Shown here: in pieces, positions 1 through 64,000 of the stretch | Layout of the letters: every line of letters begins with the position of its first letter | How positions within the stretch are numbered: the stretch's first letter is position 1 | NCBI GenBank assembly: GCA_032249735.1 | Contig: JAVVHA010000002.1 | Span: 62,001 to 126,000 of the forward strand | Length of the DNA stretch: 64,000 nucleotides | Direction: 5' to 3' | DNA from: Dehalococcoidia bacterium | GTDB lineage: Bacteria > Chloroflexota > Dehalococcoidia > SM23-28-2 > HRBIN24 | Translations under genes and position numbers: made by a program | The notes under the pieces: generated by a model | Told to the model about the DNA's origin: nothing | The model's input: the letters and a program-made list of their open reading frames with translations, nothing else | The model's database searches: none

Positions 1-13
1 CCGCAGGCAAGAA

Positions 14-48
14 ATATAACAGAGGGGGCGGGGAAATCCCCGCCCCCT
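14..48 (-). terminator. groESL intrinsic terminator
   Basis: A perfect 10-bp G/C stem (24-33 with 38-47) closes a 4-base loop just after the groEL stop codon. Read on the minus strand it is followed by a T-rich tail (TCTGTTATATTTCTT), as in a rho-independent terminator. Confidence 0.85.
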
Positions 49-54
49 GGGCCC

Positions 55-1683
<1,629 letters not shown>

Positions 1684-1724
1684 TCACTCCTCCCCTTTAC
1701 TAGGGTCTTGGGCTAAAAGCCCCC

Positions 1725-2048
1725 TTATTCCTCCACCTTGGCCAGGATGTCCGATTCCTTCAGAATGAGATACTCCTCCTCTTCGGAGCCGAATACGCCC
1801 TTGGGCACCTCCTGCCCGGCGTACTTGGCGTAGATGACCTTGTCCCCCACCTTCAGGTCCATGGGGATGCGCTTGCCGTTCTCGTCCAGCCGGCCAGGCC
1901 CCACGGCGATGACCTCTCCCAGCTGCGGCTTCTCCTTCGCCGTGTCGGGGATCACCAGGCCGCTCGCCCGCACCTCCTCCTGCTTGATCTGCCGTACCAC
2001 CACCCTATCGGCCAAGGGCACCAGCTTGCTCGCAGCCTTCGTCGCCAT
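1725..2048 (-). CDS. groES: Co-chaperonin GroES
   Basis: Heptameric lid of the GroEL folding chamber. The sequence [12 protein letters not shown] near the N-terminus, the mobile-loop region and the [12 protein letters not shown] segment are typical of Cpn10. Two in-frame ATGs exist (2054 and 2048). The Shine-Dalgarno GGAGG touches the first ATG and lies about 7 nt from the second, so 2048 (MATKAASK, 107 aa) is preferred. It is the first gene of groES-groEL and is transcribed from the promoter at 2114-2142 through the CIRCE operator. Confidence 0.96.
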
Positions 2049-2075
2049 GCTCATCCCTCCCCTCTGCCTTTCGGA

Positions 2076-2102
2076 TTAGCACTCGCAGGCCATGAGTGCT
2101 AA
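2076..2102. promoter_or_regulatory. CIRCE operator (HrcA binding site)
   Basis: A perfect inverted repeat: TTAGCACTC at 2076-2084, a 9-nt spacer, and GAGTGCTAA at 2094-2102. It matches the CIRCE consensus in every arm position. It sits between the groES -10 box and the groES start, over the likely transcription start, so HrcA repression of groESL is expected. hrcA is not in the window. Confidence 0.97.
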
Positions 2103-2113
2103 ACTCAAGTGGA

Positions 2114-2142
2114 ATATTACCGCGGTGGCAGCCGGTATGCAA
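2114..2142 (-). promoter_or_regulatory. groESL sigma70 promoter
   Basis: On the minus strand, -35 TTGCAT (2137-2142), a 17-bp spacer, and -10 TAATAT (2114-2119). The predicted start falls in or next to the CIRCE element. Confidence 0.7.
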
Positions 2143-2263
2143 CAGGCGCTACGAGGATATTCCAGCCATAACGAACCATCGGTGGCTATATGGAGCGCCA
2201 GAAGCACCTCTTCTCTCTCGATAGGCCATTTATTGCCTCATTTCGCCCCGGTCACTCTTGAGG

Positions 2264-2293
2264 TTGACGATGGATTATGACCTCTGCTACACT
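2264..2293 (+). promoter_or_regulatory. lexA sigma70 promoter
   Basis: -35 TTGACG (2264-2269), an 18-bp spacer and -10 TACACT (2288-2293). The predicted start near 2300 lies just before the LexA operator. It also rules out the upstream in-frame start near 2258. Confidence 0.75.
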
Positions 2294-2302
2294 TGTTCGG
2301 CA

Positions 2303-2314
2303 GAACAGGCGTTC
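2303..2314. promoter_or_regulatory. LexA (SOS) operator, GAAC-N4-GTTC type
   Basis: GAACAGGCGTTC is an exact GAAC-N4-GTTC palindrome, the core of the Gram-positive (Cheo-type) SOS box. It lies at the predicted transcription start of lexA, where LexA would repress its own gene. Confidence 0.8.
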
Positions 2315-2338
2315 CAACAAGAAGGATGGAGGCGAGCC

Positions 2339-2983
2339 ATGCGGGGGCGTGAGCTTACACCCAGGCAGAGGCGGATGTTGGAGTTCATCGGCAGGTTCAT
2401 AGAGGAGCATGGCTATCCCCCTAGCATCCGCGAGATCCAGGAGGGGTGTCAGATAAGTTCCACATCGGTGGTGGACTACAACCTGCGCATCTTGGAGAGG
2501 CTGGGCTACATCAGGCGAGACCGGGAGGTATCGCGGGCTATCGAGCTTTTGGGCCCTGGGGGGCGGAGGCCGCGGGTGGTGGCGGTGCCGGTGGTGGGCA
2601 CCATCGCCGCAGGCCAGCCCATACCCGTGCCTGAGGATCAGAGCTGGTCGGCCTCTTGGGAGGAGGTGCTAGAGCTGCCCGCCGACCTAGTAGGTGGGCG
2701 GGAGGACCTCTTCGCCGTGCGGGTGAAGGGGAACTCCATGGTGGACGCCCTCATCAACGATGGGGACATCGTCATCCTGGAGAGGAGGCCAGCCGTCCAG
2801 GACGGCGAGATGGTGGCCGTATGGCTACGGCGAGAAGGAGAGGTGACCCTAAAGAAGATCTATCGCGAGGGGAGGCGAGTGCGCCTCCAGCCCGCCAACC
2901 AGGCCATGTCCCCCATCTACACCGATGCCGATAACGTGGAGGTGCAAGGGCGGGTGGTGATGGTCATCCGCCGACCCCAGTGA
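2339..2983 (+). CDS. lexA: SOS transcriptional repressor LexA
   Basis: Represses DNA-damage genes and cleaves itself when stimulated by RecA filaments. The 214-aa protein has an N-terminal winged helix-turn-helix (about 1-70; LTPRQRRMLEFI, YPPSIREI). Its S24 peptidase domain shows the Ala91-Gly92 cleavage site (TIAAGQP), catalytic Ser133 (KGNSMVD) and Lys172 (TLKKIY). The chosen ATG 2339 has GGAGG 6 nt upstream and starts at the conserved ELTPRQ. The reading frame continues upstream to 2258, but that region holds the promoter and operator. The 3' end overlaps convergent holA by 20 bp. Confidence 0.96.
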   Translation: MRGRELTPRQRRMLEFIGRFIEEHGYPPSIREIQEGCQISSTSVVDYNLRILERLGYIRRDREVSRAIELLGPGGRRPRVVAVPVVGTIAAGQPIPVPEDQSWSASWEEVLELPADLVGGREDLFAVRVKGNSMVDALINDGDIVILERRPAVQDGEMVAVWLRREGEVTLKKIYREGRRVRLQPANQAMSPIYTDADNVEVQGRVVMVIRRPQ

Positions 2984-3974
2984 TGGCCCCTGGGGAGGCC
3001 AACTGGAAGATAAGGGCTTCCAGCGCCATCTCTCCGCTCATCCTCCCCCGCTTGATGGCCGCGTCCGTCTCCACCAGCCGCCGGTAAATGGCCCGCAGGC
3101 GGGGGAAGGAGTGGGCGCGGGCCTGGGCCACCACCCGCGTCAAGACCCGCCGCGGCAGACGCAGCTCCTGGGCCAACAGCTCGAGCCCGGCCCCCTGGGC
3201 CAGGAGCTCCCGCGCCAAGAGCAACCGGCGATAGTGGGCCTGCAGGAGGGCCAGCAGGTGGAGGGGCTCCTCACCCTGCGCCAGGAGACGGTGGAGAAGG
3301 GCCACCGCCTCCAAGGCCCGCCCCTCGCCTACGGCATCCACCAGCTGGAACACCCCCACCGCCCTGGCAGCCGATACCAACTCCCGTACCTGGGCCTCCT
3401 TCACCGTCTCGCCCCGAGCGAAGACCGCCAGCTTCTCCAGCTCCGAGGCTAAGGCCCACAGGTCGTGGCCTAAGAGCTCCATAAGGAGGCGGGCGGCCTT
3501 CTGGGTGAGGCGCAGGCCCAAGCGGCGGCTCCGCTGGGCCAGCCACTGCAACAGCTCCTCCCCTTCCAGCGGGGAGAAGTGGCGCTTCTGCGCCCAGGGT
3601 TGTAGGGCCCGCCAAAGGGGGTTCTGGGGCGCTATTTCCTGCTCCACCAGCACCAGGTGGGTATAAGGGGGCATGCGCCGCACATATTCAGGCAGGGCTT
3701 CCCAGGACCCCAACGAAGGCTGGCGACCTCCTTCGGTCTGGAAGCGGGCCAGGAGCCCCTCCACCACCACCAGGCGGTGGCGCCCCAAGAAGGGGGCGGC
3801 GTCGCAGGTCTCCATGAGGTCCTGGGGACGGAGCCGCCGCCCGTCCAATACCACGGTGTTGGCCCATAGGTGGCCATCCTCATCGAGACGGGAACGCAGC
3901 TCCTGCAACGCCTCCCGTAGGGAGAAGGAATTGGCACCCCAGAATATGTACAATGGCATGCTCTTCATGAACAT
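2964..3974 (-). CDS. holA: DNA polymerase III delta subunit
   Basis: Clamp-loader subunit that opens the beta sliding clamp for the replicative polymerase. The 336-aa length and architecture fit the family: an N-terminal AAA+-like fold starting LYIFWGANSFSLREAL, a central LVLVEQE strand, and a C-terminal helical collar. Walker motifs are absent, as expected for delta. Three in-frame ATGs (3974, 3968, 3959) lie close together. AGGA spaced 4 nt favours 3974, while family alignment would also accept 3959. It is convergent with lexA and divergent from trxA. Confidence 0.9.
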   Translation of the reverse strand: MFMKSMPLYIFWGANSFSLREALQELRSRLDEDGHLWANTVVLDGRRLRPQDLMETCDAAPFLGRHRLVVVEGLLARFQTEGGRQPSLGSWEALPEYVRRMPPYTHLVLVEQEIAPQNPLWRALQPWAQKRHFSPLEGEELLQWLAQRSRRLGLRLTQKAARLLMELLGHDLWALASELEKLAVFARGETVKEAQVRELVSAARAVGVFQLVDAVGEGRALEAVALLHRLLAQGEEPLHLLALLQAHYRRLLLARELLAQGAGLELLAQELRLPRRVLTRVVAQARAHSFPRLRAIYRRLVETDAAIKRGRMSGEMALEALIFQLASPGAITGVGG

Positions 3975-4017
3975 GCTATCCTAAAAACCAGGACGACCCC
4001 AAGGAGGGAGGACGCCC

Positions 4018-4344
4018 ATGGCCAAGCCTCTAGACGTGAGCGATGCGCAGTTCGAGGCCGAGGTTTTGAAGTCCCCCTTGCCCGTGCTGGTGGACTTCTG
4101 GGCCCCCTGGTGCGGACCCTGCCGCATGGTGGCCCCCATCGTGGAGGAGCTGGCCGAGGAGTACCACGGCCGCGTCAAGTTCGTCAAGGTCAACACCGAT
4201 GAGAACCTGGACACGGCCATGCGCTACGGCATCCGCAGCATACCCACCCTCCTCCTCTTCAAGGATGGCCAGCTGGTGGGCAGCATTATCGGCTTCCGCC
4301 CCAAGTCGGAGCTGAAGAAGCTCATCGAGAAGGCCCTCCACTGA
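4018..4344 (+). CDS. trxA: Thioredoxin
   Basis: Cytoplasmic dithiol-disulfide reductant. The 108-aa single-domain fold has the classic active site WAPWCGPCRM at about residues 31-40 and the cis-Pro segment IRSIPTLLLF. The ATG follows a strong AGGAGGGAGG. It lies 22 bp upstream of thioredoxin reductase on the same strand, so the two form a complete redox pair reduced by NADPH. Confidence 0.97.
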   Translation: MAKPLDVSDAQFEAEVLKSPLPVLVDFWAPWCGPCRMVAPIVEELAEEYHGRVKFVKVNTDENLDTAMRYGIRSIPTLLLFKDGQLVGSIIGFRPKSELKKLIEKALH

Positions 4345-4366
4345 TCTTCTGCGCCACGGAGGAGAG

Positions 4367-5293
4367 TTGCCCCAGCAGTACGACATCGTCATCGTGGGCG
4401 GAGGGCCGGCGGGCCTGGCAGCTGGGCTCTACGCTGCCCGAGGCCGGCGCCGCACAGTTCTTCTAGAGCGGGGGGTCATCGGTGGACAGATCGCCCTCAC
4501 TGCCGCCATCGAGAACTACCCAGGCATCGAGAACATAAGCGGGTTCGACCTGGCTCAGGCCATGCTGCGCCAGGCCGAGAGCTACGGCCTGGAGGTCCAC
4601 TACGTGGAAGCCAAGGCCCTGGAGAGGCGGGAGCCCCTCTGGGTAGTGCGCACCGACGACCAAGAGTACCTGGCGCGGGCCGTCATCATCGCCACGGGGG
4701 CCGAATACAACCGTTTGGGCGTGCCGGGGGAAGAGGAGCTGACGGGACGGGGTGTCTCCTACTGCGCCACCTGTGATGCCGCCTTCTTCCCCGACCAGGA
4801 GGTGGCCGTGGTAGGGGGAGGGGATGCAGCCATCGACGAGGGTCTCTTCACCACCCGCTATGCCGCCAAGGTATACGTGGTACATCGGCGGGACAAGCTG
4901 CGGGCTAGCCGCATCCTGCAGGAGAGGGCTTTTGCCAACCCCAAGATGACCTTTATCTGGAACACGGTGGTCACCGAGATCGTGGGCCAGGAGGCGGTGG
5001 AGGGGGTCCGCCTGCGCAACGTGGTGACGGGCCAGGAGTCCTTCCTACCGGTGAAGGCCGTATTCATCTTCATCGGCCACCGCCCCGCCACGGGATGGCT
5101 ACAAGGGCTCCTGCCCATGGACAACGGCGGCCACATCGTGGTCAACGCCTGGATGGAGACCGCCCTGCCAGGGGTGTTCGCCGCTGGCGACGTGCGCCAG
5201 CATGCCGCCCGTCAGGTGGCCACCTCCGTGGGGGATGGCGTGACGGCAGCCATCGCCGCCGAGCGGTATATAAGCGAGCACTTCCCCGACTAG
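4367..5293 (+). CDS. trxB: Thioredoxin-disulfide reductase
   Basis: FAD flavoenzyme that moves electrons from NADPH to thioredoxin. The 308-aa protein has an N-terminal FAD motif GGGPAGLAAG (11-20), the redox pair Cys133-Ala-Thr-Cys136, an NAD(P) Rossmann motif VGGGDAA followed by HRR (typical of NADPH binding), and the C-terminal FAD motif GVFAAGDVR. The start is TTG 4367, preceded by GGAGGAG. It is co-transcribed with trxA, and its last 4 bp overlap the convergent enoyl-CoA hydratase gene. Confidence 0.97.
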   Translation: MPQQYDIVIVGGGPAGLAAGLYAARGRRRTVLLERGVIGGQIALTAAIENYPGIENISGFDLAQAMLRQAESYGLEVHYVEAKALERREPLWVVRTDDQEYLARAVIIATGAEYNRLGVPGEEELTGRGVSYCATCDAAFFPDQEVAVVGGGDAAIDEGLFTTRYAAKVYVVHRRDKLRASRILQERAFANPKMTFIWNTVVTEIVGQEAVEGVRLRNVVTGQESFLPVKAVFIFIGHRPATGWLQGLLPMDNGGHIVVNAWMETALPGVFAAGDVRQHAARQVATSVGDGVTAAIAAERYISEHFPD

Positions 5294-6156
5294 CCCCCAG
5301 CCTCCTCCAGCCAGCGGTTGAACCTAGGGGCACGCTTCTCGCGGAAGGCGCGCACCCCCTCTTGGGCATCGGGATGGTGGTCGGAGAGGGCTGTCCTGGC
5401 CGCTATATCGTCGAAGGCCTGGAGCATCCCCATTTCGGCGGCGTTATAGATGGCACGCTTAAGAAGGCGCATGGCCACCTGGGGGCCCTGGCAGAGCTCT
5501 TGGGCCAGGGCCATGGCCCGTGGCAGCAGCTCCTGCGGCTCCACTACCTCATGTACTAGCCCTAGGGCCAACGCCTCTTCGGCGGAGACGATGCGGTTGC
5601 GCAAGATGAAGTCCACAGCCTTGGCCACCCCCAACACTTGCACCAAGAAGTAGTGGCCCCCTTCATCGGGCATGAGGGCGAAGCGGAGGGTGCCCGAGCC
5701 CAGGCGGGCCTGGCGTGAGGCAATGCGAAAGTCGCAGGCCAAGGCCAGCGAGAGGCCTGACTGGATGGCCCACCCGTTGATGGCAGCGATGGTGGGCTTA
5801 TCCAGCTGGCGCACCGTCAGGTTGAGGGCCTGGGAGATGGCCCGCAGGGCAGCGTAAGTGCCCAGGGGATGACCATGGCCCGGGGGAAGAGGACGGGCTA
5901 GGGCTTGCCCCTCGCCCTGGGGCTCCGTCTGAGGACCGATGTCGTCGCCGGCGCAGAAAGCCCGGCCGTTGCCGGTGAACACCACCACCCGCACTTCATC
6001 GTCCAATTGGGCCTCCAGCAGGACCTCCATCAGGTCTCGCTTCATAGCTGCCGTCATGCTGTTGAGCCGCTCAGGGCGGTCCAAGGTGATGAGGACGATG
6101 CCCGGCCTTTCTATGGAGATGACGAAGCCACGGAAGGTGCCCGTCTGCATGGCCAT
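5290..6156 (-). CDS. Enoyl-CoA hydratase/isomerase family protein
   Basis: Crotonase-fold protein (288 aa), probably acting on an acyl-CoA in fatty-acid or related catabolism. N-terminal LITLDRPERLNSM, the oxyanion-hole segment GRAFCAGDD, and the second oxyanion region around AAINGWAIQSGLSLALACDFR are clear. Substrate cannot be read from sequence: hydratase, isomerase or another crotonase reaction is possible. The ATG at 6156 follows a gap of 17 bp from the acetyl-CoA synthetase gene, so the two are likely one operon feeding acetyl-CoA metabolism. Confidence 0.9.
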   Translation of the reverse strand: MAMQTGTFRGFVISIERPGIVLITLDRPERLNSMTAAMKRDLMEVLLEAQLDDEVRVVVFTGNGRAFCAGDDIGPQTEPQGEGQALARPLPPGHGHPLGTYAALRAISQALNLTVRQLDKPTIAAINGWAIQSGLSLALACDFRIASRQARLGSGTLRFALMPDEGGHYFLVQVLGVAKAVDFILRNRIVSAEEALALGLVHEVVEPQELLPRAMALAQELCQGPQVAMRLLKRAIYNAAEMGMLQAFDDIAARTALSDHHPDAQEGVRAFREKRAPRFNRWLEEAGG

Positions 6157-6173
6157 GGCCTCCTAGGAGCCCC

Positions 6174-8141
6174 TCATCCTCCCTCCATATGCTCGTACCG
6201 CTCTTTGAGGGATCTGACCACCTCCGGATCCTGTAGGGTAGTGACGTCGCCCAGAGCGCGTCCCTCGGCGATGTCCCGCAGGAGGCGGCGCATGATCTTG
6301 CCTGAGCGGGTCTTGGGGAGCTCCGGGGTAAAGATGACCCTGTCGGGACGGGCGAAGGCTCCGATCCTCTTGCTCACGTGCTCCCGCAGCTCCTCCTCCA
6401 GGGAGGGGCCAGCGACCACACCGTCGCGGGGAGTGACGAAGGCCCACAAGGCCTGCCCCTTCACCTCGTGGGAGCGCCCCACCACCGCCGCCTCCGCCAC
6501 CGCCGGGTGCTCCACCAAGATGCTCTCCACCTCCATGGTGCCGATGCGGTGGCCCGAGACGTTGACCACATCGTCGATGCGCCCCACGATCCAGAAATAC
6601 CCGTCCTGGTCGCGGCGGGCGCCATCGCCAGTGAAGTAGATGCCGGGAAAGCGGCTCCAGTACTGCTCCACGTAACGCTGAGGGTCGCCATATAGCACCC
6701 GGAGCATGGCCGGCCATGGGCGGGTAAGCACGAGGTAACCACCAGCGCCAGGGGGCACGGGTTGTCCGCGATCGTCCACCACCTCCGCCCTCACCCCGGG
6801 GAAGGGCAAGGTGGCGGAGCCCGGCTTGCAATGGGTGATGCCCGGAAGGGGCGTGATCATGATCATGCCCGTCTCCGTCTGCCACCAGGTGTCCACCACG
6901 GGGCAACGGCCACCGCCGATGTAGCGCCAGTACCACATCCAGGCCTCGGGGTTGATGGGCTCCCCTACGGTGCCCAACAGCCGCAGGGAGGAGAGGTCAT
7001 GGCGTCCCGGCCACTCCTCTCCCCATCGCATGAAGGTGCGGATGGCCGTAGGGGCCGTGTAAAGGATGGTGACTCCGTGCCGTTCTATGATGCTCCACCA
7101 ACGGTCGCGCTGGGGCCAATCGGGCGCCCCCTCATACATGAGGGTGGTGGCACCGCACAGGAGGGGCCCATATACCACGTAGCTGTGGCCTGTAACCCAG
7201 CCGATGTCGGCAGTACACCAATAGGTATCCCCTTCCTTGATGTCGAAAACCCACTGGGTGGTGGCGTAGATGCCCACCATGTAGCCGCCAGTGGTGTGCA
7301 CCACCCCCTTGGGCTTGCCAGTGGTGCCAGAGGTGTAGAGGATGTAGAGCATGTCCTCGGCATCCATCTCCTCCGGTGGGCAGTGGAGGGGGGCGGAAGC
7401 CATCGCCTCGTCCCACCAGATGTCACGCCCTGAGCGCATAGGGACCTGCTCTTTCTCCTTGCAGCCGCGGTGGAACACCACCACCTTCTCTACCGTGGGG
7501 CAGGCCTCCAGGGCCTGATCGGCGTATTCCTTGAGGGGCAGGATGTTACCCCGCCGCCACAGCCCCTCGGCGGTCACCAGTACCTTGGCCTGGGCATCTT
7601 GGATGCGGTCCCGTAAAGCGTCGGCCGTGAAGCCGGCGAAGACGACGCTATGGATGGCGCCGATGCGGGCGCAGGCCAGCATGGCCACCGCCGCCTCCGG
7701 CACCATGGGCATGTAGATGGTAACCCGGTCACCCCGCCTCACCCCCAAAGCCTTGAGGGCGTTGGCGAAACGGCAGACCTGCCTATACAGCTCCCAGTAG
7801 GTGAGGACGCGCACCTCGCCAGGCTCCCCCTCCCAGATGATGGCCGCCTTATTGCGCCGCGGTCCCGCCACGTGGCGGTCGAGGCAGTTGTAGGCCAGGT
7901 TGGTCTTTCCTCCCACAAACCACTTGGCCCAAGGGGGATCCCACTCCAGCACCTTCTCCCAGGGCTGGAACCAAGTCAGCTCGCGGGCCCAGCGCGCCCA
8001 GAACCCCTCCGGGTCCCGCTCCGCCTCCTGGTAGACCTGAGGGTCGCGGACGTTGGCCTGTTCGCGGAACTGAGGAGGCGGGGGGAATACTCGCTCCTCT
8101 TCCAGGATGCTCTCCAAAGGCGCCTCTACCTGCTCACCCAT
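6174..8141 (-). CDS. acs: Acetyl-CoA synthetase (AMP-forming)
   Basis: Activates acetate to acetyl-CoA with ATP by way of acetyl-AMP. The 655-aa length is normal. The AMP-binding P-loop is [14 protein letters not shown], the acetate-pocket region includes WWQTETGM, the hinge is [13 protein letters not shown], and the C-terminal [10 protein letters not shown] carries the catalytic, acetylatable lysine. It starts at ATG 8141 after GTGAGGAGGAG and has its own promoter upstream. The enoyl-CoA hydratase gene follows in the same direction. Confidence 0.97.
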
Positions 8142-8179
8142 CCTTGCTCCTCCTCACGGCAGGGGACGTTTTTTCAGAC

Positions 8180-8208
8180 AAGGTATACAAGGGGCACGGG
8201 CTCGTCAA
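8180..8208 (-). promoter_or_regulatory. acs promoter
   Basis: On the minus strand, -35 TTGACG (8203-8208), a 17-bp spacer and -10 TACCTT (8180-8185). An overlapping TATACC gives a less favourable 15-bp spacer. Confidence 0.55.
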
Positions 8209-8217
8209 CTCCTCGCC

Positions 8218-8895
8218 TCACCGCACCTTCATCTGCCGCTTCAGGATGGGCAGGAGGCTTTCAGCAAGGGAGTTGAGGTGACGCGTCTGCACTAGCACCA
8301 TGGCTGGCCCCTCCACCTCAGCCACGATGCCCTCCCCTCCCAGGAGAAAGGACTTGAGGCCACCGAAGGTGCGCACCTGATAGCGAGCCCCCTCGTCCAT
8401 GGCCACGAAGTGAAAGTTGTCCACCACCATCCGCTCACCGGCGGCCAGATGCACCTCCTGGATGGCCCCAAAGGCGCAGACCCACACCCCACCATGGCCA
8501 CGGGCCCGCAGCCATACCAGCTCACCCTCGGTGAGAAGGCCCTTAAAGCCCCTCCAGGCCACATCCACCTCCACTTCCCCATGGTGAGCCAGATAGGCGG
8601 TGTCCTGCAGTATGTAGCCTTGGCCCTCAAGGGGCAGGTAATGGATATCGCCGGGGGCTGGAGGCGCTAGCCACACCTCCGCCTGGCCTTGGGAGCGGAA
8701 TGTGTTCAAGAAAAAGGACTCGGAGCCGAGAAGGGCCCGCATGATCCCCTTCATGATCCCCCGAGAGCTGGTGCTCACGTCCACAGGCCCTCGCATAAGG
8801 AGCATAGCCCCCGCCTCGGCCACCACCTCCTCCCCCGCGTCCAGGGCGACACGGAGGACGGGGTAAGTGTGGCCAGGGCTCACTTCCCATCGCAT
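8218..8895 (-). CDS. AIM24 / TIGR00266-family protein
   Basis: A 225-aa beta-rich protein of the AIM24 (TIGR00266) family, found across bacteria and in mitochondria; its molecular function is not established. Family features visible are the N-terminal VVAEAGAMLLM, the FFLNTF segment and glycine-rich strands through GGLKSFLLGGEGIV. The start is ATG 8895 (MRWEVSPG), with GGAGGTG upstream. A perfect -10 box (TATAAT, 8932-8937, minus strand) lies before it, but no good -35 is visible. It is divergent from the bifunctional nuclease gene. Confidence 0.85.
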   Translation of the reverse strand: MRWEVSPGHTYPVLRVALDAGEEVVAEAGAMLLMRGPVDVSTSSRGIMKGIMRALLGSESFFLNTFRSQGQAEVWLAPPAPGDIHYLPLEGQGYILQDTAYLAHHGEVEVDVAWRGFKGLLTEGELVWLRARGHGGVWVCAFGAIQEVHLAAGERMVVDNFHFVAMDEGARYQVRTFGGLKSFLLGGEGIVAEVEGPAMVLVQTRHLNSLAESLLPILKRQMKVR

Positions 8896-8931
8896 GACAG
8901 CACCTCCTAAACGGCGGCTCGATATGGCTCC

Positions 8932-8937
8932 ATTATA
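8932..8937 (-). promoter_or_regulatory. -10 box for the AIM24-family gene
   Basis: TATAAT on the minus strand, 36 bp before the ATG at 8895. No convincing -35 hexamer at 16-18 bp. Confidence 0.45.
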
Positions 8938-8990
8938 TCGTCCAAGGTTGCCAACACTATCCCGCTGCCAGCGGTGGAGGTCAGGACACA

Positions 8991-9019
8991 TTGACATCTC
9001 CCCAAGTGGGGGGTAGAAT
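8991..9019 (+). promoter_or_regulatory. Strong sigma70 promoter for the bifunctional nuclease gene
   Basis: Exact -35 TTGACA (8991-8996), a 17-bp spacer and -10 TAGAAT (9014-9019). The spacer contains a small palindrome, CCCCA-AG-TGGGG. Confidence 0.85.
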
Positions 9020-9055
9020 GCGGATGCACGCCAGGGACGGTGGAGGTTGATCATC

Positions 9056-9610
9056 GTGATCGAGATGGTGGTAGACAGCGTGCGGGTGAGCCTGGCCAGC
9101 TACCAGAGGGTGGTCATCCTGAAGGAGAAATACGCCGACCGCTACCTCCCCATATGGATAGGCCCGGCGGAGGCGGACGCCATCGCTGTGCGCCTGCAGG
9201 AGGTGGCCGTAGCCCGCCCCCTGACCCACGACCTATTGCGCTCAGTCATTGAAGCCCTCGGGGCCACCGTGAGCTACGTGGTGGTCAACGACCTGGCCAA
9301 CGACACCTTCTTCGCCAAGATATACCTGGAAGCCAACGGCCGCCTGCTGGAGATCGACTCCCGTCCCAGCGATGCCATCGCCCTGGCCGTGCGTGTCCAG
9401 TGCCCCATATACGCCGAGGAGTCGGTGCTGGAGAGGGCCGGGGTGAGGCTGGAGGAAGAAGGGGAGACCATGGAGGAGACGCCCAAGGGTCGGCCTGCCC
9501 CCGAGGCCAGCCGCGGCCTCAGCCCCGAGGAGTTGGAGAAGCTATCCCCCTTCCGCGAGGTTATCGAGAGCCTGGACCTGGAGGACCTGGGCAAGGGCCC
9601 CGAGACCTGA
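9056..9610 (+). CDS. Bifunctional nuclease family protein (BFN, DUF151)
   Basis: Small nuclease-fold protein of the BFN/DUF151 family, 184 aa. Conserved features are MVVDSVRVSL, VVILKEKYADRYLPIWIGPAEADAI and LEIDSRPSDAIALAVR in the first 120 residues, followed by a charged, probably flexible C-terminal tail. A TTG at 9047 touches the Shine-Dalgarno GGAGG, so GTG 9056 (9 nt away) is the better start and gives the usual family N-terminus MIEMVVDS. Plant and thermotogal relatives have DNase/RNase activity; the role here is unproven. Confidence 0.88.
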   Translation: MIEMVVDSVRVSLASYQRVVILKEKYADRYLPIWIGPAEADAIAVRLQEVAVARPLTHDLLRSVIEALGATVSYVVVNDLANDTFFAKIYLEANGRLLEIDSRPSDAIALAVRVQCPIYAEESVLERAGVRLEEEGETMEETPKGRPAPEASRGLSPEELEKLSPFREVIESLDLEDLGKGPET

Positions 9611-9620
9611 GCCTCAGGTA

Positions 9621-9649
9621 TTGGCCTCAGCCGCTGGTCGTGATACAAT
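9621..9649 (+). promoter_or_regulatory. ATP synthase operon promoter
   Basis: -35 TTGGCC (9621-9626), a 17-bp spacer and -10 TACAAT (9644-9649), with an extended -10 TGA directly before it. It lies 30 bp before the first atp gene. Confidence 0.75.
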
Positions 9650-9679
9650 TCACGCAGCTGGGCCCACGGGTGGGCGGGG

Positions 9680-9898
9680 ATGGGTAGGTTGCCCCCCACC
9701 ATACGCTTAGTGGGCCTGGGCTGGTACATAGCCCTCAGTATCGCTCTGCCGGTGGTGGGTGGTGTGCTGCTAGACGACCAGCTGGGCACCCGCCCCTTGC
9801 TGAGCGTGCTGGGGGTGGTGTTGGGTATGGTGCTGGCCTTCTGGGGAGCCTATAGGATGGTAGCGGAGGCCACCAAGAGGGATCGGGAGGGCCCATGA
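9680..9898 (+). CDS. AtpZ/AtpI-like membrane protein
   Basis: A 72-aa protein with two transmembrane helices (about residues 11-30 and 40-60) joined by a short loop containing DDQLGTRP. This matches the AtpZ/AtpI family that commonly opens F-type ATP synthase operons and helps c-ring assembly or Mg2+ supply. It is the first gene of the atp operon, and its 3' end overlaps atpB by 4 bp (ATGA). Confidence 0.8.
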   Translation: MGRLPPTIRLVGLGWYIALSIALPVVGGVLLDDQLGTRPLLSVLGVVLGMVLAFWGAYRMVAEATKRDREGP

Positions 9899-10950
9899 GG
9901 GGACGTCTTCTCATCCTGGCCCTGGTGTTGCTGGCCATAGGAGGGTTCATATTCCTGCGTGGCCCCAGCCCCCACATCCAGATCAAGCCCGAGGTGTTGG
10001 CATCCGTAGGCCCCGTCAACATCACCAACACCATGGTCACCTCCTGGGTGGTGGTAGTGGTGATGGTGGTCTTTGTCTTCCTCATGACGCGGCGGTGGGA
10101 GCTGGTGCCGCGGGGAGCCCAGAACTTCATCGAGGCGGTGGTGGAGGCCTTCTACAACGTGGCCTCCACCATGGTGGGGGAGAGGTGGGCTCGCCGGTTC
10201 CTGCCGGTGGCGGCCACCATCTTCTTCTTCATCCTGGTGGCCAACTGGCTCTCCCTGACGCCCGTGTTCAACGTCATCGGCATCGTCAAGGAGCAGGTGC
10301 CTGCCCTCAACGGGGAACCGCACGAGGGGAAGGCCTTCGTCATGGAGAAGGTGGACCTGGGGCCCCTGCCCATCGCGTTCACCACCCTTTCCAGCCCCAA
10401 TGCCCTGAAAGGGGAGGCCATCGAGCTGGCCGAGCCGGGGGCAGTGGAGGAGGTGGAAGCGCGAAGGCAAGAGGGCAAGCTGGTGGGGGAGTTCCTGCCC
10501 TTCCTCAGGAGCATGAACACCGATGTGAACATGCCCCTCGCCTTGGCCATGGCCGCCACCATCGCTGTGGAGTACTGGGGCATATCGGCCATGGGCCTGG
10601 GGGGATATGGGCGCACCTTTTTCAACTTCTCTAGGCTCTTAAGGGGCCTACGTGCCCTTCACCCTATGACGGTTGTGGAGGGGGCGGTGGACGCCTTCGT
10701 GGGCTTTTTGGAGCTCATCTCCCACCTGGTACGCATCATCAGCTTCACCTTCCGTCTTTTCGGCAACATGTTCGCCGGCGAGGTAGTCATCCTCATGTTC
10801 ACCTTCCTCACCCCCCTCTTGCTGACGCTGCCCTTCTATGGGCTGGAGTTGTTCGTAGGCATCGTGCAGGCCTTCATCTTCGCCGGCCTGACCCTGGTGT
10901 TCGGGCTGACGGCAGTGGAGCATATGGGCGCTGGAGCAGAACATCATTAG
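9895..10950 (+). CDS. atpB: F1Fo ATP synthase subunit a
   Basis: Integral membrane stator subunit that forms the proton half-channels against the c-ring. The essential arginine is in SFTFRLFGNMFAGEV near residue 287, followed by two C-terminal helices. At 351 aa it is longer than most homologues. The extra length is mainly a hydrophilic, charged insertion at about residues 122-210, between an early membrane helix (IFFFILVANWL) and MNTDVNMPLALAM. Translation is coupled to the upstream atpZ-like gene through an ATGA overlap. Confidence 0.95.
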   Translation: MRGRLLILALVLLAIGGFIFLRGPSPHIQIKPEVLASVGPVNITNTMVTSWVVVVVMVVFVFLMTRRWELVPRGAQNFIEAVVEAFYNVASTMVGERWARRFLPVAATIFFFILVANWLSLTPVFNVIGIVKEQVPALNGEPHEGKAFVMEKVDLGPLPIAFTTLSSPNALKGEAIELAEPGAVEEVEARRQEGKLVGEFLPFLRSMNTDVNMPLALAMAATIAVEYWGISAMGLGGYGRTFFNFSRLLRGLRALHPMTVVEGAVDAFVGFLELISHLVRIISFTFRLFGNMFAGEVVILMFTFLTPLLLTLPFYGLELFVGIVQAFIFAGLTLVFGLTAVEHMGAGAEHH

Positions 10951-10966
10951 TGCAGGGAGGTGACCC

Positions 10967-11275
10967 ATGGACTGGTTTCTTGCCCTTCTGCCGCCGATGG
11001 CGGAGGCCATAAGGGCCGCCGCCCAAGAGCAGACCAGCATGGTCTTCTCGGACGAAGGGCTGCGGTTCCTGGCTGCCGGATTTGCCATGGGCGTAGGGGC
11101 CCTGGCCCCTGCCCTGGCCATCGGCAACATGGCCGGGCGAGCCATGGAGGCGCTGGGACGCAACCCTGAGGCCCAGCCGGCCATCCAGACCAGCCTCATC
11201 CTCAGCCTGGCCTTCGCCGAGGCCATCGGCATCTACGCCCTGGTCACGGCGGTGATGATAGGCTTCGTGTTCTAG
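10967..11275 (+). CDS. atpE: F1Fo ATP synthase subunit c
   Basis: Proteolipid forming the rotating ring; a two-helix hairpin of 102 aa. Helix 1 is glycine/alanine-rich (ALAPALAIGNMAGRAMEALGR) and the polar loop is RNPEAQP. The ion-binding Glu is in LAFAEAIGIYALV. It lacks the Glu-Ser/Thr and Gln pattern of sodium-binding rings, so proton coupling is predicted. A hydrophilic N-terminal extension of about 35 residues precedes helix 1. Confidence 0.96.
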   Translation: MDWFLALLPPMAEAIRAAAQEQTSMVFSDEGLRFLAAGFAMGVGALAPALAIGNMAGRAMEALGRNPEAQPAIQTSLILSLAFAEAIGIYALVTAVMIGFVF

Positions 11276-11291
11276 GCGAGGGCGGAAGGGC

Positions 11292-11834
11292 ATGCCCTTC
11301 CTGGCAGGGTTCGTCGATGGGCTTAAGGCGCTGGGGATCAACCTCCCCAGCCTTCTAGCTCAGCTCATCAACTTCACCATCCTGTTGGTGGTGCTGTACG
11401 TGCTGGCCTACAGGCCGGTGATGCGCATGCTGGACGAGCGGCGACGCCGCATCCAGGAGGGGCTGGAGGCCTCCGAGGAGGCCAAGCGCCGCCTGACGCA
11501 GGCGGAGCAAGAGGCCCAGGCCCAGATGGAGCGGGCACGCCAGGAGGCCCAGGCCATCATCGCCCAGGCCCAGCAGGCAGCCCGCCACCTGCAGGAGGAG
11601 GCCCGCCAGCAGGCCCGGCAGGAGGCCGAGCAGATACTGGCCCGGGCGCGAGAGGAGATCGCCCTGGAGCGGGACGCAGCCATCGCCCAGCTTCGCCAGG
11701 AGTTCGCCGACCTCACCATCAGGGCGGCGGAGAGGGTCATCCGCCAGGCCCTAGACCGGGAGGCCCATCGCCGCCTCATCCAAGAGGCCCTCGCCCAATC
11801 GCCTCTGGGCGACGGAGGGGATAGGGAAGGGTGA
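11292..11834 (+). CDS. atpF: F1Fo ATP synthase subunit b
   Basis: Peripheral-stalk subunit. One N-terminal membrane helix (about residues 19-37, NFTILLVVLYVLAYRPV) is followed by a long, highly charged coiled coil rich in Ala/Gln/Arg/Glu to the C-terminus (180 aa). It overlaps atpH by 4 bp. Only one b-type gene is present, so the stalk is probably a homodimer. Confidence 0.95.
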   Translation: MPFLAGFVDGLKALGINLPSLLAQLINFTILLVVLYVLAYRPVMRMLDERRRRIQEGLEASEEAKRRLTQAEQEAQAQMERARQEAQAIIAQAQQAARHLQEEARQQARQEAEQILARAREEIALERDAAIAQLRQEFADLTIRAAERVIRQALDREAHRRLIQEALAQSPLGDGGDREG

Positions 11835-12370
11835 TCCGCAACCCGGCGGCCAAGCGGTATGCCGAGGCCGTCCTCCAGCTGGCCAAGGAGCAGGGCCGCT
11901 TGGAGGAGTGGGCCCAATACTTGGACGTCATCGCCCAGGCCATGGGCCAGCCAGAGGTGGCCCGCGCCCTGGACGACGCCCGCCTCCCCTTGGAGGTGCG
12001 GTTGCGGGTAGTGGACGAGGCTATGGCCGGCCTGGACCCCCTGGCCAGGAACCTGGCCAAGCTGCTGGTCCTCAAGGGACGCGCCTCCCTGGCACCCGAG
12101 ATCGCCCGCGCCTATCGGGAGATGGTCGACAGGGAGCGGGGCATCGTCCACGCCCTGGTGAAGACGGCCATACCCCTGGAGGAGGGAGAGAGGGAGGAGC
12201 TGAGACGGCGGCTGGAGGCGGCCCTGGGCCGGCCAGTGGTGCTAGAGGCCCAAGTGGACGAGAGCATCATCAGCGGCCTAGTCCTCCAGATAGGCGATCG
12301 CGTCATCGATGCCAGCACCAGGGCCCAGCTGCAGGCCCTGCGCCGCCACCTAGCGGAGGCCCAGACATGA
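11831..12370 (+). CDS. atpH: F1Fo ATP synthase subunit delta
   Basis: Connects the F1 head to the b-stalk. The 179-aa protein has the N-terminal helical signature [18 protein letters not shown] and the C-terminal delta/OSCP motif [20 protein letters not shown]. Its start is GTG 11831, overlapping the atpF stop codon (GTGA), so translation is probably coupled. Confidence 0.95.
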
Positions 12371-12386
12371 GGGAGGAGGAACAGCC

Positions 12387-13898
12387 ATGACGGTGAGGCC
12401 CGATGAGATAGCAGCCATCCTTCGCCGCCAGATCGAGGAGTTCAGCCCCACCATCGCCGCTGTGGACGTGGGCACCGTCATCGAGGCGGGGGATGGCGTG
12501 GCCCGCATCTGGGGCCTGCGCAACTGCATGTACAACGAGGTCCTGGAGTTCGAGCGGGGGGTGCTGGGCCTAGCCCTCAACCTAGAGGAGGGGGCGGTGG
12601 GCGCCATCGTCCTGGGCGACCACACCATGGTGCGGGAAGGGGACGAGGTGCGCACCACGGGCCGCGTCATCCAGGTGCCGGTGGGGGAAGAGCTATTGGG
12701 GCGGGTGGTAGACCCCCTGGGCCGACCCCTGGACGGCAAAGGGCCCATCCGCGCCCAGCGCACCCGCCCCGTGGAGCGCATCGCTCCCAACGTGGTGATG
12801 AGGAAGAGCGTGGACACCCCTGTGCACACGGGCATCAAGGCCATCGACGCCATGATCCCCATCGGCCGTGGCCAGCGGGAGCTCATCATCGGCGACCGCT
12901 TCACGGGCAAGACGGCCATCTGCCTGGACACCATCATCGCCCAAAAGGGGGGCGACCTATTCTGCATCTATGTGGCCATCGGGCAGCAGGCCACCAAGGT
13001 GGCGGAGGTGGTGGCCACCCTGGAGGAGCATGGGGCCATGGAGCACACCATCGTAGTGGCGGCCAACGCCGCCGACCCCGCTCCTCTGCAATACCTGGCC
13101 CCCTATGCCGGCTGCGCCATGGGGGAGGAGTTCATGGAGCAGGGCAAGGACGCCCTTATCATCTACGATGACCTCTCCAAGCACGCCTGGGCCTACCGCC
13201 AGATGTCCCTACTTCTGCGAAGGCCCCCAGGGCGTGAGGCCTACCCTGGCGACGTCTTCTATCTGCATTCCCGCTTGCTGGAGCGGGCGGCCAAGATGGC
13301 CCCCGAGTACGGTGGTGGCTCCCTGACTGCCCTCCCCATCATCGAGACCCAGGCTGGTGACATCTCCGCCTACATCCCCACCAACGTCATCTCCATCACG
13401 GACGGCCAGATCTACCTGGAGACGGACCTGTTCAACGCCGGCATCCGGCCAGCCATTAACGCCGGGCTCTCCGTCTCCCGGGTGGGCGGGGCGGCCCAGA
13501 CGCGGGCCATGCGCAAGGTGGCTGGGGGCCTGCGGTTGGCCTTGGCCCAGTACCGGGAGCTGGCCGCCTTCGCCCAGTTCGGCACCGGCGAGCTAGACCC
13601 GGCCACCCGCCGCCAGCTGGAGCGGGGCCAGCGGCTGACGGAGGTCCTCAAGCAGCCCCAGTTCCGCCCCCAGCGGCTGTGGCAAGAGGTCACCATCATC
13701 TATTGCGGCATCCATGGCTACCTGGACGATGTGCCGGTGGCCAAGATCCAGGACTTCGAAGCCGCCTTCCACCGCTTCCTGGAGACTCAGCACCCCGACA
13801 TCGTGCGCGCCATCGAAGAGACCAAGGACCTCTCGCCGGAGACGGAGGAGAAATTGAGGCAGGCCATCCGACAGTTCAAGGAGACGGTGCCATACTAG
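12387..13898 (+). CDS. atpA: F1Fo ATP synthase subunit alpha
   Basis: Non-catalytic nucleotide-binding F1 subunit (503 aa). It has the Walker A variant [10 protein letters not shown] near residues 171-180, the alpha signature [20 protein letters not shown], and the alpha-specific arginine region in [11 protein letters not shown] that contributes the arginine finger to the beta site. It starts at ATG 12387 after GAGGAGGA and sits between delta and gamma. Confidence 0.98.
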
Positions 13899-13901
13899 GC
13901 C

Positions 13902-14792
13902 ATGGCCACCCTAAGGCAGATACGCAGGCGCATCCGTTCCGTCCAGAGCATCGCCAAGGTCACCAGGGCCATGGAGCTGGTGGCCGCCTCCAAGATGCGC
14001 CGGGCCCAGCTAGCCGCCCTGGCCGCCCGCCCCTATGCCGAGCGGATGCGCTGGGTCCTGGCCGACCTAGCGGAGACGGTGCCCCTCCTGGAACCGGAGG
14101 AGCTGCACCCCCTTATGCGCCGGCGGGAAGAGGTGCGCACCATCGAGATCGTCTTCGTAGGCCCGGACCGGGGCCTATGCGGTGGCCTACCCTCCCATAT
14201 GAACCGCGCCGCCGCCCAGTTCATCCTGGACCGGGGGGTGCCGGCCCGCATCGTGGCCGTGGGCCGCAGGGGGAGGGACTTCTTCCGCCGCCTGGGGTAT
14301 AACGTGGTGGCCGAGTTCACAGGCATCACCGACCGTCCCGCCTATGATGACGCCATCCCCATCGCCCGCATCATCATGGACGACTACCTGGCGGGGGCGG
14401 CCGACGAAGTGCACATCATTTATCCCCGCTTCGTGACCACCACCGTCCAAAGGCCGGAGATGCGCAAGCTCCTGCCAGTGGAGCCCCCCACCGAGGCCGT
14501 CACCTGGCGCTACGACTACATCTACGAGCCCAACCGGGAGGCGGTGCTGGCCCAGCTCCTCCCCCGCTACCTGGAGCGCCAGATCTACGAGGCTTTGCTG
14601 GAGGCCTCGGCCAGCGAGCACTCCGCCCGCATGGTGGCCATGCGCAACGCCACCGACAACGCCAACGAGCTCATCAAGTATCTCACCCTTCTGGCCAACA
14701 AGGCCCGGCAGGAGTCCATCACCAAGGAGATCCTGGAGGTGGTGGCAGGCATGGAGGCCCTAAAGGCAACGAGAGGAATTTCAGGGAGGTAG
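13902..14792 (+). CDS. atpG: F1Fo ATP synthase subunit gamma
   Basis: Central rotor shaft (296 aa) linking c-ring rotation to catalysis. The N-terminal helix IRRRIRSVQSIAKVTRAMELVAASKM and the C-terminal helix with MRNATDNANELI are the conserved coiled-coil halves, and the middle Rossmann-like domain shows GPDRGLCGGL. It lies 3 bp after atpA and 6 bp before atpD. Confidence 0.97.
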   Translation: MATLRQIRRRIRSVQSIAKVTRAMELVAASKMRRAQLAALAARPYAERMRWVLADLAETVPLLEPEELHPLMRRREEVRTIEIVFVGPDRGLCGGLPSHMNRAAAQFILDRGVPARIVAVGRRGRDFFRRLGYNVVAEFTGITDRPAYDDAIPIARIIMDDYLAGAADEVHIIYPRFVTTTVQRPEMRKLLPVEPPTEAVTWRYDYIYEPNREAVLAQLLPRYLERQIYEALLEASASEHSARMVAMRNATDNANELIKYLTLLANKARQESITKEILEVVAGMEALKATRGISGR

Positions 14793-16214
<1,422 letters not shown>

Positions 16215-16216
16215 CC

Positions 16217-16639
16217 ATGCCGCTGAAGCTCGAGATCATCACGGCCGAGAGGGTGGTCTACTCCGCCGACGACGTGCGGGAGGTGGTGCTGCCGGGGGTG
16301 GAGGGGGAGTTGGCTGTCCTGCCCAAGCACGCCCCCCTCATGACCATGTTGCGCCCGGGCATCATGCGCATCGTCCACGAGGACAGGGAGGAAGAGCTGG
16401 CCGTCCACGGTGGCTTCCTGGAGGTGCGCGATGACCGGGTTACCATCCTGGCCGATGCCGCCGAACGGGCGGAGGAGATCGATGTAGCGAGGGCGGAGGC
16501 CGCCCGCCGCCGGGCCCAGGAGCTCATGGCCCAGCGCCGTCGTGACGAGATGGAGTTCGCAGCTGCTCAGGCCGCCCTGCAGCGGGCCCTGGTGCGCCTG
16601 AAGCTGGCGGAGCGCCTCCGCCGTCGTCGCGGCAGGTGA
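16217..16639 (+). CDS. atpC: F1Fo ATP synthase subunit epsilon
   Basis: Regulatory subunit bound to gamma at the foot of F1 (140 aa). It has the N-terminal beta-barrel start LEIITAERVVYSADDV, the family motif GVEGELAVLPKHAPLMTML and VHGGFLEV, then a C-terminal helical pair. It starts at ATG 16217, two bases after the atpD stop. A longer in-frame opening inside atpD (from 16118) lacks family similarity and is not used. It is the last atp gene, 4 bp before murA. Confidence 0.95.
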   Translation: MPLKLEIITAERVVYSADDVREVVLPGVEGELAVLPKHAPLMTMLRPGIMRIVHEDREEELAVHGGFLEVRDDRVTILADAAERAEEIDVARAEAARRRAQELMAQRRRDEMEFAAAQAALQRALVRLKLAERLRRRRGR

Positions 16640-16643
16640 GGGC

Positions 16644-17939
16644 ATGACCCAGGTCTCCGAGGGACCGCGGGGAAGGGGTGACATCCTCCTCATCGAGGGC
16701 GGAAGGCCCCTGCGGGGAACGGTGAAGGTGAGCGGCTCCAAGAATGGGGCCCTGGGGGCCATGGCCGCCTGCCTCTTGGTGGACGAGAGCTGTTACATCG
16801 AGAACGTCCCCGACATCGGTGATGTGCGATATATGGCGGAGGTGCTACGCAGCCTAGGGGCGAAGGTGGAGTGGGCGGGGCCTGGTGTGTTGCACATCGA
16901 TGCCGCTCATGTCCGCAACGTCCCCCCCCCTTCCCATCTGGTAGCCAGCTTGCGGGGGAGCTTCCTGGTGATGGGGGCCCTCTTGGGTCGCTTCCGGCGG
17001 GCCGCCTGCGCCCCTCCCGGTGGCGATGTCATCGGCCAGCGGCCCATCGATGTCCACCTGCAGGGATTCGCTGCTCTTGGCGCCCGCGTCTGGCGCGAGG
17101 AGGACAAGTTCGTGGCCGAGGCTCCGGAGCTGCGGGGGGCACCCATCTTCATGGACTACCCCAGCGTCCTGGGCACCCAGAACCTTATGTTGGCTGCTGT
17201 CACCGCTCCCGGCGTCACCACCATCGTCAACGCCGCCTGTGAGCCGGAGGTAGAGGCCCTGGCCCACATGCTCAACCGCATGGGGGCGTGCATCCAGGGG
17301 GCCGGCACCCATACCATCGTCATCCAGGGAGTGCAGCGGCTGCGGGGCGTCGTCCACCGCAACATACCTGACCGCATCGAGGCGGGGACCTTCGCCATCG
17401 CCGCCGCTATCACCGGCGGAGAGGTGGCGGTGGAGGGCCTAGTGCCCCGCCACCTTTGGGCCCTCATCCACAAGCTACAGCAAGCAGGTGTAGAGGTGGA
17501 GGAAGGAGAGGATTGCCTCAGGGTGAAAGGCAGGCGCCCCTTGCACCCCCTGGTGGTGCAGGCCCTCCCCTACCCTGGCCTGGCCACCGACCTGCAAGCG
17601 CCCATGGCCGCCCTCCTCACCCAGGCCCAAGGGGTGAGCTACGTGCACGAGCGGGTATTCGAAAACCGCCTGCTATACGTGGGGGAGCTGCGCAAGATGG
17701 GGGCGGAGGTAGTCACCACCGGCACCACTACTGCTATCATCACTGGTCCCACCCCTCTGGTGGGGGCACCGGTGCGGGCCTTGGACGTGCGCGCCGGGGC
17801 CGCCCTCATCCTGGCAGGGTTGGCTGCTCGCGGCCAGACCGTGGTCTCCGACCTGCACCATGTGGACCGGGGATACGAGAGGCTGGACGAGAAGCTGCGG
17901 GCTCTAGGGGCTTGCGTAGAGCGCACGGAGGCGAGCTAG
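16644..17939 (+). CDS. murA: UDP-N-acetylglucosamine 1-carboxyvinyltransferase (MurA, Asp-type active site)
   Basis: First committed step of peptidoglycan synthesis: transfers enolpyruvate from PEP to UDP-GlcNAc. The 431-aa EPSP-synthase fold has the Lys motif SGSKNGALGA (30-39). The catalytic loop reads PPGGDVIGQRP, where Asp128 replaces the usual active-site cysteine. Such Asp variants (known in Mycobacterium, Chlamydia and Borrelia) remain active but are not alkylated by fosfomycin. It sits only 4 bp after atpC and 1 bp before an mreB gene, so it is probably read with the ATP synthase operon. Confidence 0.95.
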   Translation: MTQVSEGPRGRGDILLIEGGRPLRGTVKVSGSKNGALGAMAACLLVDESCYIENVPDIGDVRYMAEVLRSLGAKVEWAGPGVLHIDAAHVRNVPPPSHLVASLRGSFLVMGALLGRFRRAACAPPGGDVIGQRPIDVHLQGFAALGARVWREEDKFVAEAPELRGAPIFMDYPSVLGTQNLMLAAVTAPGVTTIVNAACEPEVEALAHMLNRMGACIQGAGTHTIVIQGVQRLRGVVHRNIPDRIEAGTFAIAAAITGGEVAVEGLVPRHLWALIHKLQQAGVEVEEGEDCLRVKGRRPLHPLVVQALPYPGLATDLQAPMAALLTQAQGVSYVHERVFENRLLYVGELRKMGAEVVTTGTTTAIITGPTPLVGAPVRALDVRAGAALILAGLAARGQTVVSDLHHVDRGYERLDEKLRALGACVERTEAS

Positions 17940-17940
17940 G

Positions 17941-18966
17941 GTGCTGGGCAAGAGGCTAGGCGTCGACCTGGGCACGGCCAACGTCCTCGTTTACCTCAAG
18001 GGGCATGGCATCGTGATCAACGAGCCCTCGGTGGTGGCCATTTCGCGGCGCAACAATTCCATCGTGGCCGTTGGCAACGAGGCGCGGGAGCTGGAGGGGA
18101 GAACGCCCGAGGCCATCGAGGTGGTGCGGCCCATGCGCCATGGGGTCATCGCCGATTATCTGACCACCGAGGCCATGCTACGCCATTTCATCGGCAGGGC
18201 GGTGGGGCGTCTGAGCTTGGTGAAGCCAGAGGTGGTGGTGTGCGCACCAGTGGGGGCCACCGGCGTGGAGAGGAGGGCGGTGCAGGAAGCCTGCGAGGCG
18301 GCGGGGGCCCGGCGCCCGGTGCATATCATCCCCGAGCCTCTGGCCGCCGCCTTAGGGGCCCGCCTGCCCATAGACCTACCCCAGGGACATATGGTGGTGG
18401 ACATCGGCGGTGGCCGTACGGAGGCAGCCGTTATCTCCTTCTATGGCATCGTGGCCGCCGAGTCCACACGGGTAGCCGGCGACCGTCTGGACGAGGCCAT
18501 CGCCTCCTATATAAAGCGGCGCTACCGCCTGGTTATCAGCGAGCGCATGGCCGAGGAGGTAAAGATAAGGGTGGGCTCGGCCCTGCCATTGGACGGGGAG
18601 CTCACCTGCCAGGTGAGGGGAAGGGACCAGGTCTCCGGCCTGCCCCGCACCGTGGATGTGACGGCTAGCGAGATCTTCCAGGCCCTTCAAGAGCCTCTCC
18701 AGGCCATCGTGGCCACCATCCGCTCTGTCTTCGAGCGCACCCCCCCGGAGTTGGTGTCGGATGTGGTGGATCATGGCATCGTCCTGGTGGGTGGAGGGGC
18801 CCTTTTGCGCCACCTGGACCGCTACATCACCCAGGAGATAGGCGTCCCCTGTTACGTGGCCGAAAACCCCTTGGAATGTGTGGCCCTAGGGGCAGGCATC
18901 GCCCTGGACTACCTAGACCTCATAAAGCGGGCCCTCCCCGAGGGCGAGTGGGTGGTGGCTCCTTAG
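17941..18966 (+). CDS. MreB-family actin-like protein, divergent paralogue
   Basis: Actin-fold filament protein, probably linked to cell-wall elongation. The 341-aa sequence has phosphate-1 VDLGTANVLVYL, phosphate-2 VDIGGGRTEAAVIS and the adenosine motif GIVLVGGGALL. It differs from canonical MreB at Arg159 (DIGGGRT instead of DIGGGTT) and at IIPEPLAAA instead of the usual EEPMAAA. A second, canonical mreB lies at 48024-49085. The start is GTG 17941, one base after the murA stop. The last 4 bp overlap convergent rex. Confidence 0.92.
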   Translation: MLGKRLGVDLGTANVLVYLKGHGIVINEPSVVAISRRNNSIVAVGNEARELEGRTPEAIEVVRPMRHGVIADYLTTEAMLRHFIGRAVGRLSLVKPEVVVCAPVGATGVERRAVQEACEAAGARRPVHIIPEPLAAALGARLPIDLPQGHMVVDIGGGRTEAAVISFYGIVAAESTRVAGDRLDEAIASYIKRRYRLVISERMAEEVKIRVGSALPLDGELTCQVRGRDQVSGLPRTVDVTASEIFQALQEPLQAIVATIRSVFERTPPELVSDVVDHGIVLVGGGALLRHLDRYITQEIGVPCYVAENPLECVALGAGIALDYLDLIKRALPEGEWVVAP

Positions 18967-19604
18967 AGCTCTTTGGCGCTTTCCTCTTGCCCCTGTTTGA
19001 GGTAGTAGGTCATGGTCTGCAGGGCCAACACAGGATCTATGCGCCGTACTTGCACCCCCGGAGGCACGCGGGCGGCGATGGGGGCATAGTTGAGGATGGC
19101 CCTGACCCCCGCCCCTACCAGCCGATCGATGACCGCCTGCGCCGCCTCCGGCGGCACAGCCACGATGCCGATATCCACCGGCTCTCGCGCCAGCGTCTCC
19201 TCCAGCTGGGCCACGTCCCTCACCACCAGGGAGTTGACCCGCTGGCCCACAAGCTTGGGATCCACATCGAAGGCGTGGATGATGCGAAACCCCTGGGGGG
19301 CGAACCCTTCGTAGGCCACAATAGCCCTCCCTAGCCTCCCCACCCCTATCACGGCCATGCGCCACTCCCGGTCCAGCCCAAGGATGCGCCGCAAGGCCTG
19401 CAGCAACTCCGCGACATTGTAACCCCTTCCCTGCCGCCCGAAGCGCCCAAAATAGCTCAGGTCCTTGCGGATCTGGGCCGGGGTGACCCCCAGCTCCTCT
19501 CCCAGGCGTTGGGAGCTCACCACTTGCTCCCCACGCTGGGCCATGGCCTCTAACACCTGAACATAGAGGGGGAGACGGGATATCACCACCGCTGGGATGT
19601 CCAA
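18963..19604 (-). CDS. rex: Redox-sensing transcriptional repressor Rex
   Basis: NADH/NAD+-responsive repressor, usually of fermentation and respiration genes. The 213-aa protein has an N-terminal winged helix (QRLGEELGVTPAQIRKDLSYFG is the recognition region) and a Rossmann domain with GVGRLGRAI, then the C-terminal swapped helix. The start is TTG 19604, with GGGAGG 6 nt upstream; no ATG or GTG nearby fits better. A good promoter lies immediately before it. No clear Rex palindrome was found in its own promoter. Confidence 0.95.
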   Translation of the reverse strand: MDIPAVVISRLPLYVQVLEAMAQRGEQVVSSQRLGEELGVTPAQIRKDLSYFGRFGRQGRGYNVAELLQALRRILGLDREWRMAVIGVGRLGRAIVAYEGFAPQGFRIIHAFDVDPKLVGQRVNSLVVRDVAQLEETLAREPVDIGIVAVPPEAAQAVIDRLVGAGVRAILNYAPIAARVPPGVQVRRIDPVLALQTMTYYLKQGQEESAKEL

Positions 19605-19629
19605 AGCGACCTCCCGAGGCTTTGTGCAA

Positions 19630-19659
19630 TTTATAACACTCTCTGAGGCCCTTGGTCAA
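19630..19659 (-). promoter_or_regulatory. rex promoter
   Basis: On the minus strand, -35 TTGACC (19654-19659), an 18-bp spacer and -10 TATAAA (19630-19635). An AT-rich segment with TTGTG (plus strand 19622-19626) overlaps it, but only half of a Rex site is recognisable. Confidence 0.7.
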
Positions 19660-19669
19660 TACGGTGGCC

Positions 19670-20692
19670 TCAGATCTCGTGGATGGAGCGCACCAGCGTT
19701 CGCACCACCTCGTCGTCCAGTCCCATGCGCCCGGGGAAGGCGAGGCTGACGGTGGTGACGATCCCCCCCCACCGCTCCTTGATCTGAGGGGCGATCTCAT
19801 CGGGAGCACCGATGATGGCGAACTCCCTCAGGATGTCATCGGTGATGAGGGAGGCCATCTCTTGCCACTTCCCCTCCAGGGAGAGCTGATGGAGGCGCAT
19901 GCCGATCTCACCCCATCCATGGGCCTCCAGCACGCCGTGATAGGTGCGGGTGGAACCATAGAAGGCCACCTGGTTCCTGGTGGCCTGCTTCAGCCGCTCC
20001 AGTTCCTCTCGGTTGCGACCGGTGATGATGAACCCCCCACCTACAATGTCTATGTCCCTAACGCTGCGCCCTGCCTTTTTGGCCCCCGCCTCCAGGTTGG
20101 GGAGCACCACCTCTCGGGTGTACTTAAGGGTGTTGAAGCCGTGGAGACGGACCCCATCGCATAGCTCACCGGCCAGACGGCACATGTAGGGGCCCACTGC
20201 CGAAATATAGATGGGCACGTGGGGGTGTTCTATGGGCCCAGGATTGAAGAAGGGGTTTATGAGGGTGAACTGATAGTATTTGCCCTGGAAGCGAGGTGGG
20301 GTGTTGTTCTGGAAGGTATCGAAGATGGCCCGCAGACACAGTATGTACTCCCGCAGCCGCGGGCCGGGAGGCCCTACCCACGGGGTGGAGTAGCGGCGCT
20401 CGTTGTGGCCCTTCACCTGGGTGCCCAGGCCCAACTGAAAGCGGCCGCCTGAGAAGTGCTGAAGGTCCCAGGCGATCTGGGCGGTGACAAAGGGGCTCCT
20501 GGGGAAGGCGATGGCCACCGAGGTGCCCAGGGTTATGCGTTGGGTGTGCTCAGCGGCGATAAGCAGGGGGAAGAAGGGGTCGTGGCCCGTCTCGGGGGTT
20601 ATGAGCCCATCGAACCCTAGCGCCTCCACATGCTGCGCTGCCTCCTTGATCTCCGCTATGGTGCGCCCCATAAAGCCTGTCTCAACCCTCAT
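19670..20692 (-). CDS. LLM-class (luciferase-like) F420-type oxidoreductase
   Basis: TIM-barrel flavin- or F420-dependent oxidoreductase (340 aa) of the bacterial luciferase-like superfamily. Typical features are HVEALGFDGLITPETGHDPF near the N-terminus, RITLGTSVAIAFPRSP, and GGRFQLGLGTQVKGHNERR, which contacts cofactor phosphate in family members. Substrate is unknown, and cofactor F420 rather than FMN is inferred from subfamily resemblance. It starts at ATG 20692 after GGGGAGG. It has its own promoter overlapped by an inverted repeat, which suggests regulated expression. Confidence 0.85.
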   Translation of the reverse strand: MRVETGFMGRTIAEIKEAAQHVEALGFDGLITPETGHDPFFPLLIAAEHTQRITLGTSVAIAFPRSPFVTAQIAWDLQHFSGGRFQLGLGTQVKGHNERRYSTPWVGPPGPRLREYILCLRAIFDTFQNNTPPRFQGKYYQFTLINPFFNPGPIEHPHVPIYISAVGPYMCRLAGELCDGVRLHGFNTLKYTREVVLPNLEAGAKKAGRSVRDIDIVGGGFIITGRNREELERLKQATRNQVAFYGSTRTYHGVLEAHGWGEIGMRLHQLSLEGKWQEMASLITDDILREFAIIGAPDEIAPQIKERWGGIVTTVSLAFPGRMGLDDEVVRTLVRSIHEI

Positions 20693-20716
20693 ATCTGCCT
20701 CCCCACGGATAGTCTT

Positions 20717-20759
20717 GCTGTGACCCTTACATTGTAAGAGCCCTCACAGCTTCTCACAA
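20717..20759 (-). promoter_or_regulatory. LLM oxidoreductase promoter with overlapping inverted repeat
   Basis: On the minus strand, -35 TTGTGA (20754-20759), a 17-bp spacer and -10 TACAAT (20731-20736). Two nested inverted repeats overlap it: GCTGTGA (20717-20723) with TCACAGC (20744-20750), and CTTAC (20726-20730) with GTAAG (20734-20738). The arrangement looks like a repressor operator. Confidence 0.65.
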
Positions 20760-20765
20760 CAACGC

Positions 20766-21629
20766 TCATGCCCCCAAGAAGGCGATGATCTCGGCGTTGA
20801 CCAGCTCTGGCCGCTCCCGCATCAGGAAGTGGCCGGCCTGGGGCACCCGCTTAAAGGTGAGGTGGGTGAAGTAGTCGCCAAGGCGGTCGCTCCAGGCCAC
20901 GGGCAGGACGGGATCGCTTTCTCCCCACAGCACGAGGGTGGGGACCTCGATGCGCCCTTGGGGTATGCCTCCCCCGCGGAGCATGGCCCGGTAGCAGTTG
21001 AAGCCTCCCCTGAGGGCGCCGGGCTGGGAGAAAGCGTCCACATACCGCTCTATTTCCTCGTCGGTCCACAGATCCTTACGATGGGACCAATGAGAGAGGA
21101 AGTGGCGCAGGTAGACCTCTATGGCCTTGCGCGATGAGCCTACCAGCTCCTCGGCCAGGGGGAGCTGATGGAAGAGGATGTACCAGATCTCGGGGAGGTG
21201 AGAGGGCTCTAACCAGCGGGCCCCGATACCGGCGTAAGGAGGGTTGAAGAGCACCAGCTTCCCTATCCGCTGGGGATAAGTGAGGGCCAGCTGTTGCACC
21301 CAGATGGCACCGAAGTCGTGGGCCACCACGTAGGCCCGCTCCCAGCCCAGGGCCTCCAAGAGGGCCCGCAGGTCCTCGGCCATGGCAGCAGGCGTATAGC
21401 CCTCCTCCGGAGGGAGGGCGGGCTTCTCGGTGTAGCCGAAGCCCCGCATGTCTGGGGCCACCACATCGAAGTGCTGGGAAAGGGGGCCGATGTTCAGGTG
21501 CCACTCGTAGTAGAAGCCAGGCCAGCCGTGCACCAAGAGGAGCGGCGGCCCCGCCCCCTCCCGCACGTAGTGATAACGGAGGCCATTGATGGTGGCCTCA
21601 TAGTGGTGGAATCCGTCCTGCGGGAACAT
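20766..21629 (-). CDS. Alpha/beta hydrolase (epoxide hydrolase / haloalkane dehalogenase-like)
   Basis: A 287-aa alpha/beta-hydrolase. The oxyanion segment is LLVHGWPGFYYEW and the nucleophile elbow is VVAHDFGAIW, with Asp rather than Ser as nucleophile. The acid is in LWGESDPVLP and the histidine in QAGHFLM. An Asp nucleophile with HGWPG points to epoxide hydrolase or a related enzyme rather than an esterase; substrate is not predictable. The start is ATG 21629 (MFPQDG) after GGAGGGAGG. It has a promoter divergent from that of the LarA-like gene. Confidence 0.88.
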   Translation of the reverse strand: MFPQDGFHHYEATINGLRYHYVREGAGPPLLLVHGWPGFYYEWHLNIGPLSQHFDVVAPDMRGFGYTEKPALPPEEGYTPAAMAEDLRALLEALGWERAYVVAHDFGAIWVQQLALTYPQRIGKLVLFNPPYAGIGARWLEPSHLPEIWYILFHQLPLAEELVGSSRKAIEVYLRHFLSHWSHRKDLWTDEEIERYVDAFSQPGALRGGFNCYRAMLRGGGIPQGRIEVPTLVLWGESDPVLPVAWSDRLGDYFTHLTFKRVPQAGHFLMRERPELVNAEIIAFLGA

Positions 21630-21648
21630 GGCCCTCCCTCCTGCCCTC

Positions 21649-21677
21649 AATATAGAACGCCACGGGCCCAGGGCCAA
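21649..21677 (-). promoter_or_regulatory. Alpha/beta hydrolase promoter
   Basis: On the minus strand, -35 TTGGCC (21672-21677), a 17-bp spacer and -10 TATATT (21649-21654). Confidence 0.65.
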
Positions 21678-21680
21678 CCC

Positions 21681-21709
21681 TTGCCTCCGCTAGGCAGCTG
21701 GCCTAACAT
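21681..21709 (+). promoter_or_regulatory. LarA-like gene promoter
   Basis: -35 TTGCCT (21681-21686), a 17-bp spacer and -10 TAACAT (21704-21709). Its -35 box is only 3 bp from the -35 of the divergent hydrolase promoter. Confidence 0.6.
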
Positions 21710-21732
21710 AGGAGCACCTAGGAGGTGAGGCC

Positions 21733-23112
21733 ATGGCCCAGGTGGTGGAGCTACCCTTTGGCACAGACACCGTTCGGGTGGAGCTGCCTGACGACGCCAC
21801 GGTAGTGGGAGGGGGCGACGGCCGCCCCCGCCTGCCACCAGTCCCGGACCAGGCCCAGGCGGTGCGCCAGGCCCTGGAGAACCCCTTGGACATGCCTCGC
21901 GTGGGAGAGTTGGTAAGGCCTGGCTCCCGCGTTCTCATCGCCTTCGATGACCCCACCGTTCCCTCCTTCGGGCCGGTGCGCCGTCTGGCGGTGGAGTTCC
22001 TGCTGGAGGAGCTGCGCCAGGCGGGGGTGCGGGAGGAAGACATCTTCCTGGTATGCGCCAACGCCCTCCACCGCAAGTGGCGGCCCCATGAGCTGGCCAC
22101 CGTCTTGGGACAGGAGCTGGTGGACCGCTTGGGGCCGCGTCTGACATGCCACGACGCTGAGGACCCCCAGAACCTCGTCTACCTGGGCACCACCCGCAAT
22201 GGATACGATGTGGAGGTCCACCGCCTGGTGGCCGACTGCGATCTCACCATCTACGTCAACGCCGCCTGTCACATGGGCTTCAACGGCGGGTGGAAGTCCA
22301 TCACCGTGGGGCTCTCCACCTGGCGCTCCATCCGCTGGACCCATACCCCCGATGGCATGTCCATGTCTGTCCACGATAACCGCATGCACCAGGTGCTGAC
22401 GGAGATGGGCGAGCACCTCATGGCCCGCCTGAGGAAGCCCATCTTTAAGGTGGAGACGGTGCTGGCCAACGCCTATGCCATCGGGCGCATCTGGGCGGGG
22501 AGCGTGGCGGCCACGCGGGCGGCAGCGCTGGAGGTGCTGGGCCAGATCTTCCCATCCCGGCGCAGTGAGGCCCCCAAGCGTTATGACATCGTGGTGTATG
22601 GGGTGCCGGCGTGGAGCCCCTATGCCACGTTCGCCAAGCTAAACCCCATCCTTACCCTTATATCGTCGGGCCTGGGCTATCTGGGGGGCTACATCGATGC
22701 CCTGGGCAAGCCAGGATGCTCCGTCATCATGGCCACCCCGTGCCCTGAGGAGTGGGACATGGAGCACCATCCCGCATATAAGGAGGTGTGGGAACGGGTG
22801 CTGCCCCAGACCAGGGATCCCTACGAGATCAACGACCGGTTCCTGGAGGAGTTCGCCTCCCGCAAGGACTACATCGAGCGCTACCGATTTGGCTATGCCT
22901 ACCACCCAGTGCACGCCATCCTGGCCACCCATCCCCTGCGACGGCTGCGGCATGCGGCACGGGTATTTGTGGCCGGGGCCCAGGATCCAGCGGTGCCCCG
23001 CCATGTGGGCTTCATACCCACCCCTAGCGTGGAGGAGGCCATCGCTCAGGCCCGCCGCCTGCATGGGCCGGAGGCGACCATCGCCTGCATCGCCCGCTTC
23101 CCGGGTATGTAG
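21733..23112 (+). CDS. LarA-like nickel-pincer racemase/epimerase family protein (DUF2088)
   Basis: A 459-aa relative of lactate racemase LarA, which uses a nickel-pincer nucleotide made by LarB, LarE and LarC. The cofactor-binding residues seem kept: an ANALHR segment with His113, His180 in CHMGFNGGWKSI, and Lys188, the equivalent of the lysine that anchors the pincer cofactor. LarB/C/E are not in the window. The substrate is probably a 2-hydroxy acid or related compound, but many LarA homologues act on others. The start is ATG 21733 after GGAGGTGAGG. Confidence 0.82.
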   Translation: MAQVVELPFGTDTVRVELPDDATVVGGGDGRPRLPPVPDQAQAVRQALENPLDMPRVGELVRPGSRVLIAFDDPTVPSFGPVRRLAVEFLLEELRQAGVREEDIFLVCANALHRKWRPHELATVLGQELVDRLGPRLTCHDAEDPQNLVYLGTTRNGYDVEVHRLVADCDLTIYVNAACHMGFNGGWKSITVGLSTWRSIRWTHTPDGMSMSVHDNRMHQVLTEMGEHLMARLRKPIFKVETVLANAYAIGRIWAGSVAATRAAALEVLGQIFPSRRSEAPKRYDIVVYGVPAWSPYATFAKLNPILTLISSGLGYLGGYIDALGKPGCSVIMATPCPEEWDMEHHPAYKEVWERVLPQTRDPYEINDRFLEEFASRKDYIERYRFGYAYHPVHAILATHPLRRLRHAARVFVAGAQDPAVPRHVGFIPTPSVEEAIAQARRLHGPEATIACIARFPGM

Positions 23113-23117
23113 GGCAT

Positions 23118-23966
23118 CTATAGCTGGAGGCCAAAGAGGCGAGCGGCGTTCTCCTTGAGGATCTTGGATCGCACCTCGTCCCGGAAGGGCGCCCCCTCGA
23201 AGTCCCTCAGCCAGCGATCAGGGGTGATGAAGGGATAGTCGGAGCCGAACATGACTTTATCTTGTAGGAGGGTGTTGGCGTACTGGATCAGCTGGGACGG
23301 GATATACTTGGGGGAGTAGCCCGAGAGGTCCATGTATACGTTGGGCTTGTGGAGAAGGACGGCTATTTGCTCGTCCACCCAGGGGTAGGCAGGGTGGGCC
23401 ATGATGATAGTGAGCTCGGGGAAGTCGGCAGCCACGTCGTCGATGTGGGGGATGGGGCGGCAGTACTTGAACTTGACGCCGCCGCCACCTGGCAGACCGG
23501 CCCCAAAGCCTGTCATGCCCGAGTGGAAGAGCACCGGCACCCCTAGCTTGGCGATAGCCTCCCACAGGGGGTAGAAGCGGCGGTCGTCGGGGTAGAACTC
23601 CTGCAAACTGGGGTGAAACTTGACTCCCCTCAGCCCCAGCTCCTCGATGCTGCGGCGCACCTCATCGATGGCCTTCCTGCCCCGCCAGGGGTCCACGGAG
23701 CAGAAGCCAATGAACTGCTTCGGGTATCGCCGTACGATCTCCGCCACGTAGTCGTTGGAGATACGGGGCTCCTCTACGTGGTCCTCCCAGTCAGAGGCCA
23801 GCACCAGCCCGATCACGTCCTGTTCCGCATAGTACTGGGCCATCTCCTCTACGTCCTTGGGCGGGGGAGGGGCGCGGAAGTAGGCCCTGGTCGCCTCCTG
23901 TACGTGGGTGCGGGGGACGCCTGGCGGCGCCGGCGGGTGCACGTGCATATCTATGGCCTTGGGCAT
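23118..23966 (-). CDS. Amidohydrolase family protein (ACMSD-like)
   Basis: TIM-barrel metal hydrolase or decarboxylase (282 aa) of the amidohydrolase-2 family. It has the metal motif IDMHVHPP at the N-terminus, LRGVKFHPSLQEF, the metal-ligand histidine in LTIIMAHP, and the conserved Asp in KVMFGSDYPF. The substrate is unknown. The start is ATG 23966 (MPKAID) after AGGAGGTG; an upstream in-frame extension to 24080 has no family similarity. It is convergent with the LarA-like gene, 5 bp apart. Confidence 0.88.
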   Translation of the reverse strand: MPKAIDMHVHPPAPPGVPRTHVQEATRAYFRAPPPPKDVEEMAQYYAEQDVIGLVLASDWEDHVEEPRISNDYVAEIVRRYPKQFIGFCSVDPWRGRKAIDEVRRSIEELGLRGVKFHPSLQEFYPDDRRFYPLWEAIAKLGVPVLFHSGMTGFGAGLPGGGGVKFKYCRPIPHIDDVAADFPELTIIMAHPAYPWVDEQIAVLLHKPNVYMDLSGYSPKYIPSQLIQYANTLLQDKVMFGSDYPFITPDRWLRDFEGAPFRDEVRSKILKENAARLFGLQL

Positions 23967-24107
23967 GACCCACCTCCTGTTGGGTTTTGCGATGTCCTGG
24001 ATTAAGGATATCCGCAGCCCAGGCCGCCTGCTAGCCCTGGGGCGTCTCGACCCAGGGCGCTGGGCCAGCCGAGGGCCCATCCTGGCCTCCTCCTCTTAAG
24101 GGGCTCC

Positions 24108-25622
24108 GTGGTTTATCATAGCCGTTGCAAGGAAGGATGCCGGCAGTCGGGATGGGCCTACCACAGGCGTCCACCCATGGGCGGGGGAGCGGCCTTGGCC
24201 GCTAGGACATCTTTCGACGGGTGGGTGGGGCCGCAGGAGGTCTATAAGGAGCGCTACATCTATCTGCCCTTTCAGGTGCCCACAGGGGCCCAGCGCATCC
24301 TTGTGCGGTACGAGTTCGACGAGCCTGTCACCGCCCCCCTAGGCATGGGGCCTGGCAACACGGTGGACATCGGCATCTTCGACCCGCGGGGGATGGAGTT
24401 CCCCGAGGCCCCAGGCTTTCGGGGCTGGAGCGGCTCAGCCAAGCGGGAGTTCTTCATCTCCCCTGAGGCTGCCACCCCTGGTTACATACCGGGGCCCCTG
24501 TACCCAGGGCGATGGCACATCATCCTCGGCTTCGAGCGAGTCCAGGAGACAGGGGTGCGGTACCGGGTGGAGGTGGAGGTGGAATCGGGGCGGGAGGCAC
24601 CCGCGGTCCCGTTGGAGGAGGCCACCCGGCCCCTGGCAGGCCGGGTGAGGGGGGGGAGGTTCCTGCGGGGCGACCTCCACTGCCACAGCGTCCACTCCGA
24701 TGGCCTCAACACCGTAGAGGAGCTGGTCCACAACGCCCTACAACGGGGGCTGGACTTCCTGGCGGTGACGGACCACAACACCTGCACCCACCACCGCGAC
24801 CTAGCTGCCCTCTCCCACCTCCCCATTGTCCTCATCCCCGGGGAGGAGGTGACCACCTATTGGGGCCATGCCAACACCTGGGGCCTACGGCAGTTCGTGG
24901 ACTTCCGGTGCACCGACGCCGAGTCTATGCGCACCCTCCTGCGCTTCGTAGAAGAGCGGGGAGGGATCATGTCCATCAACCACCCCAAAAGCGTTGGGCC
25001 CCCCTGGCTTCTGGACCTGTGGGAAGGGTTCAGCTTTATGGAGGTGTGGCAGGCCCCATGGCGCTTTTATAACTGGGAGTCCCTGGAGAGGTGGGACCTC
25101 CTGCTTTCGCGAGGCCAACGCGTGGTGGGGGTGGGGGGGAGCGATGTGCACTCCATACCCCCTGCCCCTCCCCTCCATCCCCATGGCCTGGGCAACCCCA
25201 CCACCTGGGTATACGTGCCCACCCCCTGGGCCACTGCCCAGGACGTTCTGGCCGCCCTGCGCCGCGGCCACGTCTTCATCTCTGCCGAGCCCGCGGGCCC
25301 CCGCCTCGTCCTGCGGGCAGACGCCGACGGCGATGGCCGCTACGAGACCCTCATGGGGGATACGGTGACGCTAGACGCCGACGCCTCCCTGGAGGTGCTG
25401 GTGGAGGTGGAAGGAGGAACAGGCCGTCGCCTCTGGCTGGTGAGCGACGGCCTGCCCATGGCCATCGTCCCCCTCGAGGAGGAGAGAAGCGCATACCGCG
25501 TCCGTGTGCCTGTGGCCGCTCGCCGTTACCTGCGGGCGGAGCTGCGGGGTCCCCGCGGCCATCCGCGGCGGGGAGAGGTAGTATGGGCCCTTACCAACCC
25601 CATCTGGTTTCGTAGCCCATGA
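24108..25622 (+). CDS. CehA/McbA-family PHP-domain metallohydrolase
   Basis: An N-terminal beta-sandwich (about residues 36-180) is followed by a PHP phosphoesterase domain. The metal motifs are GDLHCHSVHSDG (near 188-199), VTDHNTC, PGEEVTTYWGHANTWG and GGSDVHS. Relatives are annotated CehA/McbA and include carbaryl and phosphoester hydrolases. The start is uncertain: GTG 24108 gives 504 aa, but a possible -10 (TATCAT, 24114-24119) would favour ATG 24177 (481 aa). The stop overlaps the mannosidase start (ATGA). Confidence 0.82.
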   Translation: MVYHSRCKEGCRQSGWAYHRRPPMGGGAALAARTSFDGWVGPQEVYKERYIYLPFQVPTGAQRILVRYEFDEPVTAPLGMGPGNTVDIGIFDPRGMEFPEAPGFRGWSGSAKREFFISPEAATPGYIPGPLYPGRWHIILGFERVQETGVRYRVEVEVESGREAPAVPLEEATRPLAGRVRGGRFLRGDLHCHSVHSDGLNTVEELVHNALQRGLDFLAVTDHNTCTHHRDLAALSHLPIVLIPGEEVTTYWGHANTWGLRQFVDFRCTDAESMRTLLRFVEERGGIMSINHPKSVGPPWLLDLWEGFSFMEVWQAPWRFYNWESLERWDLLLSRGQRVVGVGGSDVHSIPPAPPLHPHGLGNPTTWVYVPTPWATAQDVLAALRRGHVFISAEPAGPRLVLRADADGDGRYETLMGDTVTLDADASLEVLVEVEGGTGRRLWLVSDGLPMAIVPLEEERSAYRVRVPVAARRYLRAELRGPRGHPRRGEVVWALTNPIWFRSP

Positions 25623-28195
25623 AGCCCTGGGTACTGATGGTCATTCCTCACACCCATTGGGACCGCGAGTGGTATGAGCCCTTTGAGGCCATGCGTGCTC
25701 GTCTGGTGCGCACCATGGACCGGCTCCTGGACGTCCTGGACGCCCACCCTGATATCCCCTGCTTCCTATTAGACGGGCAGACCATTTGCCTGGACGATTA
25801 CCTGGAGGTGCGGCCTGATCGGCGCCCGGACGTGGAGAGGCTGGTGCGGGCGGGGCGTCTGGTGGTAGGCCCTAACTACGTGCTCCCCGACGAGTTTCTC
25901 ATCGGACTGGAGTCCCATGTGCGCAACCTCATGTTGGGGATCCGCAGCGCCCGCGCCATGGGCAGGTCCATGATGGTGGGCTACTATCCCGATAGCTTCG
26001 GCCACATCACCCACCTGCCGGCCATTCTGCGAGGCTTCGGCATCGATGCCGTGGTCATCTGGCGCGGTGTGGGAGAGGAGGCCACCACCTCCGAGTTCCG
26101 CTGGGCCTCGCCTGACGGCTCCCAGGTCCTGGCCATCCACCTACCCTATGGCTACGCCCTGGGGGTAGACCTGCCGGACGAGCCCAGCAAGTTAAGGGAA
26201 CGTCTGCAATACGTATGGCAGCAACTCACCCCTCTGGCCACCACCCGCTATCTTCTGCTGCCCAACGGCGATGACCACCGTGGCCTGCAGGAGGACATTG
26301 GCCGGGTGGTGGCCCTGGCCAAAGAGGTGATGCCCCAGGTGGACGTAGTCATAGGCGATTATGGCCAGGCAGTGGATGCCATCAAGGCCGAAGTGGGTGA
26401 GCGCATCCTGGAGCTCCCACTGCTGGAGGGCGAATTCCGCTCGCCCCACCGTTCCCACGTACTACCCGGCGTCCTCTCCTCCCGCATGTGGATCAAGCAG
26501 CGCTATCAGGAGTGCGAAGACCTTCTCTGCCGTTGGGCGGAGCCCTTGGTGGTCTGGGCCCGCCTCTTGGATGCCGAAAACCCCCGGTCATGGCCATCGG
26601 AGCGGAGATTGCTGGCCCATGCCTGGCGACTCCTCCTTCAGAACGCCCCCCACGACTCCATCTGCGGCTGTTCCATCGATGAAGTCCACCAAGAGATGGA
26701 GGTGCGGTTTTCCCGCTGCCGCCAAACGGCTGAGGCCGTCTTAGAGCAGGCCCTGGGCCGGGTGGCGGCGGCCGCCTGTCCCCCTGGGGCCCCCCACCTG
26801 GTGGTGTTCAACTCCGAGGGTGGGCCGCGCACGGACATAGCTTTGGCCCAGGTCCCCCTCCGCGATGGCCTCCTGCCTCTTTTGGCAGAGGCGGAGGACG
26901 GCACCACCGCACCCCTTCAGCTGCTGGAGGTGGGCGAGGCAGGAATCGCCACGGTGGCCATGGTAGCCTCTCAGGTGCCAGGCTATGGCCTGCGCGCCTT
27001 CCGCATCCACTACGGGCCTTCCCGTCCCCCTGGGCGCCGAAGCAGAGGCCGCATAGAGAACCGCTTTTTCATGGTAGCGGCCGACCCCCGCGATGGCACC
27101 ATCGTCCTGCTCGATAAGCGCACGGGGCGCCGTTGGGAGGGTCTCCACCGCTTGGTGGACGGTGGCGATAGCGGCGATGAGTACAACTACGCCCCGCCCC
27201 AGGAGGACCACTTGGTCATATCTCCCGCCCGACCCCCTCGCATCCGGGTGGTGGCGGAAGGGCCCGCCATCTGGACTTTGGAGATATCCATGGTCTACAT
27301 GCTGCCCGCCTCCCTCACCGCCGACGACCGTTCCCGATCCCCCCAGAGGGTGCCCTGCCCCATCACCACCCGCATACACTTATACGCCGACGTCCCCCGT
27401 GTCGATTTCGAGACGGAGGTGGAAAACCACGCCCGCGACCACCGCCTGCGGGTCCTGTTCCCCACAGGCCTACGGTCGCCGCACGTCCTGGCCGAACAAC
27501 ACCTGGGGCCGGTGCACAGGCCCCCGGACCCCCGCCCCTTCTCCCCCTTAGACTTCGAGATGCCCGTGGCTACCCAGCCCCAGAAGGCCTTCTGCGCCGT
27601 GGAGGAGGAAGGCACGGGCATCCTTTTGGCCAACCGGGGCCTGCCCGAGTATGAGGCGTTGCGGGAGCCCGACGGCACCATCACTCTGGCCCTCACCCTA
27701 TTGCGGTGCGTGGGGTGGCTATCCCGTCCCGAGCTCTATCCCTGGCGCCGCGGCCCGGCAGGCCCCCTCCTGCCCACCCCAGGTGCCCAGATGCTGGGTC
27801 GGTGGCGGTTCCATTACTCCCTTGTCCCCTATCAGGGCTCCTGGGAGGACGCCATGGCCCAGGCCCACTACTTCCTGCGTCCCTTGCGGGCCATCCCCAT
27901 ACAGCGGGGGGACGGGGTGTTGCCACCCTCTGCCTCCCTCCTGGAAGTGGAGCCGGCCCAGGTGATGGTCTCGGCCATAAAGCCGGCGGAGGACGATGAG
28001 GGCATCGTCGTCAGGATATACAATCCTACCCACCGCTCCCTACCGGCCCGCCTTCGCCTGGCGGCCCGTCCCAGGTGGGCCCTGGAGGTCAACCTCAATG
28101 AGGAGGCCCAAGGGGCCAAGGTGGAGCTGGGGGATGGGTGGCTAGAGACACTCCTGCCCCCCCAAGGGGTGCGCACCTTCAAGTTCTTCTTGTAG
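25619..28195 (+). CDS. Glycoside hydrolase family 38 (alpha-mannosidase-like)
   Basis: A large (858 aa) retaining zinc glycosidase. The N-terminal IPHTHWDREW supplies the zinc ligands His and Asp, and YYPDSFGHITHLP carries the catalytic nucleophile Asp. QNAPHDSICGCSIDEVH gives the third and fourth zinc-site residues, and beta domains follow. It is full length, cytoplasmic and without a signal peptide. It sits in a four-gene run with a PHP hydrolase, a cyclase-family protein and an FAD reductase; the natural mannoside is unknown. Confidence 0.93.
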   Translation: MKPWVLMVIPHTHWDREWYEPFEAMRARLVRTMDRLLDVLDAHPDIPCFLLDGQTICLDDYLEVRPDRRPDVERLVRAGRLVVGPNYVLPDEFLIGLESHVRNLMLGIRSARAMGRSMMVGYYPDSFGHITHLPAILRGFGIDAVVIWRGVGEEATTSEFRWASPDGSQVLAIHLPYGYALGVDLPDEPSKLRERLQYVWQQLTPLATTRYLLLPNGDDHRGLQEDIGRVVALAKEVMPQVDVVIGDYGQAVDAIKAEVGERILELPLLEGEFRSPHRSHVLPGVLSSRMWIKQRYQECEDLLCRWAEPLVVWARLLDAENPRSWPSERRLLAHAWRLLLQNAPHDSICGCSIDEVHQEMEVRFSRCRQTAEAVLEQALGRVAAAACPPGAPHLVVFNSEGGPRTDIALAQVPLRDGLLPLLAEAEDGTTAPLQLLEVGEAGIATVAMVASQVPGYGLRAFRIHYGPSRPPGRRSRGRIENRFFMVAADPRDGTIVLLDKRTGRRWEGLHRLVDGGDSGDEYNYAPPQEDHLVISPARPPRIRVVAEGPAIWTLEISMVYMLPASLTADDRSRSPQRVPCPITTRIHLYADVPRVDFETEVENHARDHRLRVLFPTGLRSPHVLAEQHLGPVHRPPDPRPFSPLDFEMPVATQPQKAFCAVEEEGTGILLANRGLPEYEALREPDGTITLALTLLRCVGWLSRPELYPWRRGPAGPLLPTPGAQMLGRWRFHYSLVPYQGSWEDAMAQAHYFLRPLRAIPIQRGDGVLPPSASLLEVEPAQVMVSAIKPAEDDEGIVVRIYNPTHRSLPARLRLAARPRWALEVNLNEEAQGAKVELGDGWLETLLPPQGVRTFKFFL

Positions 28196-28205
28196 GAGGT
28201 GGTCG

Positions 28206-29165
28206 ATGGACCTGAACCGCCTGCCCCGCTATGACGAGCTGCCCCTGCGCCCTCACGCCCCTAAGGGCGCTGCCTGGGGCGTCTTCGGCGACGACGACCA
28301 ACTGGGCACTGTCAACTTCCTCACCCCCCAGAAGGTGTTGGAAGCCGCCCGCCTAGTGCGCCAGGGGAAGGTCTTTGCCCTGAACCTCCCCCTCCATCTC
28401 CCCGACCCACCCTTGTATGGGCGTCAGCGCTTACGCCATCACCTGCTGGACCTGGGAGGGGTGGGACGTGACGATTACCTCGAGAGCTTCTGGCTCCAGG
28501 CATCCAGCCAGTGGGACGGCCTGCGGCACATCCGCCATCCTCGCTATGGCTTCTACAACGGCGTCTCCGCCGAGGAGGTGGTGCCCGGAGGCGGCCCATT
28601 GGGCATCGAGCACTGGGCACGCCGGGGCATCGTGGGCAGAGGTGTGCTGTTGGACGTGGCCCGCCACCTGGAGGCCCGGGGCCGCCCCCTAGACCCTAGG
28701 AGCGCCACCCTCATCACCCCCGCCCATCTGGAGGCCTGCGCCCATGCCCAGGGGGTGGAGCTCCGCCCGGCCGACATACTACTGGTGCGCACGGGCTGGC
28801 TGGGGTGGTACCTGCAGCTCCCCCAGGAGGAACGGGAGGCGTTGGCCCATGGGGAGGGGCAAGGGCCACCCTCGCCAGGCTTGGGCCCTGCCGAGGAGAT
28901 GGCCCGCTTCCTTTGGGACCGGCGGATAGCGGCGGTGGCCGCCGACAACCCCGCTCTGGAGGCCTGGCCCCCTAAACAGGAGACGGGCTTCCTCCATTAC
29001 TTCCTCATCCCCTATCTGGGGATGCCCATCGGGGAGCTGTGGTACTTGGAGGAGTTGGCCGCCGACTGTGCCCAGGACGGCATCTACGAGTTCCTCCTCA
29101 CCTCCGCCCCCCTCCACCTGGTGGGCGGGGTGGGGTCGCCGCCCAACGCTTTAGCCATCAAGTGA
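28206..29165 (+). CDS. Cyclase-family protein (PF04199, kynurenine formamidase-like)
   Basis: A 319-aa metal-dependent hydrolase of the 'cyclase' family. Recognisable segments are FGDDDQLGTVNFLTPQKV near the N-terminus, SQWDGLRHIRHP where the HxGTHxD-like metal site of the family lies, and LLVRTGWLGWYL in the second half. Family members hydrolyse N-formylkynurenine, isatin or cyclic amides; the exact substrate cannot be told. It begins 10 bp after the mannosidase, with GGAGGTGG upstream. Confidence 0.85.
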   Translation: MDLNRLPRYDELPLRPHAPKGAAWGVFGDDDQLGTVNFLTPQKVLEAARLVRQGKVFALNLPLHLPDPPLYGRQRLRHHLLDLGGVGRDDYLESFWLQASSQWDGLRHIRHPRYGFYNGVSAEEVVPGGGPLGIEHWARRGIVGRGVLLDVARHLEARGRPLDPRSATLITPAHLEACAHAQGVELRPADILLVRTGWLGWYLQLPQEEREALAHGEGQGPPSPGLGPAEEMARFLWDRRIAAVAADNPALEAWPPKQETGFLHYFLIPYLGMPIGELWYLEELAADCAQDGIYEFLLTSAPLHLVGGVGSPPNALAIK

Positions 29166-29169
29166 GGTC

Positions 29170-30399
29170 ATGGCCGTGTCTCGGTTCCTGGCCGACGTGG
29201 CCGTAGTGGGCGCTGGCCCCGCAGGCTCCCGCACCGCCCGCCAGTTGGCCCGCTACGGCCTGCGGGTCCTCCTCATCGAGGAGCACCGGCAGGTGGGCAT
29301 CCCCTCCCATTGCTCAGGCCTTATTTCCCCCCGCACCTGGGAGATGGGGGAGGTGGAGGACCAAGGGCTGGTGTGCAACCGCCTCAGGGGCGCCATCCTT
29401 CAGGTGGAGGACGGCACTTCCCTGGCTTTGGGCAGCCAAGAGGTGCGGGCCCTGGCCATCGACCGTGTGGCCTGGGACCGGGCCTTGGCCCATCAGGCCT
29501 ATGAGGCGGGCGCAGAGCCCGTGCGGGCCCGCTTTCTGGCTGCCGAGCCCATCCGCGGCGGCCTCCGCCTCCATCTACAGAGGGACAGCCATCTTATGCG
29601 GGCCGACGTCCGCCTGTTGGTGGGTGCCGATGGCGTCCACTCTCGTGTGGCCAGGTCCTTGGGTCTGCCGCGCCCTCGGGAGAAGGTGTTGGCCTTGGGG
29701 GTGGAGGCCCGTATCCACCTGCCTAGGGAGGATTATGTATACGTGTTCGTCGGCCCCCGCCTGGCCCCGGGCTGGTTCGCCTGGGCCATCCCCAGCGGCC
29801 CTGGGCTGGCCCGCTTAGGCATCGGCTGCCTGGCGGGGCAGGGGACGCCCATGGAGCTCTACCGGGCCTTTAAGGAGGGGCCCCTGGCCCCCTTCGGGCC
29901 GATGCGGGAGGTGCGGTTCTACGGTGGGGCCATACCCCTCACCCCCGCCCCCCGTACCTACGGCCATCACGTCCTCCTGGTGGGCGACGCCGCCGGTCAG
30001 GTGAAGCCCTTCTCGGGCGGCGGCCTATACCCTGGCCTGATGGCCGCCTCCCTCTGCGCCGAGGCCGCCTGGAGCGCCTTTCAGCGAGACGACCTATCGG
30101 CATCCTCCCTGGCCCAGTATGAGAGGGAGTGGCGCCGTCGCTTGGGAAGGGAGCTGGCCCGCTCCTGGCACCTGCGGCGCGCCGGCCTCTACCTCGATAC
30201 CCCGAGGCTGGCCACCCTGGTGCGGGCTTTGAGCCACCCGCGCCTGCAGGCCCTGGCCACCCAACACGCCGACATCGATTATCCCTCCAGGGCCCTGTTG
30301 GCCCTGGCCCGCCATGCCCTGCCTCCCCTTCTGGGGGCAGCCCTAGGGCGGCCAGCCGCCCTCTGGCACCTGGTGGCCGCCCTCCTGGCCCGTGGCTAG
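29170..30399 (+). CDS. Geranylgeranyl reductase-family FAD-dependent oxidoreductase
   Basis: A 409-aa FAD protein of the geranylgeranyl reductase / digeranylgeranylglycerophospholipid reductase group. It shows the FAD motif VVGAGPAGSRTARQLA, the family cysteine in IPSHCSGLISP, the middle GADGVHSRVARSLG, and the second FAD motif VGDAAGQVKPFSGGG. The likely role is reduction of isoprenoid double bonds (quinone, carotenoid or lipid side chains), but another monooxygenase-type role is possible. It starts 4 bp after the cyclase-family gene. Confidence 0.85.
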   Translation: MAVSRFLADVAVVGAGPAGSRTARQLARYGLRVLLIEEHRQVGIPSHCSGLISPRTWEMGEVEDQGLVCNRLRGAILQVEDGTSLALGSQEVRALAIDRVAWDRALAHQAYEAGAEPVRARFLAAEPIRGGLRLHLQRDSHLMRADVRLLVGADGVHSRVARSLGLPRPREKVLALGVEARIHLPREDYVYVFVGPRLAPGWFAWAIPSGPGLARLGIGCLAGQGTPMELYRAFKEGPLAPFGPMREVRFYGGAIPLTPAPRTYGHHVLLVGDAAGQVKPFSGGGLYPGLMAASLCAEAAWSAFQRDDLSASSLAQYEREWRRRLGRELARSWHLRRAGLYLDTPRLATLVRALSHPRLQALATQHADIDYPSRALLALARHALPPLLGAALGRPAALWHLVAALLARG

Positions 30400-30427
30400 G
30401 GCGGGTGGTATGATGTAATGCCGATCC

Positions 30428-30895
30428 ATGCAAGACGTGGGTCCCGCCGCCCCTGTGACCTTGCGCCCCGCTGGCCTTGGCCTCCGCTTGGTGGCCTTCG
30501 TCCTGGACATGCTAGCCCTTCTGTCGTGCCTTATGGCCCTGGTGGCCCTTGGCCTCTTCCAACTCCTCCTGCGCACCGATGGCGGGCAGAAGGACTCAGA
30601 GGGGGCGGTATGGACGGCGGTGGCCCTGGCCGTCTCATGGGTGGCCCTGGTCCCCCTATATCACGTCTTACTCTGGGCCTGGGGCGGCCAGACCCTTGGG
30701 CAACGGGCCGTCCACATCAGGGTAGTGAGGGAAGATGGGAGGCCACCAGGGCTCTGGCGGGCCGTGGTGCGCTACCTGGTGTATGCCATTTCCCTCCTCT
30801 TCCTGGGCATAGGGTTCCTGCCTGCCCTCTGGGACGAGAGACGGCGCGGCCTGCCCGACTTGGTCTCCGGCACCATGGTGGTGGACACCCTTTGA
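30428..30895 (+). CDS. RDD-family membrane protein
   Basis: A 155-aa integral membrane protein with three predicted helices and the RDD-type start LRPAGLGLRLVAFVLDMLALL (arginine then aspartate in the first helix), followed by GQTLGQRAVHIRVVRED and RRGLPDLVSGTMVV. RDD proteins often act as small transporters or accessory factors; no function is assigned. A -10-like TATGAT (30409-30414) lies 13 nt before the ATG and no Shine-Dalgarno is evident, so a short leader is possible. It is followed 9 bp later by another membrane protein gene. Confidence 0.82.
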   Translation: MQDVGPAAPVTLRPAGLGLRLVAFVLDMLALLSCLMALVALGLFQLLLRTDGGQKDSEGAVWTAVALAVSWVALVPLYHVLLWAWGGQTLGQRAVHIRVVREDGRPPGLWRAVVRYLVYAISLLFLGIGFLPALWDERRRGLPDLVSGTMVVDTL

Positions 30896-30904
30896 AGGGG
30901 GGAG

Positions 30905-31705
30905 ATGAGGTCTTCTTGGACCATGGGGGCCCTACTGGTGGGGGCGTGGGCCCTGTTTATGGCCTTCTTCGTGGCCCTCACCGTAGCCCAGCTGACCGCC
31001 CCTGGCCCGGGAAAGGCCCTGCTCTCGCGGGCGCTAGTTGCCATCCTGGATTTGGACGCTGCCCTCCCCCACCTGGAGGCGACCCTGCATGAGGCGGCTC
31101 AGGAGGCGGATACGCCCAGCGTCGTTGTCCCTGACTTCCCCATAAGGGTGGAGGTGGACCGACAGGAGGCCGCGGCCCTTGCAGGAGAGGGGCTGCGCTC
31201 CCTCCTGGTGGCGGAGGCCTCGGAGCGGGTCTATCGCCACGGGCTTGGCGTCCTGGCTACGGAAGGGGAAGAGGTGGAAGTGGGGACCTTATCCCTGCCG
31301 GGCGCTTTAAGGCAGGGGTTAGGGCTCATAGGCGACGAGTCCCATTGGGCAGCGACGGCGGTGACCGTGATCCTTGGGCTGGCCTTCTTGGCCACCATCG
31401 CCCTACCTCTGCTTCGCTTACCGCCGTGGGGAAAGATGGCCTGCCTTGGGGCCATCTGGGCGGCGACGGGTCTCCCCTTGCTGGCCTTGGGCCTGGGGGG
31501 CCGTTTCGGCCTGGAGGCCTTGCAAAGGGGGGGGAGCCCCTTTGTTGACCAGCTGTTGCAGGTGGGCGTGGAGGCAGCCACCGTGCTTATGCGTAGCTCC
31601 CTAGTCCTGAGCGCCCTGGGCACCGCCTTCCTGGCCTTGGCCGTCCTCTTCTGGCTGGGGGGCCGGCCTTCCCCCTCGTTGACAAGGCAAGGGCAGGATG
31701 CATAG
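30905..31705 (+). CDS. Hypothetical four-helix membrane protein
   Basis: I do not recognise this 266-aa protein. It has four predicted membrane helices (about residues 7-29, 148-169, 177-198 and 232-254). A roughly 115-residue loop between helices 1 and 2 is probably extracytoplasmic and is acidic. The C-terminus is short and polar. It starts after GGGGGGAG, 9 bp downstream of the RDD-family gene, so the two are probably co-expressed. Its stop codon lies inside the promoter of the tRNA-Gly gene. Confidence 0.75.
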   Translation: MRSSWTMGALLVGAWALFMAFFVALTVAQLTAPGPGKALLSRALVAILDLDAALPHLEATLHEAAQEADTPSVVVPDFPIRVEVDRQEAAALAGEGLRSLLVAEASERVYRHGLGVLATEGEEVEVGTLSLPGALRQGLGLIGDESHWAATAVTVILGLAFLATIALPLLRLPPWGKMACLGAIWAATGLPLLALGLGGRFGLEALQRGGSPFVDQLLQVGVEAATVLMRSSLVLSALGTAFLALAVLFWLGGRPSPSLTRQGQDA

Positions 31706-31708
31706 AAT
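31679..31708 (+). promoter_or_regulatory. tRNA-Gly promoter
   Basis: Exact -35 TTGACA (31679-31684), an 18-bp spacer and -10 TAGAAT (31703-31708). The -10 box overlaps the stop codon of the upstream membrane protein gene. A GGCGGG/CCCGCC hairpin lies in the leader just before the tRNA. Confidence 0.8.
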
Positions 31709-31744
31709 TCTTGGGTGGCGGGTTGGGTTCCCGCCTGAGCAGGA

Positions 31745-31819
31745 GCGGGCGTAGCTCAGAGGTAGAGCATCTGCTTCCCAAGCAGAGGGTCGCGGGTTCG
31801 AGTCCCGTCGCCCGCTCCA
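31745..31819 (+). tRNA. tRNA-Gly (anticodon CCC)
   Basis: A full cloverleaf. The acceptor stem is GCGGGCG with CGCCCGC (7 bp). The D arm is GCTC/GAGC and the anticodon stem is TCTGC/GCAGA around loop TTCCCAA (anticodon CCC). The T arm is GCGGG/CCCGT with loop TTCGAGT, and the discriminator is T. The 3' CCA is encoded (31817-31819). Stems pair throughout except one G-T. Confidence 0.97.
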
Positions 31820-31885
31820 ACGTCGGCACCTGTTTCCTCTTGGTGAGCCATTACGCTGCTGCCGGGAATCCTGCCACATCCCCCC

Positions 31886-31914
31886 TTACCTCTCGCCCCC
31901 ATCGAGAGTAGAAT
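31886..31914 (+). promoter_or_regulatory. Radical SAM gene promoter (short leader)
   Basis: -35 TTACCT (31886-31891), a 17-bp spacer and -10 TAGAAT (31909-31914). Only 11 nt separate the -10 from the ATG. Confidence 0.55.
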
Positions 31915-31925
31915 AAAAGTTCGAG

Positions 31926-33125
31926 ATGGGGCTGGAGCTGGAGGAGAGGCTACGCATCCTTGGGGGGACGGATGACGTGGACGAGGTGGGGCAGCGGCCG
32001 GCAGCGCCCCACTCGCCCCAGATGAGCCAGGCGCCAGGGGGGGCCGGCATCTACTGGGCGGCAGCCGGCGGCAGGAGGGTGCCCATCCTGCGCGTGCTGC
32101 GTACCAACGTATGCGAGCTGGACTGCCGCTATTGCGCCATCAACTGCCACCGTCAGGCACGCCGCGCCTCCTTCCGGCCCGACGAGCTGGCGAAAACCTT
32201 TATGCAGATGTATGAGAGGGGTCTGGTGCGGGGCATCTTCCTCAGCTCGGGGGTGGCGGGAGGGCCAGCCCGCACCGCCGAAAAGCTCATCGAGACGGCG
32301 GAGATCCTACGTGGGCGCTATGGATTCCAGGGCTATATTCACCTCAAGATCATGCCTGGCCAGCCGCCAGACTACATCCGGAGGGCGGTGGAGCTGGCCA
32401 GCCGGGTGAGCATCAATCTCGAGGCACCCACACCTGAGCACTTGGCGAGGATCGCCCCCAGCAAGGACTTCCGGCGCCACCTCCTGGCCCCCATGCAGGA
32501 GGTGCACCGCCTGGCCCAGCGCCATCCCTGGCTCCTGCCTGCCGGCCAGATCACCCAGTTGGTGGTGGGGGCAGCAGGTGAGACGGACGCGGATATCCTG
32601 CGCACGGCCCACTGGCTGTATAAGGAGCTGGGCCTACGCCGCGTCTACTACTCGGCCTACAGGCCCGTGTGCGGGGAGGTGCTGGCCCCACCCACCCCCG
32701 AGGTGCGGGAGCACCGCCTTTACCAGGCCGACTGGCTACTACGGTTCTATGGCTTCCGCCTGGAGGAGCTCCCTTTCACAGATGATGGCTCCCTGCCCCA
32801 GGAGGTGGATCCCAAGATGGCCTGGGCCCTGCGCCACCCTGAGCACTTCCCGCTAGAGGTCAACACTGCCCCCTATCAGGCCCTGCTACGGGTCCCGGGC
32901 ATCGGCCCCCGGAGCGCCCGCCGCATAGTGGAAGTGCGGCGCAAGGAGCCCATCCGCCACCTGGAAGCCCTCAAGGCCCTGGGGGTGGCCACCACCAGGG
33001 CCGCCCCCTTCCTCCTGCTGGACGGTCGGTATGCCGCAGGCAGGGAGGTGGCCAAGGCCCTATGGCGGCATCGGCAGATGGGGCACCAGCCCTCCCTTTG
33101 GGAAGGCCAGGTGGCAGCAGCCTAG
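31926..33125 (+). CDS. Radical SAM protein with C-terminal helix-hairpin-helix (putative DNA modification/repair, TIGR03916-like)
   Basis: A 399-aa protein. The radical-SAM cluster Cys63-X3-Cys67-X2-Cys70 (CELDCRYC) binds the 4Fe-4S centre. The C-terminus has a DNA-binding helix-hairpin-helix, LLRVPGIGPRSARRIVEVR. This matches the family called 'putative DNA modification/repair radical SAM protein', which is often paired with a uracil-DNA-glycosylase-like partner; no such partner is adjacent. No Shine-Dalgarno precedes ATG 31926, and the -10 is 11 nt upstream, so the mRNA may be leaderless. The last 4 bp overlap convergent metF. Confidence 0.87.
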   Translation: MGLELEERLRILGGTDDVDEVGQRPAAPHSPQMSQAPGGAGIYWAAAGGRRVPILRVLRTNVCELDCRYCAINCHRQARRASFRPDELAKTFMQMYERGLVRGIFLSSGVAGGPARTAEKLIETAEILRGRYGFQGYIHLKIMPGQPPDYIRRAVELASRVSINLEAPTPEHLARIAPSKDFRRHLLAPMQEVHRLAQRHPWLLPAGQITQLVVGAAGETDADILRTAHWLYKELGLRRVYYSAYRPVCGEVLAPPTPEVREHRLYQADWLLRFYGFRLEELPFTDDGSLPQEVDPKMAWALRHPEHFPLEVNTAPYQALLRVPGIGPRSARRIVEVRRKEPIRHLEALKALGVATTRAAPFLLLDGRYAAGREVAKALWRHRQMGHQPSLWEGQVAAA

Positions 33126-34057
33126 CCTTTGGCCTCGGCCACCAGCTCGGCCACCAGCTCGAAGTTGCCGTAGGTGGGCACCAGGTATACGCCGGCGGCG
33201 CGGGCCCGGCAGGCGTCCAGGATATAACGGGCGATGGCCTTCCCCTCCTCTGGAGCGCGCGGGCCGGCCCGCCGCAGCCGCTCCCGCACCTCCTCGGGTA
33301 TGAACATGCCCGGCACCTCCCGATGTAGGCGCTCGGCATGCTCATAGCTGTGGAGGGGAAGGACGCCCACGATGAGGGGACGCTGAAATCGTGAAGCTTC
33401 CTCCAGGAAGCGCTCCAACCGTCCCAGGTCGAACACGTTCTGGGTCACGAAGAAGTGGGCCCCCGCCTCCACCTTCCGCCGCATGAGCCTTATCTCAGGC
33501 CCCAGGGGATCGGCGTTGGGGTTGCAAGCAGCGCCAATGAAGAAGGAGGCCGGACGACCGATGGGCCGCCCTGTCCAGTCCAGGCCCTGGTTCAAGAGGG
33601 AGAGGACACGGATGAGCCCCACAGCGCTTACGTCCCACACCCCCACCACGTCCTTGTATCCCCCCAGCTCCGGAGGGTCGCCCCGCAGGCAGAGGACGTT
33701 GCGGATGCCCAAGGCATGGGCCCCCACCATGTCCGAATGGATGGCCATGGCGTTGCGGTCGCGGGTGGTATAGTGCATGACGGTCTCCACCCCCAGCTCC
33801 CGCTGCAGGAGGAGGCAGAAGGCCCAGGGGCTCATGCGCACCCGGGCCGTGGGGCTATCGCCTACATTGATGGCATCGGCCCCCGCCTCCTTCATAAGGG
33901 CTGCGGCCCTCATGCCCCGTCGCGGGTCGAGGCCATGGGGCGGATCCACCTCCACACACACCACGAACCGCCCAGCAGCCACCTTCTCTCGCAGGGTGAG
34001 GGAGGCGGTGGCCAGATGGGGCTGGACAGGGCGCGGGTCGTCCATAGCGGCAGTCAT
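33122..34057 (-). CDS. metF: Methylenetetrahydrofolate reductase-family protein
   Basis: A 311-aa TIM-barrel flavoprotein that reduces 5,10-methylene-THF to 5-methyl-THF for methionine or C1 metabolism. Conserved regions are VVCVEVDPPHGLDPRRGM near the N-terminus, NVLCLRGDPPELGG in the middle, and the cofactor region GAHFFVTQNVFDLGRLE. The start is ATG 34057 after GAGGAG. A longer opening to 34084 lacks a ribosome site. The LysE-type exporter gene is 36 bp upstream on the same strand. Confidence 0.9.
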   Translation of the reverse strand: MTAAMDDPRPVQPHLATASLTLREKVAAGRFVVCVEVDPPHGLDPRRGMRAAALMKEAGADAINVGDSPTARVRMSPWAFCLLLQRELGVETVMHYTTRDRNAMAIHSDMVGAHALGIRNVLCLRGDPPELGGYKDVVGVWDVSAVGLIRVLSLLNQGLDWTGRPIGRPASFFIGAACNPNADPLGPEIRLMRRKVEAGAHFFVTQNVFDLGRLERFLEEASRFQRPLIVGVLPLHSYEHAERLHREVPGMFIPEEVRERLRRAGPRAPEEGKAIARYILDACRARAAGVYLVPTYGNFELVAELVAEAKG

Positions 34058-34093
34058 GTTATAGCTCCTCGCCCTTAAGGACAAGCTAGGCCC

Positions 34094-34729
34094 CTACATC
34101 AGAGCGATGGCCAGACGGTAGAGGAACCAGCCCGCCAGAGCCCATAGGCCTAGGCCGCTTACACCCAACAGACAGCGATGGAAGAGCCCTCCCATCACCC
34201 GACGCCCCCTGGCAGCCACAGCGGCCATGAGGGAGAGCCAGCCCAAGTCGGTAGCGATATGGGCCACATAGACGGTGGCCACCCCCACCGTCCCCATCTG
34301 AAGCCCGTCGGCCACCAGGCGGGCCCCTACCGTGCCCCACCAGGCGACCCAGAAGGGGTTGGAGACGCTCACTATCACCCCCGCCGCCAGGAGGCTGCGA
34401 GCCTCCCCCGCGCCCCATGTCTCGGTGAGGGGTGGGCGGCGGGCGGCCGTTATGGCCCCCCATCCAAACCAGAGGAGAACGAGGCCCCCAAGGAGAGCCA
34501 GGGCCATCTCCACCGCTTGCGAGTTCAAAAGCTCCTCCAGCCCCAAGGCCAACACCACCACCACAGGCAGCTCCAGGCCGCTGTGCCCCAAGGCCAGAAG
34601 GAACCCGGCCCATGGACCCCTCACCACCCCCTCCTTGACGGCCAGGGTGCTCAAAGGCCCCGGGCTCAGGGCGCCGCTGAGGCTGGTTATGAAGGTGGCC
34701 CCGAAGGTGGCCGCCAGCGCCTCGTTCAA
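34094..34729 (-). CDS. LysE-family amino-acid exporter
   Basis: A 211-aa inner-membrane protein with about six helices. The LysE/RhtB signature SGALSPGPLSTLAV is near residues 18-31, and the central SVSNPFWVAWWGTVGARL corresponds to the conserved NP motif of helix 4-5. It probably exports an amino acid or similar small molecule. The start codon is TTG 34729 after AAGGA. It lies between the translin operon (68 bp upstream) and metF. Confidence 0.85.
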   Translation of the reverse strand: MNEALAATFGATFITSLSGALSPGPLSTLAVKEGVVRGPWAGFLLALGHSGLELPVVVVLALGLEELLNSQAVEMALALLGGLVLLWFGWGAITAARRPPLTETWGAGEARSLLAAGVIVSVSNPFWVAWWGTVGARLVADGLQMGTVGVATVYVAHIATDLGWLSLMAAVAARGRRVMGGLFHRCLLGVSGLGLWALAGWFLYRLAIALM

Positions 34730-34797
34730 TCCTTATCCCCGTCAAGAGAGGTAGAAGCCCCAGATGGGGACCACACCTTGCCGCTCCTCCTGGCCCG

Positions 34798-35433
34798 TCA
34801 GCCCAAGAGGTGGCGCAGGTGGTCCAGCCTCTCCTCCAGGCGCCGTTGGACGAAGGCCATGGTGAAGTCGCCCCGCGTCCGCTCCAGCACCGCCCGCACA
34901 CCATCAGTGGTACGGCGCAACCCACCGGTCACTGCCTCGGGGTAGTCCATGGTGACCAACAGATCGTAAATGTCGCTCATGGCGGCCAGGGTGCGCTCGC
35001 AACGGGGCAGGTCGCCAAGACGCAGGGAGTCTAAGAGGTGACGCCTTAGCTCCCCCACTGCCTCCCCCAGGCCATTGAGGTAGGCCTGGGCCTCCACCCC
35101 CAAATCTTCCGGCTCAGGCAGGGGTGCGCCGGAGAGGAGGGCGATGGTGATGGCCGCTTCAGCCACCTCCTTAGCGGCATCGTGGAAGAACCCGGAATAC
35201 AGAATGTCGGGGTGGGCGGCCAGGGTAGCACGGGCCTCGGCCAGACGGCCCTGCGCCCCCGTCAGCAGCCCCCACGCCTCCCCAAACTCCCCGCGATGGG
35301 CAGCGCGGATGGCGTTGGCCGCAAGCCTTATGGCCTCCCGACAGAGGGTGAGGGCCGCCTCCCGGGCCTGGTGCTTGGCCTCCAGATGCCCACGGAGCCG
35401 CTGGGCGATCCCTTGCAGGCGGGTGGTATCCAC
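34798..35433 (-). CDS. Translin-family nucleic-acid-binding protein, probable RNase
   Basis: A 211-aa, almost entirely helical protein of the translin family, which forms octameric barrels that bind single-stranded nucleic acid. Family features are REAIRLAANAIRAAHRGE, LYSGFFHDAAKEVAEAA, and DIYDLLVTMDYPEAVTGGLRR. Residues equivalent to the TRAX/archaeal translin RNase centre are present: Glu89 and Glu92 (KEVAE) and Asp157 (IYD). RNase activity is therefore plausible. It is the last gene of a compact six-gene run, 3 bp after an FmdB zinc-ribbon gene. Such proteins are mainly eukaryotic and archaeal. Confidence 0.83.
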   Translation of the reverse strand: MDTTRLQGIAQRLRGHLEAKHQAREAALTLCREAIRLAANAIRAAHRGEFGEAWGLLTGAQGRLAEARATLAAHPDILYSGFFHDAAKEVAEAAITIALLSGAPLPEPEDLGVEAQAYLNGLGEAVGELRRHLLDSLRLGDLPRCERTLAAMSDIYDLLVTMDYPEAVTGGLRRTTDGVRAVLERTRGDFTMAFVQRRLEERLDHLRHLLG

Positions 35434-35436
35434 GGC

Positions 35437-35775
35437 CTAGAGGTCCTTCACCGGCTCTGGGAACTCCCCCTCGCGGGCGGCATCGATCATCTCCCGCGCC
35501 TCCTTGGGGAGCTCCATCCCGAACTCGCGGAACTTGCGCTCCACCCAACGGCCTATCTGCCGCGGGTCCTTGTAATCCTCCAGGCGCTGGGGCTCCGCCC
35601 CATACTCTTCCAGGATGGTCTGCTCGCTCTTGTGGTAGGCGAAGCGGGAGATGGCCCTCTCCAGCTCCTGCCCCCCACAATGGCGGCAGCGGGCCTCATA
35701 CGGGGTGTTTATGGTCTTGACGAAAATGCTGGTGAGGCGGCCGCAGTGACGACATCGGAACTCATAGATGGGCAT
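35437..35775 (-). CDS. FmdB-type zinc-ribbon protein (first of two)
   Basis: A 112-aa protein with an N-terminal zinc ribbon MPIYEFRCRHCGR, cysteines 8, 11, 30 and 33, followed by a helical, charged C-terminal region without a recognised domain. FmdB-family proteins are small putative regulators or nucleic-acid adaptors. A paralogue lies two genes upstream (36171-36521), with the thioesterase gene between. It starts directly after the thioesterase stop and ends 3 bp before the translin gene. Confidence 0.85.
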   Translation of the reverse strand: MPIYEFRCRHCGRLTSIFVKTINTPYEARCRHCGGQELERAISRFAYHKSEQTILEEYGAEPQRLEDYKDPRQIGRWVERKFREFGMELPKEAREMIDAAREGEFPEPVKDL

Positions 35776-36174
35776 CTAGCTCACTCCCCTCAACCTTTGA
35801 GTGCCCCTCTCTCCCAAGCGGTAGGCGGTGCCCAGGAACAGGGCCACGAGGCCCTCTTCGCTGCGCACCTCCACCAGGTAGCTGGAGGTACGACGCCCCA
35901 GGTGGGCCTCCCTGGCCACCGCTTCAAGCCTTGCTCCCTGGCGCACGGGCAGGAAGAACTCAAGGGTGGTGGAGCGGCCCACCGCCGGGCCACGGCTGTT
36001 ACAGGCCAGGGCGAAGGCCTCATCGGCCAGGGCGTAGATGAAGCTGCCGTGGGCGTAGCCGTGGAAGTTGAGGTGTTGGGGTCCCACCGTAGCCACCACC
36101 TTGGCCCATCCCTCTCCCTTCTCCATCTCCTCTACGCCCAGGAAGCGAAGGAAGGTGCTGGCCTCTTCCGTCAC
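35776..36174 (-). CDS. PaaI-like hot-dog-fold thioesterase
   Basis: A 132-aa hot-dog protein, probably hydrolysing an acyl-CoA thioester. NFHGYAHGSFIYALADEAFALACN is the helix region that carries the catalytic acidic residue in PaaI relatives. The strand LEFFLPVRQGARLEAVARE follows. Its place between two zinc-ribbon genes in a nuclease-rich operon is odd; a non-thioesterase role is possible. It overlaps the upstream FmdB gene by 4 bp and abuts the downstream one. Confidence 0.87.
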   Translation of the reverse strand: MTEEASTFLRFLGVEEMEKGEGWAKVVATVGPQHLNFHGYAHGSFIYALADEAFALACNSRGPAVGRSTTLEFFLPVRQGARLEAVAREAHLGRRTSSYLVEVRSEEGLVALFLGTAYRLGERGTQRLRGVS

Positions 36175-36521
36175 TCCTCCTCTCCCTCCCCTTCTTCCTC
36201 GGGCATCTCGCCGGCCTCCATGCGATCCAGCTCCGCCTCCATCTCGGCGTCCAGGGGCTGGCCCAGGTGCTGGGACATGCGCCTTATGAAGCGGGCCACG
36301 CTTTTGGGGTCCGAGTCGTCCACATCGTCCAGGGAGACGTCCTCAGAGAGCCCCTGGAAAATTTCGTCCTCGGAACGGAGGACGGCCACCCGGGATATGA
36401 GGCGCTCCATAGCTTGGGAGCCGCAGTGGGGGCAGGTGGGCTCCACCTCCAGGCCGATGCGACGGACGAAGACACTGGTGGGGCGCCCGCATGCCTGGCA
36501 GCGGAACTCGTATATGGGCAT
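36171..36521 (-). CDS. FmdB-type zinc-ribbon protein (second of two, acidic tail)
   Basis: A 116-aa protein: zinc ribbon MPIYEFRCQACGRPTSVFV with Cys8, Cys11, Cys30 and Cys33, then a helical region and a strongly acidic end (MPEEEGEGEEE). The ribbon is clearly paralogous to that of the gene at 35437. The start is ATG 36521; an upstream extension to 36713 is out-of-family and overlaps the nuclease gene. It begins 2 bp after the nuclease stop. Confidence 0.87.
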   Translation of the reverse strand: MPIYEFRCQACGRPTSVFVRRIGLEVEPTCPHCGSQAMERLISRVAVLRSEDEIFQGLSEDVSLDDVDDSDPKSVARFIRRMSQHLGQPLDAEMEAELDRMEAGEMPEEEGEGEEE

Positions 36522-36523
36522 CC

Positions 36524-37291
36524 TCACCACCCCTCGGCCTGACGGCGCTGGGCGATCTCCTCCCTGTGTAGGCAGGCGTACAGGAAGGGGCAAACAGCGC
36601 AATGCGGGCCTATGTGGGCTGGGAACTCCACCTCCGCCTGCATCTGCCGGGCCAAGGCCAAGGCCTCTTGCCGTGCCTGGAGGAGGTCCTGGCGGGCTAA
36701 GGAGACCGTCCACAGGCGCCCCCTGTCTAGGTACCAGAAGGAGACGCGCCCCACAGGCCTCCCCAGGGCCTCGTGCACCATTATAGCGTAGAGGCGCAGC
36801 TGCAGCGCGTCCACCTCCTCCGGCGGCTCCCCCGTCTTATAGTCGATGATGTGCAGGGAGCCGTCCGGGTCCTCGTCCACCCGGTCGGGGCGGCCCGTGA
36901 GGAGGACGTCGTCGGCTATGGGCACCTGGAAATAGGGCTCCAGCAGGAGGGGCTGGCCTCCCAGACCCCCGCCTCGGGCGAACTGATGCAGGAGCTCCTC
37001 CGCCCGCACCCTTAGCTCCTCCACCCCCGGCATGCGTCGGAAGCGAAGGGAGAGGCCCGCCCACCGCCGCGCGAACTCGGCCAAGAGCCTCTCCTCGGTG
37101 CGCTCCTCCGGCTGTAGCAGGAAGAGGGCAGCGATGACGTTGTGTACGCAGGTACCTACGGTGTCCTGCGGGCGGAGCCGCGGCCTGAGGCTGTCCACAT
37201 ACTGGTAGCGGTAACGCAGGCGGCAGAGGCGGAAGGTCCGGGCCTTCATGGGGGAGAGACGGAAGACCCTTCCTGGTCTCTTATCCTTCAA
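36524..37291 (-). CDS. PD-(D/E)XK nuclease with Fe-S cysteines (Cas4/RecB-like)
   Basis: A 255-aa nuclease. The metal-dependent core is His50, Asp136 (LTGRPDRVDE) and Asp150-X-Lys152 (IDYKTG). A lone Cys23 (FRLCRLRYRYQY) pairs with Cys231, Cys234 and Cys240 (CAVCPFLYAC) to hold a 4Fe-4S cluster, as in Cas4 and AddB/RecB-like exonucleases. No CRISPR genes are nearby, so a standalone repair or end-processing role is likely. The TTG start overlaps the RNase HII-YraN stop (TTGA); ATG 37249 is an alternative start. Confidence 0.86.
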   Translation of the reverse strand: MKDKRPGRVFRLSPMKARTFRLCRLRYRYQYVDSLRPRLRPQDTVGTCVHNVIAALFLLQPEERTEERLLAEFARRWAGLSLRFRRMPGVEELRVRAEELLHQFARGGGLGGQPLLLEPYFQVPIADDVLLTGRPDRVDEDPDGSLHIIDYKTGEPPEEVDALQLRLYAIMVHEALGRPVGRVSFWYLDRGRLWTVSLARQDLLQARQEALALARQMQAEVEFPAHIGPHCAVCPFLYACLHREEIAQRRQAEGW

Positions 37292-38259
37292 GGCCCCTCC
37301 ACCGCTCCCCGTAGGTGCTCCAACCCTAGGACCTGGCCACCCCGCCCCAACCGCACCAACAGCACGTCGATGCGGGGCTGGGCCTGACAGCCCGTCTCCT
37401 GCATATAGCTTAAGACGGCGCGCACCAGACGTCGTCGCTTCCGGGGGGTGATGGCCTCGGCAGGGGTTCCCATGGCCTCTGAGCGCCGCCCCTTCACCTC
37501 CACGAACACCAGCTCATGGCCATCGCGGGCCACCACATCGATCTCCCCCTCGGGGGTGCGACGGTTCCGTTCCAGGACCTCCCAGCCTAAGGCCGCGAGG
37601 TAGGCCACAGCCGCCTCCTCCGCCTGGCGCCCCAGGGCCCTGTCCCCCCTCCCCTCCAGAAAGGAGAGGCGGTGGATGGGCGAAGGGCCAAGACGGCGCA
37701 CCGCCTCCCAGTGGGCAGACGTCCCATACCCCTTGTGGCGGCGGAAACCATATCCCGGGTAGAGGGCGTCCAGCTCGGCCATGAGCCGGTCCCTCTCCAC
37801 CTTGGCCACGATAGAGGCACAGGCCACGCTGAGGGAACGGGCATCCCCTCCCACCAACGGCACCTGTCGACACCTAAGGCCAGGAAGGGCCCAGGGCCCG
37901 TCCACCAGCACCGCCTGGGGGAGCGACGGCAGGCTGGCCACCGCCTGCGCCATAGCCGTTAAAGAGGCCACATGGATGCCCACCCGGTCTATCTCCTCCG
38001 GGGGCACCTGGGCCACGGCCACCATCAAGGCCTCCCGGCGGATATGGGCCCAAAGCTCCTCCCGGCTCCTGGGGGAGAGGGCCTTGCTATCGCGCACGAG
38101 GGCCAGCCAGGGAAAGGATGGGAAGGGGGGCAGGACCACAGCTGCCGCCATCACGGGACCGGCCAGGCAGCCGCGGCCCGCCTCATCCACCCCTGCCACC
38201 AACCCCATCCCCTCCCTCCATAGCTCCCTCTCCAGCTCCAGCGAGGGACGGCCCGTCAT
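37288..38259 (-). CDS. rnhB: RNase HII fused to a YraN (UPF0102) nuclease-like domain
   Basis: One 323-aa frame carries two proteins that are usually separate neighbours. Residues 1-205 are RNase HII, which removes RNA and ribonucleotides from RNA:DNA hybrids, with catalytic Asp25-Glu26 (VDEAGRG), Asp120 and Asp157 (KVERDRL). Residues 208-323 are YraN, an endonuclease-like fold with Asp241 (GEIDVV) and Glu254-X-Lys256 (FVEVKGR). It is the first gene of the minus-strand nuclease/translin run. The -10-like TAACAT is 10 nt upstream of the ATG. Confidence 0.93.
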   Translation of the reverse strand: MTGRPSLELERELWREGMGLVAGVDEAGRGCLAGPVMAAAVVLPPFPSFPWLALVRDSKALSPRSREELWAHIRREALMVAVAQVPPEEIDRVGIHVASLTAMAQAVASLPSLPQAVLVDGPWALPGLRCRQVPLVGGDARSLSVACASIVAKVERDRLMAELDALYPGYGFRRHKGYGTSAHWEAVRRLGPSPIHRLSFLEGRGDRALGRQAEEAAVAYLAALGWEVLERNRRTPEGEIDVVARDGHELVFVEVKGRRSEAMGTPAEAITPRKRRRLVRAVLSYMQETGCQAQPRIDVLLVRLGRGGQVLGLEHLRGAVEGP

Positions 38260-38269
38260 GACGCCCTAC

Positions 38270-38275
38270 ATGTTA
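38270..38275 (-). promoter_or_regulatory. -10 box for the RNase HII/translin operon
   Basis: TAACAT on the minus strand, ending 10 nt before ATG 38259. No convincing -35 is visible at 16-18 bp. Confidence 0.4.
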
Positions 38276-38355
38276 ACACGCGGCCACCGTTGACACTCCC
38301 CACCCCCTACACTAGTTTGGGGATTGACAGACGCCTCAGAAGGGAGGGAGAGGGT

Positions 38356-38541
38356 ATGCCCATCGTGCGCATCGAGATGTGGGCCGGCCGCACTCAGGCC
38401 CAGAAGCGGGAGCTGGCACGGGTCATTACCGAGGCCATGGTCACCATCGCCCAGACCACGCCTGAGGCCACCATCATCATCTTCGAGGACATACCCAAGG
38501 AGAACTGGGCCCAAGGAGGTGTGCTGGCCTCCGACCAGTGA
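38356..38541 (+). CDS. 4-oxalocrotonate tautomerase-family protein
   Basis: A 61-aa single-domain tautomerase. Met is followed by Pro (MPIVRIEMWAGRT), so after Met removal the catalytic N-terminal proline is exposed. The family helix KRELARVITEAMV and strand TIIIFEDIPKENW are present. The substrate is unknown. The start is ATG 38356 after GGGAGGGAG. It lies between divergent rnhB and ftsH. Confidence 0.85.
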   Translation: MPIVRIEMWAGRTQAQKRELARVITEAMVTIAQTTPEATIIIFEDIPKENWAQGGVLASDQ

Positions 38542-38552
38542 GCCCCTCTTTG

Positions 38553-38561
38553 TGATATAGT
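38553..38561 (+). promoter_or_regulatory. ftsH promoter (extended -10)
   Basis: Extended -10 TGATATAGT with no clear -35. It ends 10 nt before the ftsH ATG, which predicts an almost leaderless mRNA. Confidence 0.5.
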
Positions 38562-38571
38562 CTAAGGTGAG

Positions 38572-40542
38572 ATGAACGGGCGTTGGCTGAGGCAGAGCCT
38601 TCTTTATCTCCTCATCATCGTGGCGGTGGTGGCCATCATATATTCCCTCCTCCCCCGCCCTCAGACGGGCGTTGAGGAGGTCTCCCTCTCCGCCCTGGTG
38701 GAGGACGTGCGCCAGGGGCGGGTACGGGAGGTAGTGGTGGAGGGCCGTACCGTCACCTGGACGGTCTTCGCAGGAGGGCAGAAGTTCAAGGCCAAGCTGG
38801 AAGAGGGGGATACGGTACGGGAAGTCCTGCAGGATGCTGGCATCCCCATCGATGAGCAGCCAGCCATCAAGACCAAGGAGGGGCAGCCCTGGGACAATCT
38901 GTTGGGCATCGTCCTCAACTTCCTTCCCCTCATCATCATAGTGGGCATCCTGTTCTTCTTCCTGCGGCAGGCCCAGGGCACCAATACCCAGGCCCTCAAC
39001 TTCGGCCGCAGCCGCGCCCGCCTCATCACTGGATCCCGTCCCACCGTCACCTTTGCCGATGTGGCTGGTGTGGACGAGGCCAAGGAGGAGCTGCGGGAGG
39101 TGGTGGAGTTCCTCAAGCATCCCGAGAAGTTCGCCGCCCTGGGGGCGCGGGTGCCCAAGGGCGTCCTCCTGGTGGGCCCTCCCGGCACGGGCAAGACCCT
39201 CCTGGCCAAGGCGGTAGCCGGTGAGGCCGGCGTCCCCTTCTTCTCCATTAGCGGCTCCGAGTTCGTGGAGATGTTCGTGGGGGTGGGGGCGGCACGGGTG
39301 CGTGACCTCTTCGACCAGGCCAAGCGCAACGCCCCCTGCATCGTGTTCATCGATGAGATCGACGCCGTAGGCCGCCACCGCGGCGCCGGCCTGGGCGGGT
39401 CCCACGATGAGCGGGAACAGACCCTCAACCAGATCCTGGTGGAGATGGACGGTTTCGACTCCAGCACCAACATCATCGTCATCGCCGCCACCAACCGCCC
39501 CGACATCCTGGACCCCGCCCTTTTGCGCCCTGGGCGCTTCGACCGTCAGGTGGTGCTGGACCGCCCCGACGTGCGAGGGCGCAAGGCCATCCTGGAGGTT
39601 CACTGCCGCGGCAAGCCCCTGGACACCGACGTGGACCTGGAGGTCTTGGCCCGCCAGACCCCCGGCTTCTCAGGGGCCGATCTGGCCAACCTGGTCAACG
39701 AGGCAGCCATCCTGGCCGCCCGCCGCGGCAAGCGTCGCATCAGCATGCGGGAGTTCAACGAGGCCATCGATCGGGTCATCGCCGGGCCCGAGCGCAAGAG
39801 CCGCGTCCTGAGCCCCAAGGAGCGGGAGATCATCGCCTATCACGAGGCCGGCCACGCCCTGGTGGCCTACCTCCTGCCCAACGCCGACCCGCCCTACAAG
39901 ATCAGCATCGTCTCCCGCGGCATGGCCGGTGGCTTCACCCGCTTCCTGCCCGAGGAGGACCGCCACCTCTATACCAGGAGCCAGTTCAAGGACATGCTGG
40001 CCGCCATGCTGGGCGGTCTGGTGGCCGAGGAGCTGGTACTGGGGGAGTTCACCACCGGCCCCCAGGACGACCTGGAGAGGGCCACCCGCCTGGCCCGCCA
40101 GATGGTTACCCAGTATGGCATGAGCGAGCGGCTGGGCCCCCGCACCTTCGGCCGTAAGGAGGAGCTCATCTTCCTGGGCAAGGAGATCGCCGAGCAGCGC
40201 AACTACTCGGAGAAGATCGCTGAACTCATCGACGAAGAGGTGCGGCAGATCATCGATGAGGCCTACCACAAGGCCAAGGAGGTCCTCACCACCCACCGCG
40301 ATCGCCTGGACCAGCTGGTGAAGCTCCTCTTGGAGAAGGAGACACTGGAGGGAGAAGAGCTGAAGGCGGCCTTGGAGGGCCGGGAACTGGCCGCCGCTCC
40401 ACCAGCCGCCGCCTCGCAGGAGGCGCCCGCCCGGGCTGGGCAGGCTCCCATCGCCCAGCCCCGGCCGGGGCTGGCCCTGGAAGGGGGCGGCTCCGTGGCC
40501 TCCTCCTTGAGGGAGCCCTTTACTAACGAGCACGGGCCGTAA
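38572..40542 (+). CDS. ftsH: ATP-dependent zinc metalloprotease FtsH
   Basis: Membrane-anchored AAA+ protease for quality control of membrane and regulatory proteins (656 aa). Two membrane helices flank a short extracytoplasmic domain (about 10-27 and 112-131). Walker A is [10 protein letters not shown], Walker B is [11 protein letters not shown], the SRH follows, and the zinc site is HEAGH with the third ligand downstream. The C-terminus is proline/alanine-rich. It is preceded by an extended -10 only 10 nt from the ATG. It leads into the rplU-rpmA-rpmE genes. Confidence 0.97.
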
Positions 40543-40587
40543 TAAGATCTTCCGTGCGCCCACCACGCCAAGAGCAGGAGGTCGGCC

Positions 40588-40998
40588 ATTTACGCCATCG
40601 TTCGTGCCGGCGGAAAACAATACCGGGTGGAGCCCCACCAACTCATCGACGTGGAGCGGATCCCGGCGGCGGTGGGCTCCACCGTGGAGCTTACCGACGT
40701 CCTGCTAGTGGCCAACGACAACGGCGATATAACGGTGGGGGCGCCCCTGGTGGAAGGGGCCAGGGTCATAGCCCGGGTGGTGGAGCAAGGGCGTGGACCC
40801 AAGGTGGTGGTCTTCAAGTACAAGGCCAAGACGAGGTACCGACGCAAGCGGGGCCACCGCCAGCCCTACACCCGCCTGGTCATCGAGCAGATCGTCACCG
40901 GGGAGGAGGCCCCAAAGCGGCGACGGGGCCGCCGTATATCTGAGAAAAAGGACACCGCTGCTAGCCAAGAAGGGCAGGTGACGGAACATGGCCCATAA
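40588..40998 (+). CDS. rplU: 50S ribosomal protein L21 (ATT start)
   Basis: Binds 23S rRNA in the large subunit. The conserved N-terminus [15 protein letters not shown] is encoded upstream of the first ATG/GTG/TTG. In this frame the only start that fits is ATT 40588, with AGGAGG 6 nt upstream (40576-40581). Reading in-frame back to the stop at 40543-40545 shows no ATG, GTG or TTG. The protein is 136 aa with a long, basic C-terminal tail. It overlaps rpmA by 11 bp. The rare AUU start is otherwise best known from infC. Confidence 0.93.
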
Positions 40999-41266
40999 GA
41001 AGAGCACCGGCTCGGCCAAGAACGGGCGCGATAGCAACGCCAAGCGCCTGGGGGTGAAGCGGTTTGACGGCCAGCATGTCTGGCCCGGCTGCATCATCGT
41101 CAGGCAGCGAGGCACCAAGATCCACCCTGGCCGCAACGTAGGATTGGGGCGAGACTACACCATCTACGCACTGGTGGAGGGATTCGTCAAGTTCGAGCCA
41201 TATAACAAATATGGGCGCAGAAAGGTGAGTGTGGTGCCTCTGCAGGAGGTGGCTTCCTCCTCATGA
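40988..41266 (+). CDS. rpmA: 50S ribosomal protein L27
   Basis: Large-subunit protein whose N-terminus reaches the peptidyl transferase centre. [20 protein letters not shown] is the conserved start, with no cleavable Firmicutes-type extension. [19 protein letters not shown] follows, 92 aa in total. It overlaps rplU upstream and rpmE downstream (ATGA), so the three ribosomal proteins are translationally coupled. Confidence 0.97.
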
Positions 41267-41481
41267 AGGCAGGCATTCATCCCCAGTACGTAGAGGCCAC
41301 GGTGGTGTGCGCCTGCGGCAACACTTGGAAGACCCGCTCCACCAAACCCCTCCTGCGCATTGAGGTCTGCTCTAAATGCCATCCTTTCTTCACCGGCGAG
41401 CAGCGCATCGTGGACACCATGGGGCGGGTAGAGCGGTTCCGCCGCCGCTACGGCCTCACCGAGGAGAAAGGGAGCAGCTAG
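41263..41481 (+). CDS. rpmE: 50S ribosomal protein L31 (zinc-binding form)
   Basis: A 72-aa large-subunit protein. Cysteines in VCACGNTW and VCSKCHPF form the zinc site (C+ form), and [20 protein letters not shown] is the family C-terminus. It overlaps rpmA by 4 bp and stops 3 bp before the convergent hisI gene. Confidence 0.96.
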
Positions 41482-41484
41482 GCA

Positions 41485-41808
41485 TCAAGGGGCCTCGTCC
41501 AGGCGGCGGAAGAAGCAGGAGCGCTCGCCGGTGTGGCAGGCGGGGCCGGCCGCCTCCACCTTCAGCAGCAGCACGTCCCCGTCGCAGTCGGTCCACACCT
41601 CCAGCACCCGCAGCACGTTGCCGGAGGTGGCTCCCTTATGCCACAGCTCCTGACGGCTGCGGCTCCAGAACCAGGCCTCGCCCGTCTGCAGGGTGCGGCG
41701 TAAGGCCTCGGCGTTCATCCAGGCCACCATGAGCACCTGGCCTGTGCGGGCGTCCTGGGCGATGGCCGGGATGAGGCCCCGATCGTCGAACTTCAGCTCC
41801 ATTTGCAA
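41485..41808 (-). CDS. hisI: Phosphoribosyl-AMP cyclohydrolase
   Basis: Third step of histidine synthesis; opens the purine ring of PR-AMP. The 107-aa monofunctional enzyme has [26 protein letters not shown] and zinc-binding cysteines in VWTDCDGD and [13 protein letters not shown]. No HisE (pyrophosphohydrolase) domain is fused. The start is TTG 41808 or ATG 41802. It follows hisF by 10 bp and is convergent with rpmE. Confidence 0.95.
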
Positions 41809-41818
41809 AGCCCCGTCC

Positions 41819-42586
41819 TCATAGTCGCACGGATATGCCGTGGCGGGCCAGGTGCTCCTTCACCTCCCGGATGGAGTAGAGGCCGTAGTGGAAGATGGAG
41901 GCCGCCAGGACGGCATCGGCCTTCCCCTCCAGGATGGCTGCCACCATATGCTCGGGGCTCCCCGCACCTCCCGAGGCGATGACAGGGACCTCCACGGCCT
42001 CGGAGATGGCCCGCGTCAGCTCCAAGTCGTAGCCTTGGCGGGTGCCATCGGCGTCCATGCCCGTCACCAGCAGCTCGCCCGCCCCTAAGGAGGCGGCCTT
42101 TTTAGCCCACTCCACAGCATCCAGGCCCGTAGGCTTCCCTCCCCCCTCGCCACCGTATATATAGACCTCCCAGCGGCCGGGCGCCACCCTCTTGGCATCG
42201 ATGGCCACCACAATGCACTGAGAGCCAAACCTCTCCGCCCCGCGGGCGATGAGGGTGGGGTCCCGCACAGCGGCGGTGTTGATGGCCACCTTGTCCGCCC
42301 CCGACTCCAGCATCATGCGCATGTCCTCCACACTGGCGATGCCCCCACCCACGGTGAAGGGGATGAAGATCTGGTCGGCGATACGCTCCACCATAAGCAC
42401 GGCCGTGCGCCGCCCCTCGGGGGAGGCCTTTATGTCCAGGAAGACCAGCTCATCGGCCCCCTCGGCCTCATAGAGGCGGGCCAGCTCCACAGGGTCGCCA
42501 GCGTCCCGCAGCCCCAGGAAGCGGACCCCTTTCACCACCCTCCCGCCGGCCACGTCGAAGCAGGGGATGACCCTCTTGGCCACCAT
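41819..42586 (-). CDS. hisF: Imidazole glycerol phosphate synthase, cyclase subunit
   Basis: With HisH, makes imidazole glycerol phosphate and AICAR. The 255-aa (beta/alpha)8 barrel begins [20 protein letters not shown], and the catalytic aspartates are in IPCFD and [13 protein letters not shown]. It starts at ATG 42586, two bases after the acyl-CoA dehydrogenase stop; an upstream extension overlaps that gene and is rejected. It is separated from hisH-hisA by the dehydrogenase gene. Confidence 0.96.
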
Positions 42587-42588
42587 AC

Positions 42589-43878
42589 CTAGAAGGCCGT
42601 GTCCCCCCTTAGCATCTGGCGGGCGATGGTGCGGCGCTGGATCTCGGAGGTGCCATCGGGTATGCGGAGGGTGCGGGCGATGCGCCACCCCTCGTTGAGG
42701 GGGAGGTCATCGGTAAGGCCCACACCGCCATGGATCTGGATGGCGGCATCGAAGGCCCGCTGGCAAGCTTCCACGCAGTAGGCCTTGACGATGGATATCT
42801 CCTTGACAGGGATGCGGGCCTGCCCCTTGACAGCCGCCTCTACCAACGCCGCCGTCTGCAGACAGGCGTACTTGCTGGTGAAGATATCGATGGCCATGTC
42901 GGCCAGCATGAACTGGATGGCCTGGTGCTCGGCGATGGGCACCCCGAAGGCCTTGCGCTCCTGAGCATAGGCCAGGGCCCGGTCCAGGGCATACTCGGCC
43001 AGCCCTACACAGGATGCAGCTATGGACACCCTCCCCTCCGATATACCCAGCATGGCGATCTGGAAGCCCTGGTTCACCTCACCCATGACCCGGCTATGGG
43101 GCACCCGCACCCCGTCCAGGGAGATGATGCCGCAATCGCTGCCCAAATGGCCCATGATCCTGATGACAGCCTGCCTCTGGAAGCCAGGGGAGGAGGTGTC
43201 CACGAAGAAAGCCGTGATGCCCCCTCGGTGCTGGGCGGCCATCTCCTCATCGGTGACGGCGAATACGATGGCATAGTCGGCATAGGGGGCGTTGGTGATC
43301 CACTGCTTGGTGCCCGAGATGACCCACTCGTCTCCGTCGCGGACGGCACGGGTCTTGAGCCCCCATACATCGGAGCCGGCGTCGGGCTCGCTGAGGGCGA
43401 AGCAGACGGTCTTCTCGCCTCTGAGCAGCGCAGGCAGGAACTCCTTGCGCACCTCCTCAGGGGCGAAGGTGAAGATGTGGGAGGGGCCGTCCACGAAGCT
43501 GGCAATAGGAGGGGCGGTGAGGAAGGCGCGGGCCCAGCCAGCGTAAAGGCGTCCTGGCCCTATGTGCCGGTAGTACCGCTCCTGGATAAGGCTCATGGCC
43601 CGAGGGGGCACCCCACCTCCCCCCACCGACTCGGGGGCGTACATGGCGTAGTAGCCGGCCTGGGCCGAACGCTGTCGAATCTGCTGGCGGGCCTCCTGGG
43701 CCCTGGGCACCAGGTATCCGTGCTCGTCGAAGAGCTTGCGCTCGTCCCCCAGGATATCCCTGTCCCTCTCCTCCAGTGGGACCACCTCCTGCTCCACGAA
43801 TTGCAGGAGACCCTCGCTTATCCCCTTCACCAGGTCCCGGATGTCCTCAGGGATGTCCAGTTCCCGTGTCATGGCCAT
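42589..43878 (-). CDS. Acyl-CoA dehydrogenase-family protein, inside the his operon
   Basis: An FAD flavoenzyme (429 aa) oxidising an acyl-CoA to the enoyl-CoA. It shows the FAD-binding [20 protein letters not shown], the [13 protein letters not shown] strand, and [20 protein letters not shown]. In the segment IPDGTSEIQ an Asp (408) occupies the position where many homologues have the catalytic Glu. It lies between hisA (53 bp upstream) and hisF (2 bp downstream), which looks like an insertion into the his operon. The substrate is unknown. Confidence 0.88.
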
Positions 43879-43931
43879 TCCTCCTTTGTCAAGTTACACC
43901 CACCAGTATATCCCTTCTGGCACAGGAAGGG

Positions 43932-44666
43932 TCAGGCCCCGGCCAGGGCCCTCAGGGCGGTGGGGAGATCCACTAGCCCTTCATACAGGGCCCGGCCAAC
44001 GATGGCCCCGTCCACCCCCAGGCGGGCCAGGGCCAGCAGGTCTTCTATGGAGGCGATGCCCCCCGAGTAGATAAATGTGACTTCCTCTCCTAGGGACCGA
44101 ACATGGCGGAGAGCCCCCTCCACCTCCGCCAGCCGGGGATGGGAGAGGGTGCCGTCCACCCCAATATCGGTGTAGATGATGTGTCGCACCCCCAGGGCCA
44201 CCAGGCGTTCCACCACCTGGGGCGCCGACATGTGGTGGCCCTGAAGCCACCCCCGGGCCTGGGGGCGCCCCTCCCGCACGTCCAGGGCCACGGCGATACG
44301 ACCGGGGAAGGCCGCCAGGGACTCCCGTAGCAGGGCCTCGTTCTCTAAGGCAGCCGTCCCCAGGACGCAGCGGTCGGCCCCCATCTCCAGGTAGCGGGCG
44401 ATGGAGGCCATGTCCCTCAGTCCCCCACCCACCTGCACGGGCACCTTCACTGCTTCCAGGATCCCGACTATGACGGCCATGTTCACCGGCCGGCCTTCCC
44501 GGGCGCCGTCCAAGTCCACCACGTGCAGGCGTGGGGCCCCTGCCTCCTGGAAGCTAAGGGCCACCTGCTTCGGCTGGTGAGGGTAGGAGAGCTCCCGCTG
44601 GAAGTCCCCTTGGAGCAGGCGCACGCAACGCCCACCACGGATATCTATGGCCGGGATAAGCTCCAT
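43932..44666 (-). CDS. hisA: Phosphoribosylformimino-5-aminoimidazole carboxamide ribotide isomerase
   Basis: Amadori isomerase of histidine synthesis, 244 aa. It has MELIPAIDIRGGRCVRLLQGD (first catalytic Asp in AIDIRGG) and TDIGVDGTLSHP (second catalytic Asp), with phosphate-binding YSGGIAS. The start is ATG 44666; the frame stays open much further upstream, but that part overlaps hisH in another frame and has no similarity. It follows hisH by 14 bp. Confidence 0.96.
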   Translation of the reverse strand: MELIPAIDIRGGRCVRLLQGDFQRELSYPHQPKQVALSFQEAGAPRLHVVDLDGAREGRPVNMAVIVGILEAVKVPVQVGGGLRDMASIARYLEMGADRCVLGTAALENEALLRESLAAFPGRIAVALDVREGRPQARGWLQGHHMSAPQVVERLVALGVRHIIYTDIGVDGTLSHPRLAEVEGALRHVRSLGEEVTFIYSGGIASIEDLLALARLGVDGAIVGRALYEGLVDLPTALRALAGA

Positions 44667-44680
44667 GGCTCCGTCATCCT

Positions 44681-45301
44681 TCACTGGCGGGCCAGCCGCA
44701 GGAAGTTGCGGTAAAGGCGGAGCCCCGCCTCCCCGCTCTTCTCGGGGTGGAACTGGGTGGCCACCAGGTTGCCCTTGGCCACCACTGCCGGGAACTCTAC
44801 GCCATAGTGGGCCACGGCAGCCACCACGTCCGGCTCCTCTGGCCGCGGATAGTAGCTGTGGACGAAGTAGAAGTATTCGCCATCGCGCACCCCGTCCAGG
44901 AAGGGATGGGGACGTACCACGCGCACCGGGCTCCAGCCCATGTGGGGCACCTTCAGGCCCTGAGGCAGCCGCACCACCCGCCCCCGTAGGATGCCCAGGC
45001 ACCGGTGCAACCCTCCCTCCTCCGAGAACTCGAACAGGACCTGCTGCCCCATGCACACCCCGAGGAAGGGGCGGCCCTCCAGGATGTACTGGCGCAGCGG
45101 TTCGGCTAGACCCAGGGCCTCCAGGCTGCGCATAGTATTGGCTGCTGCCCCCACCCCAGGCATGACCACCGCCTCCGCCCTCTCCACGTCGCGGGGGTCG
45201 CTGCTGACCACCGGCCGGCCGCCAGCATGCTCCACTGCCCGCGCTACGCTGCGCAGGTTGCCTGCCCCGTAGTCGACGATGACCACCTTCACATGCCCCA
45301 T
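44681..45301 (-). CDS. hisH: Imidazole glycerol phosphate synthase, glutaminase subunit
   Basis: Class-I glutamine amidotransferase (206 aa) that supplies ammonia to HisF. The N-terminus is VVIVDYGAGNLRSV, the nucleophile is Cys83 in GVCMGQQ, and the His/Glu pair is in FHPEKSG. ATG 45301 (MGHVKVV) is chosen; upstream in-frame sequence extends into the intergenic region and lacks a ribosome site. It is the first visible his gene in the operon and divergent from ligA. Confidence 0.95.
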   Translation of the reverse strand: MGHVKVVIVDYGAGNLRSVARAVEHAGGRPVVSSDPRDVERAEAVVMPGVGAAANTMRSLEALGLAEPLRQYILEGRPFLGVCMGQQVLFEFSEEGGLHRCLGILRGRVVRLPQGLKVPHMGWSPVRVVRPHPFLDGVRDGEYFYFVHSYYPRPEEPDVVAAVAHYGVEFPAVVAKGNLVATQFHPEKSGEAGLRLYRNFLRLARQ

Positions 45302-45359
45302 TGTAAGCCACGGGACCCCGCTAAAAAACCGCCCCATCCGTAACCTGTCATCTCCAGCG

Positions 45360-47968
<2,609 letters not shown>

Positions 47969-47971
47969 CCC

Positions 47972-48000
47972 TTTGGCCCTGGGAGCCCACCGTTTATAAT
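47972..48000 (+). promoter_or_regulatory. mreB operon promoter
   Basis: Perfect -10 TATAAT (47995-48000) with a weak -35 TTTGGC (47972-47977) at 17 bp. It lies 23 bp before the mreB ATG. Confidence 0.65.
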
Positions 48001-48023
48001 CCCCTATAGGATACTGGTGCAAC

Positions 48024-49085
48024 ATGGTGAAGCTGAGCCGGCTAACCTCCCTCTTGGGACTCTTCTCTCAGGACATGGCCATCGACCTCGGCACCGCCAA
48101 CACTTTGGTTTGGGTGCGGGGCAAAGGCATAGTGGTGGAGGAGCCTTCGGTGGTGGCCCTCGATAAGGTGGCCCGCCGCATCATCGCCGTGGGAGCAGAG
48201 GCCAAGCGCATGGTGGGGCGCACGCCAGCGGACGTGGTGGCCATAAGGCCTCTGCAGGACGGCGTCATCTCCGACTTCACCGTCACCGAGAAGATGCTCC
48301 AGTACTTCATGCGCCTGGCCGTAGACCACGCCTTCCTAGCGCGGCCACGCGTCGTCATTGGCATCCCCTCGGGCATCACCGAGGTGGAGAGGCGGGCGGT
48401 GCACGATGCGGCCCTCAACGCCGGCGCCCGCGCCTGCTATCTGATGGAAGAGCCCATGGCCGCAGCCATTGGCGCCGGCCTGCCCGTCTCCGAGCCGGGA
48501 GGGTGTATGGTGGTGGACATCGGTGGCGGCACCACGGAGGTGGCCGTCATCTCCATGGGGGGCATTGTGGTGAGCACTTCCATCCCTGTGGCGGGCGATG
48601 AGATGGACCATGACATCATCGCCTACCTTCGCCAGGTGCACAATTTGCTCATCGGCGAGCGCACGGCCGAGGAGGTGAAGATAGAAGCTGGCTCGGCCAT
48701 GCCCTTGGAGGAGGAGATCACGGTCAGCGTGCGGGGACGGGACCTGGCTACCGGCCTGCCTAAGGAGGTACAGGTGAGCTCGGTGGAGATAAGGGATGCC
48801 CTCTCCGGCTCCGTCAACGCCGTGGTGGAGGCGGTGCGCCAGACCATCGAGGCCACCCCGCCGGAGTTGGTGGCAGACATCATGCGCCGGGGCATTGTGC
48901 TGGCTGGGGGTGGCGCGTTGTTGCGGGGCCTAAGCTTGCGCCTCTCCCAGGAGACCAAGTTTCCCGTATACCTGGCGGAAGACCCTATGCGCTGCGTGGT
49001 GCGCGGGTGCGCCGCTGCCTTGGAGGAGGTGGCCATCCTCCAACGCCTGCAGGCGCGTATGCAGCGGAGGCGCCCGCCGCGCTAG
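48024..49085 (+). CDS. mreB: Rod-shape-determining protein MreB (canonical)
   Basis: Actin homologue that positions the elongation machinery under the membrane (353 aa). Phosphate-1 is AIDLGTANTLVWV, phosphate-2 is DIGGGTTEVAVIS, the catalytic-Glu region is LMEEPMAAAIGAG, and the adenosine motif is GIVLAGGGALL. All are canonical, unlike the paralogue at 17941. It leads the mreB-mreC-mreD-mrdA-rodA elongasome cluster. Confidence 0.96.
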   Translation: MVKLSRLTSLLGLFSQDMAIDLGTANTLVWVRGKGIVVEEPSVVALDKVARRIIAVGAEAKRMVGRTPADVVAIRPLQDGVISDFTVTEKMLQYFMRLAVDHAFLARPRVVIGIPSGITEVERRAVHDAALNAGARACYLMEEPMAAAIGAGLPVSEPGGCMVVDIGGGTTEVAVISMGGIVVSTSIPVAGDEMDHDIIAYLRQVHNLLIGERTAEEVKIEAGSAMPLEEEITVSVRGRDLATGLPKEVQVSSVEIRDALSGSVNAVVEAVRQTIEATPPELVADIMRRGIVLAGGGALLRGLSLRLSQETKFPVYLAEDPMRCVVRGCAAALEEVAILQRLQARMQRRRPPR

Positions 49086-49096
49086 TTTAAGGAGGC

Positions 49097-49966
49097 ATGG
49101 ATATCCTCCCCACATTCCGGCCCCGGTCCGGCCCTTTCCTACGGGCCACCCTGTGGGGCGTAGCTCATATCGTCTTGGCATCCCTCCTCCTCCTGGCGTC
49201 CCAGAAGGGCGCCCTGAACGGGCTGCAAGATGCTGCCATCTGGGCCATGGGGCCCTTGGCCGCACCCCTGCGAGATCTAGGCGACTGGGGATCCGATGTG
49301 GCTCGTGGCCTCTTCCGGCGTCCCCAGGTCATCAGGGAGAACGAGGCCCTGCGCCAGGAGGTGGAGCAGCTGCGGGCCCAGCTGGCCGCCCAAGCCGACG
49401 CCGGCGGACGCGTCCGAGAGCTGGAGTCCATGATGGGGTTACGTGCCCAGCGGGGCCAGGATGAGCTCCTAGTGGCCCATGTCATCGCCTTACATCTGGA
49501 CGCCAGCACCCAGGCCATCGCCATCGACCGCGGACAGGAGGACGGTCTAGTGAAGGGGATGGCCGTCCTGTCGGCCCAAGGGAGCCTGGTAGGCACCATA
49601 TCGCACCTCCTCCCCCATCACGCCTGGGTCACCTTGGTGACCGACCCCCGTATGCGGGTGAACGTAGCGGTTCAGACCACCCCTGGGGAGGAGGTGTGGG
49701 GCATGTGGCTGGGCCAAGTGGGCGGTGGCCCCACGGTGGACATGCTCCCTCAGGGCGCCCCCATCAAGGCAGGGCAGCTGGTGGTGACCTCGGGCCTTGG
49801 GGGGCAGCTACCCCCGGGCATCTTGGTGGGCACCATCAAATCGGTGGACGATAACCCCCAGCACGTCTTCGTCCGTGCTGCTGTGGAGCCGGCAGCCCGC
49901 CTGGACCGGCTGAGGACGGTGGCCGTGCTCACAAGCCATAGGCCTGCGGAGCTGGGGGAGCCATGA
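49097..49966 (+). CDS. mreC: Rod-shape-determining protein MreC
   Basis: Bitopic scaffold of the elongasome (289 aa). It has a short cytoplasmic N-terminus, one membrane helix (about 21-36), a coiled coil (REVEALRQEVEQLRAQL region, about 78-115), and the periplasmic beta domain with VTLVTDPRMRVNVAV and GLGGQLPPGILVGTI. It overlaps mreD by 4 bp. Confidence 0.94.
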   Translation: MDILPTFRPRSGPFLRATLWGVAHIVLASLLLLASQKGALNGLQDAAIWAMGPLAAPLRDLGDWGSDVARGLFRRPQVIRENEALRQEVEQLRAQLAAQADAGGRVRELESMMGLRAQRGQDELLVAHVIALHLDASTQAIAIDRGQEDGLVKGMAVLSAQGSLVGTISHLLPHHAWVTLVTDPRMRVNVAVQTTPGEEVWGMWLGQVGGGPTVDMLPQGAPIKAGQLVVTSGLGGQLPPGILVGTIKSVDDNPQHVFVRAAVEPAARLDRLRTVAVLTSHRPAELGEP

Positions 49967-50478
49967 GACATCGGGCCTTATTTCTCTTCCTGCTAGCCTT
50001 CGCTTGCCTATCGCGCATCTCTTTTCTGCACCATCTGGAGCTCATAGGGGTGGCGCCGGACCCGGTGCTGGTGCTGGTAGCCGCCTGGGCCCTCCTTTGG
50101 GGGCCCACCGAGGCCGCCCTTCTCCTCCCCCTGGCCGGACTGGCCACCGACCTGGTGCAAGGAGGGCCTGTTGGCCTCTCCATACTGGGGCTGATGCCCA
50201 TACCATTGCTAGCCACCTTTCAGGAGCTGAGGGTAATGGCTGTGACCCTGCCTTTGGCCGTCGGGGTGGTGGCCGTGGCCACCATGGCCCATCACCTGAT
50301 CACCCTCTCCGTCAGGGCGGCCATGGGCCAAGGCCTGCCCTGGGGGGAGGTGCTCACGAAGGAGGCCGTGCCAGAGGTGTTGGTCAACGCCCTCGCTATA
50401 TCCATCGTCTATCCACCCCTGCAGCTGGTGCGTCGCTTTCTGGGGTTCCCGCCCCAGGGGCTGACCATCGGGAGATAG
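49963..50478 (+). CDS. mreD: Rod-shape-determining protein MreD
   Basis: A polytopic membrane protein of 171 aa with about five hydrophobic helices (LFLFLLAFACL, DPVLVLVAAWALLWGP, LAGLATDLVQGGPVG and others). The family is weakly conserved; position directly after mreC (ATGA overlap) and before mrdA supports the call. It ends 3 bp before mrdA. Confidence 0.85.
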   Translation: MRHRALFLFLLAFACLSRISFLHHLELIGVAPDPVLVLVAAWALLWGPTEAALLLPLAGLATDLVQGGPVGLSILGLMPIPLLATFQELRVMAVTLPLAVGVVAVATMAHHLITLSVRAAMGQGLPWGEVLTKEAVPEVLVNALAISIVYPPLQLVRRFLGFPPQGLTIGR

Positions 50479-50481
50479 ACC

Positions 50482-52338
50482 ATGTCCGTATCCCAGCGTC
50501 GTACCGTCGGCAGGCCATCGCCCTCCCCGGCGTCCGCCACCCCTCCTCGCCCCCCTGCTGGCCCCCTTACCTTTCTTCTCCTGCGGGCGTTGGTAATCGT
50601 GCTTTTTGCCACTTTGATAGGACAATTGGTAAGGCTGCAGGTGGTGCAAGGGGAGAAGTTTCGGCGCCTTGCGGAGATCAACGCCTTGCGTCAAGAGGCG
50701 GTGACCCCTGCCCGCGGCCTGATATACGACCGCTACGGTCGGCCGCTGGTGCACAATGAGCCCTATTATCAAGCAGCTGTGGTGCCTGGGGACCTGCCCA
50801 AGGGCAGAGAGGAGGAGGTGCTGGGGAGGCTGGCAAGGCTCATCGGCATATCCCAGCAGGAGATGGAGGCTCGCCTTAAGGAAACGGCCGGGCGCCAGAA
50901 CCCATACCTGCCCGTGGTGGTGGCCAACGGGCTTTCACGGGAGGTGGCCCTCAAGCTCAAGGAACTGGAGAGGGAGCTGCCAGGGACACGCCTCCTGGTC
51001 ACCGCTATCCGCCGCTATCCCCTGGGCCAGGACGCCGCCCACCTCTTGGGATATGTAGGACCTATAACGGCCGAAGAGCTGGCCGAGATGGGTGGGGACG
51101 GCTACACCCTCCACGATTGGCTGGGGAAGATGGGGGTGGAGATGTTGTATGAAGACACGCTGCGAGGCACGCCCGGTCGGCGGTTGACAGAGGTGGACGC
51201 CCTTGGACACCCCCGGCGGCTGGTGGCCGAGGAACCGCCCCGCCACGGCATGAACCTGGTTCTGACGCTGGATGCCCAGCTCCAGAGAGCGGTAGCGACG
51301 GCTCTGGGGAGGGCCACCTCCGGCGTGGCGGCGGCCGTAGTGATGGACGTCCGCACAGGCGATATCCTGGCCCTGGCCTCCCTCCCCGCCTTCGATCCCA
51401 ACCCCCTCTCGCACCCCCAGCTCCTTGGTCAAGCCTCAGATCTACTGGCCCACCCCGACAAGCCCCTTCTCAACCACGCCCTGGGGGAGGCCTATGCCCC
51501 TGGCAGCGTGTTCAAGCCCATGGTGGCTGCTGCCGCCTTGCAGGAGGGGGTGATCACTCCTGCTACCGTGTTTGTGAGTCACGGCTACATCACTGTGGCC
51601 CACCCCTACGATCCGCGAGCCATCCAGGTCCTCAGGGACTGGGACATCCTGGGGCCCATGGACCTGAGCAAGGCCCTAGCCCTCGCCTCCCATGTCTATT
51701 TCTACCGCTTGGCAGGGGGCGAGGACGGCGCTGGCGGGCTGGGCCCAGAGAAGTTGGCCCGCTATGCCCGTGGCTTTGGTCTGGGCTTTTCCACTGGCAT
51801 CGAGCTGCCTGGGGAGGCAGAGGGGTTGGTCCCCGACCCCGTATGGAAGGAGCGGGTGCTCAAGGACCGGTGGAGCGCCGTGGACACCTTTCGCATGGGG
51901 GCGGGGGGAGGGTATCTGCGAGTGACCCCCCTGCAGATGGCCGTAGCCACTGCCGCCATCGCCAACGGTGGCCACCTCCTGAAGCCCCGCCTCGTCCTGG
52001 AGGTAATAGACCATGAGGGGAGGGTAGTGCGCCACGTCCCACGGCAGGTGAGGGGGGAGGTACCTGTAGGGCAGGACGCCCTGGCGGTGGTGCGACAGGC
52101 CATGGCCACCGCTGTATCCCAGGGCATAGCGCGCCAGGCCCAGGTCCCTGGGCTTCCGGTGGCCGGCCTGGCCACGGTGCAGGGGCCTGGCGAGGTGGCC
52201 CATGGCTGGTTCGTGGGCTTCGCCCCCGCCAATGAGCCGGAAGTAGCTGTGGTGGTATTCCTTAGGGATGGCACAGGGGTTCAGGCTGCCCAGGTAGCCT
52301 CTCGCATCTTCCAGGCCTGGTGGGAGGGGCGCCCATGA
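50482..52338 (+). CDS. mrdA: Penicillin-binding protein 2 (MrdA) with degenerate transpeptidase site
   Basis: Elongasome class-B PBP (618 aa): one membrane helix (about 30-50), a pedestal domain (RGLIYDRYGRPLVHNE), then the transpeptidase fold. SxxK is intact (Ser342-Val-Phe-Lys345 in PGSVFKP). The SxN/SxD motif reads Ala402-Ser403-His404 (ALASHVYFY). The KTG motif reads Leu563-Ala564-Thr565 (VAGLATVQG). Two of three catalytic motifs are therefore lost while the frame, length and fold are kept. It may act mainly as an activator of RodA. It overlaps rodA by 4 bp. Confidence 0.9.
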   Translation: MSVSQRRTVGRPSPSPASATPPRPPAGPLTFLLLRALVIVLFATLIGQLVRLQVVQGEKFRRLAEINALRQEAVTPARGLIYDRYGRPLVHNEPYYQAAVVPGDLPKGREEEVLGRLARLIGISQQEMEARLKETAGRQNPYLPVVVANGLSREVALKLKELERELPGTRLLVTAIRRYPLGQDAAHLLGYVGPITAEELAEMGGDGYTLHDWLGKMGVEMLYEDTLRGTPGRRLTEVDALGHPRRLVAEEPPRHGMNLVLTLDAQLQRAVATALGRATSGVAAAVVMDVRTGDILALASLPAFDPNPLSHPQLLGQASDLLAHPDKPLLNHALGEAYAPGSVFKPMVAAAALQEGVITPATVFVSHGYITVAHPYDPRAIQVLRDWDILGPMDLSKALALASHVYFYRLAGGEDGAGGLGPEKLARYARGFGLGFSTGIELPGEAEGLVPDPVWKERVLKDRWSAVDTFRMGAGGGYLRVTPLQMAVATAAIANGGHLLKPRLVLEVIDHEGRVVRHVPRQVRGEVPVGQDALAVVRQAMATAVSQGIARQAQVPGLPVAGLATVQGPGEVAHGWFVGFAPANEPEVAVVVFLRDGTGVQAAQVASRIFQAWWEGRP

Positions 52339-53450
52339 GCTGGCGGGAGATCTCACGGCGGTGGGACCCCTGGATGGTTGTAGTGGCCCTGGCTTTGGCC
52401 GCCTATGGGGGCCTCATCATCTACAGCGCCTCCCTTAGCGCCTTCCCAGATGGGGTCACAGGGCTGGACCACCCAGTGGTGAAGCAGGGGTTGGCAGTGG
52501 CATTGGGCCTCACCCTCATGGTGGCGGTGATGGCGGTGCCATTTCGGGTGTGGGCCCTGGCCGCCCCAGTTCTGTATGGCCTCACCCTCGTCCTGCTGGT
52601 GATGGTGCTGTTGGTGGGCCAGGCATCCCTTGGGGCTAGGCGCTGGCTGGACTTGGGCCTGGTGCAGGTCCAGGTGTCGGAGATGGCCAAGTTGGCCACT
52701 GTCATCGTCCTGGCCCGCTTCTTCTCCCAGCGGTGGCGGGAGATGGGGAAGGTGGGCAACCTCCTCCTCTCCCTGGGGCTGGCCGCCGTGCCTGCCCTCC
52801 TGGTAATAGTGGAGCCGGACCTGGGCACGGCCATCATCTTCGGCGTTGTGTGGGTGGTGATGGCCCTGATAGGGGGGGCCCGCCCTAGCCACGTGGGGAT
52901 GGTGGTGGCCCTGGTGCTGCTCTCTATTCCTCTCACGGTGGCTGTGGCCTTGGCCGACTATCAGCGGGAAAGGCTGGCCCTCTTCTTCAACCCCAACCTG
53001 GACCCCCTGGGGGGAGGGTTCAACATCCTGCAAGCGGAGATAGGCATCGGGGCGGGCGGCCTGTGGGGGCGGGGCCTTTTCCAGGGCACCCAGACCCAAC
53101 TGGACTTCCTGCAGGCGGCCAGCACCGATTATGCCTTCGCCGTGCTGGGGGAGGAGCTAGGCCTTATGGGAGCCCTCTTTCTGCTCGCCCTGTACGCGTT
53201 CTTGCTGTTCCGCCTCATCAGGGCAGCCGCTTTGGCCCATGACCTCTTCGCCCGCCTGTTGGTGATAGGTTTGGCTGTGACGCTGCTGACGCAGGTATTC
53301 ATCAACATAGGGGTCAACGTGCGCCTGTTACCCGTTACCGGCATCCCCTTGCCCCTGGTCTCCCAGGGTGGCACTTCTACGGTCATCACCATGGTGGCCC
53401 TGGGCATAGCGCAGGGGGTGCTGCTGCGGCAGGCGCCCTTCAACCTCTAG
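52335..53450 (+). CDS. rodA: Peptidoglycan glycosyltransferase RodA
   Basis: SEDS-family glycan polymerase, about ten membrane helices, 371 aa. Typical features are YGGLIIYSAS in helix 1, GARRWLDLGLVQVQVSEMAKL, and the essential Asp in STDYAFAVLGEELG, which is retained, so polymerase activity is expected. INIGVNVRLLPVTGIPLPLVSQGGTS is the C-terminal signature. The start is ATG 52335 overlapping the mrdA stop. Its last 11 bp overlap convergent radA. Confidence 0.95.
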   Translation: MSWREISRRWDPWMVVVALALAAYGGLIIYSASLSAFPDGVTGLDHPVVKQGLAVALGLTLMVAVMAVPFRVWALAAPVLYGLTLVLLVMVLLVGQASLGARRWLDLGLVQVQVSEMAKLATVIVLARFFSQRWREMGKVGNLLLSLGLAAVPALLVIVEPDLGTAIIFGVVWVVMALIGGARPSHVGMVVALVLLSIPLTVAVALADYQRERLALFFNPNLDPLGGGFNILQAEIGIGAGGLWGRGLFQGTQTQLDFLQAASTDYAFAVLGEELGLMGALFLLALYAFLLFRLIRAAALAHDLFARLLVIGLAVTLLTQVFINIGVNVRLLPVTGIPLPLVSQGGTSTVITMVALGIAQGVLLRQAPFNL

Positions 53451-54792
53451 GCCAGGCCAGGGCCAGGGCCTCCCTAATGGTGGAGGCTGCCAGCACCTCC
53501 GTGCCAGGCTCCGAGGGCCGCCGCAAGGCAGCCCTGGGCACCAGGGCACGCTGGAACCCCAGGCGTCGGGCCTCGGCCAGGCGCCGCTCCAGATGGGGTA
53601 CATAACGCAGCTCCCCCGAGAGCCCCACCTCCCCCATGACCACCATGTCCTGCGGAAGGGGATGGCCGCGGTGGCTAGAGATGATGGCCAGGGCTATGGC
53701 CAGGTCGGCCGCCGGCTCCGCCACCCGCAGGCCCCCCACGGCCGAGACTATAACGTCCTGATTGCCCAGGGGGAGGCCGAGACGCCGCGATAGCACGGCC
53801 GTCACCACCAGCAGCCGCCCCAAGTCCACCCCATTGGCGATGCGCCGCGGCACCTGGGAGAAGGAAGGGCTGGTAAGGGCCTGCACCTCCACCAGGAGGG
53901 GCCGGCTCCCCTCCATGGTAGCCATCACCACCGAGCCCACGGCCTCCGAACCCCGCCCCGATAGAAACAGGGCCGATGGGTTCTCCACTTCCAGTAGCCC
54001 CTCCTCCGTCATCTCGAAGACCCCCACCTCGGCCGCCGAGCCGAACCGGTTCTTCACCCCCCGCAGGAGACGGTAGCTGCTGTACTTCTCCCCCTCTAAG
54101 TAGAGGACCACGTCCACCATGTGCTCCAGCATCTTGGGGCCGGCGATGTCACCCTCCTTGGTGACGTGGCCAACGATGATCACCGGCACGCCCCGGCCCT
54201 TGGCCCACCGCATGAGCTGGAGGGTGCACTGGCGCACCTGCACCACGCTGCCAGGCGTCTGCGGCACTGCCTCACTGTACACAGTCTGGATGGAGTCCAC
54301 CACCATCAGGGAGGGGCGGAGGGCGTCGGCTTGGGCGAGCACGGCCTCCAGGTTGGTCTCCGCCAGCACATAGAGGCCATGGCCCCCTATCGCCAGCCGT
54401 CGCGCCCGCATGCCCACCTGCTGCGCCGACTCCTCGGCCGAAACATAAAGGACGGGACCACGGCCGTCGGCGGCCACCCTTCCTGCCGCCTGCAGGATGA
54501 GGGTGGACTTGCCCACCCCGGGGTCGCCGCCGATGAGCACAAGGGACCCGGGCACCAGGCCTCCCCCCAGCACCCGGTCCATCTCGCCAAGGCCCACCCG
54601 TAGCCGCGGCTCCTCCTCGCCCCAAAGGGAGGTTACCTCCTTGGGCACCGCCTCCCACCCTGGGCGGGGCATCTCCACCGCCTCCAAGAAAGTGTTCCAG
54701 GCACCGCACTGGGGGCAACGCCCCAGCCACTTGGGGGCATAATGCCCGCACTCGCCGCAGACGAAGAGGGGACGGCGGGCCTTGGAACTCAC
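53440..54792 (-). CDS. radA: DNA repair protein RadA
   Basis: RecA-like helicase that promotes branch migration in recombination (450 aa). The C4 zinc finger is CGECGHYAPKWLGRCPQC, Walker A is GGDPGVGKSTLI, the RadA-specific KNRFG motif is present (GVKNRFGSAA), and the C-terminal half is Lon-protease-like (GEVGLSGELRYV). It starts at ATG 54792. It lies 77 bp downstream of clpC on the same strand, a pairing common in Gram-positive-type genomes. Confidence 0.96.
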   Translation of the reverse strand: MSSKARRPLFVCGECGHYAPKWLGRCPQCGAWNTFLEAVEMPRPGWEAVPKEVTSLWGEEEPRLRVGLGEMDRVLGGGLVPGSLVLIGGDPGVGKSTLILQAAGRVAADGRGPVLYVSAEESAQQVGMRARRLAIGGHGLYVLAETNLEAVLAQADALRPSLMVVDSIQTVYSEAVPQTPGSVVQVRQCTLQLMRWAKGRGVPVIIVGHVTKEGDIAGPKMLEHMVDVVLYLEGEKYSSYRLLRGVKNRFGSAAEVGVFEMTEEGLLEVENPSALFLSGRGSEAVGSVVMATMEGSRPLLVEVQALTSPSFSQVPRRIANGVDLGRLLVVTAVLSRRLGLPLGNQDVIVSAVGGLRVAEPAADLAIALAIISSHRGHPLPQDMVVMGEVGLSGELRYVPHLERRLAEARRLGFQRALVPRAALRRPSEPGTEVLAASTIREALALAWPRG

Positions 54793-54869
54793 GTTCTAAT
54801 TATGACCCAGGGGACGCCTGCCTTCAAGGCCAGGGTGGGCAACATGCTCATATGGCCCGCAGGCAGCCC

Positions 54870-57332
54870 TTAGGCCAGGGCAGGCTGGGAGGCGTTGATA
54901 AGGACGATCTCCCCGTTCTGGACATCGATGCGGACCGTGTCACCCTCGCGGAACCGCTCCGCCAGGATGGCCTCCGAGAGGCGGTCCTCGATCTCCGTCT
55001 CGATGAGGCGACGCAGGGGGCGCGCCCCGAAGACAGGGTCGTACCCTTTCTCCCCCAGCCACTCCTTGGCCGCCTCCGTCAGCTCCATCTTGATGCCCTT
55101 GAGAACCACCCGCTTCTCCACCTCCCTCACCTCTTTCTCCACGATCTGGCGGATGTGGTCCTTGGTGAGGGGGTGGAAGACCACCACGGCATCGAGGCGG
55201 TTGATGAACTCCGGCCTGAAGACGCGCTTCATGGCCTCCAACACCTTCTCCTTCATCCGCTCATACTGCTCCTGGAAGCTCTGGGCCTCCTCCCTCTTGG
55301 TAGCGAAGCCCAGGGCCTGCTCCTTGCGGATGAGATCGGAGCCCACGTTGGAGGTCATGATGATGATGGTGTTGCGGAAGTCCACCCGCCTTCCCTTGGC
55401 GTCCGTCAGGTGGCCATCGTCGAAGATCTGGAGCAGCATGTTGAAGACGTCCGGATGGGCCTTCTCGATCTCGTCCAAAAGGATGAGCATGTGGGGCTTA
55501 CGCCGCACGGTGTCGGTGAGCTGAGCGGCGTCCTCGTAGCCCACATACCCGGGGGGCGCGCCGATGAGCCTGGAGACGTTGTGCTTCTCCATGAACTCGC
55601 TCATGTCCAGGCGGAGCATGGCGTCCTCGGAGCCGAACATGAACTCGGCCAGGGCCCGCGCCAGGTAGGTCTTGCCTACCCCTGTGGGCCCCAGGAACAG
55701 GAAGACGCCCACCGGCCGCCTGGGGTCCTTGAGGCCGGCCCTGGCCCGCCGCACAGCCCGCGCCACCGTGCGTATGGCCTCGTCTTGGCCCACGATCTTC
55801 TCATGGAGGGCCTCCTCCATCTTGAGGAGCCGCTGCGACTCCTCGGAGGCGATGCGGGTGACGGGGATGCCCGTCCACATGGAGACGACCTCACAGATGT
55901 CCTCGGCGGTGACCACCGGCTTCTCCTCCATGCGCCGGGCCCGCCAGTCGGCCTCCAGGGCCTTGATACGCTCCTGTAGCTTGGCCTCCCTCTCCCGCAG
56001 CTCGGCGGCCAGCTCGTACTGTTGCTGGCTTATGGCCTGCTCCTTCTCCCGACGCAGCCCCTCCAGCCCCTTCAGGGCCTCCTGCAGGGAGGGCGGTGCG
56101 TAAGAGCGGCGGATACGCACCCGAGAGGCGGCCTCGTCCATCAGGTCTATGGCCTTGTCGGGCAGGAAGCGGTCGGGCACGTAGCGGGCGGCCAGCTCGG
56201 CAGCGGCCTTCACCGCCTCATCGCTTATGATGAGACCATGGTGCTCCTCATAGCGGTGCTTGATGCCCCGCAGGATCTCCAGCGTCTCCTCCACTGTGGG
56301 CTCGTTGACCAGGATGGGCTGGAGGCGCCGCTCCAGAGCGGCATCCTTCTCGATATACTTGCGGTAGTCGTCCAGGGTGGTGGCCCCGATGACCTGGATC
56401 TCGCCCCGCGCCAAGGAGGGCTTGAGGATGTTGGCGGCATCCACCGCCCCCTCAGCCGCGCCCGCCCCCACCAGCATGTGCATCTCGTCGATGAAGAGGA
56501 TGCAGTTGCCGGCGTTCTTCAGCTCCTCGATGACCTTCTTGAGGCGCTCCTCAAACTCGCCCCGGTACTTGGTGCCGGCCACCAAGGCCCCTATGTCCAG
56601 GGTGACGATGCGCTTGCCCTGCAGCATCTCCGGCACCTCGCCCCGGACGATGCGCTGGGCCAGCGCCTCCACGATGGCTGTCTTCCCCACTCCAGGCTCG
56701 CCAATGAGGACGGGGTTGTTCTTGGTGCGACGGGAGAGGATCTGGATGGCCCGCTCGATCTCCCGGTCGCGCCCGATGACCGGGTCCAGTTTCCCCTGGC
56801 GGGCCAGGGCGGTGAGGTCCACCCCCAGCTGGTCCAGGGTGGGGGTGCGGGCCACAGCCCGGGGCTGCGCTCCCCCCTGCTGGGGCATGCTCTGGGAGAG
56901 GACGCGGGTCACCTCCGCCCGCACCTTCTCCAGGCTCACACCCAGGCTCTCCAGGACGCCGGCAGCTATCCCCTCCCCTTCCCGCACCAGGCCCAGGAGG
57001 AGGTGCTCGGTGCCAATGTACTGGTGGCCCAGGCGGCGCGCCTCGTCCACCGCCAGCTCGATGACTTTCTTGGCCCTGGGGGTGAGGCCGATCTCGCCGG
57101 TGACGGCCTTGTCGCCCCGGCCGATGATGAACTCTACCGCCGAGCGCACCTTGGCCAGGTCCACGCCCAGGTTGGCCAGAACCTTGGCCGCCACCCCCTC
57201 ACCCTCGCGCACCAGCCCCAGGAGGATATGCTCGGTGCCGATGTAGTTATGGTTGAAGCGCAAGGCCTCCTCTTGCGCCAGGGTGAGGACTCTCCTCGCC
57301 CGTTCTGTGAACTTCTCGAAGCGGTCAGCCAT
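54870..57332 (-). CDS. clpC: ATP-dependent Clp protease ATPase subunit ClpC
   Basis: AAA+ unfoldase feeding ClpP (820 aa). It has an N-terminal repeat domain ([18 protein letters not shown]), a first AAA+ with Walker [11 protein letters not shown], a UVR-like coiled segment ([17 protein letters not shown]) in the middle region, and a second AAA+ with Walker [12 protein letters not shown]. The start is ATG 57332 after GGGAGGGAG; upstream in-frame sequence to 57464 overlaps the S1 gene and is rejected. mcsA, mcsB and ctsR are not adjacent. Confidence 0.96.
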
Positions 57333-57379
57333 GCTCCCTCCCCGCACTCTATACCTTAACGCGGCACCGCCCCTTCTTT

Positions 57380-58561
57380 CTAGTCGGGGGGCTGGGAACC
57401 GCCCAGGCGGCCCCGCACCTCCGGAGGGGCGAAGATGACCGCCCCTGTCTGGTCGAAGACCCATCCATGGGCCTCCGCCTCCGTGCGCGCCTGTTTAAGG
57501 GAGAGGCTGAGGCGGCATCGGTCACGCTCGATGCGTAGGATCTTCACCGGCACCACCTCCCCCTCATGGAGTAGCTGCCCAGGGTGCTCCAGGTGGTGAT
57601 CGCTCAGCTCCGATATGTGAATGAGCCCCTCCACCTTCCCCTCCACCCGCACGAAGGCGCCGAAGGGGGTGAGCTTGGTGACCACCCCGGGCACCACGTC
57701 CCCCTCCTGGTAGGCGGCCACCAGGGCCTCCCAGGCCTCGGCCTGGGCCCGGCGCAGGGAGAGGCTTATGCGCCCCGTCTCCTGGTCTACCTTGGTGACC
57801 ATCACCTGCACCTGGTCCCCCACTTGGGGAGGGGGATCACCTGGGCCCCAGGAGAGCTCCGAGAGGGGTACCAGCCCCTCCACGCCCCCCAGGTCCACGA
57901 AGACGCCGAAGTCGCGGATGTTGATGATGCGCCCCATCCGCACCTGCCCCTCCGCCAGCTCCTGCAGCAGGGCCTGGCGTTGCTCCGCCTGGGCCGCCTT
58001 CTCCGAGACGATGACCCGCCCCTTCTTGCGGTTGATCTCTAGCACCTTGACGGTGAGGACCTTGCCCACCCAACGGGGCAGGAGGCTTTCGCGGGCCGAG
58101 CGCTCCGGGGCGGCTACCATCTGGGAGGCGGGCAGGAAGCACCTCACCCCTTCCAGGCTGAGGATGAGGCCACCACGGTTGTGGCCCACCACTGGCGCCT
58201 GGAACGCCTCGTTGCGTTGGAACCTCTCCTCCAGCAACCGCCACCCCTCCTCTCCGCGGGCCCGGTCTAGGGAGAGGATGGCCTGGCCCTCGGCGTTCTC
58301 AGTGCGAAGGACATAGGCGGTGATGCGCTGGCCGGGGGCCAGGGCCTCCGCCCCCTGCGGCCCCAGGCAGGTCATCTCCCCATAGGGGATGAGCCCTTCC
58401 GTCTTGGCCCCCACATCCACCAGGACGCCTTCCCGCGTGCGGCCCACCACCACGCCCTCCACCAGCTCGCCGCGGCGAACGTAACGGTAGGCCCCACCGG
58501 CCTGGAGGAGCTGGGCCATGGTCTCCCGGGGCTCGGACGGTGGGCTACTTTTGTCCCTCAA
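57380..58561 (-). CDS. S1 RNA-binding domain protein (RpsA-like)
   Basis: A 393-aa protein with four S1 (OB-fold) repeats, at about residues 30-100, 115-190, 205-280 and 290-365. The last two are the strongest (MGRIINIRDFGVFVDLGGVEGLVPLSE and GVVTKLTPFGAFVRVEGKVEGLIHISE). Four repeats, rather than six, is the short RpsA form of many Gram-positive-like bacteria. The start is TTG 58561, with GGGAGGTG upstream. A perfect -10 (TATAAT, 58605-58610) precedes it. Confidence 0.88.
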   Translation of the reverse strand: MRDKSSPPSEPRETMAQLLQAGGAYRYVRRGELVEGVVVGRTREGVLVDVGAKTEGLIPYGEMTCLGPQGAEALAPGQRITAYVLRTENAEGQAILSLDRARGEEGWRLLEERFQRNEAFQAPVVGHNRGGLILSLEGVRCFLPASQMVAAPERSARESLLPRWVGKVLTVKVLEINRKKGRVIVSEKAAQAEQRQALLQELAEGQVRMGRIINIRDFGVFVDLGGVEGLVPLSELSWGPGDPPPQVGDQVQVMVTKVDQETGRISLSLRRAQAEAWEALVAAYQEGDVVPGVVTKLTPFGAFVRVEGKVEGLIHISELSDHHLEHPGQLLHEGEVVPVKILRIERDRCRLSLSLKQARTEAEAHGWVFDQTGAVIFAPPEVRGRLGGSQPPD

Positions 58562-58604
58562 GGGCACCTCCCCAACTGGGCTGGGCCACAGGCCCTGCCC
58601 CTTC

Positions 58605-58610
58605 ATTATA
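58605..58610 (-). promoter_or_regulatory. -10 box of the S1-protein gene
   Basis: Exact TATAAT on the minus strand, 43 bp before the TTG start; no good -35 is seen. It lies about 30 bp downstream of the 5S 3' end. Confidence 0.5.
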
Positions 58611-58633
58611 CACCGGTAGGAGGTGTGAAGGAG

Positions 58634-58643
58634 AAAAAAGGGG
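58634..58643 (-). terminator. U-run after 5S rRNA
   Basis: On the minus strand the 5S 3' helix (CCAGGGGCCCC) is followed directly by TTTTTTCTCC. The 5S closing helix plus U-run could act as an intrinsic terminator. Confidence 0.5.
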
Positions 58644-58765
58644 CCCCTGGCAGCGGCCTATTTTCCCAGCGGGTTGCCCCGCCAGTATCGTCGGCGCTGG
58701 GGCGTTTCACGACCGTGTTCGGGATGGGAACGGGTGGGTCCGCCCCGCTCTAGCCACCAGGGGCC
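58642..58765 (-). rRNA. rrf: 5S ribosomal RNA
   Basis: Read on the minus strand, a 10-bp terminal helix (GGGCCCCTGG with CCAGGGGCCC) encloses the 5S core. The core has the loop-B/C sequence CCCGTTCCCATCCCGAACACGG (shown here as the CCATCCCGAACACGG core) and the later GATACTGGCGGGGCAACCCG. About 124 nt; ends are set by the helix and may be off by a few bases. Confidence 0.93.
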
Positions 58766-58788
58766 CTTCTTAGCCGAATAGGGAGGGA

Positions 58789-58863
58789 TGGTAGCGGGGG
58801 TGGGATTCGAACCCACGACCTCCGGGTTATGAGCCCGGCGAGCTGCCGCTGCTCCACCCCGCG
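58789..58863 (-). tRNA. Initiator tRNA-fMet (anticodon CAT)
   Basis: Read on the minus strand: acceptor CGCGGGG with CCCCGCT, so position 1 (C) and 72 (T) do not pair, the initiator hallmark. The anticodon stem CCGGG/CCCGG gives the three consecutive G:C pairs of initiators around loop CTCATAA. The T arm is GTGGG-TTCGAAT-CCCAC. CCA is encoded (58789-58791). It sits between 23S and 5S in one transcription unit. Confidence 0.95.
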
Positions 58864-58906
58864 TCCTGTTCAAGCCCCAAGCCTGGTTGTGGGTGCGGTG
58901 GTACGG

Positions 58907-61925
<3,019 letters not shown>

Positions 61926-62031
61926 CACGGCCTCCACAACCTGTGAAGGCGACCCTTGGGGCTTCCTCCCTATTCGCTTGTTAAGGTGCGTGGAGCCTGG
62001 CTACCTGCCAGCCCCTGCTCCCACCCTATCT

Positions 62032-62060
62032 TTTTTATCCCTCCTGGACCACCCTGTCAA
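62032..62060 (-). promoter_or_regulatory. 23S-tRNA-5S operon promoter
   Basis: On the minus strand, exact -35 TTGACA (62055-62060), a 17-bp spacer and -10 TAAAAA (62032-62037). It lies about 107 bp before the 23S 5' end and gives this rRNA unit its own start independent of any 16S gene. Confidence 0.7.
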
Positions 62061-62108
62061 GAGGGGATAGGGCCCCCATCTATGCCAGCCTCACCCCCTC
62101 CACTTACG

Positions 62109-62137
62109 TTCAGTTATGTGGGGTAGTTGTGTAAAAT
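62109..62137 (+). promoter_or_regulatory. mutS promoter
   Basis: -35 TTCAGT (62109-62114), a 17-bp spacer and -10 TAAAAT (62132-62137), 18 bp before the ATG. Confidence 0.5.
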
Positions 62138-62155
62138 CGATGCGGCGGTGCGGCC

Positions 62156-64000
62156 ATGACCACCCCTGCCCGACGCCAATACCTGGAGATCAAGCGGCGC
62201 TTCCCCGACGCCATCGTCCTATACCGCTATGGCGACTTTTATGAGATGTTCGATGAGGACGCCAAGGTGGGGGCGGAGGTGCTACGCATCGCCCTCACCT
62301 CCCGCGAGTTCGGCAAGGGCAACAGGGTGCCCATGGCAGGCATACCCCACCACGCCCTGGAGCATTATCTCTCCCGTTTCCTGGAGCGGGGCTACAAGGT
62401 GGCCATCTGTGAGCAGCTGAGCGAGCCCGGCCGCGGCCTGGTGGAGAGGGACGTGGTGCGGGTGGTGACCCCTGGCACGGTCATGGAGCCCTCCCTCCTG
62501 CCGGAGCAGGAGAGCCGGTTCTTGGCAGCCGTCCTGGGTGGGGAGGGGGCATGGGGGCTGGCCATGGCCGATGTGAGCACCGGGGAGTTCCTCCTGGCCC
62601 AGTTCCAGGGCCCCGGCGCCCGCCAGGAGCTGGCCCAGGAGTTGGAGCGGATGCGCCCAGCAGAGGTGTTGCTGCCCCAGGGGCAGGAGGCCCCCCTGCA
62701 GGGGCCATGCGTCACCCTGCTGGAGCCGTCGGCCTTCGATATCCATCGGGCCAGGGAGGAACTGTGTCGTCGGTTCCGGGTGGCCACCCTGGAAGGGCTG
62801 GGGTGTGCCCACATGGAGTGGGCCTTGGGGGCGGCAGGAGCCATCCTGGCTTACTTAGAGCGCACCTGCCCCCAGGCCCTGGAGGGGCTACGGGAGCCCT
62901 CCCCCATCATGCCATCGTCCTTCCTAGGCCTGGACCCCGACACCTGCCGCCACCTGGAGCTGTTGCGCAACGCCCGCACGGGGGAGGTGCGGGGCAGCCT
63001 CCTCTGGGCCCTGGACTACACCCGCACCCCCATGGGGGGGCGTCTTCTGCGTCGGCGCATCCTTCAGCCCCTCACCGACATCCGGGCCATCGAGGAACGT
63101 CTAGACGCCGTGGAGGCCCTATGGAAAGCCCCCGTCCTGCGCCGCCGTCTCCACTCCCTCCTGGGGCGCATAGGCGATCTGGAACGGGTGGTGGCCCGCG
63201 TGCGACATCGCACAGCCACGCCGCGGGAGCTCATATCCCTCCGGGAGGCCTTAAGGGTGGTGGGCTCGTTGCGGGCTCTTCTCATGGAGGCCCAGGCCTC
63301 CCCCCTCCTGCCCCTGGCCCAGGCCCTGGACCCTTGCCATGATGTGGCCGACTTGCTGGCCAGGGCGGTGGCCCAGGAGGAAGGGAAGCTCATCGGCGAT
63401 GGTTACCATGAGGAGCTGGACCGCCTGCGGGGGGAGCAGAGACGGGCCCGCCAGTGGATCGCCCAGCTGGAGGGGAGGGAAAGGGCCCGCACAGGTATCC
63501 GCTCCCTAAAGGTGGGCTATAACAAGGTCTTCGGCTATTACATTGAGGTGACCCGCCCCAACCTGCACCTGGTGCCCCAGGACTATATCCGCAAACAGAC
63601 CTTGGTGGGGGCGGAGCGGTTCGTCACCCCTGAGCTGAAGGAGTACGAGGCCCTCCTCCTGCACGCCGAGGAGCAGGCCGAGGCTCTGGAGAAGGAGCTC
63701 TACCGCTCCCTGCTAGACCAGGTGGCGCAGAGGGCCCCATCCCTTCTGGCCACCGCCACCGCCGTGGCCGAGCTGGACGTCTACCTCTCCCTCGCCCAAG
63801 CGGCCGCCGAGCAAGGGTATGTGCGACCCCGCTTGCACGAGGGGGACGAGATCGAAGTGGTGGAGGGGAGGCACCCGGTGGTGGAGAAGGCCCTCGCTCA
63901 GCAGGGCAAGGCCTTCGTCCCCAACGACTGCCGGTTGGACAGGAAGGATAGGCAGGTCCTCCTCATCACCGGCCCCAACATGGCAGGCAAGTCCACCTAC
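62156..64000 (+). CDS. mutS: DNA mismatch repair protein MutS (5' part, runs off the window)
   Basis: Recognises mismatches in the newly made strand. The first 615 codons are present and open to the last base. The N-terminal mismatch-binding domain has ILVYRYGDFYEMF-like IVLYRYGDFYEMFDEDA (Phe-X-Glu type contact FYEM). Connector, core and clamp domains follow (NKVFGYYIEVTR). The final visible residues are the Walker A motif TGPNMAGKSTY. The start is ATG 62156; no strong ribosome site is seen. Divergent from the rRNA unit. Confidence 0.96.
   Translation, partial: MTTPARRQYLEIKRRFPDAIVLYRYGDFYEMFDEDAKVGAEVLRIALTSREFGKGNRVPMAGIPHHALEHYLSRFLERGYKVAICEQLSEPGRGLVERDVVRVVTPGTVMEPSLLPEQESRFLAAVLGGEGAWGLAMADVSTGEFLLAQFQGPGARQELAQELERMRPAEVLLPQGQEAPLQGPCVTLLEPSAFDIHRAREELCRRFRVATLEGLGCAHMEWALGAAGAILAYLERTCPQALEGLREPSPIMPSSFLGLDPDTCRHLELLRNARTGEVRGSLLWALDYTRTPMGGRLLRRRILQPLTDIRAIEERLDAVEALWKAPVLRRRLHSLLGRIGDLERVVARVRHRTATPRELISLREALRVVGSLRALLMEAQASPLLPLAQALDPCHDVADLLARAVAQEEGKLIGDGYHEELDRLRGEQRRARQWIAQLEGRERARTGIRSLKVGYNKVFGYYIEVTRPNLHLVPQDYIRKQTLVGAERFVTPELKEYEALLLHAEEQAEALEKELYRSLLDQVAQRAPSLLATATAVAELDVYLSLAQAAAEQGYVRPRLHEGDEIEVVEGRHPVVEKALAQQGKAFVPNDCRLDRKDRQVLLITGPNMAGKSTY

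Follow-up and report, generated by a model that had tools for sequence, protein, structure and literature searches.

The PBP2 (MrdA) protein encoded in the window, by which we mean the whole 64,000-nt stretch of Dehalococcoidia DNA analysed here, very likely has no transpeptidase catalysis, judging from its sequence, because two of the three active-site motifs are gone from it and the sister genus shows damage to every one of the three. We propose that it is probably a natural pseudoenzyme, kept as an activator or scaffold of RodA with cross-linking supplied by another PBP. The features of the locus are listed in Table 1. The protein scores above the cut-off of the NCBIfam equivalog pbp2_mrdA and contains both Pfam domains, PBP_dimer and Transpeptidase. 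The initial annotation had described the elongasome operon as intact, and the MreB-MreC-MreD-MrdA-RodA order is indeed complete in the window; the same operon with full-length frames is found in 4/4 genomes of the family (the window genome, one congener and two genomes of a sister genus). The window genome is 1.73 Mb in size and 99% complete.

Table 1. Features of the mre-mrd locus, in window coordinates (mrdA taken from the open reading frames of the window)
Feature	Coordinates	Strand	Remark
mreB	48024..49085	+	
mreC	49097..49966	+	
mreD	49963..50478	+	
mrdA/pbp2, 618 aa, predicted non-catalytic PBP2	50482..52338	+	TIGR03423, 504 bits vs cut-off 455
Membrane helix and linker, aa 28-74 of PBP2	50563..50703	+	AF2 helix 28-68
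Pedestal/PBP_dimer domain, aa 75-244 of PBP2	50704..51213	+	PF03717; class-invariant positions kept
Transpeptidase domain, aa 284-610 of PBP2	51331..52311	+	PF00905; fold kept (predicted), cleft degenerate
PBP2 motif 1 SVFK, aa 342-345, kept	51505..51516	+	Sister genus: Ser to Asp
PBP2 motif 2 site, aa 402-404 = ASH, expected SxN/D	51685..51693	+	
PBP2 motif 3 site, aa 563-565 = LAT, expected KTG	52168..52176	+	
rodA, SEDS glycosyltransferase	52320..53450	+	Conserved DPLG loop Asp kept

The initial annotation read the SxxK motif as kept (S342-V-F-K345), the SxN/SxD site as A402-S403-H404 and the KTG site as L563-A564-T565, and every residue is where it was placed. Its claim that no second K-T/S-G occurs in the C-terminal part can be extended, K[TS]G being absent from the whole protein; the sole [KRH][TS]G match is an unrelated RTG at 291. 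A search for S-x-N/D across the window PBP2 sequence gave no match. Of the features of an active D,D-transpeptidase the protein thus has SxxK and lacks both SxN/D and KTG/KSG. Further substitutions affect the cleft at residues 474 and 476 and all of the 563-568 loop.

The congener PBP2 is about 62% identical to the window protein and has the same ASH and LAT, with SIFK as its SxxK motif; most residues flanking ASH and LAT are identical between the two. Both sister-genus proteins have lost the nucleophile, Ser being replaced by Asp (PPLDTFK), and they read GSN or GAN at the SxN site and VTA or VSG at the KTG site. K[TS]G was absent throughout the four family PBP2s. Whether ASH and LAT are conserved in relatives had been raised with the initial annotation. 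In an alignment of 110 MrdA orthologues of the class they are common to the two members of the genus only, the sister genus having lost the motifs in other forms, and SxxK, SxN/D and KTG are all kept in 105/105 full-length orthologues outside the family; one extra orthologue that lacks the KTG end is a contig-truncated sequence. The family forms a fully supported clade. Since the SxN serine and the KTG lysine are missing in all four genomes, the alignment suggests one loss event in the family ancestor, with the nucleophile lost later in one genus. The pseudoenzyme state goes beyond what had first been noted, in that the sister genus has lost the nucleophile and losses recur elsewhere in the phylum (see below).

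The concordance of four genomes from two genera also bears on two trivial explanations, an artefact of sequencing or assembly and an inactive paralogue accompanying the true PBP2, to which we give next to no probability even though the genomes are draft, multi-contig assemblies. Chance and sequencing error as the source of the motif loss are excluded by the independent family genomes, and each genome has one MrdA-like protein, placed in the MreBCD-RodA operon, in addition to three PBPs of other classes. A search for a second, active MrdA paralogue gave none; the remaining PBPs are FtsI, one of MecA_N type and one of class A.

An AlphaFold2 model (15 sequences; pLDDT 78, pTM 0.78) gives the window protein a PBP2 fold with both pedestal and transpeptidase domains. 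The best Foldseek matches of the model are E. coli and Yersinia PBP2 (6g9p, 6tii; also 6pl5_B), the top match 6g9p having an E of 3e-40 and a TMt of 0.80, and VIA-align gave a Z of about 40 against many class-B PBPs. Confidence is low near the cleft, in parts of 308-340 and in 473-477. This low-confidence neighbourhood speaks against reading the protein as a transpeptidase that still works, either with an altered site built from Ser342, Lys345 and residues of ASH and the LAT loop or on an altered stem-peptide substrate. Such a reading draws on the Ser-Lys dyad kept in the window genus and on the identity of ASH, LAT and most of their flanks between congeners despite the divergence of the rest of the protein; we nevertheless consider it very unlikely, as the sister genus has lost the serine entirely with the gene kept, and the further cleft residues and the whole 563-568 loop are replaced. 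Because Ser342 and Lys345 are kept, the window PBP2 may show residual acylation.

We then asked where in the protein the damage falls, counting as conserved any position that is the same in ≥95% of other class members (56 in the transpeptidase domain). Each family PBP2 has changes at 9-13 of these 56 positions, 8-10 of the 17 in the cleft segments and 0-3 of the 39 in the rest of the domain (Fisher p 5e-4 to 3e-6, to be read with the caveat that the zones were drawn around known motifs and that, within a motif, positions are partly dependent on each other). Among the 21 conserved positions of the transmembrane segment and pedestal, none is changed in the window PBP2 and 0-1 in the other three. 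Branch-length ratios of the family versus the rest, computed on a fixed tree, are 0.32 for the transpeptidase domain, 0.22 for the pedestal and 0.19 for RodA. The dN/dS of the transpeptidase domain (NG86) is 0.28 in the sister genus and 0.12 in the window genus (dS saturated), and intact PBP2 pairs gave 0.02-0.25 by the same measure; both PBP2 domains are under purifying selection in the family. From cleft-confined change together with low dN/dS, we read the transpeptidase domain as maintained as a protein, its cleft no longer maintained as an active site. The statement that mrdA is not a decayed gene holds up on the same grounds: the loss is family-wide and limited to the cleft, the frames are intact, dN/dS is well below 1 and the catalytic-loop Asp of RodA is still in place. 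The dN/dS values, the full-length frames and the cleft-only pattern led us to reject neutral pseudogene decay.

Another explanation is that the whole elongasome is losing importance, as in non-rod or slow-elongating cells, and that PBP2 is in early decay, not kept as an activator. All elongasome proteins show somewhat lower conservation in the family than in its relatives, and the effect is clearest for MreD, MreC and MrdA. Within-family identity divided by outgroup identity gives 0.83-0.98 for MreB/C/D, MrdA and RodA versus 1.12 for FtsI, 1.03 for the MecA-like PBP and 1.24 for the class-A PBP. The motif residues of the sister genus are also still drifting (GSN/GAN, VTA/VSG). The identity ratios would be compatible with cross-linking having moved to the other PBPs and equally with a less important elongasome. 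In RodA the invariant DPLG-loop Asp is kept; of 88 other conserved positions, 9 differ in the window genus and 3 do so in the sister genus. We regard a fading elongasome as unlikely, in view of the full-length frames with cleft-confined loss in all four genomes, the purifying selection on both PBP2 domains with invariant pedestal positions retained, and the retention of the operon and of the RodA catalytic-loop Asp.

Peptidoglycan synthesis appears intact in the window organism, since two SEDS proteins (RodA and FtsW) and both MraY and MltG are found in its genome; SEDS proteins and PBP2 are both missing from many other genomes of the class. The initial annotation had suggested that another enzyme does the cross-linking, with a second class-B PBP or an L,D-transpeptidase as the options. 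This idea is supported in part: FtsI (SVLK, SLN, KTG), a class-B PBP with MecA_N (SVFK, SCN, KSG) and a class-A PBP (SAMK, SVN, KTG) all have complete motifs in the window genome. A YkuD L,D-transpeptidase as substitute cross-linker was looked for and is absent from all four family genomes. Since the class-B PBPs number three and the SEDS proteins two, the MecA-like protein is left without a dedicated SEDS partner and is an orphan bPBP, like B. subtilis PBP3. Its presence is permissive and not diagnostic, since it is widespread in relatives that have an intact PBP2. Two further observations were made on the cell-wall enzymes. The FtsI proteins of both window-genus genomes (L001 of G000, 558 aa; L043 of G001) are without the same stretch of ~28 residues just before the transpeptidase domain; in the sister genus this stretch reads RGEPGRVSWQRD...WEEVPP. 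The PF00768 (S11) D,D-carboxypeptidase is absent in the window genus (G000, G001) and present in the sister genus and most order relatives tested (compared: G002, G003, G007, G015, G005).

In general, RodA is thought to need coupling to an active PBP2, since its un-cross-linked product would lead to a toxic futile cycle. Such a cycle is seen in E. coli when RodA works with a blocked PBP2 (PMC6207328); this makes a dead PBP2 beside RodA surprising and means that it would need compensation. Our proposal is that the family ancestor would have lost PBP2 transpeptidase catalysis with the SxN serine and the KTG lysine, the nucleophile following in one genus, and that PBP2 would have stayed in the elongasome, anchored in the membrane, as a pedestal partner serving to activate and position RodA. 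Glycan would still be polymerised by RodA, and the strands would be cross-linked in trans by another PBP whose active site is complete; the likeliest candidates are the MecA/PBP3-like orphan class-B PBP, the class-A PBP or both. We infer activation of RodA by the window PBP2 by analogy with published RodA-PBP2 work, in which PBP2 changes activate RodA polymerisation (PMC6207328), and with dead bPBPs that still support SEDS function: B. subtilis PBP2B S309A supports division provided that the MecA-like PBP3 is active (PMC5656894), and in C. difficile a catalytically dead SpoVD still works via its SEDS partner (PMC12713402). The conserved transmembrane and pedestal positions expected of a SEDS-activating bPBP are kept in the window protein. 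A counter-example comes from Lactococcus lactis, where a dead PBP2b fails to restore elongation (PMC5965867).

The window locus resembles the PBP2/MrdA-RodA pairs of E. coli and T. thermophilus in operon, domain architecture, predicted fold and TIGR03423 score. It differs from them in that its PBP2 is without SxN and KTG, and that of the sister genus also without the nucleophilic Ser; known PBP2s are active transpeptidases whose inhibition is toxic, whereas the window PBP2 is predicted to be inactive. With PBP2B S309A and SpoVD S311A it shares the arrangement of a catalysis-free bPBP in a SEDS-dependent process, and in Bacillus cross-linking then comes from a MecA-like PBP, a type that the window genome also has, as an orphan. 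Those two proteins, however, are laboratory point mutants of division and sporulation PBPs, while the window PBP2 is a natural, family-wide case in an elongation PBP. The MecA-like PBP is our first candidate for the cross-linker, ahead of the class-A PBP, because in B. subtilis a close relative of PBP2a makes up for the missing bPBP activity and PBP2a of S. aureus can replace the transpeptidase of PBP2, although not that of PBP1 (PMC7617827). The S. aureus pairing of PBP2a with a transpeptidase-dead PBP2 is like our proposal in that a MecA-type PBP transpeptidates for the polymerase of another enzyme (PMC7617827). It differs in that S. aureus PBP2 is class A and PBP2a is acquired, whereas the MecA-like PBP of the window genome belongs to the resident genes of the order. 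The open-licence papers searched contained no description of a naturally non-catalytic PBP2, which is weak evidence of absence.

We also surveyed the phylum, using 80 loci outside the class that were the best matches of a family-built profile, a sample that is biased by similarity and gives no frequency. Catalytic motifs are lost in 6/80 of these PBP2 loci, and a seventh case (L267) came from a follow-up PBP search. Four of the degenerate proteins belong to one family, with the nucleophile Ala in three and Ser in one, the SxxK lysine changed to His or Gln, and VVG or EVG at the KTG site where the contig extends that far; one, from a neighbouring family, reads APFQ/GCN/HAA, and two of a third family read SMLN/HCD/MGA and PMLD/GCS/LGG. 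The seven loci (L208, L209, L210, L267, L231, L239, L245; genomes G387, G429, G478, G506, G408, G316, G294) thus cover three families in two clades apart from the window family. In a phylum PBP2 tree built without the cleft columns, the degenerate PBP2s fall into three separate clades, the window family (support 1.0), the four-genome family with its neighbour (0.75) and the third family (1.0), from which we count at least three losses in the phylum, at least two of them beyond the window family (f120+f126 and f86). The MreBCD-MrdA-RodA operon is also present in one other degenerate-PBP2 group. In three genomes of another dead-PBP2 family, PBP2-RodA has as neighbours a long coiled-coil protein and a PBP of class A (L276 785-7445, L277 753-8316, L278 4518-11170), and no MreBCD was detected within these loci. 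A MecA-like PBP with full motifs is found in all dead-PBP2 genomes except one 66%-complete assembly. Separately, an FtsI-like protein (L253, G506:C155:1048-1986) has SLFR/SSE/AEG at the SxxK/SxN/KTG positions and is possibly a dead divisome bPBP (G506 contamination 9%), and the genome of a relative with 6% contamination holds a second, very typical MrdA (G021:C65:698-2461; 725 bits) that is probably foreign.

To us it is an even question whether non-catalytic PBP2 is a recurrent natural state, several Chloroflexota elongasomes having independently split RodA activation, with PBP2 as a pure regulator, from cross-linking by a SEDS-less MecA-like or class-A PBP. If true, elongasomes with a dead PBP2 would mean that evolution can separate the regulatory role of PBP2 from its catalytic one. 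They would offer a native system for studying how SEDS polymerisation is coupled to cross-linking, and an elongation PBP with built-in beta-lactam insensitivity.
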